Assembly: GCA_937883755.1 (NCBI GenBank)
Contig: CAKZYA010000020.1
Span: 1-52,825 of the forward strand
Source of the DNA: an uncultured Flammeovirgaceae bacterium
Lineage (GTDB): Bacteria; Bacteroidota; Bacteroidia; Cytophagales; Cyclobacteriaceae
Reading direction: 5' to 3'
DNA length: 52,825 nt
The stretch's first letter is position 1. The number at the start of each line of letters is the position of its first letter. Below are positions 1 through 52,825 of this stretch, in pieces. Made by a program: the position numbers and the translations under genes. The notes under the pieces were generated by a model, which was not told where the DNA came from, searched no databases, and saw only the letters and a list, made by a program, of their open reading frames with translations.

Positions 1-65
1 TCTTCATAAGATGTGGGGCTTTTTTGTTGCCCTATTCCTACTACCCATCACCTCTTACAATATTA

Positions 66-1838
66 TTAATTTAGCATTTGCAATTGAACCAGGCTACGGT
101 AATCTTGGTCTAGTTCATACAACTCTTCATGTGTTCCTTGCTCAATAATTTCTCCCTCTTTTAACATGTAAATACGATTAACCTTACGGATAGTAGCTAA
201 ACGATGAGCGATTATAATAGTAGTTCGGTTTTCCATAAGATTCTCCAAAGCCTTCTGTACCAAATGCTCTGATTCTGCATCTAGCGAGCTAGTAGCTTCA
301 TCAAGAATTAGAATTGCTGGGTCTTTCAAAATTGCCCGGGCAATGGCAATTCTCTGTCGTTGTCCGCCAGATAGCTGTACCCCTCGCTCTCCTACGATCG
401 TTGACAGACCCTCGGGAAAGGATTCTATAAAACTCAAAGCATTTGCTTGTCTAGCCGCTTCGCGAATTTCATCCAGGGTAGCACTCTCTTTTCCGTAGCG
501 GATGTTTTCTTCAATTGTTCCACCAAAAAGTATAACTTCTTGAGGCACCAAGCCTATGTGTTGGCGTATAACGGATAATTCATAATTATCAATTGAAGTA
601 TCATCAATAGTGATCGACCCTTGAGTTACTAAGTAGAATTGTAATAACAATTGAGCTAAAGTAGATTTCCCAGCCCCACTATGCCCAACTAACGCAATCT
701 TTTCACCAGCTTCTACCGAAAAAGTTATATCATTTAGCACAGTGATATCAGGCCGGGAAGGGTAAGCAAATAATACATTTTCAAAACGAATGTTACCTTG
801 GATGATATTTCTCGATTCTTGCGCTTGGGAAGATGTTAAAGTAACAGCTTCTGATTTCTCTTCCAGGATGTCCAGCACTCGTTCGGAAGCACCGATGGCA
901 CGCTGAATTTGCCCGTACAAATCACCGAGCCCAGCAATGGATCCGCCAATAAGTGTCGTATACAAAATAAATGATACTAAATCACCAATAGAAATGACGT
1001 TTTGTTGGACGAGTGTGGCACCGTACCAAAGTACTGCGACAATAGCTCCAAATAGCACGAAGATGATAAAGGCTACGAATAACCCTCGGAATAGGGCTGC
1101 CTTCAGTGCGGTATTTACTACTTGCTTGATAGAACGCCTGTATCGTGAGACTTCGCGAAACTCGCTAGTAAAAGCTTTAACTGCTCGCACTGCCTGTAGA
1201 GTTTCCTCAACAATGGTACTACTTTCGGCTAATTGGTCTTGAGTTTTTTTAGTGAGTCGGCGAATGTATCGTCCGAAAATAATAGCAGCAACAATTAACA
1301 GAGGAAAAGAGGCAAACATGAATCCGGTAAGATTGGGAGCCATTGAAATAATGACGATAGTACCAATCAGTAGAGTGGCTATTTGGCGAAGAAATTCAGC
1401 GAGCGTTACTGAAAAAGTGCTTTGTAGTAACGAAATATCGGAAGTAATGCGGCTTAGTAGTTCTCCGGTGCGATGTTTATCGTAAAAGCTTACGGGGAGA
1501 GTAATTAGCTTTTGATAAAGTGCTAAACGTATATCGGCTGATGACTTTTCATTTACTTGTGCAAAGAAGTATACTCTAATAAAAGAAAATATACTTTGTA
1601 TCAGAAACACAGCTAGCAGACAAAGTGCAATGAAGTTTAAATTATTGGATAGCCATGACTCGTTACCAGAAGCTACATCAAGCAACTCGCCAGAAATAAG
1701 TGGAAAACTCAGAAGAGTTAAACTAGAGAAAATCAATCCAACCATACCAATTGCAAAATTCCACTTGTAAGGAAGAATGAATTGGTAAATTCCAACAAGA
1801 TGTTTAAACTGATCCTTATTGAGGAAATTTTTTTTCAT
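66..1838 (-). CDS. ABC exporter, fused permease and ATPase (MsbA/BmrA type)
   Basis: This is a half-transporter of 590 residues that should work as a homodimer in the inner membrane, using ATP to export a lipid, drug or peptide. Residues about 20-310 form the six-helix type I exporter domain. The nucleotide-binding domain covers about 350-585, with Walker A GHSGAGKS at 385-392, the signature LSGGQRQR and Walker B ILILDEA followed by the D-loop SSLD and the switch histidine in IIAHRLAT. All ATPase residues are intact and length is normal for the family. It starts at ATG 1836-1838 and diverges from the reductase gene at 1950. The substrate cannot be read from the sequence; lipid A-type flipping and drug efflux are both possible. 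Confidence 0.93.
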   Translation of the reverse strand: MKKNFLNKDQFKHLVGIYQFILPYKWNFAIGMVGLIFSSLTLLSFPLISGELLDVASGNESWLSNNLNFIALCLLAVFLIQSIFSFIRVYFFAQVNEKSSADIRLALYQKLITLPVSFYDKHRTGELLSRITSDISLLQSTFSVTLAEFLRQIATLLIGTIVIISMAPNLTGFMFASFPLLIVAAIIFGRYIRRLTKKTQDQLAESSTIVEETLQAVRAVKAFTSEFREVSRYRRSIKQVVNTALKAALFRGLFVAFIIFVLFGAIVAVLWYGATLVQQNVISIGDLVSFILYTTLIGGSIAGLGDLYGQIQRAIGASERVLDILEEKSEAVTLTSSQAQESRNIIQGNIRFENVLFAYPSRPDITVLNDITFSVEAGEKIALVGHSGAGKSTLAQLLLQFYLVTQGSITIDDTSIDNYELSVIRQHIGLVPQEVILFGGTIEENIRYGKESATLDEIREAARQANALSFIESFPEGLSTIVGERGVQLSGGQRQRIAIARAILKDPAILILDEATSSLDAESEHLVQKALENLMENRTTIIIAHRLATIRKVNRIYMLKEGEIIEQGTHEELYELDQDYRSLVQLQMLN

Positions 1839-1904
1839 AGAAAATATTTATTATACGTCTAGGACGTACACATTACATACAAATTGCAGGGAAGACAAGA
1901 AATA

Positions 1905-1912
1905 CAAAAGTA
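1905..1912 (-). promoter_or_regulatory. Candidate Bacteroidota -7 box for the ABC exporter
   Basis: The minus strand reads TACTTTTG, an exact match to the TAnnTTTG -7 consensus of the primary sigma factor in Bacteroidota, 67 bases before the exporter ATG. No clear -33 TTG element is seen at the usual distance, so the call rests on one box only. Confidence 0.35.
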
Positions 1913-1949
1913 CTTGTGAGGTAACCTGCTACTATTAAATATATATACT

Positions 1950-2936
1950 ATGCACTTAGTTACGGGCGCTACCGGATTAATAGGTAGTTTTATTTGTCGA
2001 GTCATGCTAGAAGCAGGTTACTCGATAAGAGCTTTAAAGCGGAAGACTAGCGACATGAGCCTGGTAAACGATATTCAGTCTGAGATTGAGTGGGTAGAGG
2101 GCGATTTGTTAGATGTAATGAGTCTAGAGAAAAATATGGAAGGGGTGACTGGAATTGTCCACAGTGCTGCATTCATTTCTTACGATAGTCGGGATGAACC
2201 AATGATGCAGAAAATTAATGTGGAAGGAACAGCTAATATGGTAAATGTTGCCCTGAAGCAAAATATTAACCATTTTCTCCACCTTAGCTCAGTGGCAGCA
2301 GTAGGAAAAAAAACTCTAGATAATCTAATAGATGAAACACGAACTATCGATCAGGATGATCAACTAACAGGGTATGCCCGAAGTAAATGGTTATCTGAAG
2401 TAGAAATATGGCGAGGAATTGCGGAAGGGTTGCCCGCTGTAATCCTTAACCCCTCATTAGTGCTAGGACCGGGTGATTGGGAAAAGAGCAGCACTCAGCT
2501 CTTTAAGTATATTAAGGAAGAAAAACGCTTTTATACGACTGGCTTGGTAAACTATGTAGACGTTCGGGATGTTGCCCAGGCAGCTTTGCGGACAATTAAA
2601 CAAAAGACCATCGGCGAGCGGTATATTATCAGTGCGGAAAGCGTATCGTATAAACAATTGTTTGATATGATGGCCGACGCTTTAGGCAAACGTCCACCTA
2701 GTATAAAAATCAATGCATCAACTATAAAGTGGTTGAGTAGACTAGATCGGGTTCGTACATTATTAACTCATCAAAAGCCCTTAGTTACCGATGAATTAGC
2801 CCAGGTAGCCCGGAATAAGCATACGTATAACAACCAAAAGGCTGTTGAAACCCTGAGCATCGAATTTCGTTCACTGAATGAAACAATTCAGTGGTGTAGC
2901 GAAGAATTATTCAAAAAAGAAGAAAAAAACACCTGA
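1950..2936 (+). CDS. NAD(P)-dependent epimerase/reductase, extended SDR family
   Basis: A Rossmann-fold oxidoreductase of 328 residues. The N-terminal TGATGLIG is the glycine-rich cofactor loop, HSAA and LSSVAAVG match the following strands, and YARSK supplies the catalytic Tyr-Lys pair. The best match by pattern is the dihydroflavonol-4-reductase-like group of bacterial extended SDRs, which reduce or epimerise sugar or terpenoid-like substrates. The substrate is unknown. There is no signal peptide, so it is cytosolic. It diverges from the ABC exporter with a 111-bp shared promoter region, and the TPR protein gene follows 131 bp downstream on the same strand. Confidence 0.88.
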   Translation: MHLVTGATGLIGSFICRVMLEAGYSIRALKRKTSDMSLVNDIQSEIEWVEGDLLDVMSLEKNMEGVTGIVHSAAFISYDSRDEPMMQKINVEGTANMVNVALKQNINHFLHLSSVAAVGKKTLDNLIDETRTIDQDDQLTGYARSKWLSEVEIWRGIAEGLPAVILNPSLVLGPGDWEKSSTQLFKYIKEEKRFYTTGLVNYVDVRDVAQAALRTIKQKTIGERYIISAESVSYKQLFDMMADALGKRPPSIKINASTIKWLSRLDRVRTLLTHQKPLVTDELAQVARNKHTYNNQKAVETLSIEFRSLNETIQWCSEELFKKEEKNT

Positions 2937-3067
2937 CATTACCTTAGTAGAGAACAGATAATAAATAGTTGGTCATGCGTAGGGGATTTTCTATATTTAT
3001 CCCTATCCACGAACAACATAGCCACATCAGTTTTTCTACGGAGTAATGATTTCTAATCTCTGACGAT

Positions 3068-4465
3068 ATGAGCGAGCACTTCAGAAACCGTGAAGATGGG
3101 CAGGATTTGATACGATGGTTTGAAAACCAGCTTAAAAATAACGATGCTCACTTTCTGGATTTGAATGTATATATTGATGTTATTGAGGATTATTTAGACG
3201 AGGAAAAATACAAAAAAGCCCTTAAAACCTGTAATCTGGGAATCGCCCAGTATCCTTACTCAGCCGAATTACTATTCAATAAAGCACAGACCCTCAGTCA
3301 TTTAGAGCAATATGATGAGGCATTGAGTATATTGGACCGAGCCGCTAACCTACAGCCTAACGATTATGATATTCTGATGCTTCGGAGCAACATTCTGTCT
3401 TGGATGGGAAACCACCAAGGAGCTATTGAAGAACTGAAGCGGTTAGCAGAGTTGAGTGAAGAGAAAGATGAGATCTACTACCAGATAGGGCTGTCTCTTC
3501 AGCATGTGGCAGATTATCGGCAGGCAGCAAAGTATTACAAACTAGCATTGCAGTGGAATTTGCACCACGAAGATGCCATGTATGAGTTAGCCTATTGTTT
3601 AGATATGGCGGGGGAGTTAGAGGGGAGCCTTGCGTATTACCAGCAATTTATTGATCAGGATCCGTATTCAGTGCAAGCCTGGTATAATCTAGGTATTGTC
3701 TACAATAAATTAGAACGCTTTGAAGAAGCCATTCAGGCTTACGAGTATGCCATATTGATTGACGAGACGTTTGGGTCGGCCTACTTTAATATGGGCAACA
3801 CCTATATGAATCTCAAGCAGTATAAGGAAGCATATAATGCCTACCGTAAAACCCATGATATTGAAGGTGGTAACGCAGAAACCTACTGCTGTATGGGTGC
3901 CGCTTTAGAGAAGATGCAATCCTACAACCGGGCAATACGCTCTTATTCTAGAGCTACTAAGCTAGACGAAGAATATGATGAAGCTTGGTTTGGGCTAGGG
4001 AGTTGCCTATACCTACAGGAGCGGTGGATGGAAGCAGGTCATGCATTACGAAAGGCTCTTCGGCTAAATGATAAGAATTATCTGTATTGGTATACACTAG
4101 CTGAAGCCGAGCGGAAATTAGGTAATATTGCTTCAAGTAGTGAGGCTTATGAGGAAGCTAGTTTACTCAATCCCATTTGCCTGGAAATATGGCAGGACTG
4201 GTCATACCTATACTTTGAGCATAGTAACTTTGAATTGGCTGTTTCAGTAGCCATGAGCGGACTGGAAGAGTTACCAGATAATCCTGATCTACTGTATTAT
4301 ACTACGGCCTATCTTATTTCCGATGGTCAATACAAAGAGGCCTTTATTTATCTGGAAAATGCTTTAACTTTGGATTTTGATAAGCACGAAATCCTATACG
4401 ATTTTTTCCCAAAGTTAGAAACACAGAAGGCGCTTTTCAAGATCATTGATCAATACCGAACCTAA
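3068..4465 (+). CDS. Tetratricopeptide repeat protein
   Basis: A 465-residue protein made almost wholly of TPR units, roughly ten or more, recognised by recurring patterns such as A-x-x-Y-x-x-A-L-x-L-x-P (for example FEEAIQAYEYAILID and YNRAIRSYSRATKLDE). There is no signal peptide or membrane segment, so it is probably a cytosolic scaffold. Its TAA stop is followed immediately by the ATG of the ComA-family gene with no spacer, which implies translational coupling. Related large TPR proteins are common in Bacteroidota and are usually annotated only as TPR proteins. Its partner is unknown; the tight coupling suggests a link to the synthase or the translocase downstream. Confidence 0.9.
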   Translation: MSEHFRNREDGQDLIRWFENQLKNNDAHFLDLNVYIDVIEDYLDEEKYKKALKTCNLGIAQYPYSAELLFNKAQTLSHLEQYDEALSILDRAANLQPNDYDILMLRSNILSWMGNHQGAIEELKRLAELSEEKDEIYYQIGLSLQHVADYRQAAKYYKLALQWNLHHEDAMYELAYCLDMAGELEGSLAYYQQFIDQDPYSVQAWYNLGIVYNKLERFEEAIQAYEYAILIDETFGSAYFNMGNTYMNLKQYKEAYNAYRKTHDIEGGNAETYCCMGAALEKMQSYNRAIRSYSRATKLDEEYDEAWFGLGSCLYLQERWMEAGHALRKALRLNDKNYLYWYTLAEAERKLGNIASSSEAYEEASLLNPICLEIWQDWSYLYFEHSNFELAVSVAMSGLEELPDNPDLLYYTTAYLISDGQYKEAFIYLENALTLDFDKHEILYDFFPKLETQKALFKIIDQYRT

Positions 4466-5242
4466 ATGAATTATACGCTTAAGAATGTGCCCGAGCGTAC
4501 TACCAAACCTCGGGTCTCTGGCTATACTATGGCAATGGATAAAGGCTTAAGCCTACGAGAGGTTGAAGACTTTATTAGCGTAGCTGGAAATTACGTGGAT
4601 GTAGTAAAACTAGGTTGGGCTACCTCCTTCGTTACCCCGCAGTTAGAAGAAAAAATTACAGCCTACCATCAGGCGGATATTCCAGTGTACTTTGGTGGTA
4701 CTTTATTTGAAGCGTTTGTTGTCCGAGACCAGTTTGATGACTATCGGCGAATTTTAGATAAGTATAAACTATCGTTTGCTGAGGTGTCGGATGGTTCTAT
4801 TGAACTTTCCCACGATGAAAAGCTCCGTTATATTCAGGAACTTTCTCAGCAAGTAACTGTACTTTCTGAGGTGGGCTCTAAGGATGCCGCCAAAATTATG
4901 CCCCCTTATAAGTGGATTGAACTCATGCAGGCCGAATTAGAAGCCGGTGCCTGGAAGGTAATTGGCGAAGCCCGGGAGGGAGGAAATGTTGGGTTGTTCC
5001 GATCTAGCGGCGAAGTGCGCTCAGGGCTAGTAGAAGAAATTCTGACTAAAATTCCTTTTGAACGCATTATCTGGGAGGCGCCCCAAAAAGAGCAGCAGGT
5101 TTGGTTCATCAAATTGCTAGGAGCTAACGTGAACTTAGGAAATATTGCACCTAATGAAATTATTCCACTGGAAACCATCCGACTTGGCTTACGGGGTGAT
5201 ACATTTACCCATTTCCTGGATGAGAATAAGCAGACTTCCTGA
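4466..5242 (+). CDS. comA: Phosphosulfolactate synthase family (ComA/HSA32)
   Basis: A 258-residue TIM-barrel protein of the ComA family. The characterised archaeal enzyme adds sulfite to phosphoenolpyruvate to make phosphosulfolactate, the first step of coenzyme M synthesis. Family-typical segments are seen: KLGWATSF, YFGGTLFE, VSDGSIEL, SEVGSKD and the phosphate-binding EAREGGNVG. Bacteroidota do not make coenzyme M, so the role here is open. Sulfonate metabolism, including a supply of sulfonolipid headgroup precursors, is an inference; plant HSA32 members of the same family have a heat-tolerance role. The gene starts directly after the TPR stop and its TGA overlaps the ATG of the DUF368 gene by one base, so all three are probably one operon. 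Confidence 0.85.
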   Translation: MNYTLKNVPERTTKPRVSGYTMAMDKGLSLREVEDFISVAGNYVDVVKLGWATSFVTPQLEEKITAYHQADIPVYFGGTLFEAFVVRDQFDDYRRILDKYKLSFAEVSDGSIELSHDEKLRYIQELSQQVTVLSEVGSKDAAKIMPPYKWIELMQAELEAGAWKVIGEAREGGNVGLFRSSGEVRSGLVEEILTKIPFERIIWEAPQKEQQVWFIKLLGANVNLGNIAPNEIIPLETIRLGLRGDTFTHFLDENKQTS

Positions 5243-6201
5243 TGAATTATTTAAGAAAGTATGGGCCGCTATTCCTGAAGGGAGTAGCCATGGGGGGAGC
5301 TGATGTAGTTCCGGGAGTCTCAGGAGGTACGTTGGCATTTATTACCGGAATCTACGAACGTTTGCTAGATGCTATCAGCTCTTTCGACAAGGATGCGTTA
5401 CAGTACGCGTTAAGGTTCCGTTGGCAAGCCCTTTGGAAGCACATTGATGGCACATTTTTATTGGTATTGCTTAGCGGGATAGCGCTTAGTATTGCAACTC
5501 TGGCTAAGGTTATTCATTTTTTACTAGATGAGTACCCTATTCAGCTTTGGTCGTTCTTTTTTGGATTAGTAATTATCGCCGCTTACGTCGTTGCTAAAGA
5601 TATTTCTCATTGGCGTGGAAGTGTGATTATTGCTGGGGTCGTTGGAATTGCTATTGCTTACTTTATTACGGTAGCAACTCCTGCTCAAACTCCTACCGAT
5701 ACGTGGTTCATCTTTTTATCAGGGGCTATTGCCATTTGTGCTATGATCCTTCCCGGAATCTCTGGCAGCTTCATTTTACTAATTCTAGGTAAGTACGAAT
5801 ATATTGTTACTGCTTTAACCGAACTTAATTTGTTGGTTATTGCGGTCTTTGGTGCTGGTTGCGTAGTAGGGCTGCTTAGTTTTGCCCGCTTAATATCTTG
5901 GCTATTAGATCGTTTCTATAACACTGCTATAGCCTTACTAGCGGGATTCATGATTGGTTCACTAAATAAGATCTGGCCTTGGAAAGAAGTAGTTTCTACC
6001 CGAACGAATAGCAAGGGGGAAGAAGTACCATTTATCACTGAAAATGTATTACCCAGTGCCTATGAACAGGTTACCGGACAAACTCCGTATCTTGGTCAGG
6101 CTATACTATTTATGATAATTGGAGCCGGGGTGGTTTTAGCCATTGATTTGGTGGCTACCCGCCAGCAGAAAACAGATAGGGCAGTTAGCAATGTGCAATG
6201 A
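5242..6201 (+). CDS. DUF368 polyprenyl-phosphate translocase (PopT-like)
   Basis: A polytopic membrane protein of 319 residues with about eight hydrophobic segments. The start contains the hallmark GVAMGGADVVPGVSGGTLAFITGIYE region (residues 15 on), and the mirrored motif MILPGISGSF occurs mid-protein, as expected for the internal duplication of DUF368. Members of this family were shown to recycle undecaprenyl phosphate across the cytoplasmic membrane for cell-wall and polysaccharide synthesis. The C-terminal half carries a charged loop with KEVVSTRTNSKGEE before a last helix. It overlaps the upstream synthase gene by one base. Family assignment is secure; the transport role is by homology. 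Confidence 0.9.
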   Translation: MNYLRKYGPLFLKGVAMGGADVVPGVSGGTLAFITGIYERLLDAISSFDKDALQYALRFRWQALWKHIDGTFLLVLLSGIALSIATLAKVIHFLLDEYPIQLWSFFFGLVIIAAYVVAKDISHWRGSVIIAGVVGIAIAYFITVATPAQTPTDTWFIFLSGAIAICAMILPGISGSFILLILGKYEYIVTALTELNLLVIAVFGAGCVVGLLSFARLISWLLDRFYNTAIALLAGFMIGSLNKIWPWKEVVSTRTNSKGEEVPFITENVLPSAYEQVTGQTPYLGQAILFMIIGAGVVLAIDLVATRQQKTDRAVSNVQ

Positions 6202-6312
6202 ACCGGGCGCCGTTAGCAATTGACAATGGATAATTGAAAAGTGAAAGATCTTTATCTAAAATCTAACCTCTAGCATCAATGACAATTGAGCCGCGCGACG
6301 GTCGCTATTGAA
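6198..6312. repeat. Two degenerate direct repeats upstream of moxR
   Basis: Copy one (6198-6230) contains GAACCGGGCGCCGTTAG then CAATTGACAATGG. Copy two (6278-6312) contains GAGCCGCGCGACGGTCG then CTATTGAAC. Both join a GC-rich palindromic core to an ATTGA-type word, and the following bases to 6360 repeat caatt/caatc words. This is one of several intergenic word-repeat patches in the window. No coding content was seen. Confidence 0.5.
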
Positions 6313-6366
6313 CAATTTAACAATCAGCAACACAATTTTTCAATTTGTAATCTTCAATCTTCATAT

Positions 6367-7356
6367 ATGGATCAGGCAATTGACGAATCAGTAAAAAAAC
6401 AGCATCAAGATAAAATTCATCAGGTTTTCCACGAGGTTGGGAAAGTAGTGGTTGGGCAAGAGTACATGGTCAACCGATTGCTCATTGGCTTATTTACTAA
6501 CGGACATATTCTATTAGAAGGGGTTCCTGGATTAGCTAAAACACTCACAGTCAATACCTTAGCTCAGGTTCTGCATTTGGACTTTAAGCGTATTCAGTTT
6601 ACTCCTGATCTGCTTCCGGCGGATTTGATCGGAACGATGATTTATAATCAGCAAAACTCCAACTTTGAGGTGAAGAAAGGGCCAATCTTTGCTAATCTGA
6701 TTTTGGCTGATGAGGTAAACCGTTCTCCTGCCAAAGTACAGTCAGCTCTACTGGAAGCCATGCAGGAAAAGCAAGTGACTATTGGCGAGACTACCTATCC
6801 GCTGGATCGTCCATTCTTAGTATTGGCAACACAAAACCCAGTGGATCAAGAAGGAACTTATCCGCTACCTGAAGCTCAAGTAGACCGCTTCATGATGAAA
6901 GTGTACGTAGATTACCCTACCAAAGAAAATGAACTAGAAGTAATGCGACGGATGGCAAATCTTTCATTTAGTGGGGAGGTGGCTTCAGTACTTACTAAAG
7001 ATGACATTTTTTCAATACGAAACGAGATTAATGCAGTGAGTGTCTCTGAATCGTTGGAAAAATATATTATTGAGCTGGTTTTTGCTACCCGTAACCCCGA
7101 AGCTTACGGAATGAATGATTTAGCAAACTATATTCAATTCGGAGTATCGCCTCGGGCCAGTATCAATCTGAATATTGCTGCCAAAGCCATCGCCTTCTTT
7201 GATCAGCGCGATTATGTGTTGCCCGAAGATATTAAAGAAGTAGCTAATGACGTATTTAACCACCGTATTCTTCTAAATTATGAAGCTGAAGCCGATGGAG
7301 TGAAAACGAGCGACATTATTAAAACTATTCTTCAGAAGGTACCGATTAATCAATAG
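6367..7356 (+). CDS. MoxR-family AAA+ ATPase
   Basis: A cytosolic AAA+ ATPase of 329 residues from the ATG at 6367. An in-frame TTG at 6286 would add 27 residues encoded by repeat-like DNA and is less likely. Walker A is GVPGLAKT, Walker B LILADEVNR, sensor 1 LATQNP and the arginine-finger region EAQVDRFM. MoxR proteins act as chaperones that help insert cofactors or assemble complexes, usually with von Willebrand A-domain partners. No DUF58 or VWA gene lies next to it, which is unusual, since MoxR is commonly the first gene of such an operon. It is separated from neighbours by repeat-rich spacers on both sides. Confidence 0.93.
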   Translation: MDQAIDESVKKQHQDKIHQVFHEVGKVVVGQEYMVNRLLIGLFTNGHILLEGVPGLAKTLTVNTLAQVLHLDFKRIQFTPDLLPADLIGTMIYNQQNSNFEVKKGPIFANLILADEVNRSPAKVQSALLEAMQEKQVTIGETTYPLDRPFLVLATQNPVDQEGTYPLPEAQVDRFMMKVYVDYPTKENELEVMRRMANLSFSGEVASVLTKDDIFSIRNEINAVSVSESLEKYIIELVFATRNPEAYGMNDLANYIQFGVSPRASINLNIAAKAIAFFDQRDYVLPEDIKEVANDVFNHRILLNYEAEADGVKTSDIIKTILQKVPINQ

Positions 7357-7692
7357 CAGTGGACAATTGAAAGGTGATAAGGGACAATGACGAAAATCGA
7401 GAAAAGCGTTACTACCGATGTTCATCTGTCCGCTGTTTTAATACCTAAAGCTTAATCCTTCCTCTCATGCCATCATTTAAACAATCGTCCACTAACTCGC
7501 TGTTTATCAGAATAGCTGTTAAATGCTGCAGTAATCCGTATTCTTAACAATTCGATAACATTAATATAACTTTGTTAACGATAAATTAACATTAGGTTCT
7601 TCACAGGTTAATATACAATAGTCACTTTTGCGGAGTAATTCATAAATCTACTACGAAACTGTTTAATTAATCTAATCTTAAGAATTTTACGT
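7357..7692. other. Non-coding spacer before the FAS1 lipoprotein gene
   Basis: No gene is seen in these 336 bases. The left end (7360-7390) repeats the ggacaattgaaagg/ggacaatgacgaaa words found upstream of moxR. The right end is AT-rich with several taacattaa words. The segment CACTTTTG at 7623-7630 differs by one base from the TAnnTTTG -7 box and may be the promoter of the lipoprotein gene, 63 bases upstream of its ATG. Confidence 0.4.
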
Positions 7693-9849
7693 ATGAAGAA
7701 ATTATCTTTCTCGCTCCTAGCGATGCTGGGACTTTTTGCGACTCTTTTTATTGCCTGTGATGAGGACGACGATACCCCACCTCCGGCAGAAACCCCCACT
7801 ATCAGTTCAATTACCCCTAGTAGCGGTCCGGTTGGTACTTCGGTAACCATAGCTGGCACTAACTTTGGCGATTCGCCCTCAGTAAGCTTTGGTGGTACCT
7901 CGGCTACCGTAGGAACATCTTCAGCTACCTCTATTACTACTACTGTTCCTACTGGACTTTCTGCCGGAACAGTAAGTGTAACCGTAACCGCTGGCGGTGA
8001 GACTTCTGCTGGTTCTGACTTTGAAGTAACGGAAGTTACTACCACGCCAGGTGTAACTACAGTTACTGATACGGTTGTAGCTCTGGATGATCTAAGTTCA
8101 TTAGAAGCTGCTGTGTTGGCTGCTGATGGCGATTTAGCAACTGTTCTTGGTGGTGATGGGCCATTCACCCTATTTGCTCCTAACAACGCTGCTTTTACCG
8201 CACTTGTTGAGGCACTAGAAGCTGGTGATCTAAACGGAGTGGTTGCCGCAGTAGGTACTGATGGTTTGGCGGAGATACTGCTATCCCACGTGGTAGCTGA
8301 CTCTCTGGGTGCTGCTGAAGTAATTGCAGCTACTGATTCATTAGCAACTGCTGGAACTAGTGGTGCTATGATTGGGGTGTCTACCGAAGGAGATAACGTT
8401 TTTGTAAATGGTGCTCAAGTAGTACAAGCAGATATTATCGTTGACAATGGTGTCGTTCATATTATTGACTCAGTGATTAATCTTACTGCTACCCCCGCAG
8501 GCCCCAACACCCGAGTGGACATCACTGATGCTGATTTGGCTCCTGGCGAGACTTATAACTGGACAGCTGATAATGATTATTACCTTACAGGTCTGGTATA
8601 CGTTGAGGACGGTGCTACTTTGAATATTGAAGCAGGTACTACCATCCGCTTTACTGAAGAGACTGGAACGGATAACACCTCAGCACTAATTGTTACGCAA
8701 GGGTCAACGATTAATGCGGAGGGTACTGCTGTTGATCCAATCATCTTTACTGCTGAAGCCGATACAGTAGGTGCTACGTTGCTACCTACCGACTGGGGTG
8801 CTTGGGGTGGTATCATCATTTTAGGTAATGCTCCGGCAGAAAAAGGAGGCGTGACTTCTAATATTTCAATTGAAGGAGTTGATTCTAATGAAAATCGAGC
8901 AGTATACGGTGGTTCTGATCCGGCCGATAATTCTGGTATATTAGAGTACGTATCGATCCGGTATACTGGAGTAGGTATTGCTCCCAATAGTGAGATTCAA
9001 GGCTTAACTCTAGGTGGTGTAGGTAGCGGAACTACAATCAATCACATTGATGTCTACTCAAGTAACGACGACGGTATTGAGATCTTTGGTGGGACAGTAA
9101 ATATTAACTACGCTAGTGTAGCATTTGCTACCGATGATGCGTTTGACTTTGACGAAGGATATCGAGGTAATATTCAGTTTGCCTTTGTGCTTCAGCTAGA
9201 TGGTGACGAAACCGTATACGACCAAGCAGGTGAGTGGGATGGTGCTATTCCAGATGATGCTGCTCTGTTTGCAGCTCCTAATATCTACAATGCCACTTTC
9301 ATTGGTCCTGGACAATCTTCAACTGGTGCTCAGCGAGCTTTAATCATGCGTGATGCTTTTGCTGGTAAACTAGGAAACTCTATTATTGAAGATTTCCCTG
9401 GCATTGGTATTCAGGTAGAGGATATTGACAGCAATATAGACTCCTACGCTCGCCTTACCACTGCTGCTGATGGATTCCAAATAGAAATTCTGAATAACAC
9501 TTGGGCGCAGTTTGGCGGAGCAACTGACTTGGCGAGCTTAGTACAAGCTACTTCCATTAGTGATGACCCTGACACTGCAGAAGATGAAACGTTTGAAGGA
9601 GAATCAGAGGATGTTGTCTCGGAATTGACCGATAATGCTAATAATTATTCTGCTGCTTCGGTTGTAACCAGCATTAGCCGTACTACTGATGGTGGATTAG
9701 ACCCTCGTCCAGCTGCGGCTACCGAAGCTACTACAACTGTGCCAGAAGGTATGATGCAAGTCGACTACCGAGGTGCCTTTGTCCCAGGTGAAGCTACTTG
9801 GTTATCTGGATGGTCTACTCTCTCTCAGCTAGGTATCTTGTTTGAGTAG
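7693..9849 (+). CDS. Surface lipoprotein with IPT/TIG, FAS1 and beta-helix domains
   Basis: A 718-residue exported lipoprotein. The signal peptide ends in the lipobox LFIAC with Cys22, followed by DEDDD, an acidic run of the kind that sends lipoproteins to the cell surface in Bacteroidota. Residues about 34-113 are an IPT/TIG immunoglobulin-like fold (ITPSSGPVGTSVTI). Residues about 118-258 are a fasciclin FAS1 domain with the FTLFAPNNAAF motif. The remainder from about 270 is a right-handed beta-helix-like region (GATLNIEAGTTIRF, GAWGGIIILG). The protein is rich in Thr, Ala and Asp. The TonB-dependent receptor gene follows 93 bp downstream after a terminator-like hairpin. A role in binding a large ligand and passing it to the receptor is inferred from this pairing. 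Confidence 0.85.
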   Translation: MKKLSFSLLAMLGLFATLFIACDEDDDTPPPAETPTISSITPSSGPVGTSVTIAGTNFGDSPSVSFGGTSATVGTSSATSITTTVPTGLSAGTVSVTVTAGGETSAGSDFEVTEVTTTPGVTTVTDTVVALDDLSSLEAAVLAADGDLATVLGGDGPFTLFAPNNAAFTALVEALEAGDLNGVVAAVGTDGLAEILLSHVVADSLGAAEVIAATDSLATAGTSGAMIGVSTEGDNVFVNGAQVVQADIIVDNGVVHIIDSVINLTATPAGPNTRVDITDADLAPGETYNWTADNDYYLTGLVYVEDGATLNIEAGTTIRFTEETGTDNTSALIVTQGSTINAEGTAVDPIIFTAEADTVGATLLPTDWGAWGGIIILGNAPAEKGGVTSNISIEGVDSNENRAVYGGSDPADNSGILEYVSIRYTGVGIAPNSEIQGLTLGGVGSGTTINHIDVYSSNDDGIEIFGGTVNINYASVAFATDDAFDFDEGYRGNIQFAFVLQLDGDETVYDQAGEWDGAIPDDAALFAAPNIYNATFIGPGQSSTGAQRALIMRDAFAGKLGNSIIEDFPGIGIQVEDIDSNIDSYARLTTAADGFQIEILNNTWAQFGGATDLASLVQATSISDDPDTAEDETFEGESEDVVSELTDNANNYSAASVVTSISRTTDGGLDPRPAAATEATTTVPEGMMQVDYRGAFVPGEATWLSGWSTLSQLGILFE

Positions 9850-9875
9850 TATAGGATATATAAGAATTTTAGTAG

Positions 9876-9903
9876 AAAAGGAGGCCAGTAGGCTTCCTTT
9901 TTT
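9876..9903 (+). terminator. Rho-independent terminator after the FAS1 lipoprotein gene
   Basis: AAAAGGAGGCC, loop AGTA, GGCTTCCTTTT followed by more T. The 11-bp stem has one G-T wobble. It lies between the lipoprotein gene and the receptor gene and may only partly stop transcription. Confidence 0.7.
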
Positions 9904-9942
9904 GCATATTTGTGTCGCTAAACCTTACCAAATTATTTAAGC

Positions 9943-12852
9943 ATGAAGCTATTTTTCTACCGATTTTCAATTTCTCTTATCCTGATGTTGGCCCTAGGGT
10001 GCTCTTTGGCATTAGCCCAAGGTACGGTAAGCGGTCAGATAGTAGATACTCAATCTGGTGAAGAGCTTATTGGAGCTACCGTCCAGGTGGAAGGTACTGG
10101 AACTGGAACAGTGACCGATATAAGCGGAAACTATCAACTAAAGCTAGATGCTGGAACGTATACGCTCATGATTAGCTACGTTTCCTATGCTACTCAAAAA
10201 GTGGAGGGGGTAGTGGTAATCGAAGGTGAGAACCAGACCCTTGATTTCGCTTTGGCAGAAGAAAATACGCAGCTAGAGGAGATTGTCGTTACTGCTCAAG
10301 CTATAAAGGATAACGACGTAGCCTTACTTAAAATACAAAAAAATGCCTTAGCTGTGCAGGACGGTATCTCCGCTAAAGAAATTGCTCAACTAGGTACGGC
10401 TAACGCTGCCGAATCTATGACACAGGTAACGGGAGCTTCTATTGAAGAGGGTAAGTATGTAGTAATGCGCGGATTAGGTGATCGATACTCCATATCGCAA
10501 CTCAATGGGGTAACATTACCTAGTACTGATCCTTATCGCAATAGTTCTAGTCTGGATTTAATACCATCTGATGTAGTAGAAAATATTGTGACTGTTAAAA
10601 CGTATACCCCCGACCAACCGGGTAACTTCACCGGGGGAAAAGTAGACATCACTACCAAATCACTACCTGAAGAATTCTTTTTAAACTTTGGAGTATCAGC
10701 AACCTATAATACGCAATCATCATTCATCGATAATTTTTTAACAGACGGCACTCAAGGAGAAACAGATTGGTTAGGGTACGACGATGGAACCCGAGCTTTA
10801 CCAGAGGATTTCACCCAGTTTAGGGATCAGATTTCTAGTGCCTCTCAGGCAAACGGCCTAGAGCGAGCTGCTCGCAGTCCGGCCAATGAAGAGGAAAGAA
10901 ATATTTTGAATCAAACGGCTCGGGCATTTGATACTCCATTCTTAGCCACGCAAAGCTCAGTACCACTTAACTACGGAGCTGATTTCTCAATAGGAAGTCG
11001 CACAACAGTATTCGGTAAAAATTTAGGGTATAGTGCTGCCATCAGCTACGGAAAAGGATACACCTTTTATGATGACGGTCGGTACGGTTTATTCTTTGAC
11101 GGTGGGGTAGATCAGCTTATTAATGAACAGCGATACAGTGTGGTGAACGGAGACGAAAACACGCAGCTAGGCGGTATCTTAAGTGTTTCTTACCAGCTAT
11201 CTCCCAATCAGGAAATTACGTTAGAGCATCTATACAACCATGATAATCAGGTTTCTGCTCGTACTTATCGTGGTTTCTGGCAATCATTCCGAGGTGGCTC
11301 CAACTTTGAAGATCGCTTAGTTACTTTTCAGGAAAGAGAGCTGAATAACACCCAACTTCGGGGAAAGCACTTTTTTGCAGATTTACTCAATGGAGCTAAG
11401 CTAGATTGGACAGTCGGTTACGCTACCTCTACCCAAGAAGAACCAGACATTCGTCTGACAGGTTTTGGTATACCCAGTGGTAATTTAGGATACTCACTCA
11501 ACCAATCGGAAATTGGCATTTTACCATCTCGGATTTTCCGTGACTTACAAGATGATCAGATTAATGGAAAACTAGATATTACGATCCCGCTCTCGTCCGA
11601 AGAGACAGATAATATAATTAAGTTTGGCGGATCGTACTCCAATAAGCAGCGCGATTTCCGCGAAGACTTCATTTCGCTAGTAGGTCAAAGTCAAGATCGT
11701 CTAAACCCAGACTTTGTAACTTTTAGTGAGGCAGGGGAGGATGGTGATGTATCTGACTTCTTTGCTTTATCCAACTTCGGTATTGTGAACACCCCCGAAA
11801 GTACGGGCACTGGAGCCTTTGGTGCTGGTAACTTCTATGCCGATCAAACTCGTCCCGGAAACATCTACACCGGAGAGGAAACTATTATCGGAGCCTACCT
11901 AATGGCGTCTTATAATTTAACTGAGCGCTTAAAAGCGATTGCTGGTGCCCGAGTAGAGACAACTGATTTTTTCTCGGAAGCTTCCGATGGCGAGACAGGC
12001 GAAATTCAAGCAACAGACGTACTGCCAGCTCTGAATCTAATCTACAAAATTAACGATAATTCTAACGTGCGTTTAGCCGGAAGTCAGACATTGGCTCGAC
12101 CTAACTTACGGGAGATTTCACCATTTACGTCGTTTAGTGGTATTTCTATTCCAATTTTTACGGGTAATACTGACTTAGACCGAACGCTGATTCAAAACTA
12201 TGATTTGCGGTACGAAATCTATCCCCGGCCGGGCGAGCTATTTGCCGTGAGTGCATACTATAAAAGCTTTGATCAGCCGATTGTCCTCCAACTTACTCCC
12301 ACCACTTCTACCCCTGAAATCCGACCGGTAAATGTAGAAAGTGGATTGGTAGCAGGTGCCGAAGTTGAATTTAGGAAGTCATTAGATTTTATTTCTCCTG
12401 TACTGGAGAATGTCCGTTTCTCAGTCAACGCCAGCTATATCTTCTCTGAGGCTGACCGAACAGAACAGGAGCTAGAAGCAATCCGGCAGTCAGACCGTCC
12501 TAATCTAGATGATACCCGTCCGTTTCAAGGACAGTCTCCGTATATCATAAATGTAGCTTTGTTTTACAACAACGACCTTCTGGAGTGGGAAAACTCACTT
12601 TCTTTTAATGTCTGGGGAGAACGCTTAGCTTTTGCAACTGGAGCTTTAGACCCCGACGTGTACGACCAACCTCGTCCAATACTGAACTTCACTTCGAGAA
12701 AGCGCCTTAGTGATAATTATGCAGTTGGGTTTAAAGCTGAGAACTTATTGAATCCCGCTTTTGAGCAAGCGTATGATTTCAATGGGCAGCCTGTCTTTGA
12801 ATCATTCACCCGCGGTATCTCATTCTCTTTAACTCTTACGTATAATCTATAA
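9943..12852 (+). CDS. TonB-dependent outer-membrane receptor
   Basis: A 969-residue outer-membrane receptor. A signal peptide ending near LALAQ (residues 1-25) precedes a carboxypeptidase-regulatory-like domain at about 27-110 (VSGQIVDTQSGEELIGATV), then a plug domain with VMRGLGDRYS and LNGVTLPSTD, then the beta-barrel with the SQTLARPNLRE segment and ending FSLTLTYNL. No SusD gene is adjacent, so it is not a classical polysaccharide-utilisation pair. Its neighbour is the IPT/FAS1/beta-helix lipoprotein, which is probably its surface partner. The ligand cannot be told from sequence. A perfect terminator follows. Confidence 0.92.
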   Translation: MKLFFYRFSISLILMLALGCSLALAQGTVSGQIVDTQSGEELIGATVQVEGTGTGTVTDISGNYQLKLDAGTYTLMISYVSYATQKVEGVVVIEGENQTLDFALAEENTQLEEIVVTAQAIKDNDVALLKIQKNALAVQDGISAKEIAQLGTANAAESMTQVTGASIEEGKYVVMRGLGDRYSISQLNGVTLPSTDPYRNSSSLDLIPSDVVENIVTVKTYTPDQPGNFTGGKVDITTKSLPEEFFLNFGVSATYNTQSSFIDNFLTDGTQGETDWLGYDDGTRALPEDFTQFRDQISSASQANGLERAARSPANEEERNILNQTARAFDTPFLATQSSVPLNYGADFSIGSRTTVFGKNLGYSAAISYGKGYTFYDDGRYGLFFDGGVDQLINEQRYSVVNGDENTQLGGILSVSYQLSPNQEITLEHLYNHDNQVSARTYRGFWQSFRGGSNFEDRLVTFQERELNNTQLRGKHFFADLLNGAKLDWTVGYATSTQEEPDIRLTGFGIPSGNLGYSLNQSEIGILPSRIFRDLQDDQINGKLDITIPLSSEETDNIIKFGGSYSNKQRDFREDFISLVGQSQDRLNPDFVTFSEAGEDGDVSDFFALSNFGIVNTPESTGTGAFGAGNFYADQTRPGNIYTGEETIIGAYLMASYNLTERLKAIAGARVETTDFFSEASDGETGEIQATDVLPALNLIYKINDNSNVRLAGSQTLARPNLREISPFTSFSGISIPIFTGNTDLDRTLIQNYDLRYEIYPRPGELFAVSAYYKSFDQPIVLQLTPTTSTPEIRPVNVESGLVAGAEVEFRKSLDFISPVLENVRFSVNASYIFSEADRTEQELEAIRQSDRPNLDDTRPFQGQSPYIINVALFYNNDLLEWENSLSFNVWGERLAFATGALDPDVYDQPRPILNFTSRKRLSDNYAVGFKAENLLNPAFEQAYDFNGQPVFESFTRGISFSLTLTYNL

Positions 12853-12871
12853 AAAAGTAAAAATAGTATGA

Positions 12872-12897
12872 AAAAAGCAGCTTGCGAGCTGCTTTTT
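12872..12897 (+). terminator. Rho-independent terminator after the TonB receptor
   Basis: AAAAAGCAGCT, loop TGCG, AGCTGCTTTTT: a perfect 11-bp stem with a T run, 20 bases after the stop codon. Confidence 0.85.
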
Positions 12898-12955
12898 CGT
12901 TTTAACTTCCTGTGCTAGGCGCTAATTTTCGGTGAACCGAAAGAGTGCAAGAGTA

Positions 12956-13210
12956 TTACTCTTTAACTATTTTTCTGACCTGTGTTCCTGATTGATTAGT
13001 TAACTTAAGCATATAGATACCCGCCGGTTGATTAGCCATATCTATTCCCTCACTAAGAATACGAAAGTATTCTTTGCGGCAGATTAATCTACCTGATATA
13101 TCATGCACAGAGATATTAGATTTCCCTTCAGCACTCATAGTAAGATTTAATCGGTCAGTGAATGGGTTAGGATTGACGAGCATTTCATTACTAAAGGGCG
13201 TAAGGTTCTA
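12956..13210 (-). pseudogene. Orphan T9SS C-terminal sorting domain (gene remnant)
   Basis: The reading frame encodes a complete type A sorting domain of type IX secretion: NPNPFTDRLNL, then VHDISGRLI, then GIYMLKLTNQ and the basic end VRKIVKE. Such domains normally sit at the end of a large secreted protein. Here an ATG at 13181-13183 gives only 75 residues, and reading upstream in frame (NLTPFSNE) meets a stop at 13208-13210. There is no signal peptide and no passenger domain. It is most likely the tail of a decayed secreted-protein gene. A short translated peptide is possible but could not be exported through this route without a signal peptide. Confidence 0.7.
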
Positions 13211-13319
13211 ATGTTAACATTAGACAGACGACTTAAAGCTCAGTTCTTTTTGTTTGAAATGTCTCAGTATTGACGAATAAAATTTAGCCTGAGACTCTAG
13301 AGGAAATATTAGTAAATAT

Positions 13320-13853
13320 CTAATTTGTCTTTAGTTTTTTGCTAAACACTTGCTTGAACTTATCCACTTTGGGGCGGATCACAAACGAACAGTAGCCTTG
13401 TTCGGGATTATTTTTATAGTAATTCTGATGGTAATCCTCGGCCGGATAAAACGTATCTAGTGGGCTAATTTCTGTTACAATCGGGTTAGTAAAAGCTCCT
13501 GACTCATTCAGCTTTTGCTTGTACGCTTCGGCTAACTGTTTTTGTTCTTCGTCGTGGTAATACACTACTGAACGGTATTGCGTACCTACATCCGCTCCCT
13601 GTCGGTTCAGGGTAGTAGGGTCATGGGTTTTCCAGAAGATCTCCAGTAGCTCATCATAAGAAATCACGGCTGGGTCATAGGTAATCTGCACTACTTCGGC
13701 ATGCCCGGTGCGCCCGCTACATACTTCCCGATAGGCAGGGTTCTTGATGTGTCCACCTGAGTAGCCCGATACTACCGATTCTATTCCTTCTACATCCTGA
13801 AAAACGGCTTCAGTACACCAAAAGCAGCCTGATCCAAATGTTGCTTGTTTCAT
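13320..13853 (-). CDS. msrA: Peptide-methionine (S)-S-oxide reductase MsrA
   Basis: A 177-residue repair enzyme that reduces methionine S-sulfoxide in proteins. The catalytic motif GCFWC is at residues 9-13 with nucleophile Cys10. Other family segments are GYSGG, GHAEVVQ, FWKTHDPTTLNRQGADVGTQ (substrate pocket) and DYHQNYY. There is no signal peptide, so it is cytosolic. A C-terminal tail after GYCSF carries the likely recycling cysteine. It follows the peroxiredoxin gene on the same strand with a 109-bp gap holding a repeat patch; both belong to the response to oxidants. Confidence 0.96.
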   Translation of the reverse strand: MKQATFGSGCFWCTEAVFQDVEGIESVVSGYSGGHIKNPAYREVCSGRTGHAEVVQITYDPAVISYDELLEIFWKTHDPTTLNRQGADVGTQYRSVVYYHDEEQKQLAEAYKQKLNESGAFTNPIVTEISPLDTFYPAEDYHQNYYKNNPEQGYCSFVIRPKVDKFKQVFSKKLKTN

Positions 13854-13880
13854 ATACTTTTTTATTTGCTATGAGTTTAG

Positions 13881-13951
13881 GGAAAAAGGAGTACGGAGGA
13901 GGGAAAACGGATTAAGCGATATATACTTTCCGTATTCCATTCTCCTTTTCC
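13881..13951. repeat. Imperfect inverted word repeat between msrA and peroxiredoxin
   Basis: GGAAAAAGGAGTACGGA (13881-13897) is largely complementary to TCCATTCTCCTTTTCC (13936-13951), and the interior repeats the words ggaggaggg, gggaaaacgg and ttccgtattcc. It fills most of the 109-bp intergenic gap. It could form a long imperfect hairpin and attenuate read-through from the peroxiredoxin gene to msrA. Confidence 0.45.
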
Positions 13952-13962
13952 GGTTTCCGTAT

Positions 13963-14598
13963 TTACTTATTCGGTTGCGGGGTAGTTCTTAGGTAAGGCT
14001 TAATCTTCGTGTGGCCTTTAGGGAAACGCTCGGGAATCTCTTCATCTGAGATGGCAGGGGCGATCACTACATCTTCGCCTTCTTTCCAATCAGCGGGAGT
14101 TGCCACACTGTAATTAGCAGTTAGTTGTAGAGAGTCAATTACCCGAAGTATTTCGTTAAAGTTTCGTCCGGTAGAAGCTGGATAGGTCAGCATTAGTTTG
14201 ATTTTCTTATCCGGGCTAACGATATAAACCGAGCGTACCGTCATACTATCCGAGGCATTGGGGTGCATCATCCCGTATAACTCGGCCACCTTACGGTCAG
14301 GGTCAGCAATAATCGGAAAGTTTACGGTGGTGTTTTGCGTTTCGTTAATGTCATTGATCCACCCCTTGTGCGAATCAAGATCATCCACACTAAGAGCCAT
14401 TACTTTAGTGTTGCGTTGGGCAAACTCGTCCTTTAGTTGAGCAGTACGACCTAGTTCGGTAGTACAAACTGGAGTGTAATCAGCTGGGTGAGAAAAAAGT
14501 ACTCCCCAACCGTCGCCTAAATAATCATAAAAGTCAATTTCGCCCTGGCTGGTTTGAGCCTGAAAATTAGGGGCAGTATCACCGAGTCGTAATTCCAT
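13963..14598 (-). CDS. 1-Cys peroxiredoxin (Prx6 family)
   Basis: A 211-residue thiol peroxidase that reduces hydrogen peroxide and organic peroxides. The active-site motif is HPADYTPVC, with Pro38, Thr42 and peroxidatic Cys45, the only cysteine in the protein, which fits the 1-Cys mechanism. The long C-terminal domain after residue 165 (ATPADWKEGEDVVIAP, EEIPERFPKG) is typical of Prx6-type proteins. Cytosolic. The gene reads towards msrA and diverges from a small secreted-protein gene across a 434-bp spacer with notable inverted repeats. Confidence 0.95.
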   Translation of the reverse strand: MELRLGDTAPNFQAQTSQGEIDFYDYLGDGWGVLFSHPADYTPVCTTELGRTAQLKDEFAQRNTKVMALSVDDLDSHKGWINDINETQNTTVNFPIIADPDRKVAELYGMMHPNASDSMTVRSVYIVSPDKKIKLMLTYPASTGRNFNEILRVIDSLQLTANYSVATPADWKEGEDVVIAPAISDEEIPERFPKGHTKIKPYLRTTPQPNK

Positions 14599-15032
14599 AA
14601 GTTATGTAGTTATATTAAGTTTTTACTAGATATGGGTACGAAATTCGCTAGCTGAAGTTGTACCCGATGACCGATTATACTGACCAGAGGCTGTATTGCC
14701 ATAAAGGCAGTAAACTGCTTGAATCATTGAACGCAAGGTTAGGCTTTAGAAAGAAATGTCTAGCTTCTTTGTGTTAATTTTTCCGAGCGTAATGATACAT
14801 GCAATACTATTTTAATAGCAAACTGTTGAATGTAAGAAAGTAGCTCACTCCGAAGCACAAAAAATAAATTACTATTCTAAAGTGGGGAATAATTCCCCAA
14901 CTTGTTCAATCAGTCCTCGAAATCAATTAATTATTAGAATAGTAATATATGTAAGATGCTTATTATCAGCTCTTTATACTTTCCAGGCTATGGTATGATT
15001 CTTTGTAATGTTTAAGCGTAAAACCATCAGCT
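14599..15032. other. Divergent spacer with nested inverted repeats
   Basis: No protein-coding gene is seen in 434 bases. It must carry the promoters of the peroxiredoxin gene (leftward) and of the small secreted-protein gene (rightward). Its most striking part is the nested palindrome listed at 14868-14946. The rest is AT-rich without clear words. Confidence 0.5.
14868..14946. repeat. Nested palindromes: 13-bp inverted repeat around a 7-bp hairpin
   Basis: ATTACTATTCTAA at 14868-14880 is exactly complementary to TTAGAATAGTAAT at 14934-14946. Inside lies TGGGGAATAATTCCCCA (14883-14899), two 7-bp arms around TAA, which extends to AAGT/ACTT with one bulged A. The outer arms are 53 bases apart. 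It could be a structured leader, an operator, or a small non-autonomous element. Confidence 0.6.
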
Positions 15033-15410
15033 ATGAGAAAACTATTGGCAATCATCACCTTAAGTGTACTCTCTTGGAGTGCTTCCCAGGCACAGGATGA
15101 GATATGGATGGAAGAAATGCAGGAAAATCAGGAGATGTTTATTCACGAACCTGCTGATGAGCCTGCTATCATTATGGAGATGGAGTTGCCTCAAAGCATT
15201 TTATATGCCTTAGATCAAGGAGATTACCAACATTTAACTATTACCCGTGCCAGAGTGCTCAACAAACGCGATATGCGTCGTTTGCAAATTGATAATGCCA
15301 TCTCTTCATCAGTCATTTTGTATGAATTGCTAATGGAAGATGAAAATAGCGCAGTAACACTATACTATACTGAAGAGGGTAAGCTTCTGAATGCTACTCA
15401 AAGCGTATAA
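15033..15410 (+). CDS. Small secreted protein, PepSY-like (uncertain)
   Basis: A 125-residue protein with a clear signal peptide (MRKLLAIITLSVLSW, cleavage near SQA-Q). The mature part starts with a Glu/Met-rich stretch (EEMQENQEMF) and then shows LPQSILYALDQGDY, an alpha/beta segment and VTLYYTEEGKLL, a pattern seen in PepSY-like periplasmic proteins of Bacteroidota. The domain call is tentative. It stands alone between the structured spacer and the hydrolase gene 68 bp downstream. Function unknown. Confidence 0.7.
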   Translation: MRKLLAIITLSVLSWSASQAQDEIWMEEMQENQEMFIHEPADEPAIIMEMELPQSILYALDQGDYQHLTITRARVLNKRDMRRLQIDNAISSSVILYELLMEDENSAVTLYYTEEGKLLNATQSV

Positions 15411-15478
15411 TTTTTTTCATTCATAGGTGGGTTAGGCAAATTCTTTTATTTTAGCCCCAAAAGTCCTAGCCTTGCCCT

Positions 15479-16567
15479 ATGATACTAATACGTTTTTTAT
15501 TTCTTTCGCTCTTTTTCTACACTACCCACTTCCTTTTCGCTCAGTCTGATTCTAATGCTGATTTAGCCACGCAGGTTCAGGAATTGCAGGAGACCGTACG
15601 AGACCTACGCCATTCTTTTAGCCGCTTAAACAAAGCTATTGATGACCTGGCCTGGGAACAGGAAGTGGGTAAGTACGCATTTATTGACAAAGTTACGCTA
15701 ACGGGACCTCCACCTCGCGTAATTGAAAACCCTACCGGGCAGGGAGCCAAAAATCCGGTTCGTTTTAGTGCATATGTCTTTATTCCTAGTGGTATTGACC
15801 TAAGCAAAAAGCATCCCTTACTGGTATTACCCCACGGGGGCGTACACAGCAACTTTAATACGTTCTATCGCCATATACTTCGGGAACTAATGGCTCAGCA
15901 GTACGTTGTAGTGGCTCCAGAATACCGCGGTAGTACTGGCTACGGTAAAGGTTTCTACGAGTTGATTGACTACGGCGGACTGGAGGTGGAAGATACTTAC
16001 GCCAGTCGTAATTATATGCTAGAGAATTATGATTTTATAGATAAGAATCGAGTAGGTATTCTAGGGTGGAGTCATGGCGGATTAATTACATTACACAACA
16101 TTTTTGAACATCCTAAAGATTACCAGGTAGCCTACGCAGGTGTACCCGTAAGTGACCTGATTGCCCGGATGGGTTACAAAACTCAAGGCTACCGCGACCT
16201 ATATTCGGCGGATTACCACATTGGTAAATCAGCCTACGAAGACGTAGAGGAGTACCGCCGTCGTTCGCCCGTTTGGAACGCCTATAAACTACAAACACCT
16301 CTGCTAATTCATACTAACACCAACGATGGGGATGTGAATGTCTTTGAAGTAGAACATCTAATAAAATCATTGAAGGCAGAAGACAAAGAGTTTGAGTATG
16401 AGATTTACGAAGACATTCCGGGGGGGCACTCTTTCGACCGTATTGATTCACAAAAAGCCAAGGAGGTACGCGCGAAGGTTTACCAGCATCTGGCGCGCTA
16501 TCTTAATCCTAATCAACCGATTCGCTCTATCCGCGATCTGCATCAGGCGAGCTATCTACCTCGCTAA
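15479..16567 (+). CDS. Secreted prolyl-oligopeptidase-like hydrolase
   Basis: A 362-residue alpha/beta hydrolase of the S9 type with a signal peptide (LFFYTTHFLFAQ). After the signal comes a coiled-coil-like stretch (LQELQETVRDLRHSFSRLNK, residues about 30-55). The catalytic domain shows the oxyanion loop LPHGG, the fold-typical PEYRGSTGYGKGF, the nucleophile motif GWSHGG, the Asp region NTNDGDVNVFE and the His motif GGHSFDR. This suits a peptidase or esterase acting in the periplasm or outside. Unlike most prolyl oligopeptidases it has no beta-propeller domain. Its TAA overlaps the ATG of the TSUP permease by one base, so the two genes are coupled. Confidence 0.88.
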   Translation: MILIRFLFLSLFFYTTHFLFAQSDSNADLATQVQELQETVRDLRHSFSRLNKAIDDLAWEQEVGKYAFIDKVTLTGPPPRVIENPTGQGAKNPVRFSAYVFIPSGIDLSKKHPLLVLPHGGVHSNFNTFYRHILRELMAQQYVVVAPEYRGSTGYGKGFYELIDYGGLEVEDTYASRNYMLENYDFIDKNRVGILGWSHGGLITLHNIFEHPKDYQVAYAGVPVSDLIARMGYKTQGYRDLYSADYHIGKSAYEDVEEYRRRSPVWNAYKLQTPLLIHTNTNDGDVNVFEVEHLIKSLKAEDKEFEYEIYEDIPGGHSFDRIDSQKAKEVRAKVYQHLARYLNPNQPIRSIRDLHQASYLPR

Positions 16568-17322
16568 TGGAGTTGACCGATATTTTGCTGGTTCTGGGGG
16601 CAGGTTTTGCTGCGGGTTTTATCAATACCGTAGCAGGAGGTGGTTCATTAGTTAGTTTACCGATCTTAATTTTTCTGGGACTTCCACCAGCAGTAGCCAA
16701 TGCTTCTAATCGGGTTGCTATATTCTCCCAAAATATCTTTGGGGCACTAGGTTTTAAAAGTAAAGGCGTATCAGCTTTTCCGTTTAGCTTATGGTTAGGG
16801 CTATCTGCTTTAGTTGGCGCAGTGATTGGGGCAAAAATCGCCGTCGATATTCCTGAAGACTTATTCAATAAGTTATTAGCGATCATTATGATCGTGGTGG
16901 TAGTATTCATTGTTAGAAAATCTACCCATAAGAAAGGGGTAGAGCTTTTGGAGCGAATGGATGAAAAGCACCAAATAATCAGTATTATCTTATTCTTTTT
17001 CGTGGGAATTTGGGGCGGCTTTATTCAGGCTGGAGTCGGTTTTCTAATTATAATGGTGCTTACCTCAGTAAATCGTTTCTCGTTAGTGAAGACTAATAGT
17101 GCTAAAGTATTAGTAGTACTAATTTATACTTCGGCCGCTCTAGTAGTTTTTATCCTAGAAGGAACGATAAATTGGCTGTACGGTAGTTTGTTGGCTATTG
17201 GAAATTCCAGCGGTGCCTGGGTTGCCAGCCGCTGGTCAGTAGAAAAAGGAGATCGGTCGGTGATGATAATCTTAGTGGTTGCAGTAGTTGCTATGGCTAT
17301 AAAGCTCTGGTTTTTCGAATAA
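16567..17322 (+). CDS. TSUP (TauE/SafE) family permease
   Basis: A 251-residue membrane protein with about eight hydrophobic segments. The two family repeats are visible: GAGFAAGFINTVAGGGSLVSLP near the N-terminus (residues 10-31) and GIWGGFIQAGVGFLII mid-protein. TSUP members move sulfite, sulfonates or other organosulfur anions, but many are uncharacterised. It is translationally coupled to the upstream secreted hydrolase and ends at a strong bidirectional terminator. A role in sulfite export would fit the presence of a sulfite-using synthase 11 kb away, but nothing in the sequence links them directly. Confidence 0.9.
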   Translation: MELTDILLVLGAGFAAGFINTVAGGGSLVSLPILIFLGLPPAVANASNRVAIFSQNIFGALGFKSKGVSAFPFSLWLGLSALVGAVIGAKIAVDIPEDLFNKLLAIIMIVVVVFIVRKSTHKKGVELLERMDEKHQIISIILFFFVGIWGGFIQAGVGFLIIMVLTSVNRFSLVKTNSAKVLVVLIYTSAALVVFILEGTINWLYGSLLAIGNSSGAWVASRWSVEKGDRSVMIILVVAVVAMAIKLWFFE

Positions 17323-17324
17323 AA

Positions 17325-17349
17325 AAGCGGAGGTTATTTTCCTCCGCTT
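17325..17349. terminator. Bidirectional terminator between convergent genes
   Basis: AAGCGGAGG, loop TTATTTT, CCTCCGCTT: a perfect 9-bp stem with an A run before and T-rich sequence after. It can serve both the TSUP permease gene and the convergent protease gene. Confidence 0.85.
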
Positions 17350-17382
17350 CATTTTTTGCGTATGGTTTAGCTCTTAAGCGAG

Positions 17383-19836
17383 TTACTCTACAACAATCTT
17401 ACGGGTAGTAAGCTTAGCACCTGCCTTGGTACGAACCACATATAATCCCCGACCGAACGCACTTAAGTCTACTGTTTCACGAATAAATTCGCTTCCTTCG
17501 GTCTGATATATAGATTGGCCTACTGCATTGAATACATCAACCCGAATAGGAGTTTCTGGGGTGTCAATTACCTCGAGGAATACTCGCCCAGAAGTTGGGT
17601 TTGGATATACATAAGTACCAGGCAATACATCTGCTAGATTATTGCCAATAGATGACTCAGATTTATTAATGGTATTATCAAAACGAGTAGCAACTTCATC
17701 AGAAGGAGCAGTTGCCGTGGCAGTTCTCGTCTTCCCATCAGGACCTTTAAGGCTCCAAACTACGGTTTCACCTGGCTCTAGTTCAACTTCAAATACCGCC
17801 GCTTGGCGCCCCGGTATAAACTCTTCTGGCTGACCTAAATCATCGCCAGGCACTAGCTTATTATTTTCTCCAATCGGAATAAATACCGGAACACTATTCT
17901 CACTCAAATACCCAAATAATGCGCGGTAATTTCCGGAACTCTCGTCATAAGCAATTGTTTCTAGTACCGGGCGGACAGCCGCCATCGGAATAGGCTGGTT
18001 AGAAGCTTTTAGTAATGCTTTTTTAGCATCTACAAACCCAGCCCCGGTTTTAAAGTCAAAGCCACGATCAAAGCCTTCCGTAGTGGGGTCATCCATATCC
18101 AAAGCAGTAGATCCCAAAATTCCTTTTATTTTGGAGCGACTGATGCTATTATTAGATAGTTGCTTTATTAGGGATACCAATGCAGCAACATGAGGGGCCG
18201 AAGCTGACGTACCGAAAAAGTTGCCAAAGCCGTCTGGTTCATCAGTACCAGGAACTGGAAAAGATAAGTCTCGGGCGAAGAAGGTAGTATTTACCCCATC
18301 AGGTCCTACAATATCTGGCTTATGACGAATCTGGGGGCTTCTCGCTTCCCCATTAGCTCTAAATAGAATTGGAATACCACCCTTAGAAGAAAACCCGTTG
18401 ATACGGGGGAGAGATAGGTTTTCGTTGAATCGGGGAGTGTTAAACCAAGCAGTAGCTCCAACAGCAATACCTCTTCCGGCATTAGAGTGACCGTAAATGG
18501 TCGGGGCTTGAGTATCTTCGGCAAATTCTGGCACCTGAATAAAATCACCAAAATTAATGTATTTGATTAAGTCTGGGTCAGGACCCGCAAACTTAGTGAT
18601 GAGAACATCTACTTCTAGATCGGTGTCGGTTGATATATTTGTAACTCCGGTAATTTCAATGGGATCACCACCGATATTTTCATCATTGGATACAAAAGCA
18701 TCATTAAACTGAGGAAAGAAAAGGTATAGATCTAGATCAGTTTCAGCGCCGTTTCGTCCACTTGCTGAGAAGTAGGGGTCTGACCATTGTAGAGATAAGA
18801 TTAATGACCCTCCCGGAGGTACAATATAGCGTTGGAAAAAATCACCACTTCCAAAGTTATGCGGGAAACCTAAAATATTTCCTTCACTATCGGCTAATTG
18901 AAAGCCTGTATTATTAAAAGCTTTTTCGTAAGAATCTTGCGCGCCATTTCCAGCAGATGAAAGGTATGTAATGCCGCGTTTAGAAACTATGTCTACAGCT
19001 TGAGAGATAATACCATCCTGGAAAAAAGGTTCAGCAAAGTACCCAACATCATCTACAATAACGCCACAACCAGCATCAGCCAAATCGATAATACCCTGAG
19101 CAAATTCGGCTTGTCCGGTGAATGCGGTATGAAAGGCTAAGTCAGCACCAGGGGCAATGTCGTGGATAATCTCTGCCATCGCCCGGCCTTCATCAGAACC
19201 CGCACCGGGAGGTAAGTCATCAAGAATTTCTACTCCGGGAGGTAAATCACCCGAGATAACTCCATCAACTGCGCCGCCTAATGCATTGTAGCTATCGGAG
19301 AGAATACCGATTTTCTGTCCGCTACCGTCAACCCCAAAATCATTACGAGCCTCGTCAGTCTTCATAACAATATCACCTCGACTAGTTACGGCTCCTACTT
19401 TCGTTTGAGGCCGGTAAGCCGGACGGGCAAATTGTAGTCCAGCGATTGATTCTAAGTCTTTGATATTAGCAGCCGGCACTTTCCCTGATACAATATGTTT
19501 GTATACGATACCATCTTTAAGGCCAACTTCTTTTTCAAGTTTAGCCAGTAATTTTGCGCCTTTTCCTTTTTTAGCAGCAGCTTCAATCAGTATATACTCA
19601 CCGCGGGTCTTAAGTTCATCGGGGTAATCATAAGGCTTAGCAGTAGAGTTTTGACGAGCATTAGTCATAGAACGCTCGGCCATTTCAATCAAATCATTTC
19701 CAACTTTGGAAGATGCTGAATGAGGGGTTACTACATAATTGTCAAGGGTAACTACCTTCTGGGCAGTTACCAGCATCGGTAGCCCAAGAAAAAGTAAGGC
19801 TAAGCTGAGTTTGTAGAAAGTAAAGGGTTGTTTCAT
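17383..19836 (-). CDS. T9SS-secreted subtilisin-fold protease with Glu in place of His
   Basis: An 817-residue secreted protein: signal peptide (1-25), a prodomain-like region to about 160, a subtilisin-fold domain at about 165-620, a short beta domain, and a type A T9SS sorting domain at the end (YPNPTSGRVFLEV, GRGLYVVRTKAG, RKIVVE). The Asp motif GILSDSYN gives Asp181, SSAGNG gives oxyanion Asn297 and FGTSASAPH gives Ser544. Where subtilisins have the HGT histidine the sequence reads DEGRAMAEIIHD, putting Glu216 at that place, as in sedolisin-like (S53) triads. The protein should be exported by type IX secretion and anchored or released at the surface. It ends facing the TSUP gene across a terminator. 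Confidence 0.88.
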   Translation of the reverse strand: MKQPFTFYKLSLALLFLGLPMLVTAQKVVTLDNYVVTPHSASSKVGNDLIEMAERSMTNARQNSTAKPYDYPDELKTRGEYILIEAAAKKGKGAKLLAKLEKEVGLKDGIVYKHIVSGKVPAANIKDLESIAGLQFARPAYRPQTKVGAVTSRGDIVMKTDEARNDFGVDGSGQKIGILSDSYNALGGAVDGVISGDLPPGVEILDDLPPGAGSDEGRAMAEIIHDIAPGADLAFHTAFTGQAEFAQGIIDLADAGCGVIVDDVGYFAEPFFQDGIISQAVDIVSKRGITYLSSAGNGAQDSYEKAFNNTGFQLADSEGNILGFPHNFGSGDFFQRYIVPPGGSLILSLQWSDPYFSASGRNGAETDLDLYLFFPQFNDAFVSNDENIGGDPIEITGVTNISTDTDLEVDVLITKFAGPDPDLIKYINFGDFIQVPEFAEDTQAPTIYGHSNAGRGIAVGATAWFNTPRFNENLSLPRINGFSSKGGIPILFRANGEARSPQIRHKPDIVGPDGVNTTFFARDLSFPVPGTDEPDGFGNFFGTSASAPHVAALVSLIKQLSNNSISRSKIKGILGSTALDMDDPTTEGFDRGFDFKTGAGFVDAKKALLKASNQPIPMAAVRPVLETIAYDESSGNYRALFGYLSENSVPVFIPIGENNKLVPGDDLGQPEEFIPGRQAAVFEVELEPGETVVWSLKGPDGKTRTATATAPSDEVATRFDNTINKSESSIGNNLADVLPGTYVYPNPTSGRVFLEVIDTPETPIRVDVFNAVGQSIYQTEGSEFIRETVDLSAFGRGLYVVRTKAGAKLTTRKIVVE

Positions 19837-19957
19837 GAGAAAAATAAAATTAAGGTTAGAATTGTGTGGTTAATCTAAAACATTTTCCACAAATGGATAG
19901 GCTTTTTATTAAGTTTTTATTGTCATTCCCAATTAAATTTGGTCTTATGACTTTCAA

Positions 19958-20689
19958 CTACCGGATTTCGGTATAAAATTTTTTGAGCCATATTGGTGAC
20001 ACTCGTAGTGCCCAGAGTGCGCAAATGCTAAACCAGATAAAGTGAGCTTTCCATAAGCCCCAGTGAGCCAGACGTCGGTCGGAGGATATCACAGTCTGAT
20101 TAATCTGCTTAATTTTCCCGACTCGATTCATCTTTATACATAAATCAGCTTCTTCCATAATAGGAAGGTTGTCATTGAAACCACCACAGTGGAAAAAGTC
20201 TGTCTGTCGGCAAAACATGGCCTGGTCGCCGAAAAGTAGCCGTAGATGGTGAAAGAAAAATCGGTCGGGGCGATAGAGGAAAGGCGCCAGGTAGGTTTTG
20301 ATGAAATTTAGGGAAGTAGTTAGCCAACGGGTCCGATTGCCCTTCATAAGTGAAATAAACCCACCTAGAGCAATTTGCTCATCTAAAAGAGTAAAACGAA
20401 CTCGTTCAACTAGATTTAGAGGTACTAAGGTATCAGCGTGAAGGAAACAGAGTAACTCACCACCTGCTATCTCTGCTCCTAGATTCATTTGAACAGATCG
20501 TTGGGCTTTAGCAGACGTTTTGAAAATAACCGGATAGCTACAGGCTATTTGTTGAGTATAATCCTGGCTAGTGCCATCAATAATGATGATTTCATGAGCA
20601 GGTGGTTTCAGTTGCATCAAACATTCTAAAGTACTGGATAAATATTTCTCTTCATTCAACGTAGGGATGATAATGCTAACTGTTGCCAT
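19958..20689 (-). CDS. Glycosyltransferase family 2 (TIGR04283-like)
   Basis: A 243-residue GT-A glycosyltransferase from the ATG at 20687-20689; an in-frame GTG at 20725 would add twelve unlikely residues. Start VSIIIPTLNEEKYLSSTL is the nucleotide-sugar binding strand, FLHADT is the DxD-like metal site, and QRSVQMNLGAEIAGGELL matches the rSAM/selenodomain-associated family 2 transferases (TIGR04283). The C-terminal half contains MEEADLCIKMNR, a typical ED motif region, and a hydrophobic segment (HFIWFSICALWAL) that may bind the membrane. No radical-SAM partner gene is nearby. Acceptor unknown. Confidence 0.87.
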   Translation of the reverse strand: MATVSIIIPTLNEEKYLSSTLECLMQLKPPAHEIIIIDGTSQDYTQQIACSYPVIFKTSAKAQRSVQMNLGAEIAGGELLCFLHADTLVPLNLVERVRFTLLDEQIALGGFISLMKGNRTRWLTTSLNFIKTYLAPFLYRPDRFFFHHLRLLFGDQAMFCRQTDFFHCGGFNDNLPIMEEADLCIKMNRVGKIKQINQTVISSDRRLAHWGLWKAHFIWFSICALWALRVSPIWLKKFYTEIR

Positions 20690-20769
20690 GCTAAAAATTA
20701 GAGCTTCCTTTGGATGCAGAAGCACCGACAGAAAAAATAGTTTAGATTTACGGCAAATTTACGGTTGAT

Positions 20770-21822
20770 ATGAAAAAATTTCTTAGCTGGATGATAGGCG
20801 TAGTGCTAGTTTTGTCTATCGTGATAGTAATTGGCCCCCGTCCTAATCATGGCAGTCTAACTGGTCAACTTCCCGAAGCAACTACTAATCTGGTTTCGCT
20901 GGAGCAGCAAATTAACCAGACCGAATCACAGAATCTGCTTGTAAAGGAGGATAATGAAGCTCGCATTGTGTGGGCTGATAGCACTAAGCAGAAAACGCCT
21001 TACAGTATTGTGTATCTTCATGGTTTTGGAGCAAGCCAGGGCGAAGGTGCCCCTGTACATACCACTTTAGCTCAGAAATACGGTTGTAATCTGTACCTGT
21101 CTCGCCTCAAGGAGCAGGGTATCGAGTCAGATAGTGCATTTAAATCTATGACTGCCGAAAACCTGTTAGAATCGGCTAAAGAAGCAGTAGCAATTAGCAA
21201 ATCATTAGGCGAAAAGGTGATCGTTATAGGCACTTCTACTGGAGGGGCACTGGGGCTCTACATCACTGCTGAAAATCCTGACATTAACGGATTAATACTG
21301 TATTCGCCTATTATTGCGCCTAAAGATGAGCAACTATACTTACTAAATCGCCCTTGGGGGATGCAATTGATGGAAATGATGGTAGGTGATGACCACGTAG
21401 TTGAGGAGCGTGAAGGGCTTACTCGGCAGTATTGGTCAAGAACTTACTACATTGAAGGCTACGCAGCATTGGCAGGTCTGGTAGAAGAAACGATGGTAGA
21501 AGAGACATTTCAGAAAATAAAGTGTCCAGTGTTCTTGGGTTACTACTATAAAAGTGAAGAAGAACAGGATGATGTGGTATCCGTAGAAGCGATGCATACT
21601 ATGTTTGAAAAATTAGGTACACCTGAAAATCTAAAACGATCTGTGGCCTTTCCCGAAGCGGGTAATCATGTAATTGCTTCTTACGTCCGTTCCGCCGACT
21701 GGCAAGGGGTTTTGAGGGAAACAGATACCTTTCTTCAAGAAGTTATGAATTTAAATCCTATTAATGACTCGATAGTGACGAGTACACTCGCTAATCAAGC
21801 CTATAAAATTGAACTTCCTTAA
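20770..21822 (+). CDS. Membrane-anchored alpha/beta hydrolase
   Basis: A 350-residue hydrolase with one N-terminal hydrophobic segment (WMIGVVLVLSIVIVIG) that is probably an anchor. The hydrolase core has the oxyanion strand VYLHGFGAS, the nucleophile elbow GTSTGG and a late His in AGNHVIAS; the acidic member is likely in the YYKSEEEQDD region. The pattern suits a carboxylesterase or monoacylglycerol-lipase-like enzyme. It diverges from the glycosyltransferase gene with an 80-bp spacer and ends at a strong terminator. Confidence 0.85.
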   Translation: MKKFLSWMIGVVLVLSIVIVIGPRPNHGSLTGQLPEATTNLVSLEQQINQTESQNLLVKEDNEARIVWADSTKQKTPYSIVYLHGFGASQGEGAPVHTTLAQKYGCNLYLSRLKEQGIESDSAFKSMTAENLLESAKEAVAISKSLGEKVIVIGTSTGGALGLYITAENPDINGLILYSPIIAPKDEQLYLLNRPWGMQLMEMMVGDDHVVEEREGLTRQYWSRTYYIEGYAALAGLVEETMVEETFQKIKCPVFLGYYYKSEEEQDDVVSVEAMHTMFEKLGTPENLKRSVAFPEAGNHVIASYVRSADWQGVLRETDTFLQEVMNLNPINDSIVTSTLANQAYKIELP

Positions 21823-21843
21823 TGTTTAAAAAAACTACTTTTG

Positions 21844-21878
21844 AAAAAGCCTGATTTTCGTAAGAAATCAGGCTTTTT
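21844..21878 (+). terminator. Rho-independent terminator
   Basis: AAAAAGCCTGATTT, loop TCGTAAG, AAATCAGGCTTTTT: a perfect 14-bp stem closed by A/T runs, 21 bases after the hydrolase stop. It separates this gene from the Oar-like receptor. Confidence 0.9.
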
Positions 21879-22025
21879 CTATGTAATAGCACCTTGTTAA
21901 TAGTTAGTCTTTATGTCATAAGTCAAGGAATTGTTTCAAGTGATATTAACTAAATGTTAAGAAATTAAGGGCAAATTAATGATTATGTAAATAACAATTA
22001 GTAGGTAAGAATAGTATTGAAGTTG

Positions 22026-22033
22026 TACTTTTG
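22026..22033 (+). promoter_or_regulatory. Bacteroidota -7 box of the Oar-like receptor gene
   Basis: TACTTTTG matches TAnnTTTG exactly and is followed by GC, as is frequent at Bacteroidota starts, 33 bases before the ATG. A clear -33 TTG at the usual spacing is not seen. Confidence 0.5.
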
Positions 22034-22066
22034 CAGCCAAAAAAATTTCACTAAAAAATCTAATCT

Positions 22067-25000
22067 ATGAAGAGTAATTTACTTATTTCGTTATTCGTAG
22101 CTATCGCCTTTATGGGCAGTCTCTCTGAGCTACTTGCTCAGGGTTCTACGACTAGCACAATTGTAGGAGTAGTAGGAGATGAGAATGGCGAACCATTACC
22201 CGGAGCAACTATACGGGCAATCCATAAGCCTTCAGGTACTTCCTATGGTACTGCGACTGGAGTAGACGGCAGATTCTCTCTGCCTAACGTAAGAGTAGGT
22301 GGACCTTATCAGGTTACTGCATCTTTTGTAGGATATGACGATCAAGTAAAAGATAATATTACATTATCCCTGGGGCAAACATATAGTATTGATTTTACCT
22401 CCCGAGAGAGTGATATTCAATTAGAAGATGTATTAGTGCTAGGGAAGCGGGATGAAATTCTTAATGGCGAACGCACTGGTGCTGATACTAGGGTGACTAC
22501 CGAGCAGATTCAGAGCTTACCTACCATTCAGCGTGATCTTAACGATTTTACTCGCCTAACCCCTCAGGCTAATTTAACTAATGGTGGTATCAGTATAGCT
22601 GGGGTAAACAACCGTTTCAATGCTATTTATATCGATGGTGCTGTTAATAATGATGTATTCGGTTTGGCAGCTAGTGGTACTAACGGTGGACAAACAAACA
22701 TCTCACCCATTAGCTTAGATGCTATTGATGAAATCCAGGTAGTAGTTGCCCCCTACGATGTGAAGTTAGGTGGATTTGCCGGAGGTGGTATTAATGCTGT
22801 TACTCGCAGCGGAACCAACGAATTTGAAGGTTCAGCCTATTTCTTGACCAGAAATGAGCGATTAGCCGGACGACGGGCATCTGATGATCCAAATGTAGAG
22901 CGAGAAAGGTTAGCCGATTTTAGTGCTAACGTTACTGGTTTTCGTTTAGGCGGCCCACTTGTTAAAAATAAATTATTCTTTTTTGTAAACGGAGAAATTG
23001 AGCGCCGGGAAACTCCTGCTCCTTTTGACTTTTCTGAGTATAACAATGAGCTAGTAAGTCGGGCTAGTGTTGAGAGTTTCGCTAATCAATTGCGAAATCA
23101 GTACAACTACGAACCAGGAGGCTTTGAGAATGTGACAGACGAAATCCGTAGTGACAAAATTTTCGCTCGTCTAGACTGGAACATTAACCAAAACCATAAG
23201 TTGGCAGTGCGGCATAGTTATACCTACGGTGAAAGCACAGCACCTAGTAACTCAAATAGTAATGGAATAAACTTTGCTAACGGGGGGGTGTTTTTCCCAA
23301 GTACTACCAACTCTACAGCGCTAGAACTTAACAGCCGATTCAGTAATAGCTTTGCAAATAATCTAATTATAGGTTACACCACGGTACGTGATGACCGTGA
23401 TCCGATAGGACAGGATTTCCCCAATATCTTCATCCGTACTGGTAATATTCGGGCAGGTAGTGAGCGATTTTCTACTGGTAACCAATTAGATCAGGATGTT
23501 TTCACTATTACTAATAACTTCTCTTGGTTCAAAGGAGCGCATACTGTTACCATCGGGACTCACAACGAGTTTTATTCTATTTATAACCTGTTCATTCGTC
23601 GCAATTACGGTGAGTATACTTATCGTACTATCGAGGACTTTGTTAATGATACAGCACCTACCGAATACCGCCGTCAATATTCATTACTTGATAACATCAC
23701 CGGTGATGGCTCAGCTGCTGCGGCTAGCTTTAATGCCTACCAACTAGGATTTTACTTACAAGATGAGTGGTATCCTACTAACGGCCTTAAACTCACAGGT
23801 GGTTTGCGTATAGATATTCCGGTATTCTCTGACAAACCAGTGGCTGATGATAACTTCAACAATAATGTACTGCCTGAACTAGCCCAGCAGTATGATATCC
23901 GAGGAGCTCAGGCTGGGCAACTTCCAGCAACTAACGTGATGTTCTCTCCTCGCTTTGGTTTCAACTGGGATGTAAAGGGAGACCGATCCACTCAAGTGCG
24001 GGGTGGAATAGGATTGTTTACCAGTCGTTTGCCATTTGTTTGGTTGGGAGGCTCATTTACCAACAGTGGTGTAGTACTGAGCGAAGTACGTGAGCGCCCT
24101 CGTGATGAAAATGGCGTTGCTGTACCAATTACCCTACCTAACGGTGATCCTTTGGAATTTCGCCCAGATATCAATCAACAGTACGAGCGATCTGATTTCG
24201 GAGGAGAAGATGTGGCTGGCGGACAGATAGACTTATTTGCCGAAGACTTTCGTCTTCCACAAGTACTACGAGCTAGTTTGGCAATTGATCAGGATTTAGG
24301 CTACGGAATTGTAGGTACACTAGAAGGGTTGTATACCAAAACAACAAATAATGTAGTTTATCAGAATATCAATAAAGTTCCTGCTACCCAACGATTTGAG
24401 GGAGCAGATAGTCGTCTTTACTACAGCGGAAATATCACTCGGGAATATACTGACGTTCTATTGGCTTACAATACTAATCAGGGATATACCTGGAGCATTA
24501 CTGGGCAGTTACAAAAGCCTTTCGCCAATGGATTGTTTAGCAGTCTGGCGTATACTTATGGTACATCTCGCTCAATCAATGATGGTACATCTTCACAAAA
24601 TTCGTCGCAGTGGCGGTTTATTGAAAACGTTCAGGGAAGAAATAATTTACCTCTAACGTATTCTGACTTTGATTTAGGTCATCGCATTGTGGGAGCATTA
24701 TCTTATGGTAAGTCTTATGCTAATTTCATGCGTACCGAAGTATCACTTTTCTATAATGGTCAGTCGGGCACACGCTTCTCATATGTGTACAATGAAAACG
24801 TGAATGGGGAAGACTTCAGCGAAAACGATTTAGTCTATGTACCACGCAATTTCCAAGAGTCGTATCTAGTAGATAGGGTGGGAGAAGATAGCGATGGCAA
24901 TGAGATAGTACTTGCTACGGCTGAAGAACAATGGGCCGAATTAGATGCTTTTATTGCTGGTGATGATTATTTGAGCGAACGTAGAGGTGGGTACGCTGAA

Positions 25001-25324
25001 CGAAATGCGAGTCGAACTCCTTTTGAGAGTATCTTTGATGTGCGAATTCTTCATGACTTTTATCTAGATGTGAATGGTAAAACCAATACGTTGCAGCTAT
25101 CATTAGATATTTTCAACTTTGGTAATATGCTGAATAAAGACTGGGGAAGACGCTACTTTGTTAATAATGATAATTACCGACTAATTGAGGTGGTTAGCCC
25201 GGGGCCTACGCCAGAATATAACTTCTCTGCGCCGCGCGGTAATGTTTATCAGATTGATAATGCAGGTGTTAACAGTTCTATCTGGCAAATGCAGATTGGA
25301 GTACGTTACATCTTCGGAAACTAA
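22067..25324 (+). CDS. Oar-like TonB-dependent receptor
   Basis: A 1085-residue outer-membrane protein with signal peptide (ending LLAQ), a carboxypeptidase-regulatory-like domain at about 30-115 (GVVGDENGEPLPGATI), a plug with GVNNRFNAIYIDGA and APYDVKLGGFAGGGINAVTR, and a long barrel ending WQMQIGVRYIFGN. The plug sequence and large size fit the Oar (OmpA-related) receptor group, one member of which exports or senses a protein signal in Myxococcus. No SusD partner. It stands as its own transcription unit with a promoter-like box before it and a perfect terminator after it. Ligand unknown. Confidence 0.92.
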   Translation: MKSNLLISLFVAIAFMGSLSELLAQGSTTSTIVGVVGDENGEPLPGATIRAIHKPSGTSYGTATGVDGRFSLPNVRVGGPYQVTASFVGYDDQVKDNITLSLGQTYSIDFTSRESDIQLEDVLVLGKRDEILNGERTGADTRVTTEQIQSLPTIQRDLNDFTRLTPQANLTNGGISIAGVNNRFNAIYIDGAVNNDVFGLAASGTNGGQTNISPISLDAIDEIQVVVAPYDVKLGGFAGGGINAVTRSGTNEFEGSAYFLTRNERLAGRRASDDPNVERERLADFSANVTGFRLGGPLVKNKLFFFVNGEIERRETPAPFDFSEYNNELVSRASVESFANQLRNQYNYEPGGFENVTDEIRSDKIFARLDWNINQNHKLAVRHSYTYGESTAPSNSNSNGINFANGGVFFPSTTNSTALELNSRFSNSFANNLIIGYTTVRDDRDPIGQDFPNIFIRTGNIRAGSERFSTGNQLDQDVFTITNNFSWFKGAHTVTIGTHNEFYSIYNLFIRRNYGEYTYRTIEDFVNDTAPTEYRRQYSLLDNITGDGSAAAASFNAYQLGFYLQDEWYPTNGLKLTGGLRIDIPVFSDKPVADDNFNNNVLPELAQQYDIRGAQAGQLPATNVMFSPRFGFNWDVKGDRSTQVRGGIGLFTSRLPFVWLGGSFTNSGVVLSEVRERPRDENGVAVPITLPNGDPLEFRPDINQQYERSDFGGEDVAGGQIDLFAEDFRLPQVLRASLAIDQDLGYGIVGTLEGLYTKTTNNVVYQNINKVPATQRFEGADSRLYYSGNITREYTDVLLAYNTNQGYTWSITGQLQKPFANGLFSSLAYTYGTSRSINDGTSSQNSSQWRFIENVQGRNNLPLTYSDFDLGHRIVGALSYGKSYANFMRTEVSLFYNGQSGTRFSYVYNENVNGEDFSENDLVYVPRNFQESYLVDRVGEDSDGNEIVLATAEEQWAELDAFIAGDDYLSERRGGYAERNASRTPFESIFDVRILHDFYLDVNGKTNTLQLSLDIFNFGNMLNKDWGRRYFVNNDNYRLIEVVSPGPTPEYNFSAPRGNVYQIDNAGVNSSIWQMQIGVRYIFGN

Positions 25325-25346
25325 TTCTTAGCTAAATAGACTTTTC

Positions 25347-25371
25347 ATAGAGGCTCGTTACGAGCCTCTAT
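25347..25371 (+). terminator. Rho-independent terminator after the Oar-like receptor
   Basis: ATAGAGGCTCG, loop TTA, CGAGCCTCTAT followed by T: a perfect 11-bp stem. The next gene starts only 15 bases later, so either read-through or a start inside the hairpin region must express it. Confidence 0.85.
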
Positions 25372-25385
25372 TTTTATCCTCTATT

Positions 25386-26435
25386 ATGCAAAAACTTACG
25401 CTTCTTCTTTTTATCCTGGTGTATATGATGCTGGGCTGTAAAACCAACCAGACCCAACCTATCTCGCAGATACCAGTAATACCAATAGATACTACCCAAA
25501 TACTTACTACCATTGCGTTTGGCTCCTGCAACAAAGTTACCGAACCTCAGCCACTTTGGTCAGAGATTGTAGACCAGCAGCCGGATTTATGGGTTTGGCT
25601 GGGGGATAATATTTACGGCGACACTACCAACATGGCTGTAATGCATCAGGAATACCAGAAGCAGTTGCAACAACCAGATTACCAAAAGCTGCTAGCCTCT
25701 ACCTCTGTATTGGGTATCTGGGACGATCATGATTACGGTATTAACGATGGAGGGAAATACTTTGCCCAAAAAGAAGCTAGTCGTGATCTGATGCTAGAGT
25801 TTCTGAGCGTTGCTCCGAGCCGTCCAGTGTGGAGTAGGGAAGGAGGTTATCAATCATATACTTTCGGACCAGAAGGGCAGCGGGTGAAAATTATTTTACT
25901 GGACACTCGCTACTTTCGTGATACGTTGATGGAATCATCAATGGAAGGAAAACGCTACGGTGCTAATCCCCAGGGCGACATGCTAGGGGAGACGCAGTGG
26001 ACTTGGCTTACCGAAGAACTAAACGCTAGCGACGCTCAATTCAACATAATTGGCAGTAGCATTCAGGTCATTCACGATGAGCATGGGTTCGAGAAGTGGG
26101 CTAACTTTCCCAAATCCCACCAGCGACTGTATGATTTAATCGTGAGTTCGGAAGCCGAAGGTGTAGTGTTGCTCAGTGGCGACCGCCATATTGGCGAGAT
26201 TTCCCGTCTCAAACTTCCTGAAATGCCGTACCCGTTGTACGATATTACTTCCAGTGGTTTAACGCATGTGTACGAAGAAGCTGATGAAGAAAATCGGCAT
26301 CGGGTAAGCGATTTAGTAACCTCTCTCAACTATGGCTTAATCCAGATTGACTGGGAAAACCGTCAGGTGACCTACCAAATAAAAGGAGAAAATGGAGCAA
26401 CTTATGCTTCTGAGACAGTCGCTTATCCTAAATGA
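25386..26435 (+). CDS. PhoD-like phosphatase lipoprotein
   Basis: A 349-residue exported lipoprotein (lipobox MMLGC, Cys19) with the metallophosphoesterase core of PhoD-type alkaline phosphatases: AFGSCNK, WLGDNIYGD, WDDHDYGIND and LLSGDRHIGE supply the metal-binding Asp, Asn and His residues. It lacks the Ig-like N-terminal domain of full PhoD and resembles the short Bacteroidota alkaline phosphatase D group, which cleaves phosphodiesters or monoesters in the periplasm. It starts 61 bp after the Oar-like receptor, but a terminator lies between. Whether receptor and phosphatase share a task such as phosphate scavenging is only a guess. Confidence 0.92.
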   Translation: MQKLTLLLFILVYMMLGCKTNQTQPISQIPVIPIDTTQILTTIAFGSCNKVTEPQPLWSEIVDQQPDLWVWLGDNIYGDTTNMAVMHQEYQKQLQQPDYQKLLASTSVLGIWDDHDYGINDGGKYFAQKEASRDLMLEFLSVAPSRPVWSREGGYQSYTFGPEGQRVKIILLDTRYFRDTLMESSMEGKRYGANPQGDMLGETQWTWLTEELNASDAQFNIIGSSIQVIHDEHGFEKWANFPKSHQRLYDLIVSSEAEGVVLLSGDRHIGEISRLKLPEMPYPLYDITSSGLTHVYEEADEENRHRVSDLVTSLNYGLIQIDWENRQVTYQIKGENGATYASETVAYPK

Positions 26436-26440
26436 GTGAT

Positions 26441-26525
26441 GGCGGGGTGCGGGATGCTGGGGGCAGGGGGCTTGGAATAGACGTTCAGCTTTCCATTTCG
26501 ATCTCCCAGCTCCTTGCACCCAGCC
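26441..26525. repeat. G-rich and C-rich word repeat between convergent genes
   Basis: GGGGTGCGGGATGCTGGGGG (within 26444-26463) and its extension are followed by the partly complementary ATCTCCCAGCTCCTTGCACC (from 26501) and CAGCCC. The arms can pair imperfectly and fill the gap between the PhoD-like gene and the convergent TPR gene. This is another member of the word-repeat patches of the window and may act as a terminator. Confidence 0.45.
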
Positions 26526-26531
26526 CGACGC

Positions 26532-26864
26532 TCAGTCCTCTTCCTCTTCCTCAAATAAAAACTCATTGTAGGCATTCTGCAATTCGCGAAGGGCGAGGTG
26601 GTCTTGTTGCTGCTGCGCTATGGTGATACCTTTTTGGTAGGTAGTTTCGGCTAAAGTAGTTTCTCCGTTAGCTTGGTACAGTTTGGCAGCGTGATAATAA
26701 GTAGCTACGTAATTAGGTTGTTCCGTTAACAATTTTTCATAGTACTGACGAGCCTGACTGAGGTCAGATTTAGCGTATTCGGTAGCAATAGCGTAAAGAG
26801 TAAACGGATCTTCAGGGTCTTCTTTTAAGAAATTGAGTAGGCGGGTCAGACGTTCTTGGCTCAT
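26532..26864 (-). CDS. Small tetratricopeptide repeat protein
   Basis: A 110-residue cytosolic protein with about three TPR-like helical pairs (FTLYAIATEYAKSDLSQA, YVATYYHAAKLYQANGETTLA, then a third) and an acidic tail (FEEEEED). It has no signal peptide. Similar short TPR proteins are widespread in Bacteroidota, with no assigned role. It diverges from etfB with a 97-bp spacer. Confidence 0.85.
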   Translation of the reverse strand: MSQERLTRLLNFLKEDPEDPFTLYAIATEYAKSDLSQARQYYEKLLTEQPNYVATYYHAAKLYQANGETTLAETTYQKGITIAQQQQDHLALRELQNAYNEFLFEEEEED

Positions 26865-26961
26865 TCCTGATCAGATTTTTATTTATTCTTGATTTACGTA
26901 ACTTCGCAGCAAAAAAACGGGTTATAGAAAAAATAATATTGAAGCCACAGAAGCGACGGTT

Positions 26962-27699
26962 ATGAAGATTTTAGTTTGTATTACCCATGTGCCCGATACT
27001 ACGTCAAAAATATCGTTTACCGATAATAACACCAAATTTGACTCTACGGGCGTACAGTACATTATTGGTCCCTATGATGATTACTCGCTAGCTCGAGCTA
27101 TTGAGTTGAAAGAACAGCACGGAGGGACAGTCACCGTAATTAATGTAGGTGAAGCCGAAACGGAACCAACTATTCGGAAAGCACTGGCCATTGGAGCAGA
27201 CGATGCCATTCGTATCAACGCTCATCCGGCTGATAGCTTTTTTGTTGCCCAGCAAATTGCTGCAGTAGTAAAAGAGGGCGGTTACGATTTGGTACTGATG
27301 GGACGCGAATCTATTGACTACAACGGTGGGCAGGTACATGGCATGGTAGGGGAGCTAGTTGGAATGCCTTCGATGTCGCCCGTAATGCAATTAGACATTG
27401 AAGGTGATACCGCCAAATTATCGCGGGAGATCGAAGGAGGTAAAGAGCAGTTGGAGGTGAAATTGCCTTTTATTGCCGGGTGTCAGGAGCCCATTGCTGA
27501 ATGGAAGATTCCAAATATGCGAGGGATTATGATGGCCAGAAAGAAGCCTCTAGAAGTACGAGAGCCTAGCACGAATGAGCAAATGACGAATACCATCAGT
27601 TATGAATTGCCACCACCCAAGGGTGAGGTGAAAATGTTCTCGGCTGATAATCTAGATCAACTGGTACAGGCATTGAAGAATGAAGCTAAGGTACTTTGA
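26962..27699 (+). CDS. etfB: Electron transfer flavoprotein beta subunit
   Basis: A 245-residue soluble subunit of ETF, the FAD/AMP heterodimer that takes electrons from acyl-CoA and other dehydrogenases to the quinone pool. Family features include the start KILVCITHVPDT, the central LVLMGRESIDYNGGQVHGMVGE region and the late recognition-loop region LPFIAGCQEPIAEWKIPN ahead of MRGIMMARKKPLE. Length is normal. It opens a four-gene run with etfA (58-bp gap), a DUF151 gene and a nucleoside transporter. Confidence 0.96.
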   Translation: MKILVCITHVPDTTSKISFTDNNTKFDSTGVQYIIGPYDDYSLARAIELKEQHGGTVTVINVGEAETEPTIRKALAIGADDAIRINAHPADSFFVAQQIAAVVKEGGYDLVLMGRESIDYNGGQVHGMVGELVGMPSMSPVMQLDIEGDTAKLSREIEGGKEQLEVKLPFIAGCQEPIAEWKIPNMRGIMMARKKPLEVREPSTNEQMTNTISYELPPPKGEVKMFSADNLDQLVQALKNEAKVL

Positions 27700-27757
27700 C
27701 TTGTAAACGAGATCATTGTTTTTAGTAAATTATTAACAACATTCCGAACACATAATT

Positions 27758-28732
27758 ATGGCAATAATAGCACTTATTGAGGATGCCGACGGCAAGGTTA
27801 AAAAGTCGTCAGTAGAAGCAGTAGCCTACGCAGTGGCGCTGGCTCAGCAAATGGGTGAAGGAGAAGTAGTAGCCTTGGCATTAGGCAATCAGGTGGACAA
27901 CGAAGAATTAGAGAACTTAGGGGTGTTTGGAGCTAATCGGGTACTTCATGCCAGTGATGAACGGCTTAACCAAGGAGTAATCCAAGCCTACGCCTCAGTG
28001 GTTGATCAGGCAATGAATGAGGTAGGCGCGAATGTGCTGATATTATCTAAATCATCTTTGGGCGATCCAGTTGCTTCTCGGGTAGCCATAAAGCAACAAG
28101 CCGCTTTGGGGGCGAATGTGGTAGAATTACCTGATTTGAGTGATGGGTTTGTGGTGAAGAGTAGTATTTACACCGGGAAGGCTTTCTCCCATACCAAACT
28201 TGATCGGGATAAGAAGATCATCGCGTTACGAAAAAACGCTATTGTTCCCACCGAAGGTGAAGGAAAAGCTACGGTAGAAGCCTTCTCAGCTAGCCTGTCA
28301 GATGCTGATTTTGGAGCTACTATTACCAACACTGAAAAAAGCGAAGGCGATATTTTATTACCCGAAGCCGATATTGTAGTATCCGGCGGACGTGGCCTGA
28401 AAGGAGCGGATAACTGGGGAATGATAGAGGATTTGGCCGAAACATTAGGGGCCGCTACTGGATGTAGTAAGCCGGTTTCGGATATAGGCTGGCGACCGCA
28501 TCACGAACACGTAGGGCAAACGGGAGTAAAAGTAAGCCCGACCCTTTATGTGGCTATTGGTATCTCGGGAGCCATTCAGCATTTAGCAGGCGTCAATTCG
28601 TCCAAAAATATTTTAGTCATTAATCAGGATGCCGAAGCTCCTTTCTTCAAAGCTGCCGACTACGGAGTGGTGGGAGATGCCTTCGAGATCGTACCTCAGT
28701 TAACCGAAAAGATCAAAGCCTCTCAAAACTAA
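27758..28732 (+). CDS. etfA: Electron transfer flavoprotein alpha subunit
   Basis: A 324-residue FAD-binding subunit of ETF. The C-terminal FAD domain is intact: VVSGGRGLKG, GCSKPVSDIGW, GQTGVKVSP, YVAIGISGAIQH and DYGVVGDAFEIVP, all standard contacts. The N-terminal half is the usual diverged ETF alpha domain. It partners the upstream etfB product in fatty-acid or branched-chain amino-acid oxidation. The DUF151 gene starts 12 bp after its stop, so the two are probably cotranscribed. Confidence 0.97.
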   Translation: MAIIALIEDADGKVKKSSVEAVAYAVALAQQMGEGEVVALALGNQVDNEELENLGVFGANRVLHASDERLNQGVIQAYASVVDQAMNEVGANVLILSKSSLGDPVASRVAIKQQAALGANVVELPDLSDGFVVKSSIYTGKAFSHTKLDRDKKIIALRKNAIVPTEGEGKATVEAFSASLSDADFGATITNTEKSEGDILLPEADIVVSGGRGLKGADNWGMIEDLAETLGAATGCSKPVSDIGWRPHHEHVGQTGVKVSPTLYVAIGISGAIQHLAGVNSSKNILVINQDAEAPFFKAADYGVVGDAFEIVPQLTEKIKASQN

Positions 28733-28744
28733 GTTGCTCGTATT

Positions 28745-29335
28745 GTGGATAAAATAGAATTAGAAATTTTAGGCCTTTCTTCTAGTCAGTCTCAGCAAGG
28801 TTCTTTTGCGCTTGTATTGGGAGAAACCGTCGGTAACCGTCGGTTACCGATCATTATTGGGATGTTTGAGGCGCAGGCAATCGCTATTGAAATAGAGAAA
28901 ATTGTTCCAAATCGTCCGATGACCCACGATTTGTTCAAGTCATTTGCGCGAAACTTTCATTATACCGTAGAAGAGATTATGATCTCTGACCTAAAAGAGG
29001 GAGTATTCTTTGCTAAGATTATTTGTAGTGATGGAACTGGCACTACTGAGATAGATGCTCGTCCGTCAGATGCTATTGCAATCGGGCTACGGTTTGATGT
29101 ACCGATTTTCACTAACGAGAGTGTACTGTCTGAAGCGGGTATTGTACTGACTGATGAGGAAGGGGAAGCTGAAGTTCCCTCTACCCCAACTGGGACTCAA
29201 TCAAAGAAAAACCCTACTGAGAAACTGAAAGATTTGTCAAATGATCGTCTTCAATCCATGTTAGACGAAGCCTTAAAAGGCGAAGACTACGAGAAAGCCG
29301 CCAAGATTCGAGATGAGATGAACCGCCGTAACTAA
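28745..29335 (+). CDS. DUF151 (bifunctional nuclease-like) protein with UVR motif
   Basis: A 196-residue protein using a GTG start at 28745-28747, chosen because it gives the family start DKIELEILGLSSSQ and no ATG lies upstream. Residues about 1-135 are the DUF151/BFN domain (LPIIIGMFEAQAIAIE, ARPSDAIAIGLRF). After a Pro/Thr linker, residues about 155-196 form a UvrB/UvrC-type helical hairpin (MLDEALKGEDYEKAAKIRDE). This two-domain architecture is common in Bacteroidota. A plant member has nuclease activity, but the bacterial role is not established. It lies directly after etfA. Confidence 0.92.
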   Translation: MDKIELEILGLSSSQSQQGSFALVLGETVGNRRLPIIIGMFEAQAIAIEIEKIVPNRPMTHDLFKSFARNFHYTVEEIMISDLKEGVFFAKIICSDGTGTTEIDARPSDAIAIGLRFDVPIFTNESVLSEAGIVLTDEEGEAEVPSTPTGTQSKKNPTEKLKDLSNDRLQSMLDEALKGEDYEKAAKIRDEMNRRN

Positions 29336-29391
29336 CTACTTACTCTACCTATCCTAATCGTGTCGGGATACATCTACTAGCCTAACCTACT

Positions 29392-30687
29392 ATGCCTTAC
29401 ATCCGAGGAATCCTGGGAATTGCTGCCTTGGTGTTTATTGCCTTTCTGTTTTCCCGAAACCGTCGAGCTATCAATTGGCGCCTAGTGGCTACGGGACTTG
29501 CACTTCAGCTTGTCGCTGGAATATTGATTCTTAAAGTTCCCTTTGTCAAGGCAATTTTCAACTCAGTGAGTGAAGCTTTCGTAAAGTTTCTGAGCTTCTC
29601 CCAGCAAGGGGCTGAGTTTCTGTTTGGTGATTTAGTAGATGCTACATCTTTCGGTTACATTTTTGCCTTTCAGGTACTTCCCACTATTATCTTCTTCTCC
29701 ACCGTGACGGCGGGGTTGTATTATCTGGGCATTTTGCAAAAAGTGGTGTACGGCATTGCCTGGGTAATGGCTCGCACTATGCGACTTTCGGGAGCGGAAA
29801 GCCTTTCGGCAGCGGGAAATATCTTTCTGGGTCAGACGGAAGCCCCACTGTTGGTGCGTCCCTATATTGCCGGAATGACTTTTTCTGAGATCATGTGTCT
29901 GATGACCGGGGGAATGGCGACTATTGCAGGCGGGGTATTGGGCGGTTACGTAGCTTTTCTGGGCGGTGGCGATCCAGTAGAGCAAACCCGGTTTGCCGCC
30001 TATTTACTCAGCGCTTCTATTATGAATGCTCCAGCGGCCATTGTGATTGCTAAGATACTGATACCAGAAACTCAGCCCGAGGCTATTCGTCAGGACTTGG
30101 ACATTAGTGGTGAAAATTTAGGAGTCAACGTAATTGATGCCCTAGCCCGAGGAGCTTCGGAAGGGCTAAAGTTAGCATTGAACGTTGGGGGAATGCTGCT
30201 AGCGTTTATTGCCGTGATAGCAGCAATTAATTATTTCTTATCAGGAGTTATTGGTGACTGGACCGGACTGAATCAGTTTGTGAATCGTACTACCAATGGG
30301 GCTTTTGACGGATTTTCACTAGAATATTTGCTGGGGCAACTCTTCCGGGTGTTTGCGTTTATTATGGGAGTAGATTGGAGTCAGACCTTACAAGTAGGCA
30401 GCTTACTAGGTCAAAAAACTGTCATTAATGAGTTTGTGGCGTACCTAGACCTATCAGAAATGAAAGCCGACGGAGTACTGGGTGGAAAAGCATTAATAAT
30501 TGCCACTTATGCCCTATGTGGGTTTTCTAACTTCAGCTCTATCGCTATTCAGATTGGTGGTATTGGCAGCCTTGCCCCTAAGCAGCAGAGCAATCTTTCT
30601 AAATTAGGGCTATGGGCACTAATGGCTGCAACCTTTGCTTGCATGATGACGGCTACCATTGCGGGTATGCTCGTGAGTGTAGAATAA
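29392..30687 (+). CDS. Concentrative nucleoside transporter (NupC/CNT family)
   Basis: A 431-residue inner-membrane transporter that imports nucleosides with H+ or Na+. Many hydrophobic helices are visible, with CNT hallmarks GQTEAPLLVRPYI (substrate and ion loop HP1), the NAPAAIVIAKILIPE stretch, the second hairpin region KTVINEFVAY and CGFSNFSSIAIQIGGIGSLAP near the C-terminus. It is last in the run after the DUF151 gene (56-bp gap) and is convergent with the AI-2E family gene 27 bp away, with no clear terminator between. Confidence 0.94.
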   Translation: MPYIRGILGIAALVFIAFLFSRNRRAINWRLVATGLALQLVAGILILKVPFVKAIFNSVSEAFVKFLSFSQQGAEFLFGDLVDATSFGYIFAFQVLPTIIFFSTVTAGLYYLGILQKVVYGIAWVMARTMRLSGAESLSAAGNIFLGQTEAPLLVRPYIAGMTFSEIMCLMTGGMATIAGGVLGGYVAFLGGGDPVEQTRFAAYLLSASIMNAPAAIVIAKILIPETQPEAIRQDLDISGENLGVNVIDALARGASEGLKLALNVGGMLLAFIAVIAAINYFLSGVIGDWTGLNQFVNRTTNGAFDGFSLEYLLGQLFRVFAFIMGVDWSQTLQVGSLLGQKTVINEFVAYLDLSEMKADGVLGGKALIIATYALCGFSNFSSIAIQIGGIGSLAPKQQSNLSKLGLWALMAATFACMMTATIAGMLVSVE

Positions 30688-30714
30688 TTTATCGCTGCCT
30701 TACCTCAATTTTCT

Positions 30715-31860
30715 TTAGGCTTTTTGACGAGCCATTTCTTTTTCTCTTGCCGACTTTCTCCTGATCCTTATCTTCTGTATTCTTTGGAACCTTCTCTTAC
30801 GCGAATCTAAAGTATACTCATCAGGTGGGTTGCCTAGTAAAAATCCGAGTGGTTGAAGAGACTCTATTGCTTCGCAAATCACTTTGATGATAGCTAGTAC
30901 TGGAATAGATAAGATCATGCCAATGGCTCCCCAAATCATCCCGCCAAAGAATAATGCTAGAATAGCGGCAAACGGGTTAATGCTCACTCTGCTTCCTACA
31001 ACATTGGGAGTAATAAAGTTTCCCTCCAAAAACTGTACGGCCCAAAAGAGTAGAGCAACCCCTACCGGATACCACAGTGAATCTTTAGTAGCTAAGGCAA
31101 ATAGGATAGGAAGTAGTGAGCCAATAAATACTCCCACGTACGGAATAATGGTGAGTACCGCCGCTAGCGCACCAAAGAATACCGCGTGCTCAATTCCCAG
31201 TACCATCAATCCCACAGTGTTTAGAATACCAACAATTAGGATAACGGTGAATAGCCCCAAGATATAACTGCGTACTACCTGCTCTATTTTTATGACCGTA
31301 GCCCCAACTACTTCATGTTTGGGGGGAGAGAATAATCGGTACAGAAATGCAACGAAGAACTTTCGATAATAGAGAAAGAAGAACAGAGAAATGATACACA
31401 AGAAAAATGCTGTAAAGAAGCCAGCGGTTGCCGAAAGGGTACGGGTAAGAAAAGTAGTGCTACCCTGTAACAAGGTAGTAATTGAGTCTTTAATGTAATT
31501 AATTTGCTCCTGCGGTGCTATACCCAAAGTACCTTCCATCCAATCAGAACTTTGGTCAATGGCAGTATTGAACCGGGCTTCAATGGTATTAATATCGCGG
31601 GCGATACTACGAACTTGAGCGGAAAAGAAGTACGAAAGTCCTGCCAGTACCAATACCACAAATACCATAGATAGTACCGAACTGATTCCCCGAGGAATTC
31701 TGACTCGCTCAAGCCAGGAGCTAACCGGACGCAATAACAAAGCTAAAATCAAAGCAGTAAATACTGGACTTAGAACCGACTTAGCTACAATGAGCAAGTA
31801 AGCGGTAAGAATAATAGCAGATAGTATGATGAGGTATTTAGCGTATCCGGGAATTTTCAT
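30715..31860 (-). CDS. AI-2E/PerM family permease
   Basis: A 381-residue membrane protein of the AI-2E exporter-like (PF01594) superfamily, from ATG 31858-31860; a TTG at 31890 would add ten residues and is less likely. It has paired N-terminal helices, a soluble insert (IARDINTIEARFNTAIDQSS), central helices, and the conserved end region FLEGNFITPNVVGSRVSINP then FFGGMIWGAIGMILSIPVLA. A basic cytosolic tail (KRRFQRIQKIRIRRKS) follows. Members transport diverse small molecules or ions; a true AI-2 function cannot be assumed. Confidence 0.92.
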   Translation of the reverse strand: MKIPGYAKYLIILSAIILTAYLLIVAKSVLSPVFTALILALLLRPVSSWLERVRIPRGISSVLSMVFVVLVLAGLSYFFSAQVRSIARDINTIEARFNTAIDQSSDWMEGTLGIAPQEQINYIKDSITTLLQGSTTFLTRTLSATAGFFTAFFLCIISLFFFLYYRKFFVAFLYRLFSPPKHEVVGATVIKIEQVVRSYILGLFTVILIVGILNTVGLMVLGIEHAVFFGALAAVLTIIPYVGVFIGSLLPILFALATKDSLWYPVGVALLFWAVQFLEGNFITPNVVGSRVSINPFAAILALFFGGMIWGAIGMILSIPVLAIIKVICEAIESLQPLGFLLGNPPDEYTLDSRKRRFQRIQKIRIRRKSAREKEMARQKA

Positions 31861-31956
31861 CAGTAGATAGGTTGAATAATAGTAAATCAAATACTTTAAC
31901 GCGAAGCAATAAGATAGGTTGATACCGCTTTCTTGGTTTTAGAGCTTAAAATTCAG

Positions 31957-32030
31957 AGTTCGGAGTTCGGAGTTTTGAGTTTCTTAACTATCGAATGCCT
32001 GAACACAATAACACCTTAACACTTTAGCAC
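31957..32030. repeat. Heptamer and word repeats upstream of tyrS
   Basis: AGTTCGG occurs twice in tandem plus a partial third copy (31957-31974). Then come CCTGAACAC (31998-32006), ACACCTTAACAC and TTTAGCAC. CCTGAACAC is the same word that forms the octamer array at the right edge of the window, 20 kb away. Confidence 0.6.
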
Positions 32031-32055
32031 TAAGAAATATGAAATTCTATATTTG
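32023..32055 (+). promoter_or_regulatory. Candidate tyrS promoter
   Basis: TATATTTG at 32048-32055 is an exact TAnnTTTG -7 box. A TTTAG at 32023-32027 stands 20 bases upstream as a weak -33 element. The tyrS ATG follows 41 bases after the -7 box. Confidence 0.5.
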
Positions 32056-32095
32056 CAGCTTCAGAAAATAATCACAGAATATTAAGCATTGGGAA

Positions 32096-33379
32096 ATGGC
32101 AAACTTAGCTGATTTTATAAAGGAACTACATTGGCGGGGTATGATTCACGATATGACTCCCGGTACGGAAGAGCAACTTGCTAAAGAGAAAACGCAGGGG
32201 TACATTGGATTTGACCCAACGGCTAAATCTTTACACATTGGCAATTTAGCTACGGTGATGTTGCTAGTACATTTGCAACGAAGTGGGCATCAGCCGGTGG
32301 CTCTGGTAGGTGGAGCAACGGGTATGGTGGGCGATCCTTCGGGAAAATCAGCGGAGCGTAATTTGCTAGATGAAGCAACCCTTCGGGAAAACCAGGCCGG
32401 GGTACGACAGCAACTGGAGAAGTTTCTAGACTTTGATGCAGTGGGTAATCCGGCAGTACTGGTCAACAACTACGATTGGTTCGGAAAAATTGGTTTTCTG
32501 GAATTTTTGCGAGATGCAGGCAAGCACTTGACAGTCAACTATATGATGGCGAAAGACTCGGTGAAAAAGCGACTCGAGACCGGACTTTCGTTTACCGAAT
32601 TCTCGTACCAATTGCTGCAAGGCTACGATTTTTATCATTTGTACCAGCACCACAGCGTAAAACTGCAAATGGGTGGTTCAGACCAGTGGGGGAATATCAC
32701 TACCGGAACCGAATTTATCCGCCGTAAGGCCAACGGGGATGCCTTCGCTCTAACAGCCCCGCTCATTACCAAATCGGACGGAACCAAGTTTGGTAAGTCT
32801 GAGTCGGGTAACGTTTGGCTAGACGCCCAAATGACTTCACCCTACAAGTTTTACCAGTTCTGGCTCAATGTGGCCGACGATGACCTGTCGCATTTGCTGC
32901 GAGTATTTTCTTTGAAAAATCAAGAAGAAATTGAAGCACTGGAAAAATTGCCTAACCCTAATGAAGCCAAGCGAGCACTAGCCGAAGAACTGACGACCCG
33001 TATTCATTCGGCTGAAGACTTTGAAAATGCTCGTGATGCCTCATCCATTCTGTTTGGCAATGCTGCTCTGGAGAAAATTCAGCAGATTGATGAGCAAACA
33101 CTACTAGAAGTTTTTGAAGGCCTACCTCAGCGAACCATTTCCCGTAGTGATTACGAAGCTACTACCAATGTGATAGATCTGCTATCGGAAACTACGCAAC
33201 AACTGGTTTTTAAATCCAAAGGAGAAGCCCGCCGCATGATTCAACAAGGTGGAGTTAGCATCAATAAAGAGAAAATCGCCTCCGCAGAAGCCGAGGTCAA
33301 CTTTTCGCTACTGCAAAACAAATATTTACTCGTGCAGCGCGGAAAGAAAAATCATTTCCTAGTGCGAGTAGAGGAGTAA
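32096..33379 (+). CDS. tyrS: Tyrosyl-tRNA synthetase
   Basis: A 427-residue class Ic aminoacyl-tRNA synthetase that charges tRNA-Tyr. The HIGH-type motif is HIGN in [10 protein letters not shown] near residue 48, the KMSKS-type motif is KFGKS near residue 232, and the tyrosine pocket contains [13 protein letters not shown] and GGSDQWGN. The C-terminal S4 RNA-binding domain runs from about 360 ([19 protein letters not shown]). Full length and intact. A 122-residue unknown gene begins one base after its stop. Confidence 0.97.
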
Positions 33380-33380
33380 A

Positions 33381-33749
33381 ATGTCTGATAAGAAGTATTT
33401 AAACGAGATAGGAAGCTTCTTAGAGAGAAAGTTTCCAGGTAGAGTGGGAGTTATTGATAAGGCACTTCTCTATATTGATAGTGAGAAAAGCGATGGTTAT
33501 GCTGTGATGGTTAGCCATGATGAGACTGAAGCTACTATTGCAATAGATTCTGTATTTGAATCATATTTCTTAGATGACACTAGAGTAGAAAAAGTGCTGT
33601 GGAGGTTTCTAACAATATTGACTAAAGACATGCATATCACAAAATATTATAAAGGGACTTTTCACTATAAGACAAAGTTCGAGCTAGTTGATAGCAAGAG
33701 AGATGTAGAAGTCTTTGGCACAACTATGATCTGGCTCTACCCATATTAG
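33381..33749 (+). CDS. Unknown protein coupled to tyrS
   Basis: I do not recognise this 122-residue protein. It has no signal peptide or membrane segment. It is a mixed alpha/beta sequence with many charged residues (FLERKFPGRVGVIDKALLYI, then HDETEATIAIDSVFESYFLD) and aromatic-rich ends (KYYKGTFHYKTKF, IWLYPY). The ATG lies one base after the tyrS stop, so it would be coupled. Its base composition is more AT-rich than tyrS, which could mean later acquisition. It may be an orphan or a lineage-specific protein. Confidence 0.6.
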   Translation: MSDKKYLNEIGSFLERKFPGRVGVIDKALLYIDSEKSDGYAVMVSHDETEATIAIDSVFESYFLDDTRVEKVLWRFLTILTKDMHITKYYKGTFHYKTKFELVDSKRDVEVFGTTMIWLYPY

Positions 33750-33843
33750 AAGAGAGATAGAACTGAACACTTCGCGCAGCTAGCGCTACTAAAGAATGAT
33801 GAAATTGAAGATACGTTTAGAACGCTGAGAAGGGATCAGTAAA

Positions 33844-34221
33844 CTACACTGGTGTCAAAACTTTCTCAGGAACAACTTTCTTTTCAGTGAAGTAAGCTGT
33901 AGCGAGTAAAGTTAAAGCGATAAAGGCACCTGCTGCTTGTCCATCTCCCGCATTGAGGTGAGCTGATGCCGCCAATATCACATTGAAGAAAAATCCAGCA
34001 TAAGCCCATTCTTTCAGAACCACGGATTTTTTTGCCCAAATAGCAACTAAGCCTAGAAGTTTAGCAATAGCTAATGGGTAAATTAGGTAAGTGGGAAATC
34101 CCAACGATTGAAAGGCTTCTTGAATAGCTTCATGATTGAAGAAGTAGTTAGAGACCGAGAAAATCATAAGTAAGGTGAACAGGCTGAGTACGACGTAGTA
34201 GGTAATTTTTGCAGCTTTCAT
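33844..34221 (-). CDS. DoxX-like small membrane protein
   Basis: A 125-residue protein with four hydrophobic helices, from ATG 34219-34221. A longer frame reaching 34356 would overlap the end of the acyltransferase gene and has no good start. The pattern TYLIYPLAIAKLLGLVAIW and LKEWAYAGFFFNVILAASAH is typical of the DoxX-like family (PF13564). Members are of unknown or redox-related function. It lies 70 bp after the acyltransferase gene and may be the last gene of the accA operon. Confidence 0.82.
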   Translation of the reverse strand: MKAAKITYYVVLSLFTLLMIFSVSNYFFNHEAIQEAFQSLGFPTYLIYPLAIAKLLGLVAIWAKKSVVLKEWAYAGFFFNVILAASAHLNAGDGQAAGAFIALTLLATAYFTEKKVVPEKVLTPV

Positions 34222-34291
34222 AATTATAGATTTTCCTGTAAATACGTATGCACTACTGTTGTAGTTACATGAATTATGAAAAAAATAAAAA

Positions 34292-34852
34292 CTAGTAGAT
34301 TCCCTGCTCAGGGTGCCGGGCGGTAAAGCCTTTATACTTTTCCTTGATAGCCTCAATATCTTGATTCACATCATCGGATGGGTAAAATGGTTCCATAAGA
34401 ATACCTGCTTCTTTTTTAGCATAGTCCAGATAACCCAGAAGAATAGGCACATTGGCTTGTTTAGATACGTGGTAAAAACCCGTTCGCCAACGTTTAGCAT
34501 ATTTTCGGGTGCCTTCCGGGGTTACTAACACAATCAGATGGTCACGCTCATCGAATAGCCTGGCCATTGCATCTACCATGCTTTCTCGTTTTAACCCTTT
34601 TTGCTTTCGATTAATGGGTATGGCACCTAATGCTTTAAGTATAATTCCTACCGGAGGTTTCATCCATTCTTTTTTAATGGTAAAACGAATCGGTATACCC
34701 ATTAGCCGAAGGGCTGAAAGTGCGTAGAAAATATCCCAGTTGCTGGTATGAGGAGCTGCAATCATAACTCCTTTCTTAATATGTTTGGGGAAATTCCTGT
34801 TATAAGACCAACCAGAAACACCTAAAATAATTTTCGCAATAATTTTCCACAT
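34292..34852 (-). CDS. PlsC-like 1-acylglycerol-3-phosphate acyltransferase
   Basis: A 186-residue acyltransferase. The catalytic HX4D motif is HTSNWD in APHTSNWDIFYAL, the second motif is GAIPINRK and the third is VTPEGTRKYAKRWRTGFYH. The short length and the TPEGTR form fit the small Bacteroidota acyltransferases related to PlsC, which add an acyl chain to a glycerophospholipid or ornithine-lipid precursor at the inner membrane. It follows the patatin gene with a 5-bp gap, so both belong to one operon with accA. Confidence 0.9.
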   Translation of the reverse strand: MWKIIAKIILGVSGWSYNRNFPKHIKKGVMIAAPHTSNWDIFYALSALRLMGIPIRFTIKKEWMKPPVGIILKALGAIPINRKQKGLKRESMVDAMARLFDERDHLIVLVTPEGTRKYAKRWRTGFYHVSKQANVPILLGYLDYAKKEAGILMEPFYPSDDVNQDIEAIKEKYKGFTARHPEQGIY

Positions 34853-34857
34853 AATGA

Positions 34858-35670
34858 TTAGGTTGTTGAGGGTAAACCGTTACAAAAACTAAGAATTTCA
34901 GTCTTCCGGCTTTTTGCGTAGTCGTAGCCAATCTGAAAGATTTCATCGGCTTTGCCGAGGTCAAAGATATGGTACGTTTTCAGGGCAGGAGGCTCAATAA
35001 ATAAGTCACAGTAATTACGGCGAGAGTATGAGTTCGCATTGATTGTGAGTAGAAAAGCCCGTTCTAGCATTGTTCGCATATTCATGATCTCAAACGTCTC
35101 GTCAACAGGGTTGCAGTGAGAGCCGATGATCTTATCGCAGGTACCAACTAGGGCTTCAGCCGGAAAATTATTAAGCAGGCCACCGTCCACAAATAGCTCA
35201 CCTCGAATATTAATGGGTTCAAACATCACCGGAATGCAAGTGGACGCCATCAGCGGGCGAATCAGGTCGCCCTGAGAGAAATAAACTGTTCGGCCCAGAC
35301 ATAAATCAGTGGCATTAATAGTTAGCGGAATTCGTAAGTCTTCAAAGGAGTCATGCGAAAGGTATTTTTTATAAAGCCACTCAGCACTATCCATCTTAAG
35401 TAGACCTGTTTTGCTAATAGCCGGACGAATGAGACGGAAAAAGTTAGTTTCATTGATAATCTGAAGAATTTCATCAGGTGAGTAGCCACTGGCGTACAGT
35501 GCGCCAGCAATGGCACCAGAACTACTTCCAGTAATTGCCCCTATTTTTATACCGAGTTCATCCAGTACCTTTAAAACCCCCAAGTGGGCAATACCTCGGG
35601 CACCTCCTCCCGACAAAACCAGTCCTAACTTTTGGCGTTTTCCTTCCGCAGCTACTGAGTCTTCCGGCAT
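34858..35670 (-). CDS. Patatin-like phospholipase (RssA/NTE type)
   Basis: A 270-residue serine hydrolase. The oxyanion loop is GGGARG near the N-terminus, the nucleophile elbow is GSSSGA and the catalytic Asp lies in DGGLLNN, giving a Ser-Asp dyad. No signal peptide, so it acts in the cytosol or at the inner leaflet, hydrolysing phospholipid or lysophospholipid acyl esters. It sits between accA (21-bp gap) and a PlsC-like acyltransferase (5-bp gap), which together suggest acyl-chain remodelling. Confidence 0.93.
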   Translation of the reverse strand: MPEDSVAAEGKRQKLGLVLSGGGARGIAHLGVLKVLDELGIKIGAITGSSSGAIAGALYASGYSPDEILQIINETNFFRLIRPAISKTGLLKMDSAEWLYKKYLSHDSFEDLRIPLTINATDLCLGRTVYFSQGDLIRPLMASTCIPVMFEPINIRGELFVDGGLLNNFPAEALVGTCDKIIGSHCNPVDETFEIMNMRTMLERAFLLTINANSYSRRNYCDLFIEPPALKTYHIFDLGKADEIFQIGYDYAKSRKTEILSFCNGLPSTT

Positions 35671-35691
35671 ATTGGCTGGTAGATTTTGTGC

Positions 35692-36660
35692 TTATTGTAC
35701 TACTCCAATCTTGGTGAACTTAGCAATGCGCTGCTCAATCCGATCTTCGGTCGAAAGAGCGCCCAACTCCTCTATAGTGGAAAAGATATACTCTTTTATC
35801 TTTTCGCTTTGCCACTTCATATCGTGGTGTGCTCCACCGAGGGGTTCATCAATGATACTATCTACCATCTGAAAATGGTGCATATCCTGGGCAGTGAGTT
35901 TAAGCGCTTCAGCGGCTTGCTCCTTAAAATCCCAGCTTCGCCACAGAATAGACGAGCAAGACTCAGGGGAAATAACCGAGTACCAAGTGTTTTCCAACAT
36001 CACTACCCGGTCGCCAATGGCAATGCCCAATGCCCCACCGGAAGCTCCCTCACCAATAATAATACAGATGACTGGGACTTTCAGCATGAACATCTCGCGC
36101 AGGTTACGAGCAATGGCTTCACCCTGCCCTCGTTCTTCGGCCTCAATACCGGGAAAAGCCCCGGGAGTATCGATGAATGCAATAATGGGCTTATTAAATT
36201 TCTCAGCAATTTTCATCAGGCGCAATGCCTTCCGATAGCCTTCTGGGTTAGCCATACCGAAATTTCGCATCTGGCGAAGCTTGGTATTCCGTCCTTTTTG
36301 TTGCCCCAGTAGCATAAAAGTTTGTCCGTCAATGCGTCCCAGACCACCTACCATTGCCTTATCATCTTTCACGGTGCGGTCGCCATGCAGCTCAATAAAG
36401 TCGTCGCAAAGCTCGTAGATATAGTCTAGTGTATATGGGCGGTCGGGATGACGCGAGAGTTGCACCCGTTGCCAGCGGGTTAGGTTAGAGTAGGTCTCTT
36501 CTTTTAGGCGCTGAATCTTTTCTTCTAGCGTCTGGACGGCCTCACTTACGTCCACTCCACTCTCATCAGCCATTCGCTTCATTTCAGCTAACCGCTCTTC
36601 TAGCTCTACTACTGGTTTTTCAAATTCTAGTAAGGTCTGTGCAGAATTTTCCGTTGCCAT
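35692..36660 (-). CDS. accA: Acetyl-CoA carboxylase carboxyltransferase alpha subunit
   Basis: A 322-residue subunit of acetyl-CoA carboxylase that, with AccD, transfers carboxyl from biotin to acetyl-CoA to make malonyl-CoA for fatty-acid synthesis. The N-terminal helical part ([20 protein letters not shown]) is followed by the crotonase-like core with [52 protein letters not shown] and [11 protein letters not shown]. Length is normal. It leads an operon with the patatin and PlsC-like genes, an arrangement that ties fatty-acid supply to membrane-lipid handling. Confidence 0.97.
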
Positions 36661-36818
36661 AGTGTATTAATTTTCGGATTCAAAGCTAGGGTTAAAAAGC
36701 GAATTTTACCAACTCTGAGGTTAGGGTGATATTTGGCTAATAGAATTAAAAGAAAAAACTAAAGTAGTTTGTTGGAAATAAGACGATAAGATTTCATATT
36801 TGCATTCCAATTTTGGAC

Positions 36819-36892
36819 GGTCCGGTAGTTCAGTTGGTTAGAATGCCTGCCTGTCACGCAGGAGGTCGCGGGTTCGAGTCCCGTCCGGACCG
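36819..36892 (+). tRNA. tRNA-Asp (GUC)
   Basis: A 74-nt cloverleaf. The acceptor arms GGTCCGG and CCGGACC pair fully, with discriminator G at 36892 and no encoded CCA. The D arm contains AGTTGGTTAGA, the anticodon arm is CCTGC-CTGTCAC-GCAGG with anticodon GTC, and the T loop has TTCGAGT. The variable region is of normal length. It stands alone, with CATATTTG, a near -7 box, about 20 bases upstream. Confidence 0.97.
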
Positions 36893-36898
36893 CTTTCA

Positions 36899-36932
36899 AA
36901 GCGCTAATTCGTTAAGGGTTAGGGCTTTTTTT
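36899..36932 (+). terminator. Terminator of tRNA-Asp
   Basis: AAGCGCTAA and TTAGGGCTT pair with one G-G mismatch around an 11-nt loop and are followed by six or more T. It starts seven bases after the tRNA. The following bases to 37098 hold nothing I can assign. Confidence 0.65.
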
Positions 36933-37098
36933 ATGATGTAATTCCTCTTTGAAAGATCATTTAGAAATCTTCATTTGAAGCACCTATTTAAAATACTATG
37001 CTCTGGTAAAACAGAGAACGATGAGTACATCATAAAAGCTGAGTGAATTTATTAGATCAATAATATCGCTCTGACGAAGGGCTTGCAGTAAAGTCAGA

Positions 37099-38229
37099 CT
37101 AGTATCCTGTAATCTCTTTGAGTTTGGTGAAAAAGGCTTTTTTGCGAGGCGAATTGATTCCCCAATCTACTGGAATACTTTGATATCCGTCTTCAAAGCC
37201 CTCGCCATCCATCCGATAGTCAAAGTAGCCCCAGGAGGCGTAGGACTGTACTGCGGTAACTAAGTTGTTAGTATCTTTTTCAAAGTCAAAATGGTCGTCC
37301 TCGTTGAATACGATGGGCATGGGAGAATATCCATCTACTTGCTTAGTCTGAGCTACCATCTCGGCAATCCGTGCTGGGTCATGTACTCCATTGCCGTGAA
37401 TCAAAATGAAATCAGCCGATTGTACTACGTTGGGGCGAGGAATACTTCTACCATTGTAGCTCGTACTTACTAAATATCGGAAGCTATCTTTTTTCTTAGA
37501 CTTCACTAGCTCAATCAGCTCATGAATACGATCAGCTTTTATGATTTCCCGATCGTAAGCCTGGTTATCACATTCATTAGCTACTTCAATCAGTACGTGG
37601 CGGTAGTCTTTTTCCAGAAGCCAGTCAATCACATTTTCCGTAGCCTTCTTCACCGCTGCTTCATCTTTTAGGTTCTGGTCTTGCCCAAAATAAAATAGCC
37701 CTAGAATAGGAACCATTCCTAACTCATCGGCTTGATCTAGAATCTTAGTTAGTCGGGTGAAGTAGGCGGGACGAAGAGTACCATCTTCCTCGTAAGCCGA
37801 ATTGTACCAGTTCTTATTACCGTAGCCCATCGGACTACCGCCTTGTAGGTTTACGGTAAAAGCCAGTAAACCATGCGCCAACCAGTCGTCCATAGCCGCT
37901 ACAAATTCATCAGTATTACGGTCGGGATCCCACTCACTTGCATCGGGGTACTTCCACTTAATGGCAGTTTCCGGATTCAGATCATCAAAAACGCCCTGTA
38001 CCATACGAGAGTTGAATAGCAAGCCTTCAATTTTGTGACCATTCCAGGTTCGGCCAGAGTAAGTTGGTTGTCCATTAATAAAGAATTGCTCGCCTTTAAT
38101 AGAAACTGTCGTTTGGTTTTGGCTGACTGCTGAGAAAGGCAGTACAATTAGTAATATGAGCAGGAAAGAGGTTGATGCGGTATAAAAAAATGGACAAAGA
38201 CTCACATGGGAGAAGTTATTCTTCAGCAT
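37099..38229 (-). CDS. Secreted clan GH-A glycoside hydrolase (GH5-like)
   Basis: A 376-residue secreted TIM-barrel enzyme with a long N-terminal signal segment (FLLILLIVLPFSAVSQ). The acid/base motif is VANE in VLIEVANECD, and a second acidic motif IVFNEDDH near residue 300 would give the nucleophile, the usual strand-4/strand-7 arrangement of clan GH-A. GRTWNGHKIEG and NLQGGSPMGYGNKNW are substrate-side loops. The substrate could be a beta-glucan or a related glycan; the GH family is not certain. It stands alone between tRNA-Asp and the DUF1697 gene, on the minus strand. Confidence 0.8.
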   Translation of the reverse strand: MLKNNFSHVSLCPFFYTASTSFLLILLIVLPFSAVSQNQTTVSIKGEQFFINGQPTYSGRTWNGHKIEGLLFNSRMVQGVFDDLNPETAIKWKYPDASEWDPDRNTDEFVAAMDDWLAHGLLAFTVNLQGGSPMGYGNKNWYNSAYEEDGTLRPAYFTRLTKILDQADELGMVPILGLFYFGQDQNLKDEAAVKKATENVIDWLLEKDYRHVLIEVANECDNQAYDREIIKADRIHELIELVKSKKKDSFRYLVSTSYNGRSIPRPNVVQSADFILIHGNGVHDPARIAEMVAQTKQVDGYSPMPIVFNEDDHFDFEKDTNNLVTAVQSYASWGYFDYRMDGEGFEDGYQSIPVDWGINSPRKKAFFTKLKEITGY

Positions 38230-38313
38230 TATTGATAAGGTTGTGATTAGTAATATCGTACGAAAGAATCAAATTAAACACCGAAAAGCAACTACTGAAC
38301 GAAGTGTAGCTAG

Positions 38314-38859
38314 TTAATCTAGCTTTTTGGTAATCCGTAGCAGGGTATTCCAGTTGCGGGTTGTAATGTTGTTTCCGAACAGTTGCTCCAAAGCTTCCAT
38401 TCCCTTAGTCGTTTGGGTTACTGACAGATCTAGCACGCTGCAAACTTCTCTATCTTTTACCTCAAGAATACGGTACGAGCCATCTTTAGTAGCCCACGGC
38501 AATGTCAGGTCATTAGAAGGCTTATCTTTCAGGAAAGAAACATACAGCCGAATGTCTTTTGTCACTTCAATACCCTTAAATGGATTAATTTCTAGCAGAT
38601 GGGTAACAATTTCGGCTCTTCTGATTAGTATCGGAATAGGAAACCCGAAAAAATGATCCAAATCCTTAGCAATAATTTTCTCCAACTTAGTTTCCTCATT
38701 CTTAGAAGCGGAGAAGATGACGTTACCAGAGTTAAGAATGGTAATTACCTGCGTAAAGCCTAGTGCTTCCATTCGCTTCCGTAGATCAACCATAGGTACT
38801 TTCTTATGTCCACCAACGTTGATACCTCGCAAGAAGGCAATGTATCGGGTATAACTCAT
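38314..38859 (-). CDS. DUF1697 family protein
   Basis: A 181-residue cytosolic protein that matches DUF1697 from its first residues: YIAFLRGINVGGHKKVPM, then LGFTQVITILNSGNVIFSA. The family is widespread and has no established function. The end MEALEQLFGNNITTRNWNT is also typical. It is read in the same direction as the GH gene with an 84-bp gap. Confidence 0.92.
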   Translation of the reverse strand: MSYTRYIAFLRGINVGGHKKVPMVDLRKRMEALGFTQVITILNSGNVIFSASKNEETKLEKIIAKDLDHFFGFPIPILIRRAEIVTHLLEINPFKGIEVTKDIRLYVSFLKDKPSNDLTLPWATKDGSYRILEVKDREVCSVLDLSVTQTTKGMEALEQLFGNNITTRNWNTLLRITKKLD

Positions 38860-38960
38860 AGGTCGGTTTTGTGGTTGTGGTGTTCTGTTTTTTAGGGGAT
38901 AGATGAATATTTATTTTCCTAACTAACTGATTAGTTCAGAGGTATACTTTGATAGAGTAT

Positions 38961-39581
38961 TCATTTCATACTATTTTTGTAGACATCTATTACAAGATTA
39001 TCTAGTTTTTCTACGGTAATTTTTAGATAGTTAAAGAGGGACTTGCTAGGGTGTTGAATGAGGTCTTCATTTTCAATAACATTTAATAAACCTAATATTG
39101 TGGCTACTGGGCCTCTGAGAAGGTGGGAGTCACGATGTCTTATCTCCATTAGGGTATCTACTGCACCTTTTAACTGTTCCTCTAGGACTTTTAGTCTGGT
39201 AATATCTTCAGCAATACCTGCCATTTTAATAGCCTGACCCTGTTGGTCAACTTCAAAAATTTTGTATATGGTGTGGAGCCACACATAATGTCCTTCACCG
39301 TGTCGAATACGAAATACCTGATCAATCTTATCACCTAGTCTTGCCTGCTTCATCTTTAAAAAGTTTGACTTTACGGTTTCGTAATCATCCGGGTGGATAA
39401 TTTCTTTATAGTAATCGTGGCTCATTCGGATGAGCTCTTTTTTAGGTATACCGATAGTTTGAAAAGAGTCTTTCGTAGAAATTACTAGTATATCCTTAAC
39501 GAGATCATATATGTTATAGGCTAATGGGGAGATATCAATATAGGTTTCTAATAGACTTTGACTGTTTTTAGATTCATTCAT
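38961..39581 (-). CDS. PAS protein ending in a kinase dimerisation helix, no ATPase
   Basis: A 206-residue signalling protein. Residues about 25-130 are a PAS domain with the C-terminal PAC pattern (HGEGHYVWLHTIYKIF, then AGIAEDITRLKVLEEQL). Residues about 140-206 form a histidine-kinase dimerisation segment with an H-box-like DSHLLRGPVATILGLL, where the His would be the phospho-acceptor. The protein stops there, without a HATPase_c domain. Nothing like an ATPase domain follows in the 100 bases downstream. It may be phosphorylated in trans by another kinase or act as a dimerising sensor. It diverges from the AraC-type gene. Confidence 0.82.
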   Translation of the reverse strand: MNESKNSQSLLETYIDISPLAYNIYDLVKDILVISTKDSFQTIGIPKKELIRMSHDYYKEIIHPDDYETVKSNFLKMKQARLGDKIDQVFRIRHGEGHYVWLHTIYKIFEVDQQGQAIKMAGIAEDITRLKVLEEQLKGAVDTLMEIRHRDSHLLRGPVATILGLLNVIENEDLIQHPSKSLFNYLKITVEKLDNLVIDVYKNSMK

Positions 39582-39854
39582 AATTTAAATCATAAGTTCG
39601 CGCCTAAAAATACAATATTTATTCTGGAATTATGGAATGTGCCATCTACTAACCATTGCTTCCTGCGCGAATACTACTTTCGGATGAAAAACGATATTTG
39701 CTCGCCGGCTTCATAGCAGGTTATTATTTCGTTCTTTCAAATATGTTAGGAAGAAGCTTTTCAGAAGAAAGTCAATCATCTATTTTTATAAGAGAAAGCC
39801 TAGTAGCATTGGTTTACCATCATTATCCATTAGCCCTGTCCATTTGCAATTATT

Positions 39855-40862
39855 ATGTCTTTACTATTCTTATTAGCAAGTCTGGGTGCAGTAAATGGTA
39901 GTTTAGTTGGGCTGTATCTTATTGTTAAAAAATCGAGAACAGTAGTGGAAAGCTATTTTGGGGGGCTGCTACTGGCACTAAGCATTCGTATCGGTAAGTC
40001 AGTGTTTTTCTATTTCAGTCCCGATGTAGATCGGCTAATTCTGCAAATAGGTCTTTCAGCTTGCATATTCATTGGTCCCTTTTTCTATCTCTACTCCAAA
40101 GCTTTGCAACGGCAAGAGCAAAACTTCAAACGAGAAGATATACTGCTGCTGCTGTTATTTCTGGTAAGTATCTTAGTAGTAGGACTGCTATTCCCTTATC
40201 CTAATTACCCTGAAATCTGGAACGGGTATATTATCTACGGAATTTATGCAGTCTGGCTATTTTTTACTTTGTTAGGTCTATACTACAATGGAAAGATGTT
40301 AGAAAGAGTGATTCTTCAACCGCAGGCGATGAATCAAAATCAGCAGTATGTTGCAGCCATCTCATTGGCAATGCTGTTCATTACGGTTACCTACCAAGCG
40401 GCCTTGTATGTAGGGTTTACCTATATTTGGGGCGCTCTCATTTTTTCATTTGCCTTTTACTATCTAGTGGGAAGAGTTTTTCTGACCCATAAATCGGTAA
40501 CACCACAACCTGCAGCTCGTCCGTTGGAGAATGGTTCGGCACTGTTACATCAGGTAAACAGGCTAATGGAATCGGAGAAGCTGTATACGAACCAGAAACT
40601 GAAGCTGGATGAACTAGCAGCTCAGGCAGACATACCTAAACACATACTTTCGCGGGTGCTCAACGAAGTGTATACCAGTGGGTTTTCCCATTATATCAAG
40701 GAGTACAGAGTAAAAGAAGCCCAGCGACTTATTACTACTCGTCACGATTTATCGCTGGAAGGAATCGGTTACGAAGCGGGCTTTAATTCTAAGTCGGCAT
40801 TTTTTGAAGCCTTTAAGAAAATAGCCAATTGCACCCCTGCTGAGTATAAAAAATCAAGATAA
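39855..40862 (+). CDS. Membrane-bound AraC-family regulator
   Basis: A 335-residue protein with about seven hydrophobic helices in residues 1-215 and a C-terminal AraC-type DNA-binding domain with two helix-turn-helix motifs (LDELAAQADIPKHILSRVLN and LEGIGYEAGFNSKSAFFEAF). The end CTPAEYKKSR is the standard family close. Such 7TM-AraC proteins are common in Bacteroidota and sense a signal in the membrane. The sugar-dehydrogenase-like gene lies 121 bp downstream on the same strand and is a possible target or partner. Confidence 0.92.
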   Translation: MSLLFLLASLGAVNGSLVGLYLIVKKSRTVVESYFGGLLLALSIRIGKSVFFYFSPDVDRLILQIGLSACIFIGPFFYLYSKALQRQEQNFKREDILLLLLFLVSILVVGLLFPYPNYPEIWNGYIIYGIYAVWLFFTLLGLYYNGKMLERVILQPQAMNQNQQYVAAISLAMLFITVTYQAALYVGFTYIWGALIFSFAFYYLVGRVFLTHKSVTPQPAARPLENGSALLHQVNRLMESEKLYTNQKLKLDELAAQADIPKHILSRVLNEVYTSGFSHYIKEYRVKEAQRLITTRHDLSLEGIGYEAGFNSKSAFFEAFKKIANCTPAEYKKSR

Positions 40863-40983
40863 CGCTTACTTCCAATCGGAAAAGTTGTCCAGAATGATCG
40901 TTCAGGACTTCTTGACTGCCTAATTACCATTCTAAACAGGCTGTCATTCGTATTCTTGGGTGAATTTTAAATCATAAACACGC

Positions 40984-42561
40984 ATGAAACGAGCGATATT
41001 CTCTTGTCTTTTATTTTTATTATTCAGCTTGTCCGCTTTAGGCCAAACCGATCAGGACTTAATAAAGAGAGTTCTAAATAAATTTATTGACGGAACCACC
41101 TATAACTATCCTGACACCATTACTTCGGCATTTCACCCAGGGACTTCTATGTTTTTATACAACGGCAGCGATACGGTGTGGTCGGTCACTTCAGAGGAGT
41201 ATGCTTCCTGGTACTCCCGAAAAGCTCCTGGTACTCGGAATAACCGAATGGGTAGTATCGTCAGTATAGATGTCGTACTAGATGTGGCTTTTGCTAAGCT
41301 ACAATTCATAATTCCCACTTTTGGTAACCGTTATTATGACTTACTGCTGCTGAAGAAAATTCGGGGCGAATGGAAGATTGTAGCTAAGTGTACCTCAGCA
41401 GAACCTATTCCTCAGACTCCACAGGAGATGATAGCTACACCTGTCAAAGAAGTAGTAATAGATAGCTTAAATAGACCTTGGAGTATGGCTTTCCTGTCCG
41501 AAGAGGAGGCAATTATTGCCGAAAAAGACGAGGACTTACTACTGGTCAACCTAACCACTAAAGAGCGGCAAAAGATTAGTGGCTTACCTAACGATGTAGG
41601 GCGGGAAGTATTGATTGATACAACTAAGCATGAGCAAGGAGTATTTCCTTCTAGCACCCACGGGCAACGCCACAGCTTTAATGCTGGATGGTTTCAGGTA
41701 CTGCTTGATCCTGATTTTGCGGAGAATAACTACATCTATGTATCCTACGCTGCCGAAAACGAGGAGCTGGCTAGTACCACCAAAGTAATCAGAGGTAAAT
41801 TATCAGGAATCCAGCTCACCGATGTGGAAACACTGTTTCTGGCTGAACCGTATTCGCACGGATTATTTCACTATGGGGGCGGAATGATATTTGGGCCAGA
41901 TGGAAAGCTCTATATCACCATTGGTGAACGAAATTTTTTCGAGCATCTCAACCCGGTACCCCCGCTCTCGCAGGATATTAGTGATAAGCGAGGCAAAATT
42001 ATCCGAATTAATCCCGACGGAAGCATCCCGAACGACAATCCCGACTTTGGGCCAGATGCTATCCCCGGACTGTATGCTACCGGAATACGGGCTTCTCAGG
42101 GGTTAGCTATCGATCCAGTTACGGGAAATATATGGTTTAGCGAGCACGGCACTATCCAGGGTGATGAACTCAATATTCTGACTGCCGGAGCTAATTACGG
42201 TTGGCCGCATCGTACCACTGGAGGCTATCGGACAAAAGATTATAACCCGCCGATTATTCCCGGTACTGAATTTACTAATCCGGTACATTTTTGGGATCAA
42301 ACAGTAGCTCCTACCGGGCTTACTTTCTACTCAGGGCGGGCGTTTCCCCAGTGGGAGGGCAACTTGATTGTACCCGGACTGAGCAAGGGTAGCCTATGGC
42401 GACTCACCGTAGAAGATGAGACTGTCATCAGTGCCGAAGAACTGTTTATTGATGATCGGGTACGCCTCCGAAAAGCCGTGGTAAGTCCCCGAGGGCAACT
42501 TTACCTACTAACCGACGAAGAAAACGGGAAGCTAATCCGGGTGAAGAATGCAAAACGATAG
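40984..42561 (+). CDS. Secreted lumazine-binding-like/glucose-sorbosone dehydrogenase fusion
   Basis: A 525-residue secreted protein. After the signal peptide (ending SALGQ), residues about 22-145 match a putative lumazine-binding/NTF2-like domain (LIKRVLNKFIDGTTYNYPDT, FHPGTSMFLYNG). Residues about 155-520 are a six-bladed propeller of the PQQ-dependent glucose/sorbosone dehydrogenase type: RPWSMAFLSEEEAIIAEKD, DKRGKIIRINPDGSIP, SQGLAIDPVTGNIWFSEHG and GANYGWPHR. The propeller would oxidise a sugar in the periplasm with PQQ, if the active-site residues hold. Fusion to the NTF2-like domain in one chain is unusual. It follows the AraC-type regulator. Confidence 0.85.
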   Translation: MKRAIFSCLLFLLFSLSALGQTDQDLIKRVLNKFIDGTTYNYPDTITSAFHPGTSMFLYNGSDTVWSVTSEEYASWYSRKAPGTRNNRMGSIVSIDVVLDVAFAKLQFIIPTFGNRYYDLLLLKKIRGEWKIVAKCTSAEPIPQTPQEMIATPVKEVVIDSLNRPWSMAFLSEEEAIIAEKDEDLLLVNLTTKERQKISGLPNDVGREVLIDTTKHEQGVFPSSTHGQRHSFNAGWFQVLLDPDFAENNYIYVSYAAENEELASTTKVIRGKLSGIQLTDVETLFLAEPYSHGLFHYGGGMIFGPDGKLYITIGERNFFEHLNPVPPLSQDISDKRGKIIRINPDGSIPNDNPDFGPDAIPGLYATGIRASQGLAIDPVTGNIWFSEHGTIQGDELNILTAGANYGWPHRTTGGYRTKDYNPPIIPGTEFTNPVHFWDQTVAPTGLTFYSGRAFPQWEGNLIVPGLSKGSLWRLTVEDETVISAEELFIDDRVRLRKAVVSPRGQLYLLTDEENGKLIRVKNAKR

Positions 42562-42664
42562 CGATTATTGCGGATAAGTTCATAAGAGCCAGCCTCCAAT
42601 CAAGCCGATTCGCGATATATTATGCTAATATTGATTGGTATGCTTTCCAAGTAGGATCAGGTGG

Positions 42665-42699
42665 AAATCCCCTTTTCCAAAGGGGGCGCAGGGGGATTT
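42665..42699. repeat. AAATCCCC palindrome
   Basis: AAATCCCC at 42665-42672 pairs with GGGGATTT at 42692-42699, around CTTTTCCAAAGGGGG-type inner bases that can pair again. It lies between the convergent dehydrogenase-like and esterase genes. Similar AAATCCCC palindromes recur in many unrelated bacterial genomes as intergenic repeats. It could also terminate transcription. Confidence 0.55.
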
Positions 42700-42743
42700 A
42701 GTGCTTACTTGATAAAAGCGTAATGTTGACTCGGTTGAAAACT

Positions 42744-43574
42744 TTATTCCAAAGCAGTTGTATCAGTAGCAATTCTCCTGATCTCCTTTAGTAAAAGGGG
42801 ATAAGCAGGCTCCGTCATACCGTGACCGTAGCCATCCAGTTCGTAGAGCTTGGTGTCGGGGTGTCCGACTACCTTCATCATTCGCATTAGGTAGGCATTT
42901 TCTTCGTAGCGACCCAGTAGCTCTAGTTCTCGGTCGCCAGTGATGAGGGTGAGGGGAGGGGCATCCGCCCGAACGTGGTACAGTGGGGCTAGATCGTCTA
43001 CGATAGGCTGCGTACCCGGTATACCGCGTTCCTTACGCACGGTGAAGTGGGTGATGGTATGCCCACTGAATGGAATAAGCCCCGCAATCTGGTTAGCATC
43101 AATGCTGTGCGGTTCTAGCCAACGTTTGTCCAGCCCAATCATACTAGCCAGATAGCCCCCAGCCGAGTGCCCCGAGGCGAAGATCTGCGTAGAGTCGCCA
43201 CCCAAGCTGTTGATATTATCAAATACCCAAGCGACTGCCGCAGCGGCATCTTCAATATAGATAGGAGCTTTTACTTTAGGATATAATCGGTAGTTTACCG
43301 CCACTACGGCTACTCCCTGCTGCCGAAGAGCCTCATCAATATGTTTATTGCCGCCCGTCAGCCCACCCCCATGAAACCAAACCACTGTAGGGTAACCCGC
43401 TGTATTCTCAGGATAATAAACATCCAGCACACATCGCTCACTGATATACGCATCGGACTGATTGATAGAATCGGAGTAGTAATGAATGTTTTGCTTTGTC
43501 TCGTATTCAGTCTCTTGTGTTTGGGCTAAACTGTTGTATCCGATAAGTAGTAGAAATGAGAGAAGATATTTCAT
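42744..43574 (-). CDS. Secreted alpha/beta hydrolase (HSL/BD-FAE-like esterase)
   Basis: A 276-residue secreted esterase with signal peptide (LLLIGYNSLAQ). The oxyanion motif is HGGGLTGGN, the nucleophile motif GHSAGGY, the Asp lies in TGDRELELLGRYEEN and the His in GYGHGMTEPAY. This suits carboxylesterases of the HSL or feruloyl-esterase-like type. Downstream is the AAATCCCC palindrome. Its start lies 33 bases from the end of the truncated KAP gene. Confidence 0.9.
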   Translation of the reverse strand: MKYLLSFLLLIGYNSLAQTQETEYETKQNIHYYSDSINQSDAYISERCVLDVYYPENTAGYPTVVWFHGGGLTGGNKHIDEALRQQGVAVVAVNYRLYPKVKAPIYIEDAAAAVAWVFDNINSLGGDSTQIFASGHSAGGYLASMIGLDKRWLEPHSIDANQIAGLIPFSGHTITHFTVRKERGIPGTQPIVDDLAPLYHVRADAPPLTLITGDRELELLGRYEENAYLMRMMKVVGHPDTKLYELDGYGHGMTEPAYPLLLKEIRRIATDTTALE

Positions 43575-43607
43575 AAATGAAGGATATAGTTTGGGATGTG
43601 CCCTAAT

Positions 43608-43868
43608 TTACCAAGAACCATCTTTAAAGTCATTTTCCCAGGCATTAAAGCATACGGTCTGGTACTCTTTGCCTTTTAAGTCCTGCTCCCACATCTTAAC
43701 AAATGTAGTCTTGCCAGTTCCCCATTTATTATTGATGGCTAGCACAAATCCATCATCATATAGGTTTACTATACCTGTTAGAACATCAGCATATTTCTGC
43801 CTACCTAGTTTACAATTAGTGAATGGATTATCGGGTATTATCTCAATTTCAGTATGCTTAATACTCAT
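43608..43868 (-). pseudogene. Truncated KAP-family P-loop NTPase
   Basis: Only the first 86 codons are present. They show the KAP start DNPFTNCKLGRQKYADVLTG, the Walker A motif NNKWGTGKTTF and FNAWENDFKDGSW, at which point the frame ends in TAA. KAP NTPases are normally several hundred residues, continuing from FNAWE into the Walker B domain and membrane insert. The remainder is missing, and the esterase gene starts 33 bases further on. It is therefore a remnant. KAP proteins include phage-exclusion and membrane-signalling types; none can be assigned here. Confidence 0.75.
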
Positions 43869-44269
43869 AATGTACTTTTGAGCTTTAGCAATGGAATATG
43901 CAAGACAAATATGAATCTTATTTTCAATAGGGCAAATGTTTACATGAAATACTATACCCGGTTAAGTGGGGTGAATTCCTAGGGGCCTTTCCTACTGAGC
44001 GGGCGATACCGGAATTCGCTTAGGATCATCCGGTAAGACGTTGTAGTGAGAGATAGTTGACCTACTAGGAAAGTGCAATTGGGGTAGAGAAAGGAGAGTT
44101 ATAAAGATTTAATAGCAGCGCGATGAAACCCTAGCACAAGTAGAAGAGTGGAGGAGGGCTTTATCCGCACGGCTAAATTTGTCTACGCTAAACGCCCTCA
44201 GCAGCTAGAAATGCTGAGCACCGCAGTTCCATCTATGACGCAAGTTGACTCTCGGAAGATTGCCTTAAA
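43869..44269. other. Non-coding junction between KAP remnant and BLUF genes
   Basis: No convincing gene in 401 bases. CTTTCCTA (43987-43994) is repeated inverted as TAGGAAAG (44066-44073), and a CCGG...CCGG segment lies between. A short open stretch around 44117-44217 has no recognisable protein. With the adjoining truncated KAP gene this looks like a scar of past rearrangement. Confidence 0.4.
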
Positions 44270-44800
44270 TTAAAAAAAGAGAGGGGGGGTAATCGATATA
44301 TATGATGGTTGAGGTGTAGCAGTATTTCCGGCATCTATCAGTTGTTGTAATGAAGGAGCTGGAGGGTGGGGAAAGGTAGCGAAGTAAGATGAAAACTTTT
44401 CCAGAATACTCTGTACAGAGCGCACTGCACACTCCTTACCGTAAAGACTTTTATTCATTTTAATCAGTACATCGGTTAGTACTTTCTCTAGATTGACAGT
44501 TACCATACGCTGAGAGGGTAAATAGCGCATATGCCAACTAGCAAACCGCCGTTCATGACTAAAAGGGAGATGCATTACCTCGAGGATGGTATGCCGGACG
44601 TCAGTCGTAATAAAACCCATTAATTCATCAAGTGCCTTTTTTTCTCCTTCTATATACTGAAGGAACTGATCGTCATAGTAACTAAGGAATCCGGTTATAG
44701 AGAGTTGAGAATTTCGGAGGTAAGCCTGATTGGCTAGGTTGCGAATAGAGAGCTCATCGAAGGACTGGGTAGCCTGGCTCACATAAACTAAGGAATACAT
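44270..44800 (-). CDS. BLUF blue-light sensor, copy 1
   Basis: A 176-residue protein from ATG 44798-44800; a TTG at 44830 would add ten residues ahead of the conserved MYSLVYVSQATQ and is rejected. Residues 1-95 are a BLUF (FAD blue-light sensor) domain. Tyr6, Asn30, Gln48, Trp89 and Met91 stand at exactly the spacing of the photocycle residues Tyr21, Asn45, Gln63, Trp104 and Met106 of AppA. Residues 96-176 are helical and Pro-rich at the end (ATFPHPPAPS). No output domain is fused, so it should signal by protein contact. It is the last of three tandem copies and shares a 120-bp identical tract with copy 2. Confidence 0.92.
   Translation of the reverse strand: MYSLVYVSQATQSFDELSIRNLANQAYLRNSQLSITGFLSYYDDQFLQYIEGEKKALDELMGFITTDVRHTILEVMHLPFSHERRFASWHMRYLPSQRMVTVNLEKVLTDVLIKMNKSLYGKECAVRSVQSILEKFSSYFATFPHPPAPSLQQLIDAGNTATPQPSYISITPPLFF
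44477..44596. repeat. 120-bp tract identical to 45312-45431 (in BLUF copy 1)
   Basis: Base-for-base comparison shows no difference over 120 bases between this segment and 45312-45431. A second identical stretch of 39 bases follows after a short diverged gap (ending at TTTCTCCTTC-TA in both). Sequence on either side differs at many silent and coding positions. Confidence 0.93.
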
Positions 44801-45143
44801 AACAAAATAATTTAGCTCGAGGGCATCCAAAAATAAAGAAAATTTTCTAGGAAAAACATAGCTGGATTATTTTTCCCCGAATGTTCCTATCTATGGGACG
44901 GGATATTAAAGGCTTTAGTGAAATATTCTATCTAAAAGAAGAAAGTATTACTTTGGATAAAATATTATCACATATAACCCACATTAGTATGATTTTCTTT
45001 CGTTTTGTGGAAATGTATTTGGGCTTAAGTGACAGTAAAATAAATCATCGTTAGAAATAATCTGTAACAGCTAAAGCAGATAGACTCCCTTAAGGTTTCT
45101 TTAAAATAAAAGAACAGGGGGAAGGTATCCAAGGATACTGGGA
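44801..45143. other. Spacer between BLUF copies 1 and 2
   Basis: No gene is seen in 343 AT-rich bases. On the minus strand TATTTTTG at 44828-44835 fits the TAnnTTTG -7 box, 28 bases before the copy 1 ATG, so copy 1 may have its own promoter. No terminator hairpin was found for copy 2. Confidence 0.4.
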
Positions 45144-45635
45144 TTAAGGCGTAAAATTACTACCAGCTTTTAGTAGTTGTTGGGATGAAAGAGTGGGAGG
45201 ATGGGGAAAGGCAGCGAAATAGGTTGAAAACTTTTCTATAATACTCTGTACAAAATAGATTGCCCGCTCTTGGCCGTAGAGGCTTCTATTCATCCTAATC
45301 AATACATCAGCTAGTACTTTCTCTAGATTGACAGTTACCATACGCTGAGAGGGTAAATAGCGCATATGCCAACTAGCAAACCGCCGTTCATGACTAAAAG
45401 GGAGATGCATTACCTCGAGGATGGTATGCCGATTGTCAGCCGTAATAGAACCCATTAATTCATCAAGTGCCTTTTTTTCTCCTTCTAAGTACTGGAGAAA
45501 CCGACCATCATAATGACTAAGAAACCCAGTGACAGATAATTGTTCATTACGCTGGCAAGCCTGTTTTACTAGCGCCTGGATAGAAAACTCGTCAAAATCC
45601 TGAGTAGCCTCACTAATATATACTAAAGAGTGCAT
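45144..45635 (-). CDS. BLUF blue-light sensor, copy 2
   Basis: A 163-residue BLUF protein starting MHSLVYISEATQ at ATG 45633-45635. Tyr6, Asn30, Gln48, Trp89 and Met91 are all kept, so it should bind FAD and show the BLUF photocycle. The helical tail (VLADVLIRMNRSLYGQERAI) resembles copy 1 closely. The first 60 residues differ from copy 1 at many sites, whereas residues about 68-107 are identical at DNA level, a sign of conversion between the two copies. It is the middle gene of the triplet. Confidence 0.93.
   Translation of the reverse strand: MHSLVYISEATQDFDEFSIQALVKQACQRNEQLSVTGFLSHYDGRFLQYLEGEKKALDELMGSITADNRHTILEVMHLPFSHERRFASWHMRYLPSQRMVTVNLEKVLADVLIRMNRSLYGQERAIYFVQSIIEKFSTYFAAFPHPPTLSSQQLLKAGSNFTP
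45312..45431. repeat. 120-bp tract identical to 44477-44596 (in BLUF copy 2)
   Basis: Partner of the tract in copy 1. It encodes the end of the BLUF core including the RRFASWHMRY segment and the start of the helical tail. Even third codon positions are identical. Confidence 0.93.
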
Positions 45636-45747
45636 GACGATCCAATTTAGGATATTATATACGCAAGTAAAGAAAAACTACTAAGAAAAGCTTACCAAAA
45701 GGAAATAAATTGTTTTACTATTGGTAAGCATCATTCTCCAGGTGCAC

Positions 45748-46212
45748 TCAAGGCTCATCGGATATTAATATAGGAATATGGGGAAAATCTGCATAATAAT
45801 TAGAAAGCCTATCCAGAATACGATGTATTACGCCGATGACTTTTGCTTTGCTGTAGGCTGCGTCATCTATTTTTAGTAGTGCATCGGCTAATAAATCTCC
45901 TAATCCAATAGTAGCCCCTTCTTGTAAGAGTAAGTATCGCATGTGCCAGGTAGTAAACCGTCGTTCGGGTTTAAATGGTAGATATATTATCTTAAGATCA
46001 GTATGGCGACTATCGGCTTTAATATTATTCATTAAGTTGCTCAGAGGGTCTTTTTCTCCTTCAAGGTACTGTATAAAGTGTCCATCGTAATAATTAAGAA
46101 ACCCAGTTACCAATAGTTTTTTATTGCGCAAGTAGGCTTGGCTGGCAAGTTTATGGATGGATTGTTTATCAAAATCCTTAGTAGCTTGGCTAACGTAAAT
46201 CAAAGAGTCCAT
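45748..46212 (-). CDS. BLUF blue-light sensor, copy 3
   Basis: A 154-residue BLUF protein starting MDSLIYVSQATK. Tyr6, Asn30, Gln48, Trp89 and Met91 are all kept at the same positions as in the other two copies. It is clearly more diverged (for example NNIKADSRHTDLKIIYLPF), and does not share the identical tract. The tail is helical (LADALLKIDDAAYSKAKVIG) and ends ADFPHIPILISDEP. It is first in the direction of transcription. The three copies suggest separate or combined blue-light signalling through unknown partners. Confidence 0.93.
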   Translation of the reverse strand: MDSLIYVSQATKDFDKQSIHKLASQAYLRNKKLLVTGFLNYYDGHFIQYLEGEKDPLSNLMNNIKADSRHTDLKIIYLPFKPERRFTTWHMRYLLLQEGATIGLGDLLADALLKIDDAAYSKAKVIGVIHRILDRLSNYYADFPHIPILISDEP

Positions 46213-46364
46213 AGGTGTAAGGTAAGGTTTCAGTTAGCACCTGCTCATGGACAAAGAAGTATCTCGAACCAATACGGATGAGGAAATTTGAGCTAGATCA
46301 AAATTGCTAATCAAAGCCAAGTGTAACATGTCTAAGTTAGCATAAATTGTTTAAAATAATACTG

Positions 46365-47339
46365 TTATTTAATCAATTTGTTTAGAGTCATACGAGAAAC
46401 TTGAAAAGCTGTGCCGTGCCGCATTCCTTCTGGATGTACTAACTTTTCAGATTCATCAGTCCACTTTACTAAATCGGGTGAGGTCATAATTCCGTACTCT
46501 TGTTTGCGGTAACGGTCAAAGTATAGGCACCAGAGAGAATCCACTTGAATTACCGTAGGACCTTCTACCCAGTCGCCACCACTAATGGGGTTGGTAGGAA
46601 AAGAATACGGGCCAGTGGCAGAAGTGCTAAAGGCCATCCGGATATTCTTCTGCGGGCTGAAGGGGCGATTGGTTTCATCCTTCATAAACATCACGTATTG
46701 CCCCCGGTTTTCAATCAGCGAAGCATCAATTACATTGAAGCCCCGCTCATAGAAAAGCTGGGTATCAGAAAAAGTCTTGAAGTCGGTAGTGGTAGTGTAG
46801 TACATCCGGTGGTTGTTACCCGGGGTAGGTGGACCTTCATCACTTTGATTATCAGTATCAGGGAAACGCCCCGGGATAGTGGTGGCCCAGAAAATTAGAT
46901 ACTGCTGCGTAGCTTCATCATAAAACAGCTCAGGTGCCCAACAATTCTTGGCATCGGGCTCGTGCTCCATCACGGGAACATACTGCTGCTCTGACCAATT
47001 GATTAAGTCGGGTGAGTGGGCGTAGCCAATGCCTTTCTCCTTCCAGCTCACCGTCCATACCATATGAAACTCCCCGTCGGATCCGGTGATAATGCAAGGG
47101 TCACGCATGAGTTTATCTTCTCCCACCTCCGGTTGTAAAAACGACTTTCCGTTATTTAGTGCTGTCCAGCTAAAGCCATCCTCGCTGTACGCCAGATGCA
47201 AACCATCTTCCCCGTTTTCGGTAAAGTAAGAAAAGAGATACACCGAATCTGAAGCAGACGCTATTTGGGCGTAAGAAGCTATCTGAATAAATATTGAGAC
47301 AATCAGGAAAAGAAGAATGGAAAGCCAGCGTATATGCAT
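46365..47339 (-). CDS. Secreted GH43-like five-bladed propeller glycosidase
   Basis: A 324-residue secreted protein with a signal peptide (FLIVSIFIQIASYAQ). The mature part is a five-bladed propeller of the GH43/GH32 superfamily, with repeated blade words such as GLHLAYSEDGFSWTAL, YAHSPDLINWSEQQ and MTSPDLVKWTDESE. Likely catalytic acids are in LMRDPCII, CWAPELFYDEATQQY and YVMFMKDETN. It may act on arabinose- or xylose-containing glycans. It lies upstream of BLUF copy 3 on the same strand with a 152-bp gap, without sign of a shared operon. Confidence 0.85.
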   Translation of the reverse strand: MHIRWLSILLFLIVSIFIQIASYAQIASASDSVYLFSYFTENGEDGLHLAYSEDGFSWTALNNGKSFLQPEVGEDKLMRDPCIITGSDGEFHMVWTVSWKEKGIGYAHSPDLINWSEQQYVPVMEHEPDAKNCWAPELFYDEATQQYLIFWATTIPGRFPDTDNQSDEGPPTPGNNHRMYYTTTTDFKTFSDTQLFYERGFNVIDASLIENRGQYVMFMKDETNRPFSPQKNIRMAFSTSATGPYSFPTNPISGGDWVEGPTVIQVDSLWCLYFDRYRKQEYGIMTSPDLVKWTDESEKLVHPEGMRHGTAFQVSRMTLNKLIK

Positions 47340-47523
47340 TTGGTAAGCAGGTTAAGTGGGTAATTAGGCAGAAGTCGGTGAATAATTATCACAAACCTTA
47401 CGTTCTTTTAAAGAAAGCACCAAATTTGATTGCTTGAAATAGAATTTCATTCGTTAAATTCGTATTATTTACTGCCAATTCTAAGTATTACGTAATTCTA
47501 TTCCGACTATTTTAACAACTTTT

Positions 47524-49854
47524 ATGTCGCGAAGTATCCAGGGACTTGTTGTATTCCTGCTGTTTCTACCCTCTCTAGTCAGTGCTTTTAACGATGAACA
47601 CTTCACCATTGTAGAGAAGAATCATAAGAAAGGACTGTTTGATGAAAACGGAAAGGTAATTATTCCCGTAGCTTATGATGATTTGGGCTGGACCCGAGGT
47701 ATGCCTCAGGTCTTCCATAAAGTGATTGGCTATCGTGAAAGTGGGTTGTGGGGATTAATCAATACCAAGAACAAGAAAATATCAGAGCCGCATTACACGG
47801 CTCTTATTCCGTTTCAGGACAAATTACTGATTGCTGCCAAGGCAGTTTCCGAATTTAATGGAAATACTCGTTACGGACTTATCAATACTAAAGGTGAAAC
47901 TGAACTGTCGTTTCGCTACTACTCTTTAGATAAAAATCAACAGCAACTCATTGCCTCAATTCTCCGCAACCATAAACCTTACTACGGACTACTCGACGAA
48001 GACGGAGATGCCATTATTGGGTTTGATTACCGAAAGATAGTTCCTCGCGGTACTAACCGCTATGAAGTGACTAACTTGGAGGGCAAGACCGCGCTTTTTT
48101 CTTTGGAAGGGGAGGCTCTATCAGAGTTTGCGTACGATAGTATCTCCGATTTTTCTCATCAACTAGCCATTATTTACCGTGATGGCAAGCAGGGCATTAT
48201 TCGTCATGATGGTAGTGAGCTTATCGCGCCTCAGTACTACCGAATTAATATTGATGGACCTCAGCAGGTAAGTGTACTGCCGTTCAACACCTGGCATGTG
48301 TATTCGGCTGAAAACCAGTGGGTACGAGATTATACCTTTGAGCGGATTCAACCCGTTGGGATTAATCTGTACCAAATATCTTTGGGAGAGACTCGAACAT
48401 TTGTTAACCAGGACGGTGAGCCAATTATTCCTCCTCACTGGCAGGTAACTCAACTTTCTGGAGAATTTGCGGTGTTATCGGAAGGAGATAAATACGGGGT
48501 GCTTCGTAGTATAAAGATCCCCGAGCCCCAGCACAATGTCATTCTTTCTCCGGAGTTTGACTCTTTATTAGTTGATGGGCGATTCATCTTGGCGGCGCGT
48601 CAGGTGGGTGAGCAAGAAGATCATTTGGCTTGGACATTATACGATCATCAGGGAGTGAGCCTTACATCGTTTACTTATCAAGCCATGTTTCCTCAGCAGG
48701 AGGGACGGTTTTTGGTAAAGCGGAAAGAGCATTGGGGGTACCTGGACACTACCGGACTAGAGACAATCCCCTGCCGTTACCTCAAGGCTACTTCATTTAG
48801 CGGTGGGGTAGCCAGTGTAGACTTTATTGAGGGGCAAGGCGTCATTGACCAGCGAGGGCGTTGGAAAATCCGTCCGTTTACCTACAAAGGGGCGAAACTA
48901 TCATTAGATCGCATTCACGATGATCTGTATATTTTTCAGACCGAGGCATACCACTACGAACCTATTCGTTACGGACTGATGAACAGTCAGGGTGAGACAT
49001 TATTTACCTCGTTCAATAAGCTTATCAATAATGGAAATAGTGTATGGGAGCGCAGCGCCGAAGGAAAATACGGGCTGGTGAGCTTTAGTGGAGAACGAAT
49101 GATGGAGGTGCAGTATGATACTATTTCAGCCCTTCAGGAAGAAATGGTATACGTATTCCAGAAAGAAGGAAAATACGGTATTCTCAACCGTACGGGTGAA
49201 GAACTGGTGAGCGTAGACAACGAATTCGAAGAACTGCACCCCATGAGCGATGGCTTTTTGGGAGTGATGATTCACGGCAAGTACGGTTTTGTGGATGAAC
49301 TGGGGCGGTTGCGGATTGCTAACCGTTACGACTCAATTACGCACTTTCAGGATAATATGGCGGCGGTAAAGCTACTAGGTCGTTGGGGCTACATTAGTAA
49401 AAGCGAACGCCTGATTGTACAGCCTCACTTTGACCACGCCAGTCCGTTTCAAGGAAAACTAGCGGTGGTGAATAAGAATAATTTATTGGGGATGGTCAAT
49501 CGTCGAGGTGAAGAAATAATTCCGGTAGAATACAGCCGGATCATCTCAACCCAGCAGTCGCGGTTTATGTTAGAGAAGCCGCGGGAACTACGTGGAGAGA
49601 AAATCCTGCAGGTGGGCTTGGTAAGTGAAAACGGTAAAATACTCATCCACCCTAAGTACGATGCCTTGGAAGATTTGGGCAATGGTTACGTTATCATCCG
49701 CCGAGGTAAACGCCACGGCTTAGTGACCCTAAACGGGCGTAGCACTATCCCTCTCAAGCATGACGATCTCATCTATGATTCCTTCAATGATGTGTATCTG
49801 GCACTGGAGAAGCCCAGCTGGCAAACGTTGGATATTAAACCGCAGTCTCCTTAG
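47524..49854 (+). CDS. Secreted WG-repeat protein
   Basis: A 776-residue exported protein with signal peptide (VVFLLFLPSLVSAF) and about seventeen WG beta-repeats spread along its whole length. Typical units are KYGILNRTGEELVSVDNEFE, KYGFVDELGRLRIANRYDS and RWGYISKSERLIVQPHFD. There is no C-terminal sorting domain or barrel, so it is probably periplasmic or loosely surface-bound. WG-repeat proteins are common in Bacteroidota; their role is not established. It diverges from the GH43-like gene over a 184-bp spacer. Confidence 0.9.
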   Translation: MSRSIQGLVVFLLFLPSLVSAFNDEHFTIVEKNHKKGLFDENGKVIIPVAYDDLGWTRGMPQVFHKVIGYRESGLWGLINTKNKKISEPHYTALIPFQDKLLIAAKAVSEFNGNTRYGLINTKGETELSFRYYSLDKNQQQLIASILRNHKPYYGLLDEDGDAIIGFDYRKIVPRGTNRYEVTNLEGKTALFSLEGEALSEFAYDSISDFSHQLAIIYRDGKQGIIRHDGSELIAPQYYRINIDGPQQVSVLPFNTWHVYSAENQWVRDYTFERIQPVGINLYQISLGETRTFVNQDGEPIIPPHWQVTQLSGEFAVLSEGDKYGVLRSIKIPEPQHNVILSPEFDSLLVDGRFILAARQVGEQEDHLAWTLYDHQGVSLTSFTYQAMFPQQEGRFLVKRKEHWGYLDTTGLETIPCRYLKATSFSGGVASVDFIEGQGVIDQRGRWKIRPFTYKGAKLSLDRIHDDLYIFQTEAYHYEPIRYGLMNSQGETLFTSFNKLINNGNSVWERSAEGKYGLVSFSGERMMEVQYDTISALQEEMVYVFQKEGKYGILNRTGEELVSVDNEFEELHPMSDGFLGVMIHGKYGFVDELGRLRIANRYDSITHFQDNMAAVKLLGRWGYISKSERLIVQPHFDHASPFQGKLAVVNKNNLLGMVNRRGEEIIPVEYSRIISTQQSRFMLEKPRELRGEKILQVGLVSENGKILIHPKYDALEDLGNGYVIIRRGKRHGLVTLNGRSTIPLKHDDLIYDSFNDVYLALEKPSWQTLDIKPQSP

Positions 49855-49894
49855 ATAAGTAGAATTGCTGCTTAATCTACCCTGGGGCTATTAG

Positions 49895-50386
49895 TTATAA
49901 ATATCTCTCTTTAATGATATTTAAATGGTGCCTTTCGTGACCAATAATTGATTTGAGAAGTTCTTCAAGTGTAATCTGATACTGCCGTGCTTCGCCTTTG
50001 ATTTTCAGTTGTCTTTCCGATAATGTATTAATGAAGCTTAGGGACGCTTTTCTAACACTTGAAAAGTCCACAATTAACTGTTCCATTTTTAGTTCTTCAA
50101 ACCGAGCATTATCTACCAGGAAACTCTGGTCATAGCCCCATAATTCAACTACTTCATTTCTACTAAGTTGAAATGCTCTGAACATTTTTATCCTTTCATG
50201 ATCAGTTATATGCCCAACTACTTGCTTAGTACTCCATTTATCAGGCAAGTATCGGTAGTTCGCCTTTTCCTCGCTAATTGATTCTAAAAATGTAAGAGTA
50301 GAAGATGAAGAAAAAAGAGAATGTAAGCGATCATCTTTAACTAAATTGAAGTAATAAGGAAATCCGTCTTCAGGCTTATATTTCAT
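49895..50386 (-). CDS. DinB superfamily protein
   Basis: A 163-residue four-helix-bundle protein of the DinB/DUF664 superfamily. Metal-site histidines are in VGHITDHERIK and GHERHHLNIIKE; DKWSTKQVVGHITD is the usual family start. Members are metal-dependent thiol transferases or of unknown function. The gene is AT-rich. Its ATG lies about 40 bases from the attC-like site at 50426-50496, and no second such site is found after its stop. Confidence 0.9.
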   Translation of the reverse strand: MKYKPEDGFPYYFNLVKDDRLHSLFSSSSTLTFLESISEEKANYRYLPDKWSTKQVVGHITDHERIKMFRAFQLSRNEVVELWGYDQSFLVDNARFEELKMEQLIVDFSSVRKASLSFINTLSERQLKIKGEARQYQITLEELLKSIIGHERHHLNIIKERYL

Positions 50387-50425
50387 ATCTAAAAAAACCT
50401 TCCGCTTTTAGGGTGTTTTCTATAA

Positions 50426-50496
50426 CGATCACCAACAGTTAGTGTAAATGGCGTGCGCCTGATAGGGCTGATGACCATTTTACACATTGTTGTGCG
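50426..50496 (-). repeat. attC-like palindromic site
   Basis: The outer words CACCAACA (50430-50437) and TGTTGTGCG pair imperfectly, and the inner arms GTGTAAATGG (50442-50451) and CCATTTTACAC (50475-50485) pair with one extra base, leaving a variable centre. CGCACAACAA at 51011-51020 is the exact inverse of TTGTTGTGCG at 50487-50496, which is what a circular integron cassette beginning TTGTGCG would leave. The core does not exactly match RYYYAAC/GTTRRRY, so this stays a candidate. Confidence 0.45.
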
Positions 50497-50530
50497 TTCG
50501 GCTTCTTTTTTTATTCAATTTTCTATTTGT

Positions 50531-50980
50531 TTAAGTCCAATATTCACCATCCCAAGGTTCACCAAATGAAATTGTATTACTCGGTTGTAATTCAATCATT
50601 TCTGATTCTTCATTAGGAATTAAACCAAATTTGAATCCATCAATTTTGATTTCAAACGGTTTTATCTCGATGTTACAACATTCGATTTCGCCTAATTGAG
50701 AAATCAATTCTTCAATTTTTTCTCCTGTATTAAACTTCAACGAATCACTCGTTCCTGCAAATTCATATTTTGCTTCTCTAAAATTTCCTTCTTTATCAAA
50801 CAGATATAAGACCGCATATTCTCTTCGATATTTCTCCCAATCTTCTCCTTCAGGAATTGATATTTCTGTAAAGACAAATGTTTCATATCCCCAAAATTGA
50901 TTTCCGTTTTCATATTTCCCGATGTGATGAGTATGATAATCTTCCATTCTTTCGACTGGTATTTTCTCCGGAAATTTCAT
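50531..50980 (-). CDS. Unknown AT-rich gene in a cassette-like unit
   Basis: I do not recognise this 149-residue protein. The ATG at 50978-50980 (MKFPEKIPVERMEDYHTHHI) is chosen; a longer frame to 51034 starts in low-complexity A-rich DNA. It is acidic and aromatic (YETFVFTEISIPEGEDWEKY, FGEPWDGEYWT), with no signal peptide. Base composition is much more AT-rich than floA. It lies between the attC-like site and a second palindrome, and is bounded by the inverse pair TTGTTGTGCG/CGCACAACAA. Confidence 0.65.
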   Translation of the reverse strand: MKFPEKIPVERMEDYHTHHIGKYENGNQFWGYETFVFTEISIPEGEDWEKYRREYAVLYLFDKEGNFREAKYEFAGTSDSLKFNTGEKIEELISQLGEIECCNIEIKPFEIKIDGFKFGLIPNEESEMIELQPSNTISFGEPWDGEYWT

Positions 50981-51028
50981 GTTTAGTTGTTTTTTATTTT
51001 TTTTTGCTGACGCACAACAAATTAATAA

Positions 51029-51081
51029 CGGCAATATCTCCGTTACCCAACAACATCAGTTGCATAATGGAGATATTGCCG
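51029..51081 (-). terminator. 17-bp palindrome downstream of floA
   Basis: CGGCAATATCTCCGTTA (51029-51045) and TAATGGAGATATTGCCG (51065-51081) pair with one mismatch around a 19-nt loop. On the minus strand it lies 26 bases after the floA stop. It may terminate floA, or be part of the cassette boundary upstream of the AT-rich gene. Confidence 0.5.
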
Positions 51082-51106
51082 CTATTTCTCTTTTACCAGT
51101 ATCTTA

Positions 51107-52090
51107 TTATTTACTCGACTTACTGCCGCTATCATCTTGGCCGGAGATGGCCTGACGCATGTCGGTATCGGCTTGGATGTTTTGCATTTTGTAGTAATCC
51201 ATAATGCCGAGGTTACCACTGCGGAAGGCATCCGCCAACGCTTTGGGTACTTCTGATTCGGCTTCAATTACCTTAGCGCGGGCTTCCTGGGATTTGGCGC
51301 GCATTTCTTGTTCTTCGGCTACAGCCATAGCTCGGCGTTCTTCCGCTTTGGCCTCAGCTACCTTCAAATCAGCATTGGCCTGGTCAATTTGTAATTTGGC
51401 ACCGATGTTTTCACCCACATTTACGTCGGCAATATCAATAGAGAGAATCTCGAAAGCTGTTCCGGCATCTAAGCCACGTTGCAGCACGAGTTTGGAGATT
51501 TTATCAGGGTTTTCCAGTACATCAGTGTGCATGGAAGCGGAACCAATAGAAGTTACAATACCTTCGCCAACCCGGGCCAGAATGGTGTCTTCGCCCGCAC
51601 CACCAACGAGTTGAGCGATATTGGCTCGAACGGTTACCCTAGCTTTGGCCATTAGTTGAATTCCGTCAGCAGCCACAGCGGCTACTTCGGGAGTATTAAT
51701 TACTTTGGGGTTTACCGAAATTTGTACCGCTTCAAATACGTCTCGTCCCGCCAGATCAATAGCCGTAGCTTGTTTAAACGTGAGACGAATATTGGCTTTA
51801 TCGGCTGAGATCAGGGCTTTAATTACCGAAGGAACGTTTCCTCCTGCCAAATAGTGAGTTTCTAGTTCAGAAGCGGTGATGTCCAGTCCGGCTTTGGTAG
51901 CTGTAATGAGCGAGTTGACCACGATGCTAGGCGGTACTTTACGGATTCGCATAAACATCAACTCAAATAATCCTACTTGTACACCAGAGAACCGAGCAGT
52001 GATCCAAAGATTAACCGGGATAAAGTATAAGATCGTGAAGAATAGGATGACTCCCGCAATGATGATGGCAATAAGCGCAATTCCTTCCAT
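51107..52090 (-). CDS. floA: Flotillin-like protein FloA
   Basis: A 327-residue membrane scaffold of the SPFH/flotillin class that organises membrane microdomains. One N-terminal hydrophobic hairpin ([19 protein letters not shown]) is followed by the SPFH region ([20 protein letters not shown]) and the Ala/Glu-rich coiled-coil ([20 protein letters not shown]). FloA-specific segments [20 protein letters not shown] and [18 protein letters not shown] are intact. It lies 87 bp after nfeD on the same strand, the conserved pairing for FloA proteins. Confidence 0.96.
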
Positions 52091-52190
52091 AGGTGTTTTA
52101 AAGTGTTATGGTGTTAGTGTATTATAGTTGATTGATACTAATTAGTTGTTATTTAGTCATTATCCACTATCAATTTTCAACTATCAACTT
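52091..52190. repeat. Word-repeat spacer between nfeD and floA
   Basis: Between 52091 and 52124 the words ggtgtt, agtgtt and agtgta repeat, the complement of the taacac/aacacc words upstream of tyrS. Between 52164 and 52190 ccactatcaattttc and aactatcaactt repeat the ctatcaa word. It belongs to the same family of intergenic patches. Confidence 0.45.
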
Positions 52191-52656
52191 CTATTGGTTC
52201 TACTAAAATTTTATTGGGTTGTACATCAATTACTTGCACCTCGGTGCCGACATCTACGTACTGGCCTAAGGTGCTGACTTCCAAGGTGGTTTCTTTAAAT
52301 TCCACCTTTCCGGAAGGCCGTAAAGCAGAAAGCGCAGTACCCCGGTCACCTTTCCAGATATTATGCTTTACTTCTTCGTTTACCCGGCTAGTACTGGAAG
52401 TCTTTAGTGATAGTTTTTCCCAGGCTCCGGTTCTGAGACTGAAAAATAGGGTGATTCCTAACAAAGCAAATGATGCTCCGAGAACACCAAAACCTACACC
52501 ATTACCATAGTTTACAAAGCTAAGGATTACCCCAGCGATGGTTAGCAATAAGCCAATAATACCGAAAATGGTAGTGCCCGGAATAAAAATCAATTCCACC
52601 ACAATCAGTACAATACCAACGGCTAGTAAAACAACGATTGAAAGCCAATCAAGCAT
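52177..52656 (-). CDS. NfeD-like membrane protein
   Basis: A 159-residue short NfeD protein with three hydrophobic segments (residues about 5-75) and a C-terminal OB-fold at about 95-155 (GDRGTALSALRPSGKVEF, QYVDVGTEVQVIDVQPNKI). There is no ClpP-like protease domain, so it is the NfeD1b type that pairs with flotillins. It leads the pair with floA. The spacer between them (52091-52176) carries caac/taacac word repeats. Confidence 0.93.
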   Translation of the reverse strand: MLDWLSIVVLLAVGIVLIVVELIFIPGTTIFGIIGLLLTIAGVILSFVNYGNGVGFGVLGASFALLGITLFFSLRTGAWEKLSLKTSSTSRVNEEVKHNIWKGDRGTALSALRPSGKVEFKETTLEVSTLGQYVDVGTEVQVIDVQPNKILVEPIEVDS

Positions 52657-52737
52657 AACAAAGTAAGTCAGAAACGGCTGCTGCGAAAGGTAGGAATAAT
52701 CTAGCGTTTACACTAATGTTTGTGTTTGGGTATTAGT

Positions 52738-52825
52738 GTGTTCAGGTATTCAAAATTATGTAACTTCACCTGAACACCTGAACACCTGAACACCTGAACA
52801 CCTGAACACCTGAACACCTGAACAC
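52738..52825. repeat. ACCTGAAC octamer tandem array with an inverted copy
   Basis: Seven perfect copies of ACCTGAAC run from 52768 to 52823 and continue past the window edge with AC. An inverted copy, GTGTTCAGGT, stands at 52738-52747, so a hairpin is possible. The array lies upstream of nfeD. The same word occurs once upstream of tyrS (31998-32006). Confidence 0.95.

Follow-up and report, generated by a model that had tools for sequence, protein, structure and literature searches.

Why would a bacterium carry three short BLUF photoreceptor genes side by side, none of them with an output domain of its own? The window analysed here (the whole stretch of DNA, 52,825 nucleotides) contains three consecutive BLUF genes at positions 44270 to 46212, all on the minus strand and thus transcribed in the order C, B, A: copy A (44270..44800, 176 aa), copy B (45144..45635, 163 aa), and copy C (45748..46212, 154 aa), the most divergent of the three. 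A domain search, whose failure would have refuted the original prediction, gave a BLUF match (Pfam PF04940) for every one of the proteins, with 81.1 bits for A (E 6.5e-23), 87.2 bits for B (E 7.9e-25), and 86.7 bits for C (E 1.2e-24) against a cut-off of 25 bits, covering profile positions 1-91, 1-91, and 3-91, respectively, of 92. The triplet is real. The account that we regard as likely overall is that of three intact short BLUF genes that arose by tandem duplication, with gene conversion between A and B, and whose products would act as switches for an unlinked regulator.

The start of copy A was set by homology at the ATG at 44800, rather than at the upstream in-frame TTG at 44830, which would add ten residues that are absent from the other copies. 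Counted from this ATG, copy A aligns with B and C such that all three proteins contain Y6, N30, Q48, W89, and M91, the predicted set of photocycle residues known from AppA. At the protein level, copy C is ~50% identical to both A and B, and it aligns without gaps through the BLUF domain with the structures of AppA and Tll0078 (PixD), so the spacing of these residues is the same. Keeping all five is the family norm, as 51 of 53 aligned BLUF open reading frames do so (the 54 that were found, minus the one at locus L013). By analogy, A, B, and C each probably bind flavin. Beyond BLUF, neither Pfam nor NCBIfam gave any family above its cut-off in the three proteins, in agreement with their description as BLUF-only proteins that lack an output domain; short BLUF proteins normally have none.

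A shared helical tail of about 60 to 80 residues had also been proposed, and the lengths after residue 92 come close to this (84, 71, and 62 residues in A, B, and C). In a structure model of copy B, the only copy that was modeled, from an input of four sequences (A, B, C, and one Sulfitobacter protein), strands and helices succeed one another as in BLUF domains, and after them come predicted tail helices at residues 98-118 and 122-141 as well as an ill-defined one at 151-158. The mean pLDDT of the model is 69, with 60-71 for the blocks of the tail helices and values below 50 at residues 87-102, 145-150, and 153-163. When this model was searched with Foldseek, the best 50 rows were BLUF structures (photoactivated adenylate cyclases, AppA, PixD, and BlrP1), at E values of 6e-7 to about 1e-5 and at TM-scores by query length that were modest, 0.42-0.54. 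Given the BLUF-like model and these matches, the tail is most simply read as the two C-terminal helices typical of short BLUF proteins rather than as a new domain.

The surroundings of the array place it at a locus that is shared within the genus. Upstream of copy C lies a gene for a GH43-type glycoside hydrolase (46365..47339, minus strand; Pfam), and downstream of the array lies an esterase gene (42744..43574, minus strand; Pfam BD-FAE). The same-genus genome G003, assembled in 4 contigs, contains a single BLUF gene flanked by the same GSDH and GH43 genes, and the same-genus genomes G001 and G002 each contain a single BLUF gene adjoining GH43, although these assemblies are fragmented (880 and 530 contigs), so that further BLUF copies there may go unseen. 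In all three relatives, the BLUF gene comes after GH43 in the same orientation, at a gap of 70-84 nt compared to 152 nt here, and GH43 and a WG-repeat gene recur in 4/4 same-genus genomes, this one included. Downstream of the BLUF gene of G003, a remnant of the esterase C-terminus can be found (27 residues, 67%, E 4e-6), with a weaker one in G001 (21 residues, 48%, E 0.016), which suggests that the esterase was probably ancestral at this locus and was later lost there. Between the array and the esterase lies a truncated KAP ATPase gene (43608..43868, minus strand; Pfam KAP_NTPase, E 3.3e-9) that matches positions 1-83 of 464 of the PADLOC model PDC-S20 (E 5.1e-42). This fragment, a candidate remnant of a phage-defense gene, had no counterpart in loci L036-L040.

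The control regions of the array could not be traced, since none of 36 pairs of flanking intergenic stretches scored so high that two or fewer of 200 shuffles reached the score. Promoter-like sites numbered 5 versus a mean of 8.8 in shuffles, terminator-like sites 0 versus 2.0, and the Bacteroidetes-type promoter pattern that we assumed as search motif had 2 matches in the window versus 2.1 expected, none near the array. A few kilobases away, a stand-alone PAS protein of 206 aa is encoded at 38961-39581 on the minus strand; we considered it as a LOV sensor and rejected this, as its sole structure match was a PAS sensor domain, with no LOV-type match. Pfam also finds a type IX secretion tail in the window, together with TonB-dependent receptors that have a carboxypeptidase-like domain, which suggests a member of Bacteroidota.

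For the ancestry of the copies, we built a maximum-likelihood tree of 50 BLUF proteins, i.e., the 54 open reading frames found minus L013 (at a contig end), L032, and both long proteins of L046; loci that overlapped others (L001-L006, L028, L030, L033, and L035) were skipped, and L041 was also left out. In this tree, A groups with B at a support of 100/98, and A, B, and C group together at 100/96. Next to them, at a support that is not firm (87/86), stand the single BLUF proteins of G003 and G001, and a clade of 12 (100/99) sets the array and these relatives apart from the other 38 proteins. The triplet accordingly looks like a lineage-specific tandem amplification, a history that is fairly well supported by tree and synteny: One gene just downstream of GH43 would have given rise to three copies by tandem duplications, with copy C splitting first and A and B separating afterward. 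The copies are, however, only 42-48% identical to the BLUF proteins of G003 and G001, whereas GH43, WG, and GSDH are 81-89% identical to their counterparts in the same genomes. Either fast evolution at the locus or replacement of the original by a related gene, for instance from an unsampled relative, may account for this. The GC3 of the copies is lower as well (0.32-0.40, compared to 0.44-0.50 for GSDH, WG, and GH43), which fits weak constraint or a foreign origin too.

Copies A and B bear a further mark of their shared history. Over codons 69-108, a tract of 120 nt is identical between them (44477..44596 in A and 45312..45431 in B, both on the minus strand), with 0 of 120 nt differing, while 95 of all 489 aligned nucleotides differ; identity is 74.0% before the tract and 74.5% after it. 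No codon permutation of A and B produced a run of this length: 0 of 20,000 exceeded 70 nt, the longest run being 70 nt, and a repeat of 5000 gave a longest run of 78 nt. Protein constraint does not explain the tract, as codons for the same residue are identical in 36 of 36 cases inside it, compared to 30 of 46 and 24 of 35 outside. The tract is best read as a recent gene conversion between A and B, in which at least 120 nt would have been copied, and this reading is strongly indicated; a small chance stays that it is an assembly error. Outside the tract, A and B are 68% identical over 123 codons, with dN 0.20, dS 0.95, and dN/dS of about 0.2, so both proteins are under constraint. No sign of conversion was seen between A and C or B and C, where the longest identical runs are 12 and 13 nt, and among eight other adjacent BLUF pairs only that of G399 (L045), with copies that are 90% identical, gave a weak sign (3 of 5000 permutations). 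The A/B tract amounts to a naturally occurring swap, and it shows the part that two copies can exchange.

The same genome contains a second BLUF locus for comparison. The only other BLUF matches lie at G000:C22:52903-53605 (L036:5892-6606), where two adjacent copies are both broken: One contains a frameshift and a stop, and the other ends after ~54 residues next to a transposase-like gene with an integrase core. Of the seven query proteins, the one that matched this locus best comes from the second BLUF gene of G002, at 87% identity across the 54-residue piece. Tandem copies thus arose at two loci, one of which decayed, so the keeping of copies is not guaranteed. From this precedent one could argue that the extra copies are passing redundancy, that the array is heading for the same decay, and that the three copies have no selected role; the frequency of tandem duplication for a small gene, the low GC3 of the copies, and the differing copy number of relatives all fit. 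We consider this unlikely, given that the three frames have stayed open with all five photocycle residues in place and that the divergence of A and B outside the tract (a dS near 1 at a low dN/dS) spans too long a time for unselected frames to stay open.

The opposite position, that the copies are specialized parts of a mixed oligomer or dose-tuned sensors whose output surface is kept alike by conversion, draws on where the tract lies. In the copy B model, it takes in approximately strand beta4, W89/M91, and the beginning of the first tail helix, and recombination might keep this output segment (beta4, beta5, and the start of alpha3) alike in A and B but let the flavin-binding half and the tail drift apart, as the lower identity of the remainder would suggest. 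If such active homogenization took place, differently tuned sensors would continue to signal to a single partner or a single mixed oligomer. We find this distinctly doubtful, because one tract is one event whose position may be chance, copy C takes no part, and a weak conversion sign appears in just one of the eight adjacent pairs elsewhere. Less probable still is that the array stems from, or was exchanged for, DNA of a different lineage in which several copies already existed. The gap in identity between the copies and their flanking proteins, the lower GC3, and the adjoining truncated defense-type ATPase would fit such an origin, but the three copies are mutually closest in the tree and stand beside same-genus genes, the position beside GH43 is conserved, and no closer relative appeared among the matches listed; a contig-collection search gave one distant Sulfitobacter match at 35%.

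How unusual is such an array? In a phylum sample of 392 genomes that are at least 90% complete, 47 had a BLUF match (46 above the cut-off), and 30 of these 47 had one match while 17 had two or more rows. Adjacent BLUF genes (two or more on the same strand within 1.5 kb) were present in 6 of the 47, this genome included, whereas a tight intact triplet was seen in this genome only. A family sample of 390 genomes queried with copy B added at least four further genomes with pairs (G560, G568, G620, and G706). The tree contains eight adjacent pairs: The two members group as sisters with support in five of them and nearly so in a sixth, but are not each other's sisters in the other two. In an order sample, BLUF occurred in 145 of 391 genomes, and among the matches listed there were 16 other genomes with at least six BLUF matches (6 to 13 rows each, fragments included). 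One of these, G1043 of genus g69 in the same order, has 13 matches, fragments included, four of them being BLUF genes on one strand within ~10 kb (G1043:C2:90584-100750); the genus has both clusters and divergent pairs. The idea that several BLUF genes in one genome are out of the ordinary consequently stands for the phylum at large, where most BLUF-bearing genomes have one, and gives way where adjacent pairs recur and where G1043 reaches its 13; the proposed search for tandem arrays in related genomes likewise returned pairs and no second tight intact triplet in the sample. Among the literature matches listed, no title concerned a tandem BLUF array, though one may still be in print. Because short BLUF genes in tandem are found repeatedly across the phylum, the triplet is a clear-cut local amplification of a familiar photoreceptor type and not a new system.

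What the receptors act upon would then lie elsewhere in the genome. Judging from characterized BLUF proteins, illumination with blue light would reorganize the hydrogen-bond network at Tyr6, Gln48, and the flavin, the change would pass via strand beta5 (W89/M91) to the C-terminal helices, and the altered helices would change the binding to a separate partner protein. No partner gene had been evident next to the array, and neighbor analysis found none either: In a scan of 267 open reading frames, in which most loci extend just ~1.5 kb to either side, every family that adjoined BLUF in three or more genera was a broad one (oxidoreductases, kinase-like, and regulator-like proteins), and the recurrence of GH43 and WG was confined to the same genus. 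Two known partner or output domains were searched for by profile. PixE carries DUF4388 (PATAN), and EAL is the partner or output domain in the PapB-PapA and BluF systems; DUF4388 (PF14332) had 0 matches in this genome with 3 of 14 control genomes positive, and EAL (PF00563) had 0 matches with 6 of 14 positive. A MarR-family regulator was considered as partner and rejected, with no match in 4/4 same-genus genomes (4/9 positive overall).

The partner is probably encoded elsewhere and is perhaps a transcription regulator. With its additional copies, the cell most likely makes more sensor or gains slightly retuned versions on the same output, as blue-light switches for this unlinked regulator. In genome G214, two adjacent BLUF proteins of ~480 aa are encoded (L046:2902-4350, 4549-6000), the first with an AraC-type HTH ahead of its BLUF domain and the second missing one of the five photocycle residues, or poorly aligned there; the former hints that BLUF output in the phylum can be transcriptional. 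In two genomes of genus g13, a MarR regulator and a GFO/IDH/MocA oxidoreductase adjoin BLUF (L052:4704-5171 and L054:4511-5101, the latter by similarity). The genome of the array also encodes a microbial rhodopsin (G000:C61:170499-171161; PF01036, E 1.9e-42; 0 of 14 controls positive), so the organism is probably exposed to light. Few partners of short BLUF proteins have been identified, and a genome that retains three intact receptors but gives no match to DUF4388 or EAL offers a reasonable starting point in the search for a new one.

Among known systems, the array can be compared with the short BLUF paralogues of Acinetobacter, such as BlsA and the four genes of A. baylyi. As far as the accessible portions of these reports go, Acinetobacter genomes carry one to six short BLUF genes, ascribed to duplications and losses (PMC3554667), three short BLUF proteins jointly affect twitching (PMC4844311), and the three BLUF genes of A. 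nosocomialis lie in separate contexts (PMC9020721). These paralogues differ from the array in belonging outside Bacteroidota, and the same portions mention no conversion tract. Closer in descent, genus g69 resembles our genome in having many BLUFs per genome, but the four of G1043 are kilobases apart, compared to three within 2 kb here. PixD (Slr1694/Tll0078) is built like the array proteins, with a BLUF core and C-terminal helices and without an output domain; its structures 2hfn, 1x0p, and 8i98 were fold matches to the copy B model, and Tll0078 aligned ungapped with copy C. The PixD-PixE pair differs in that the array genome lacks a match to the DUF4388 of PixE and has three tandem copies. 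The BLUF domain of AppA, finally, has the same photocycle residues, an ungapped alignment, and a fold match; AppA continues into more domains after BLUF (the chain of structure 4hh0 comprises 406 residues), whereas the three proteins of the array stand alone.
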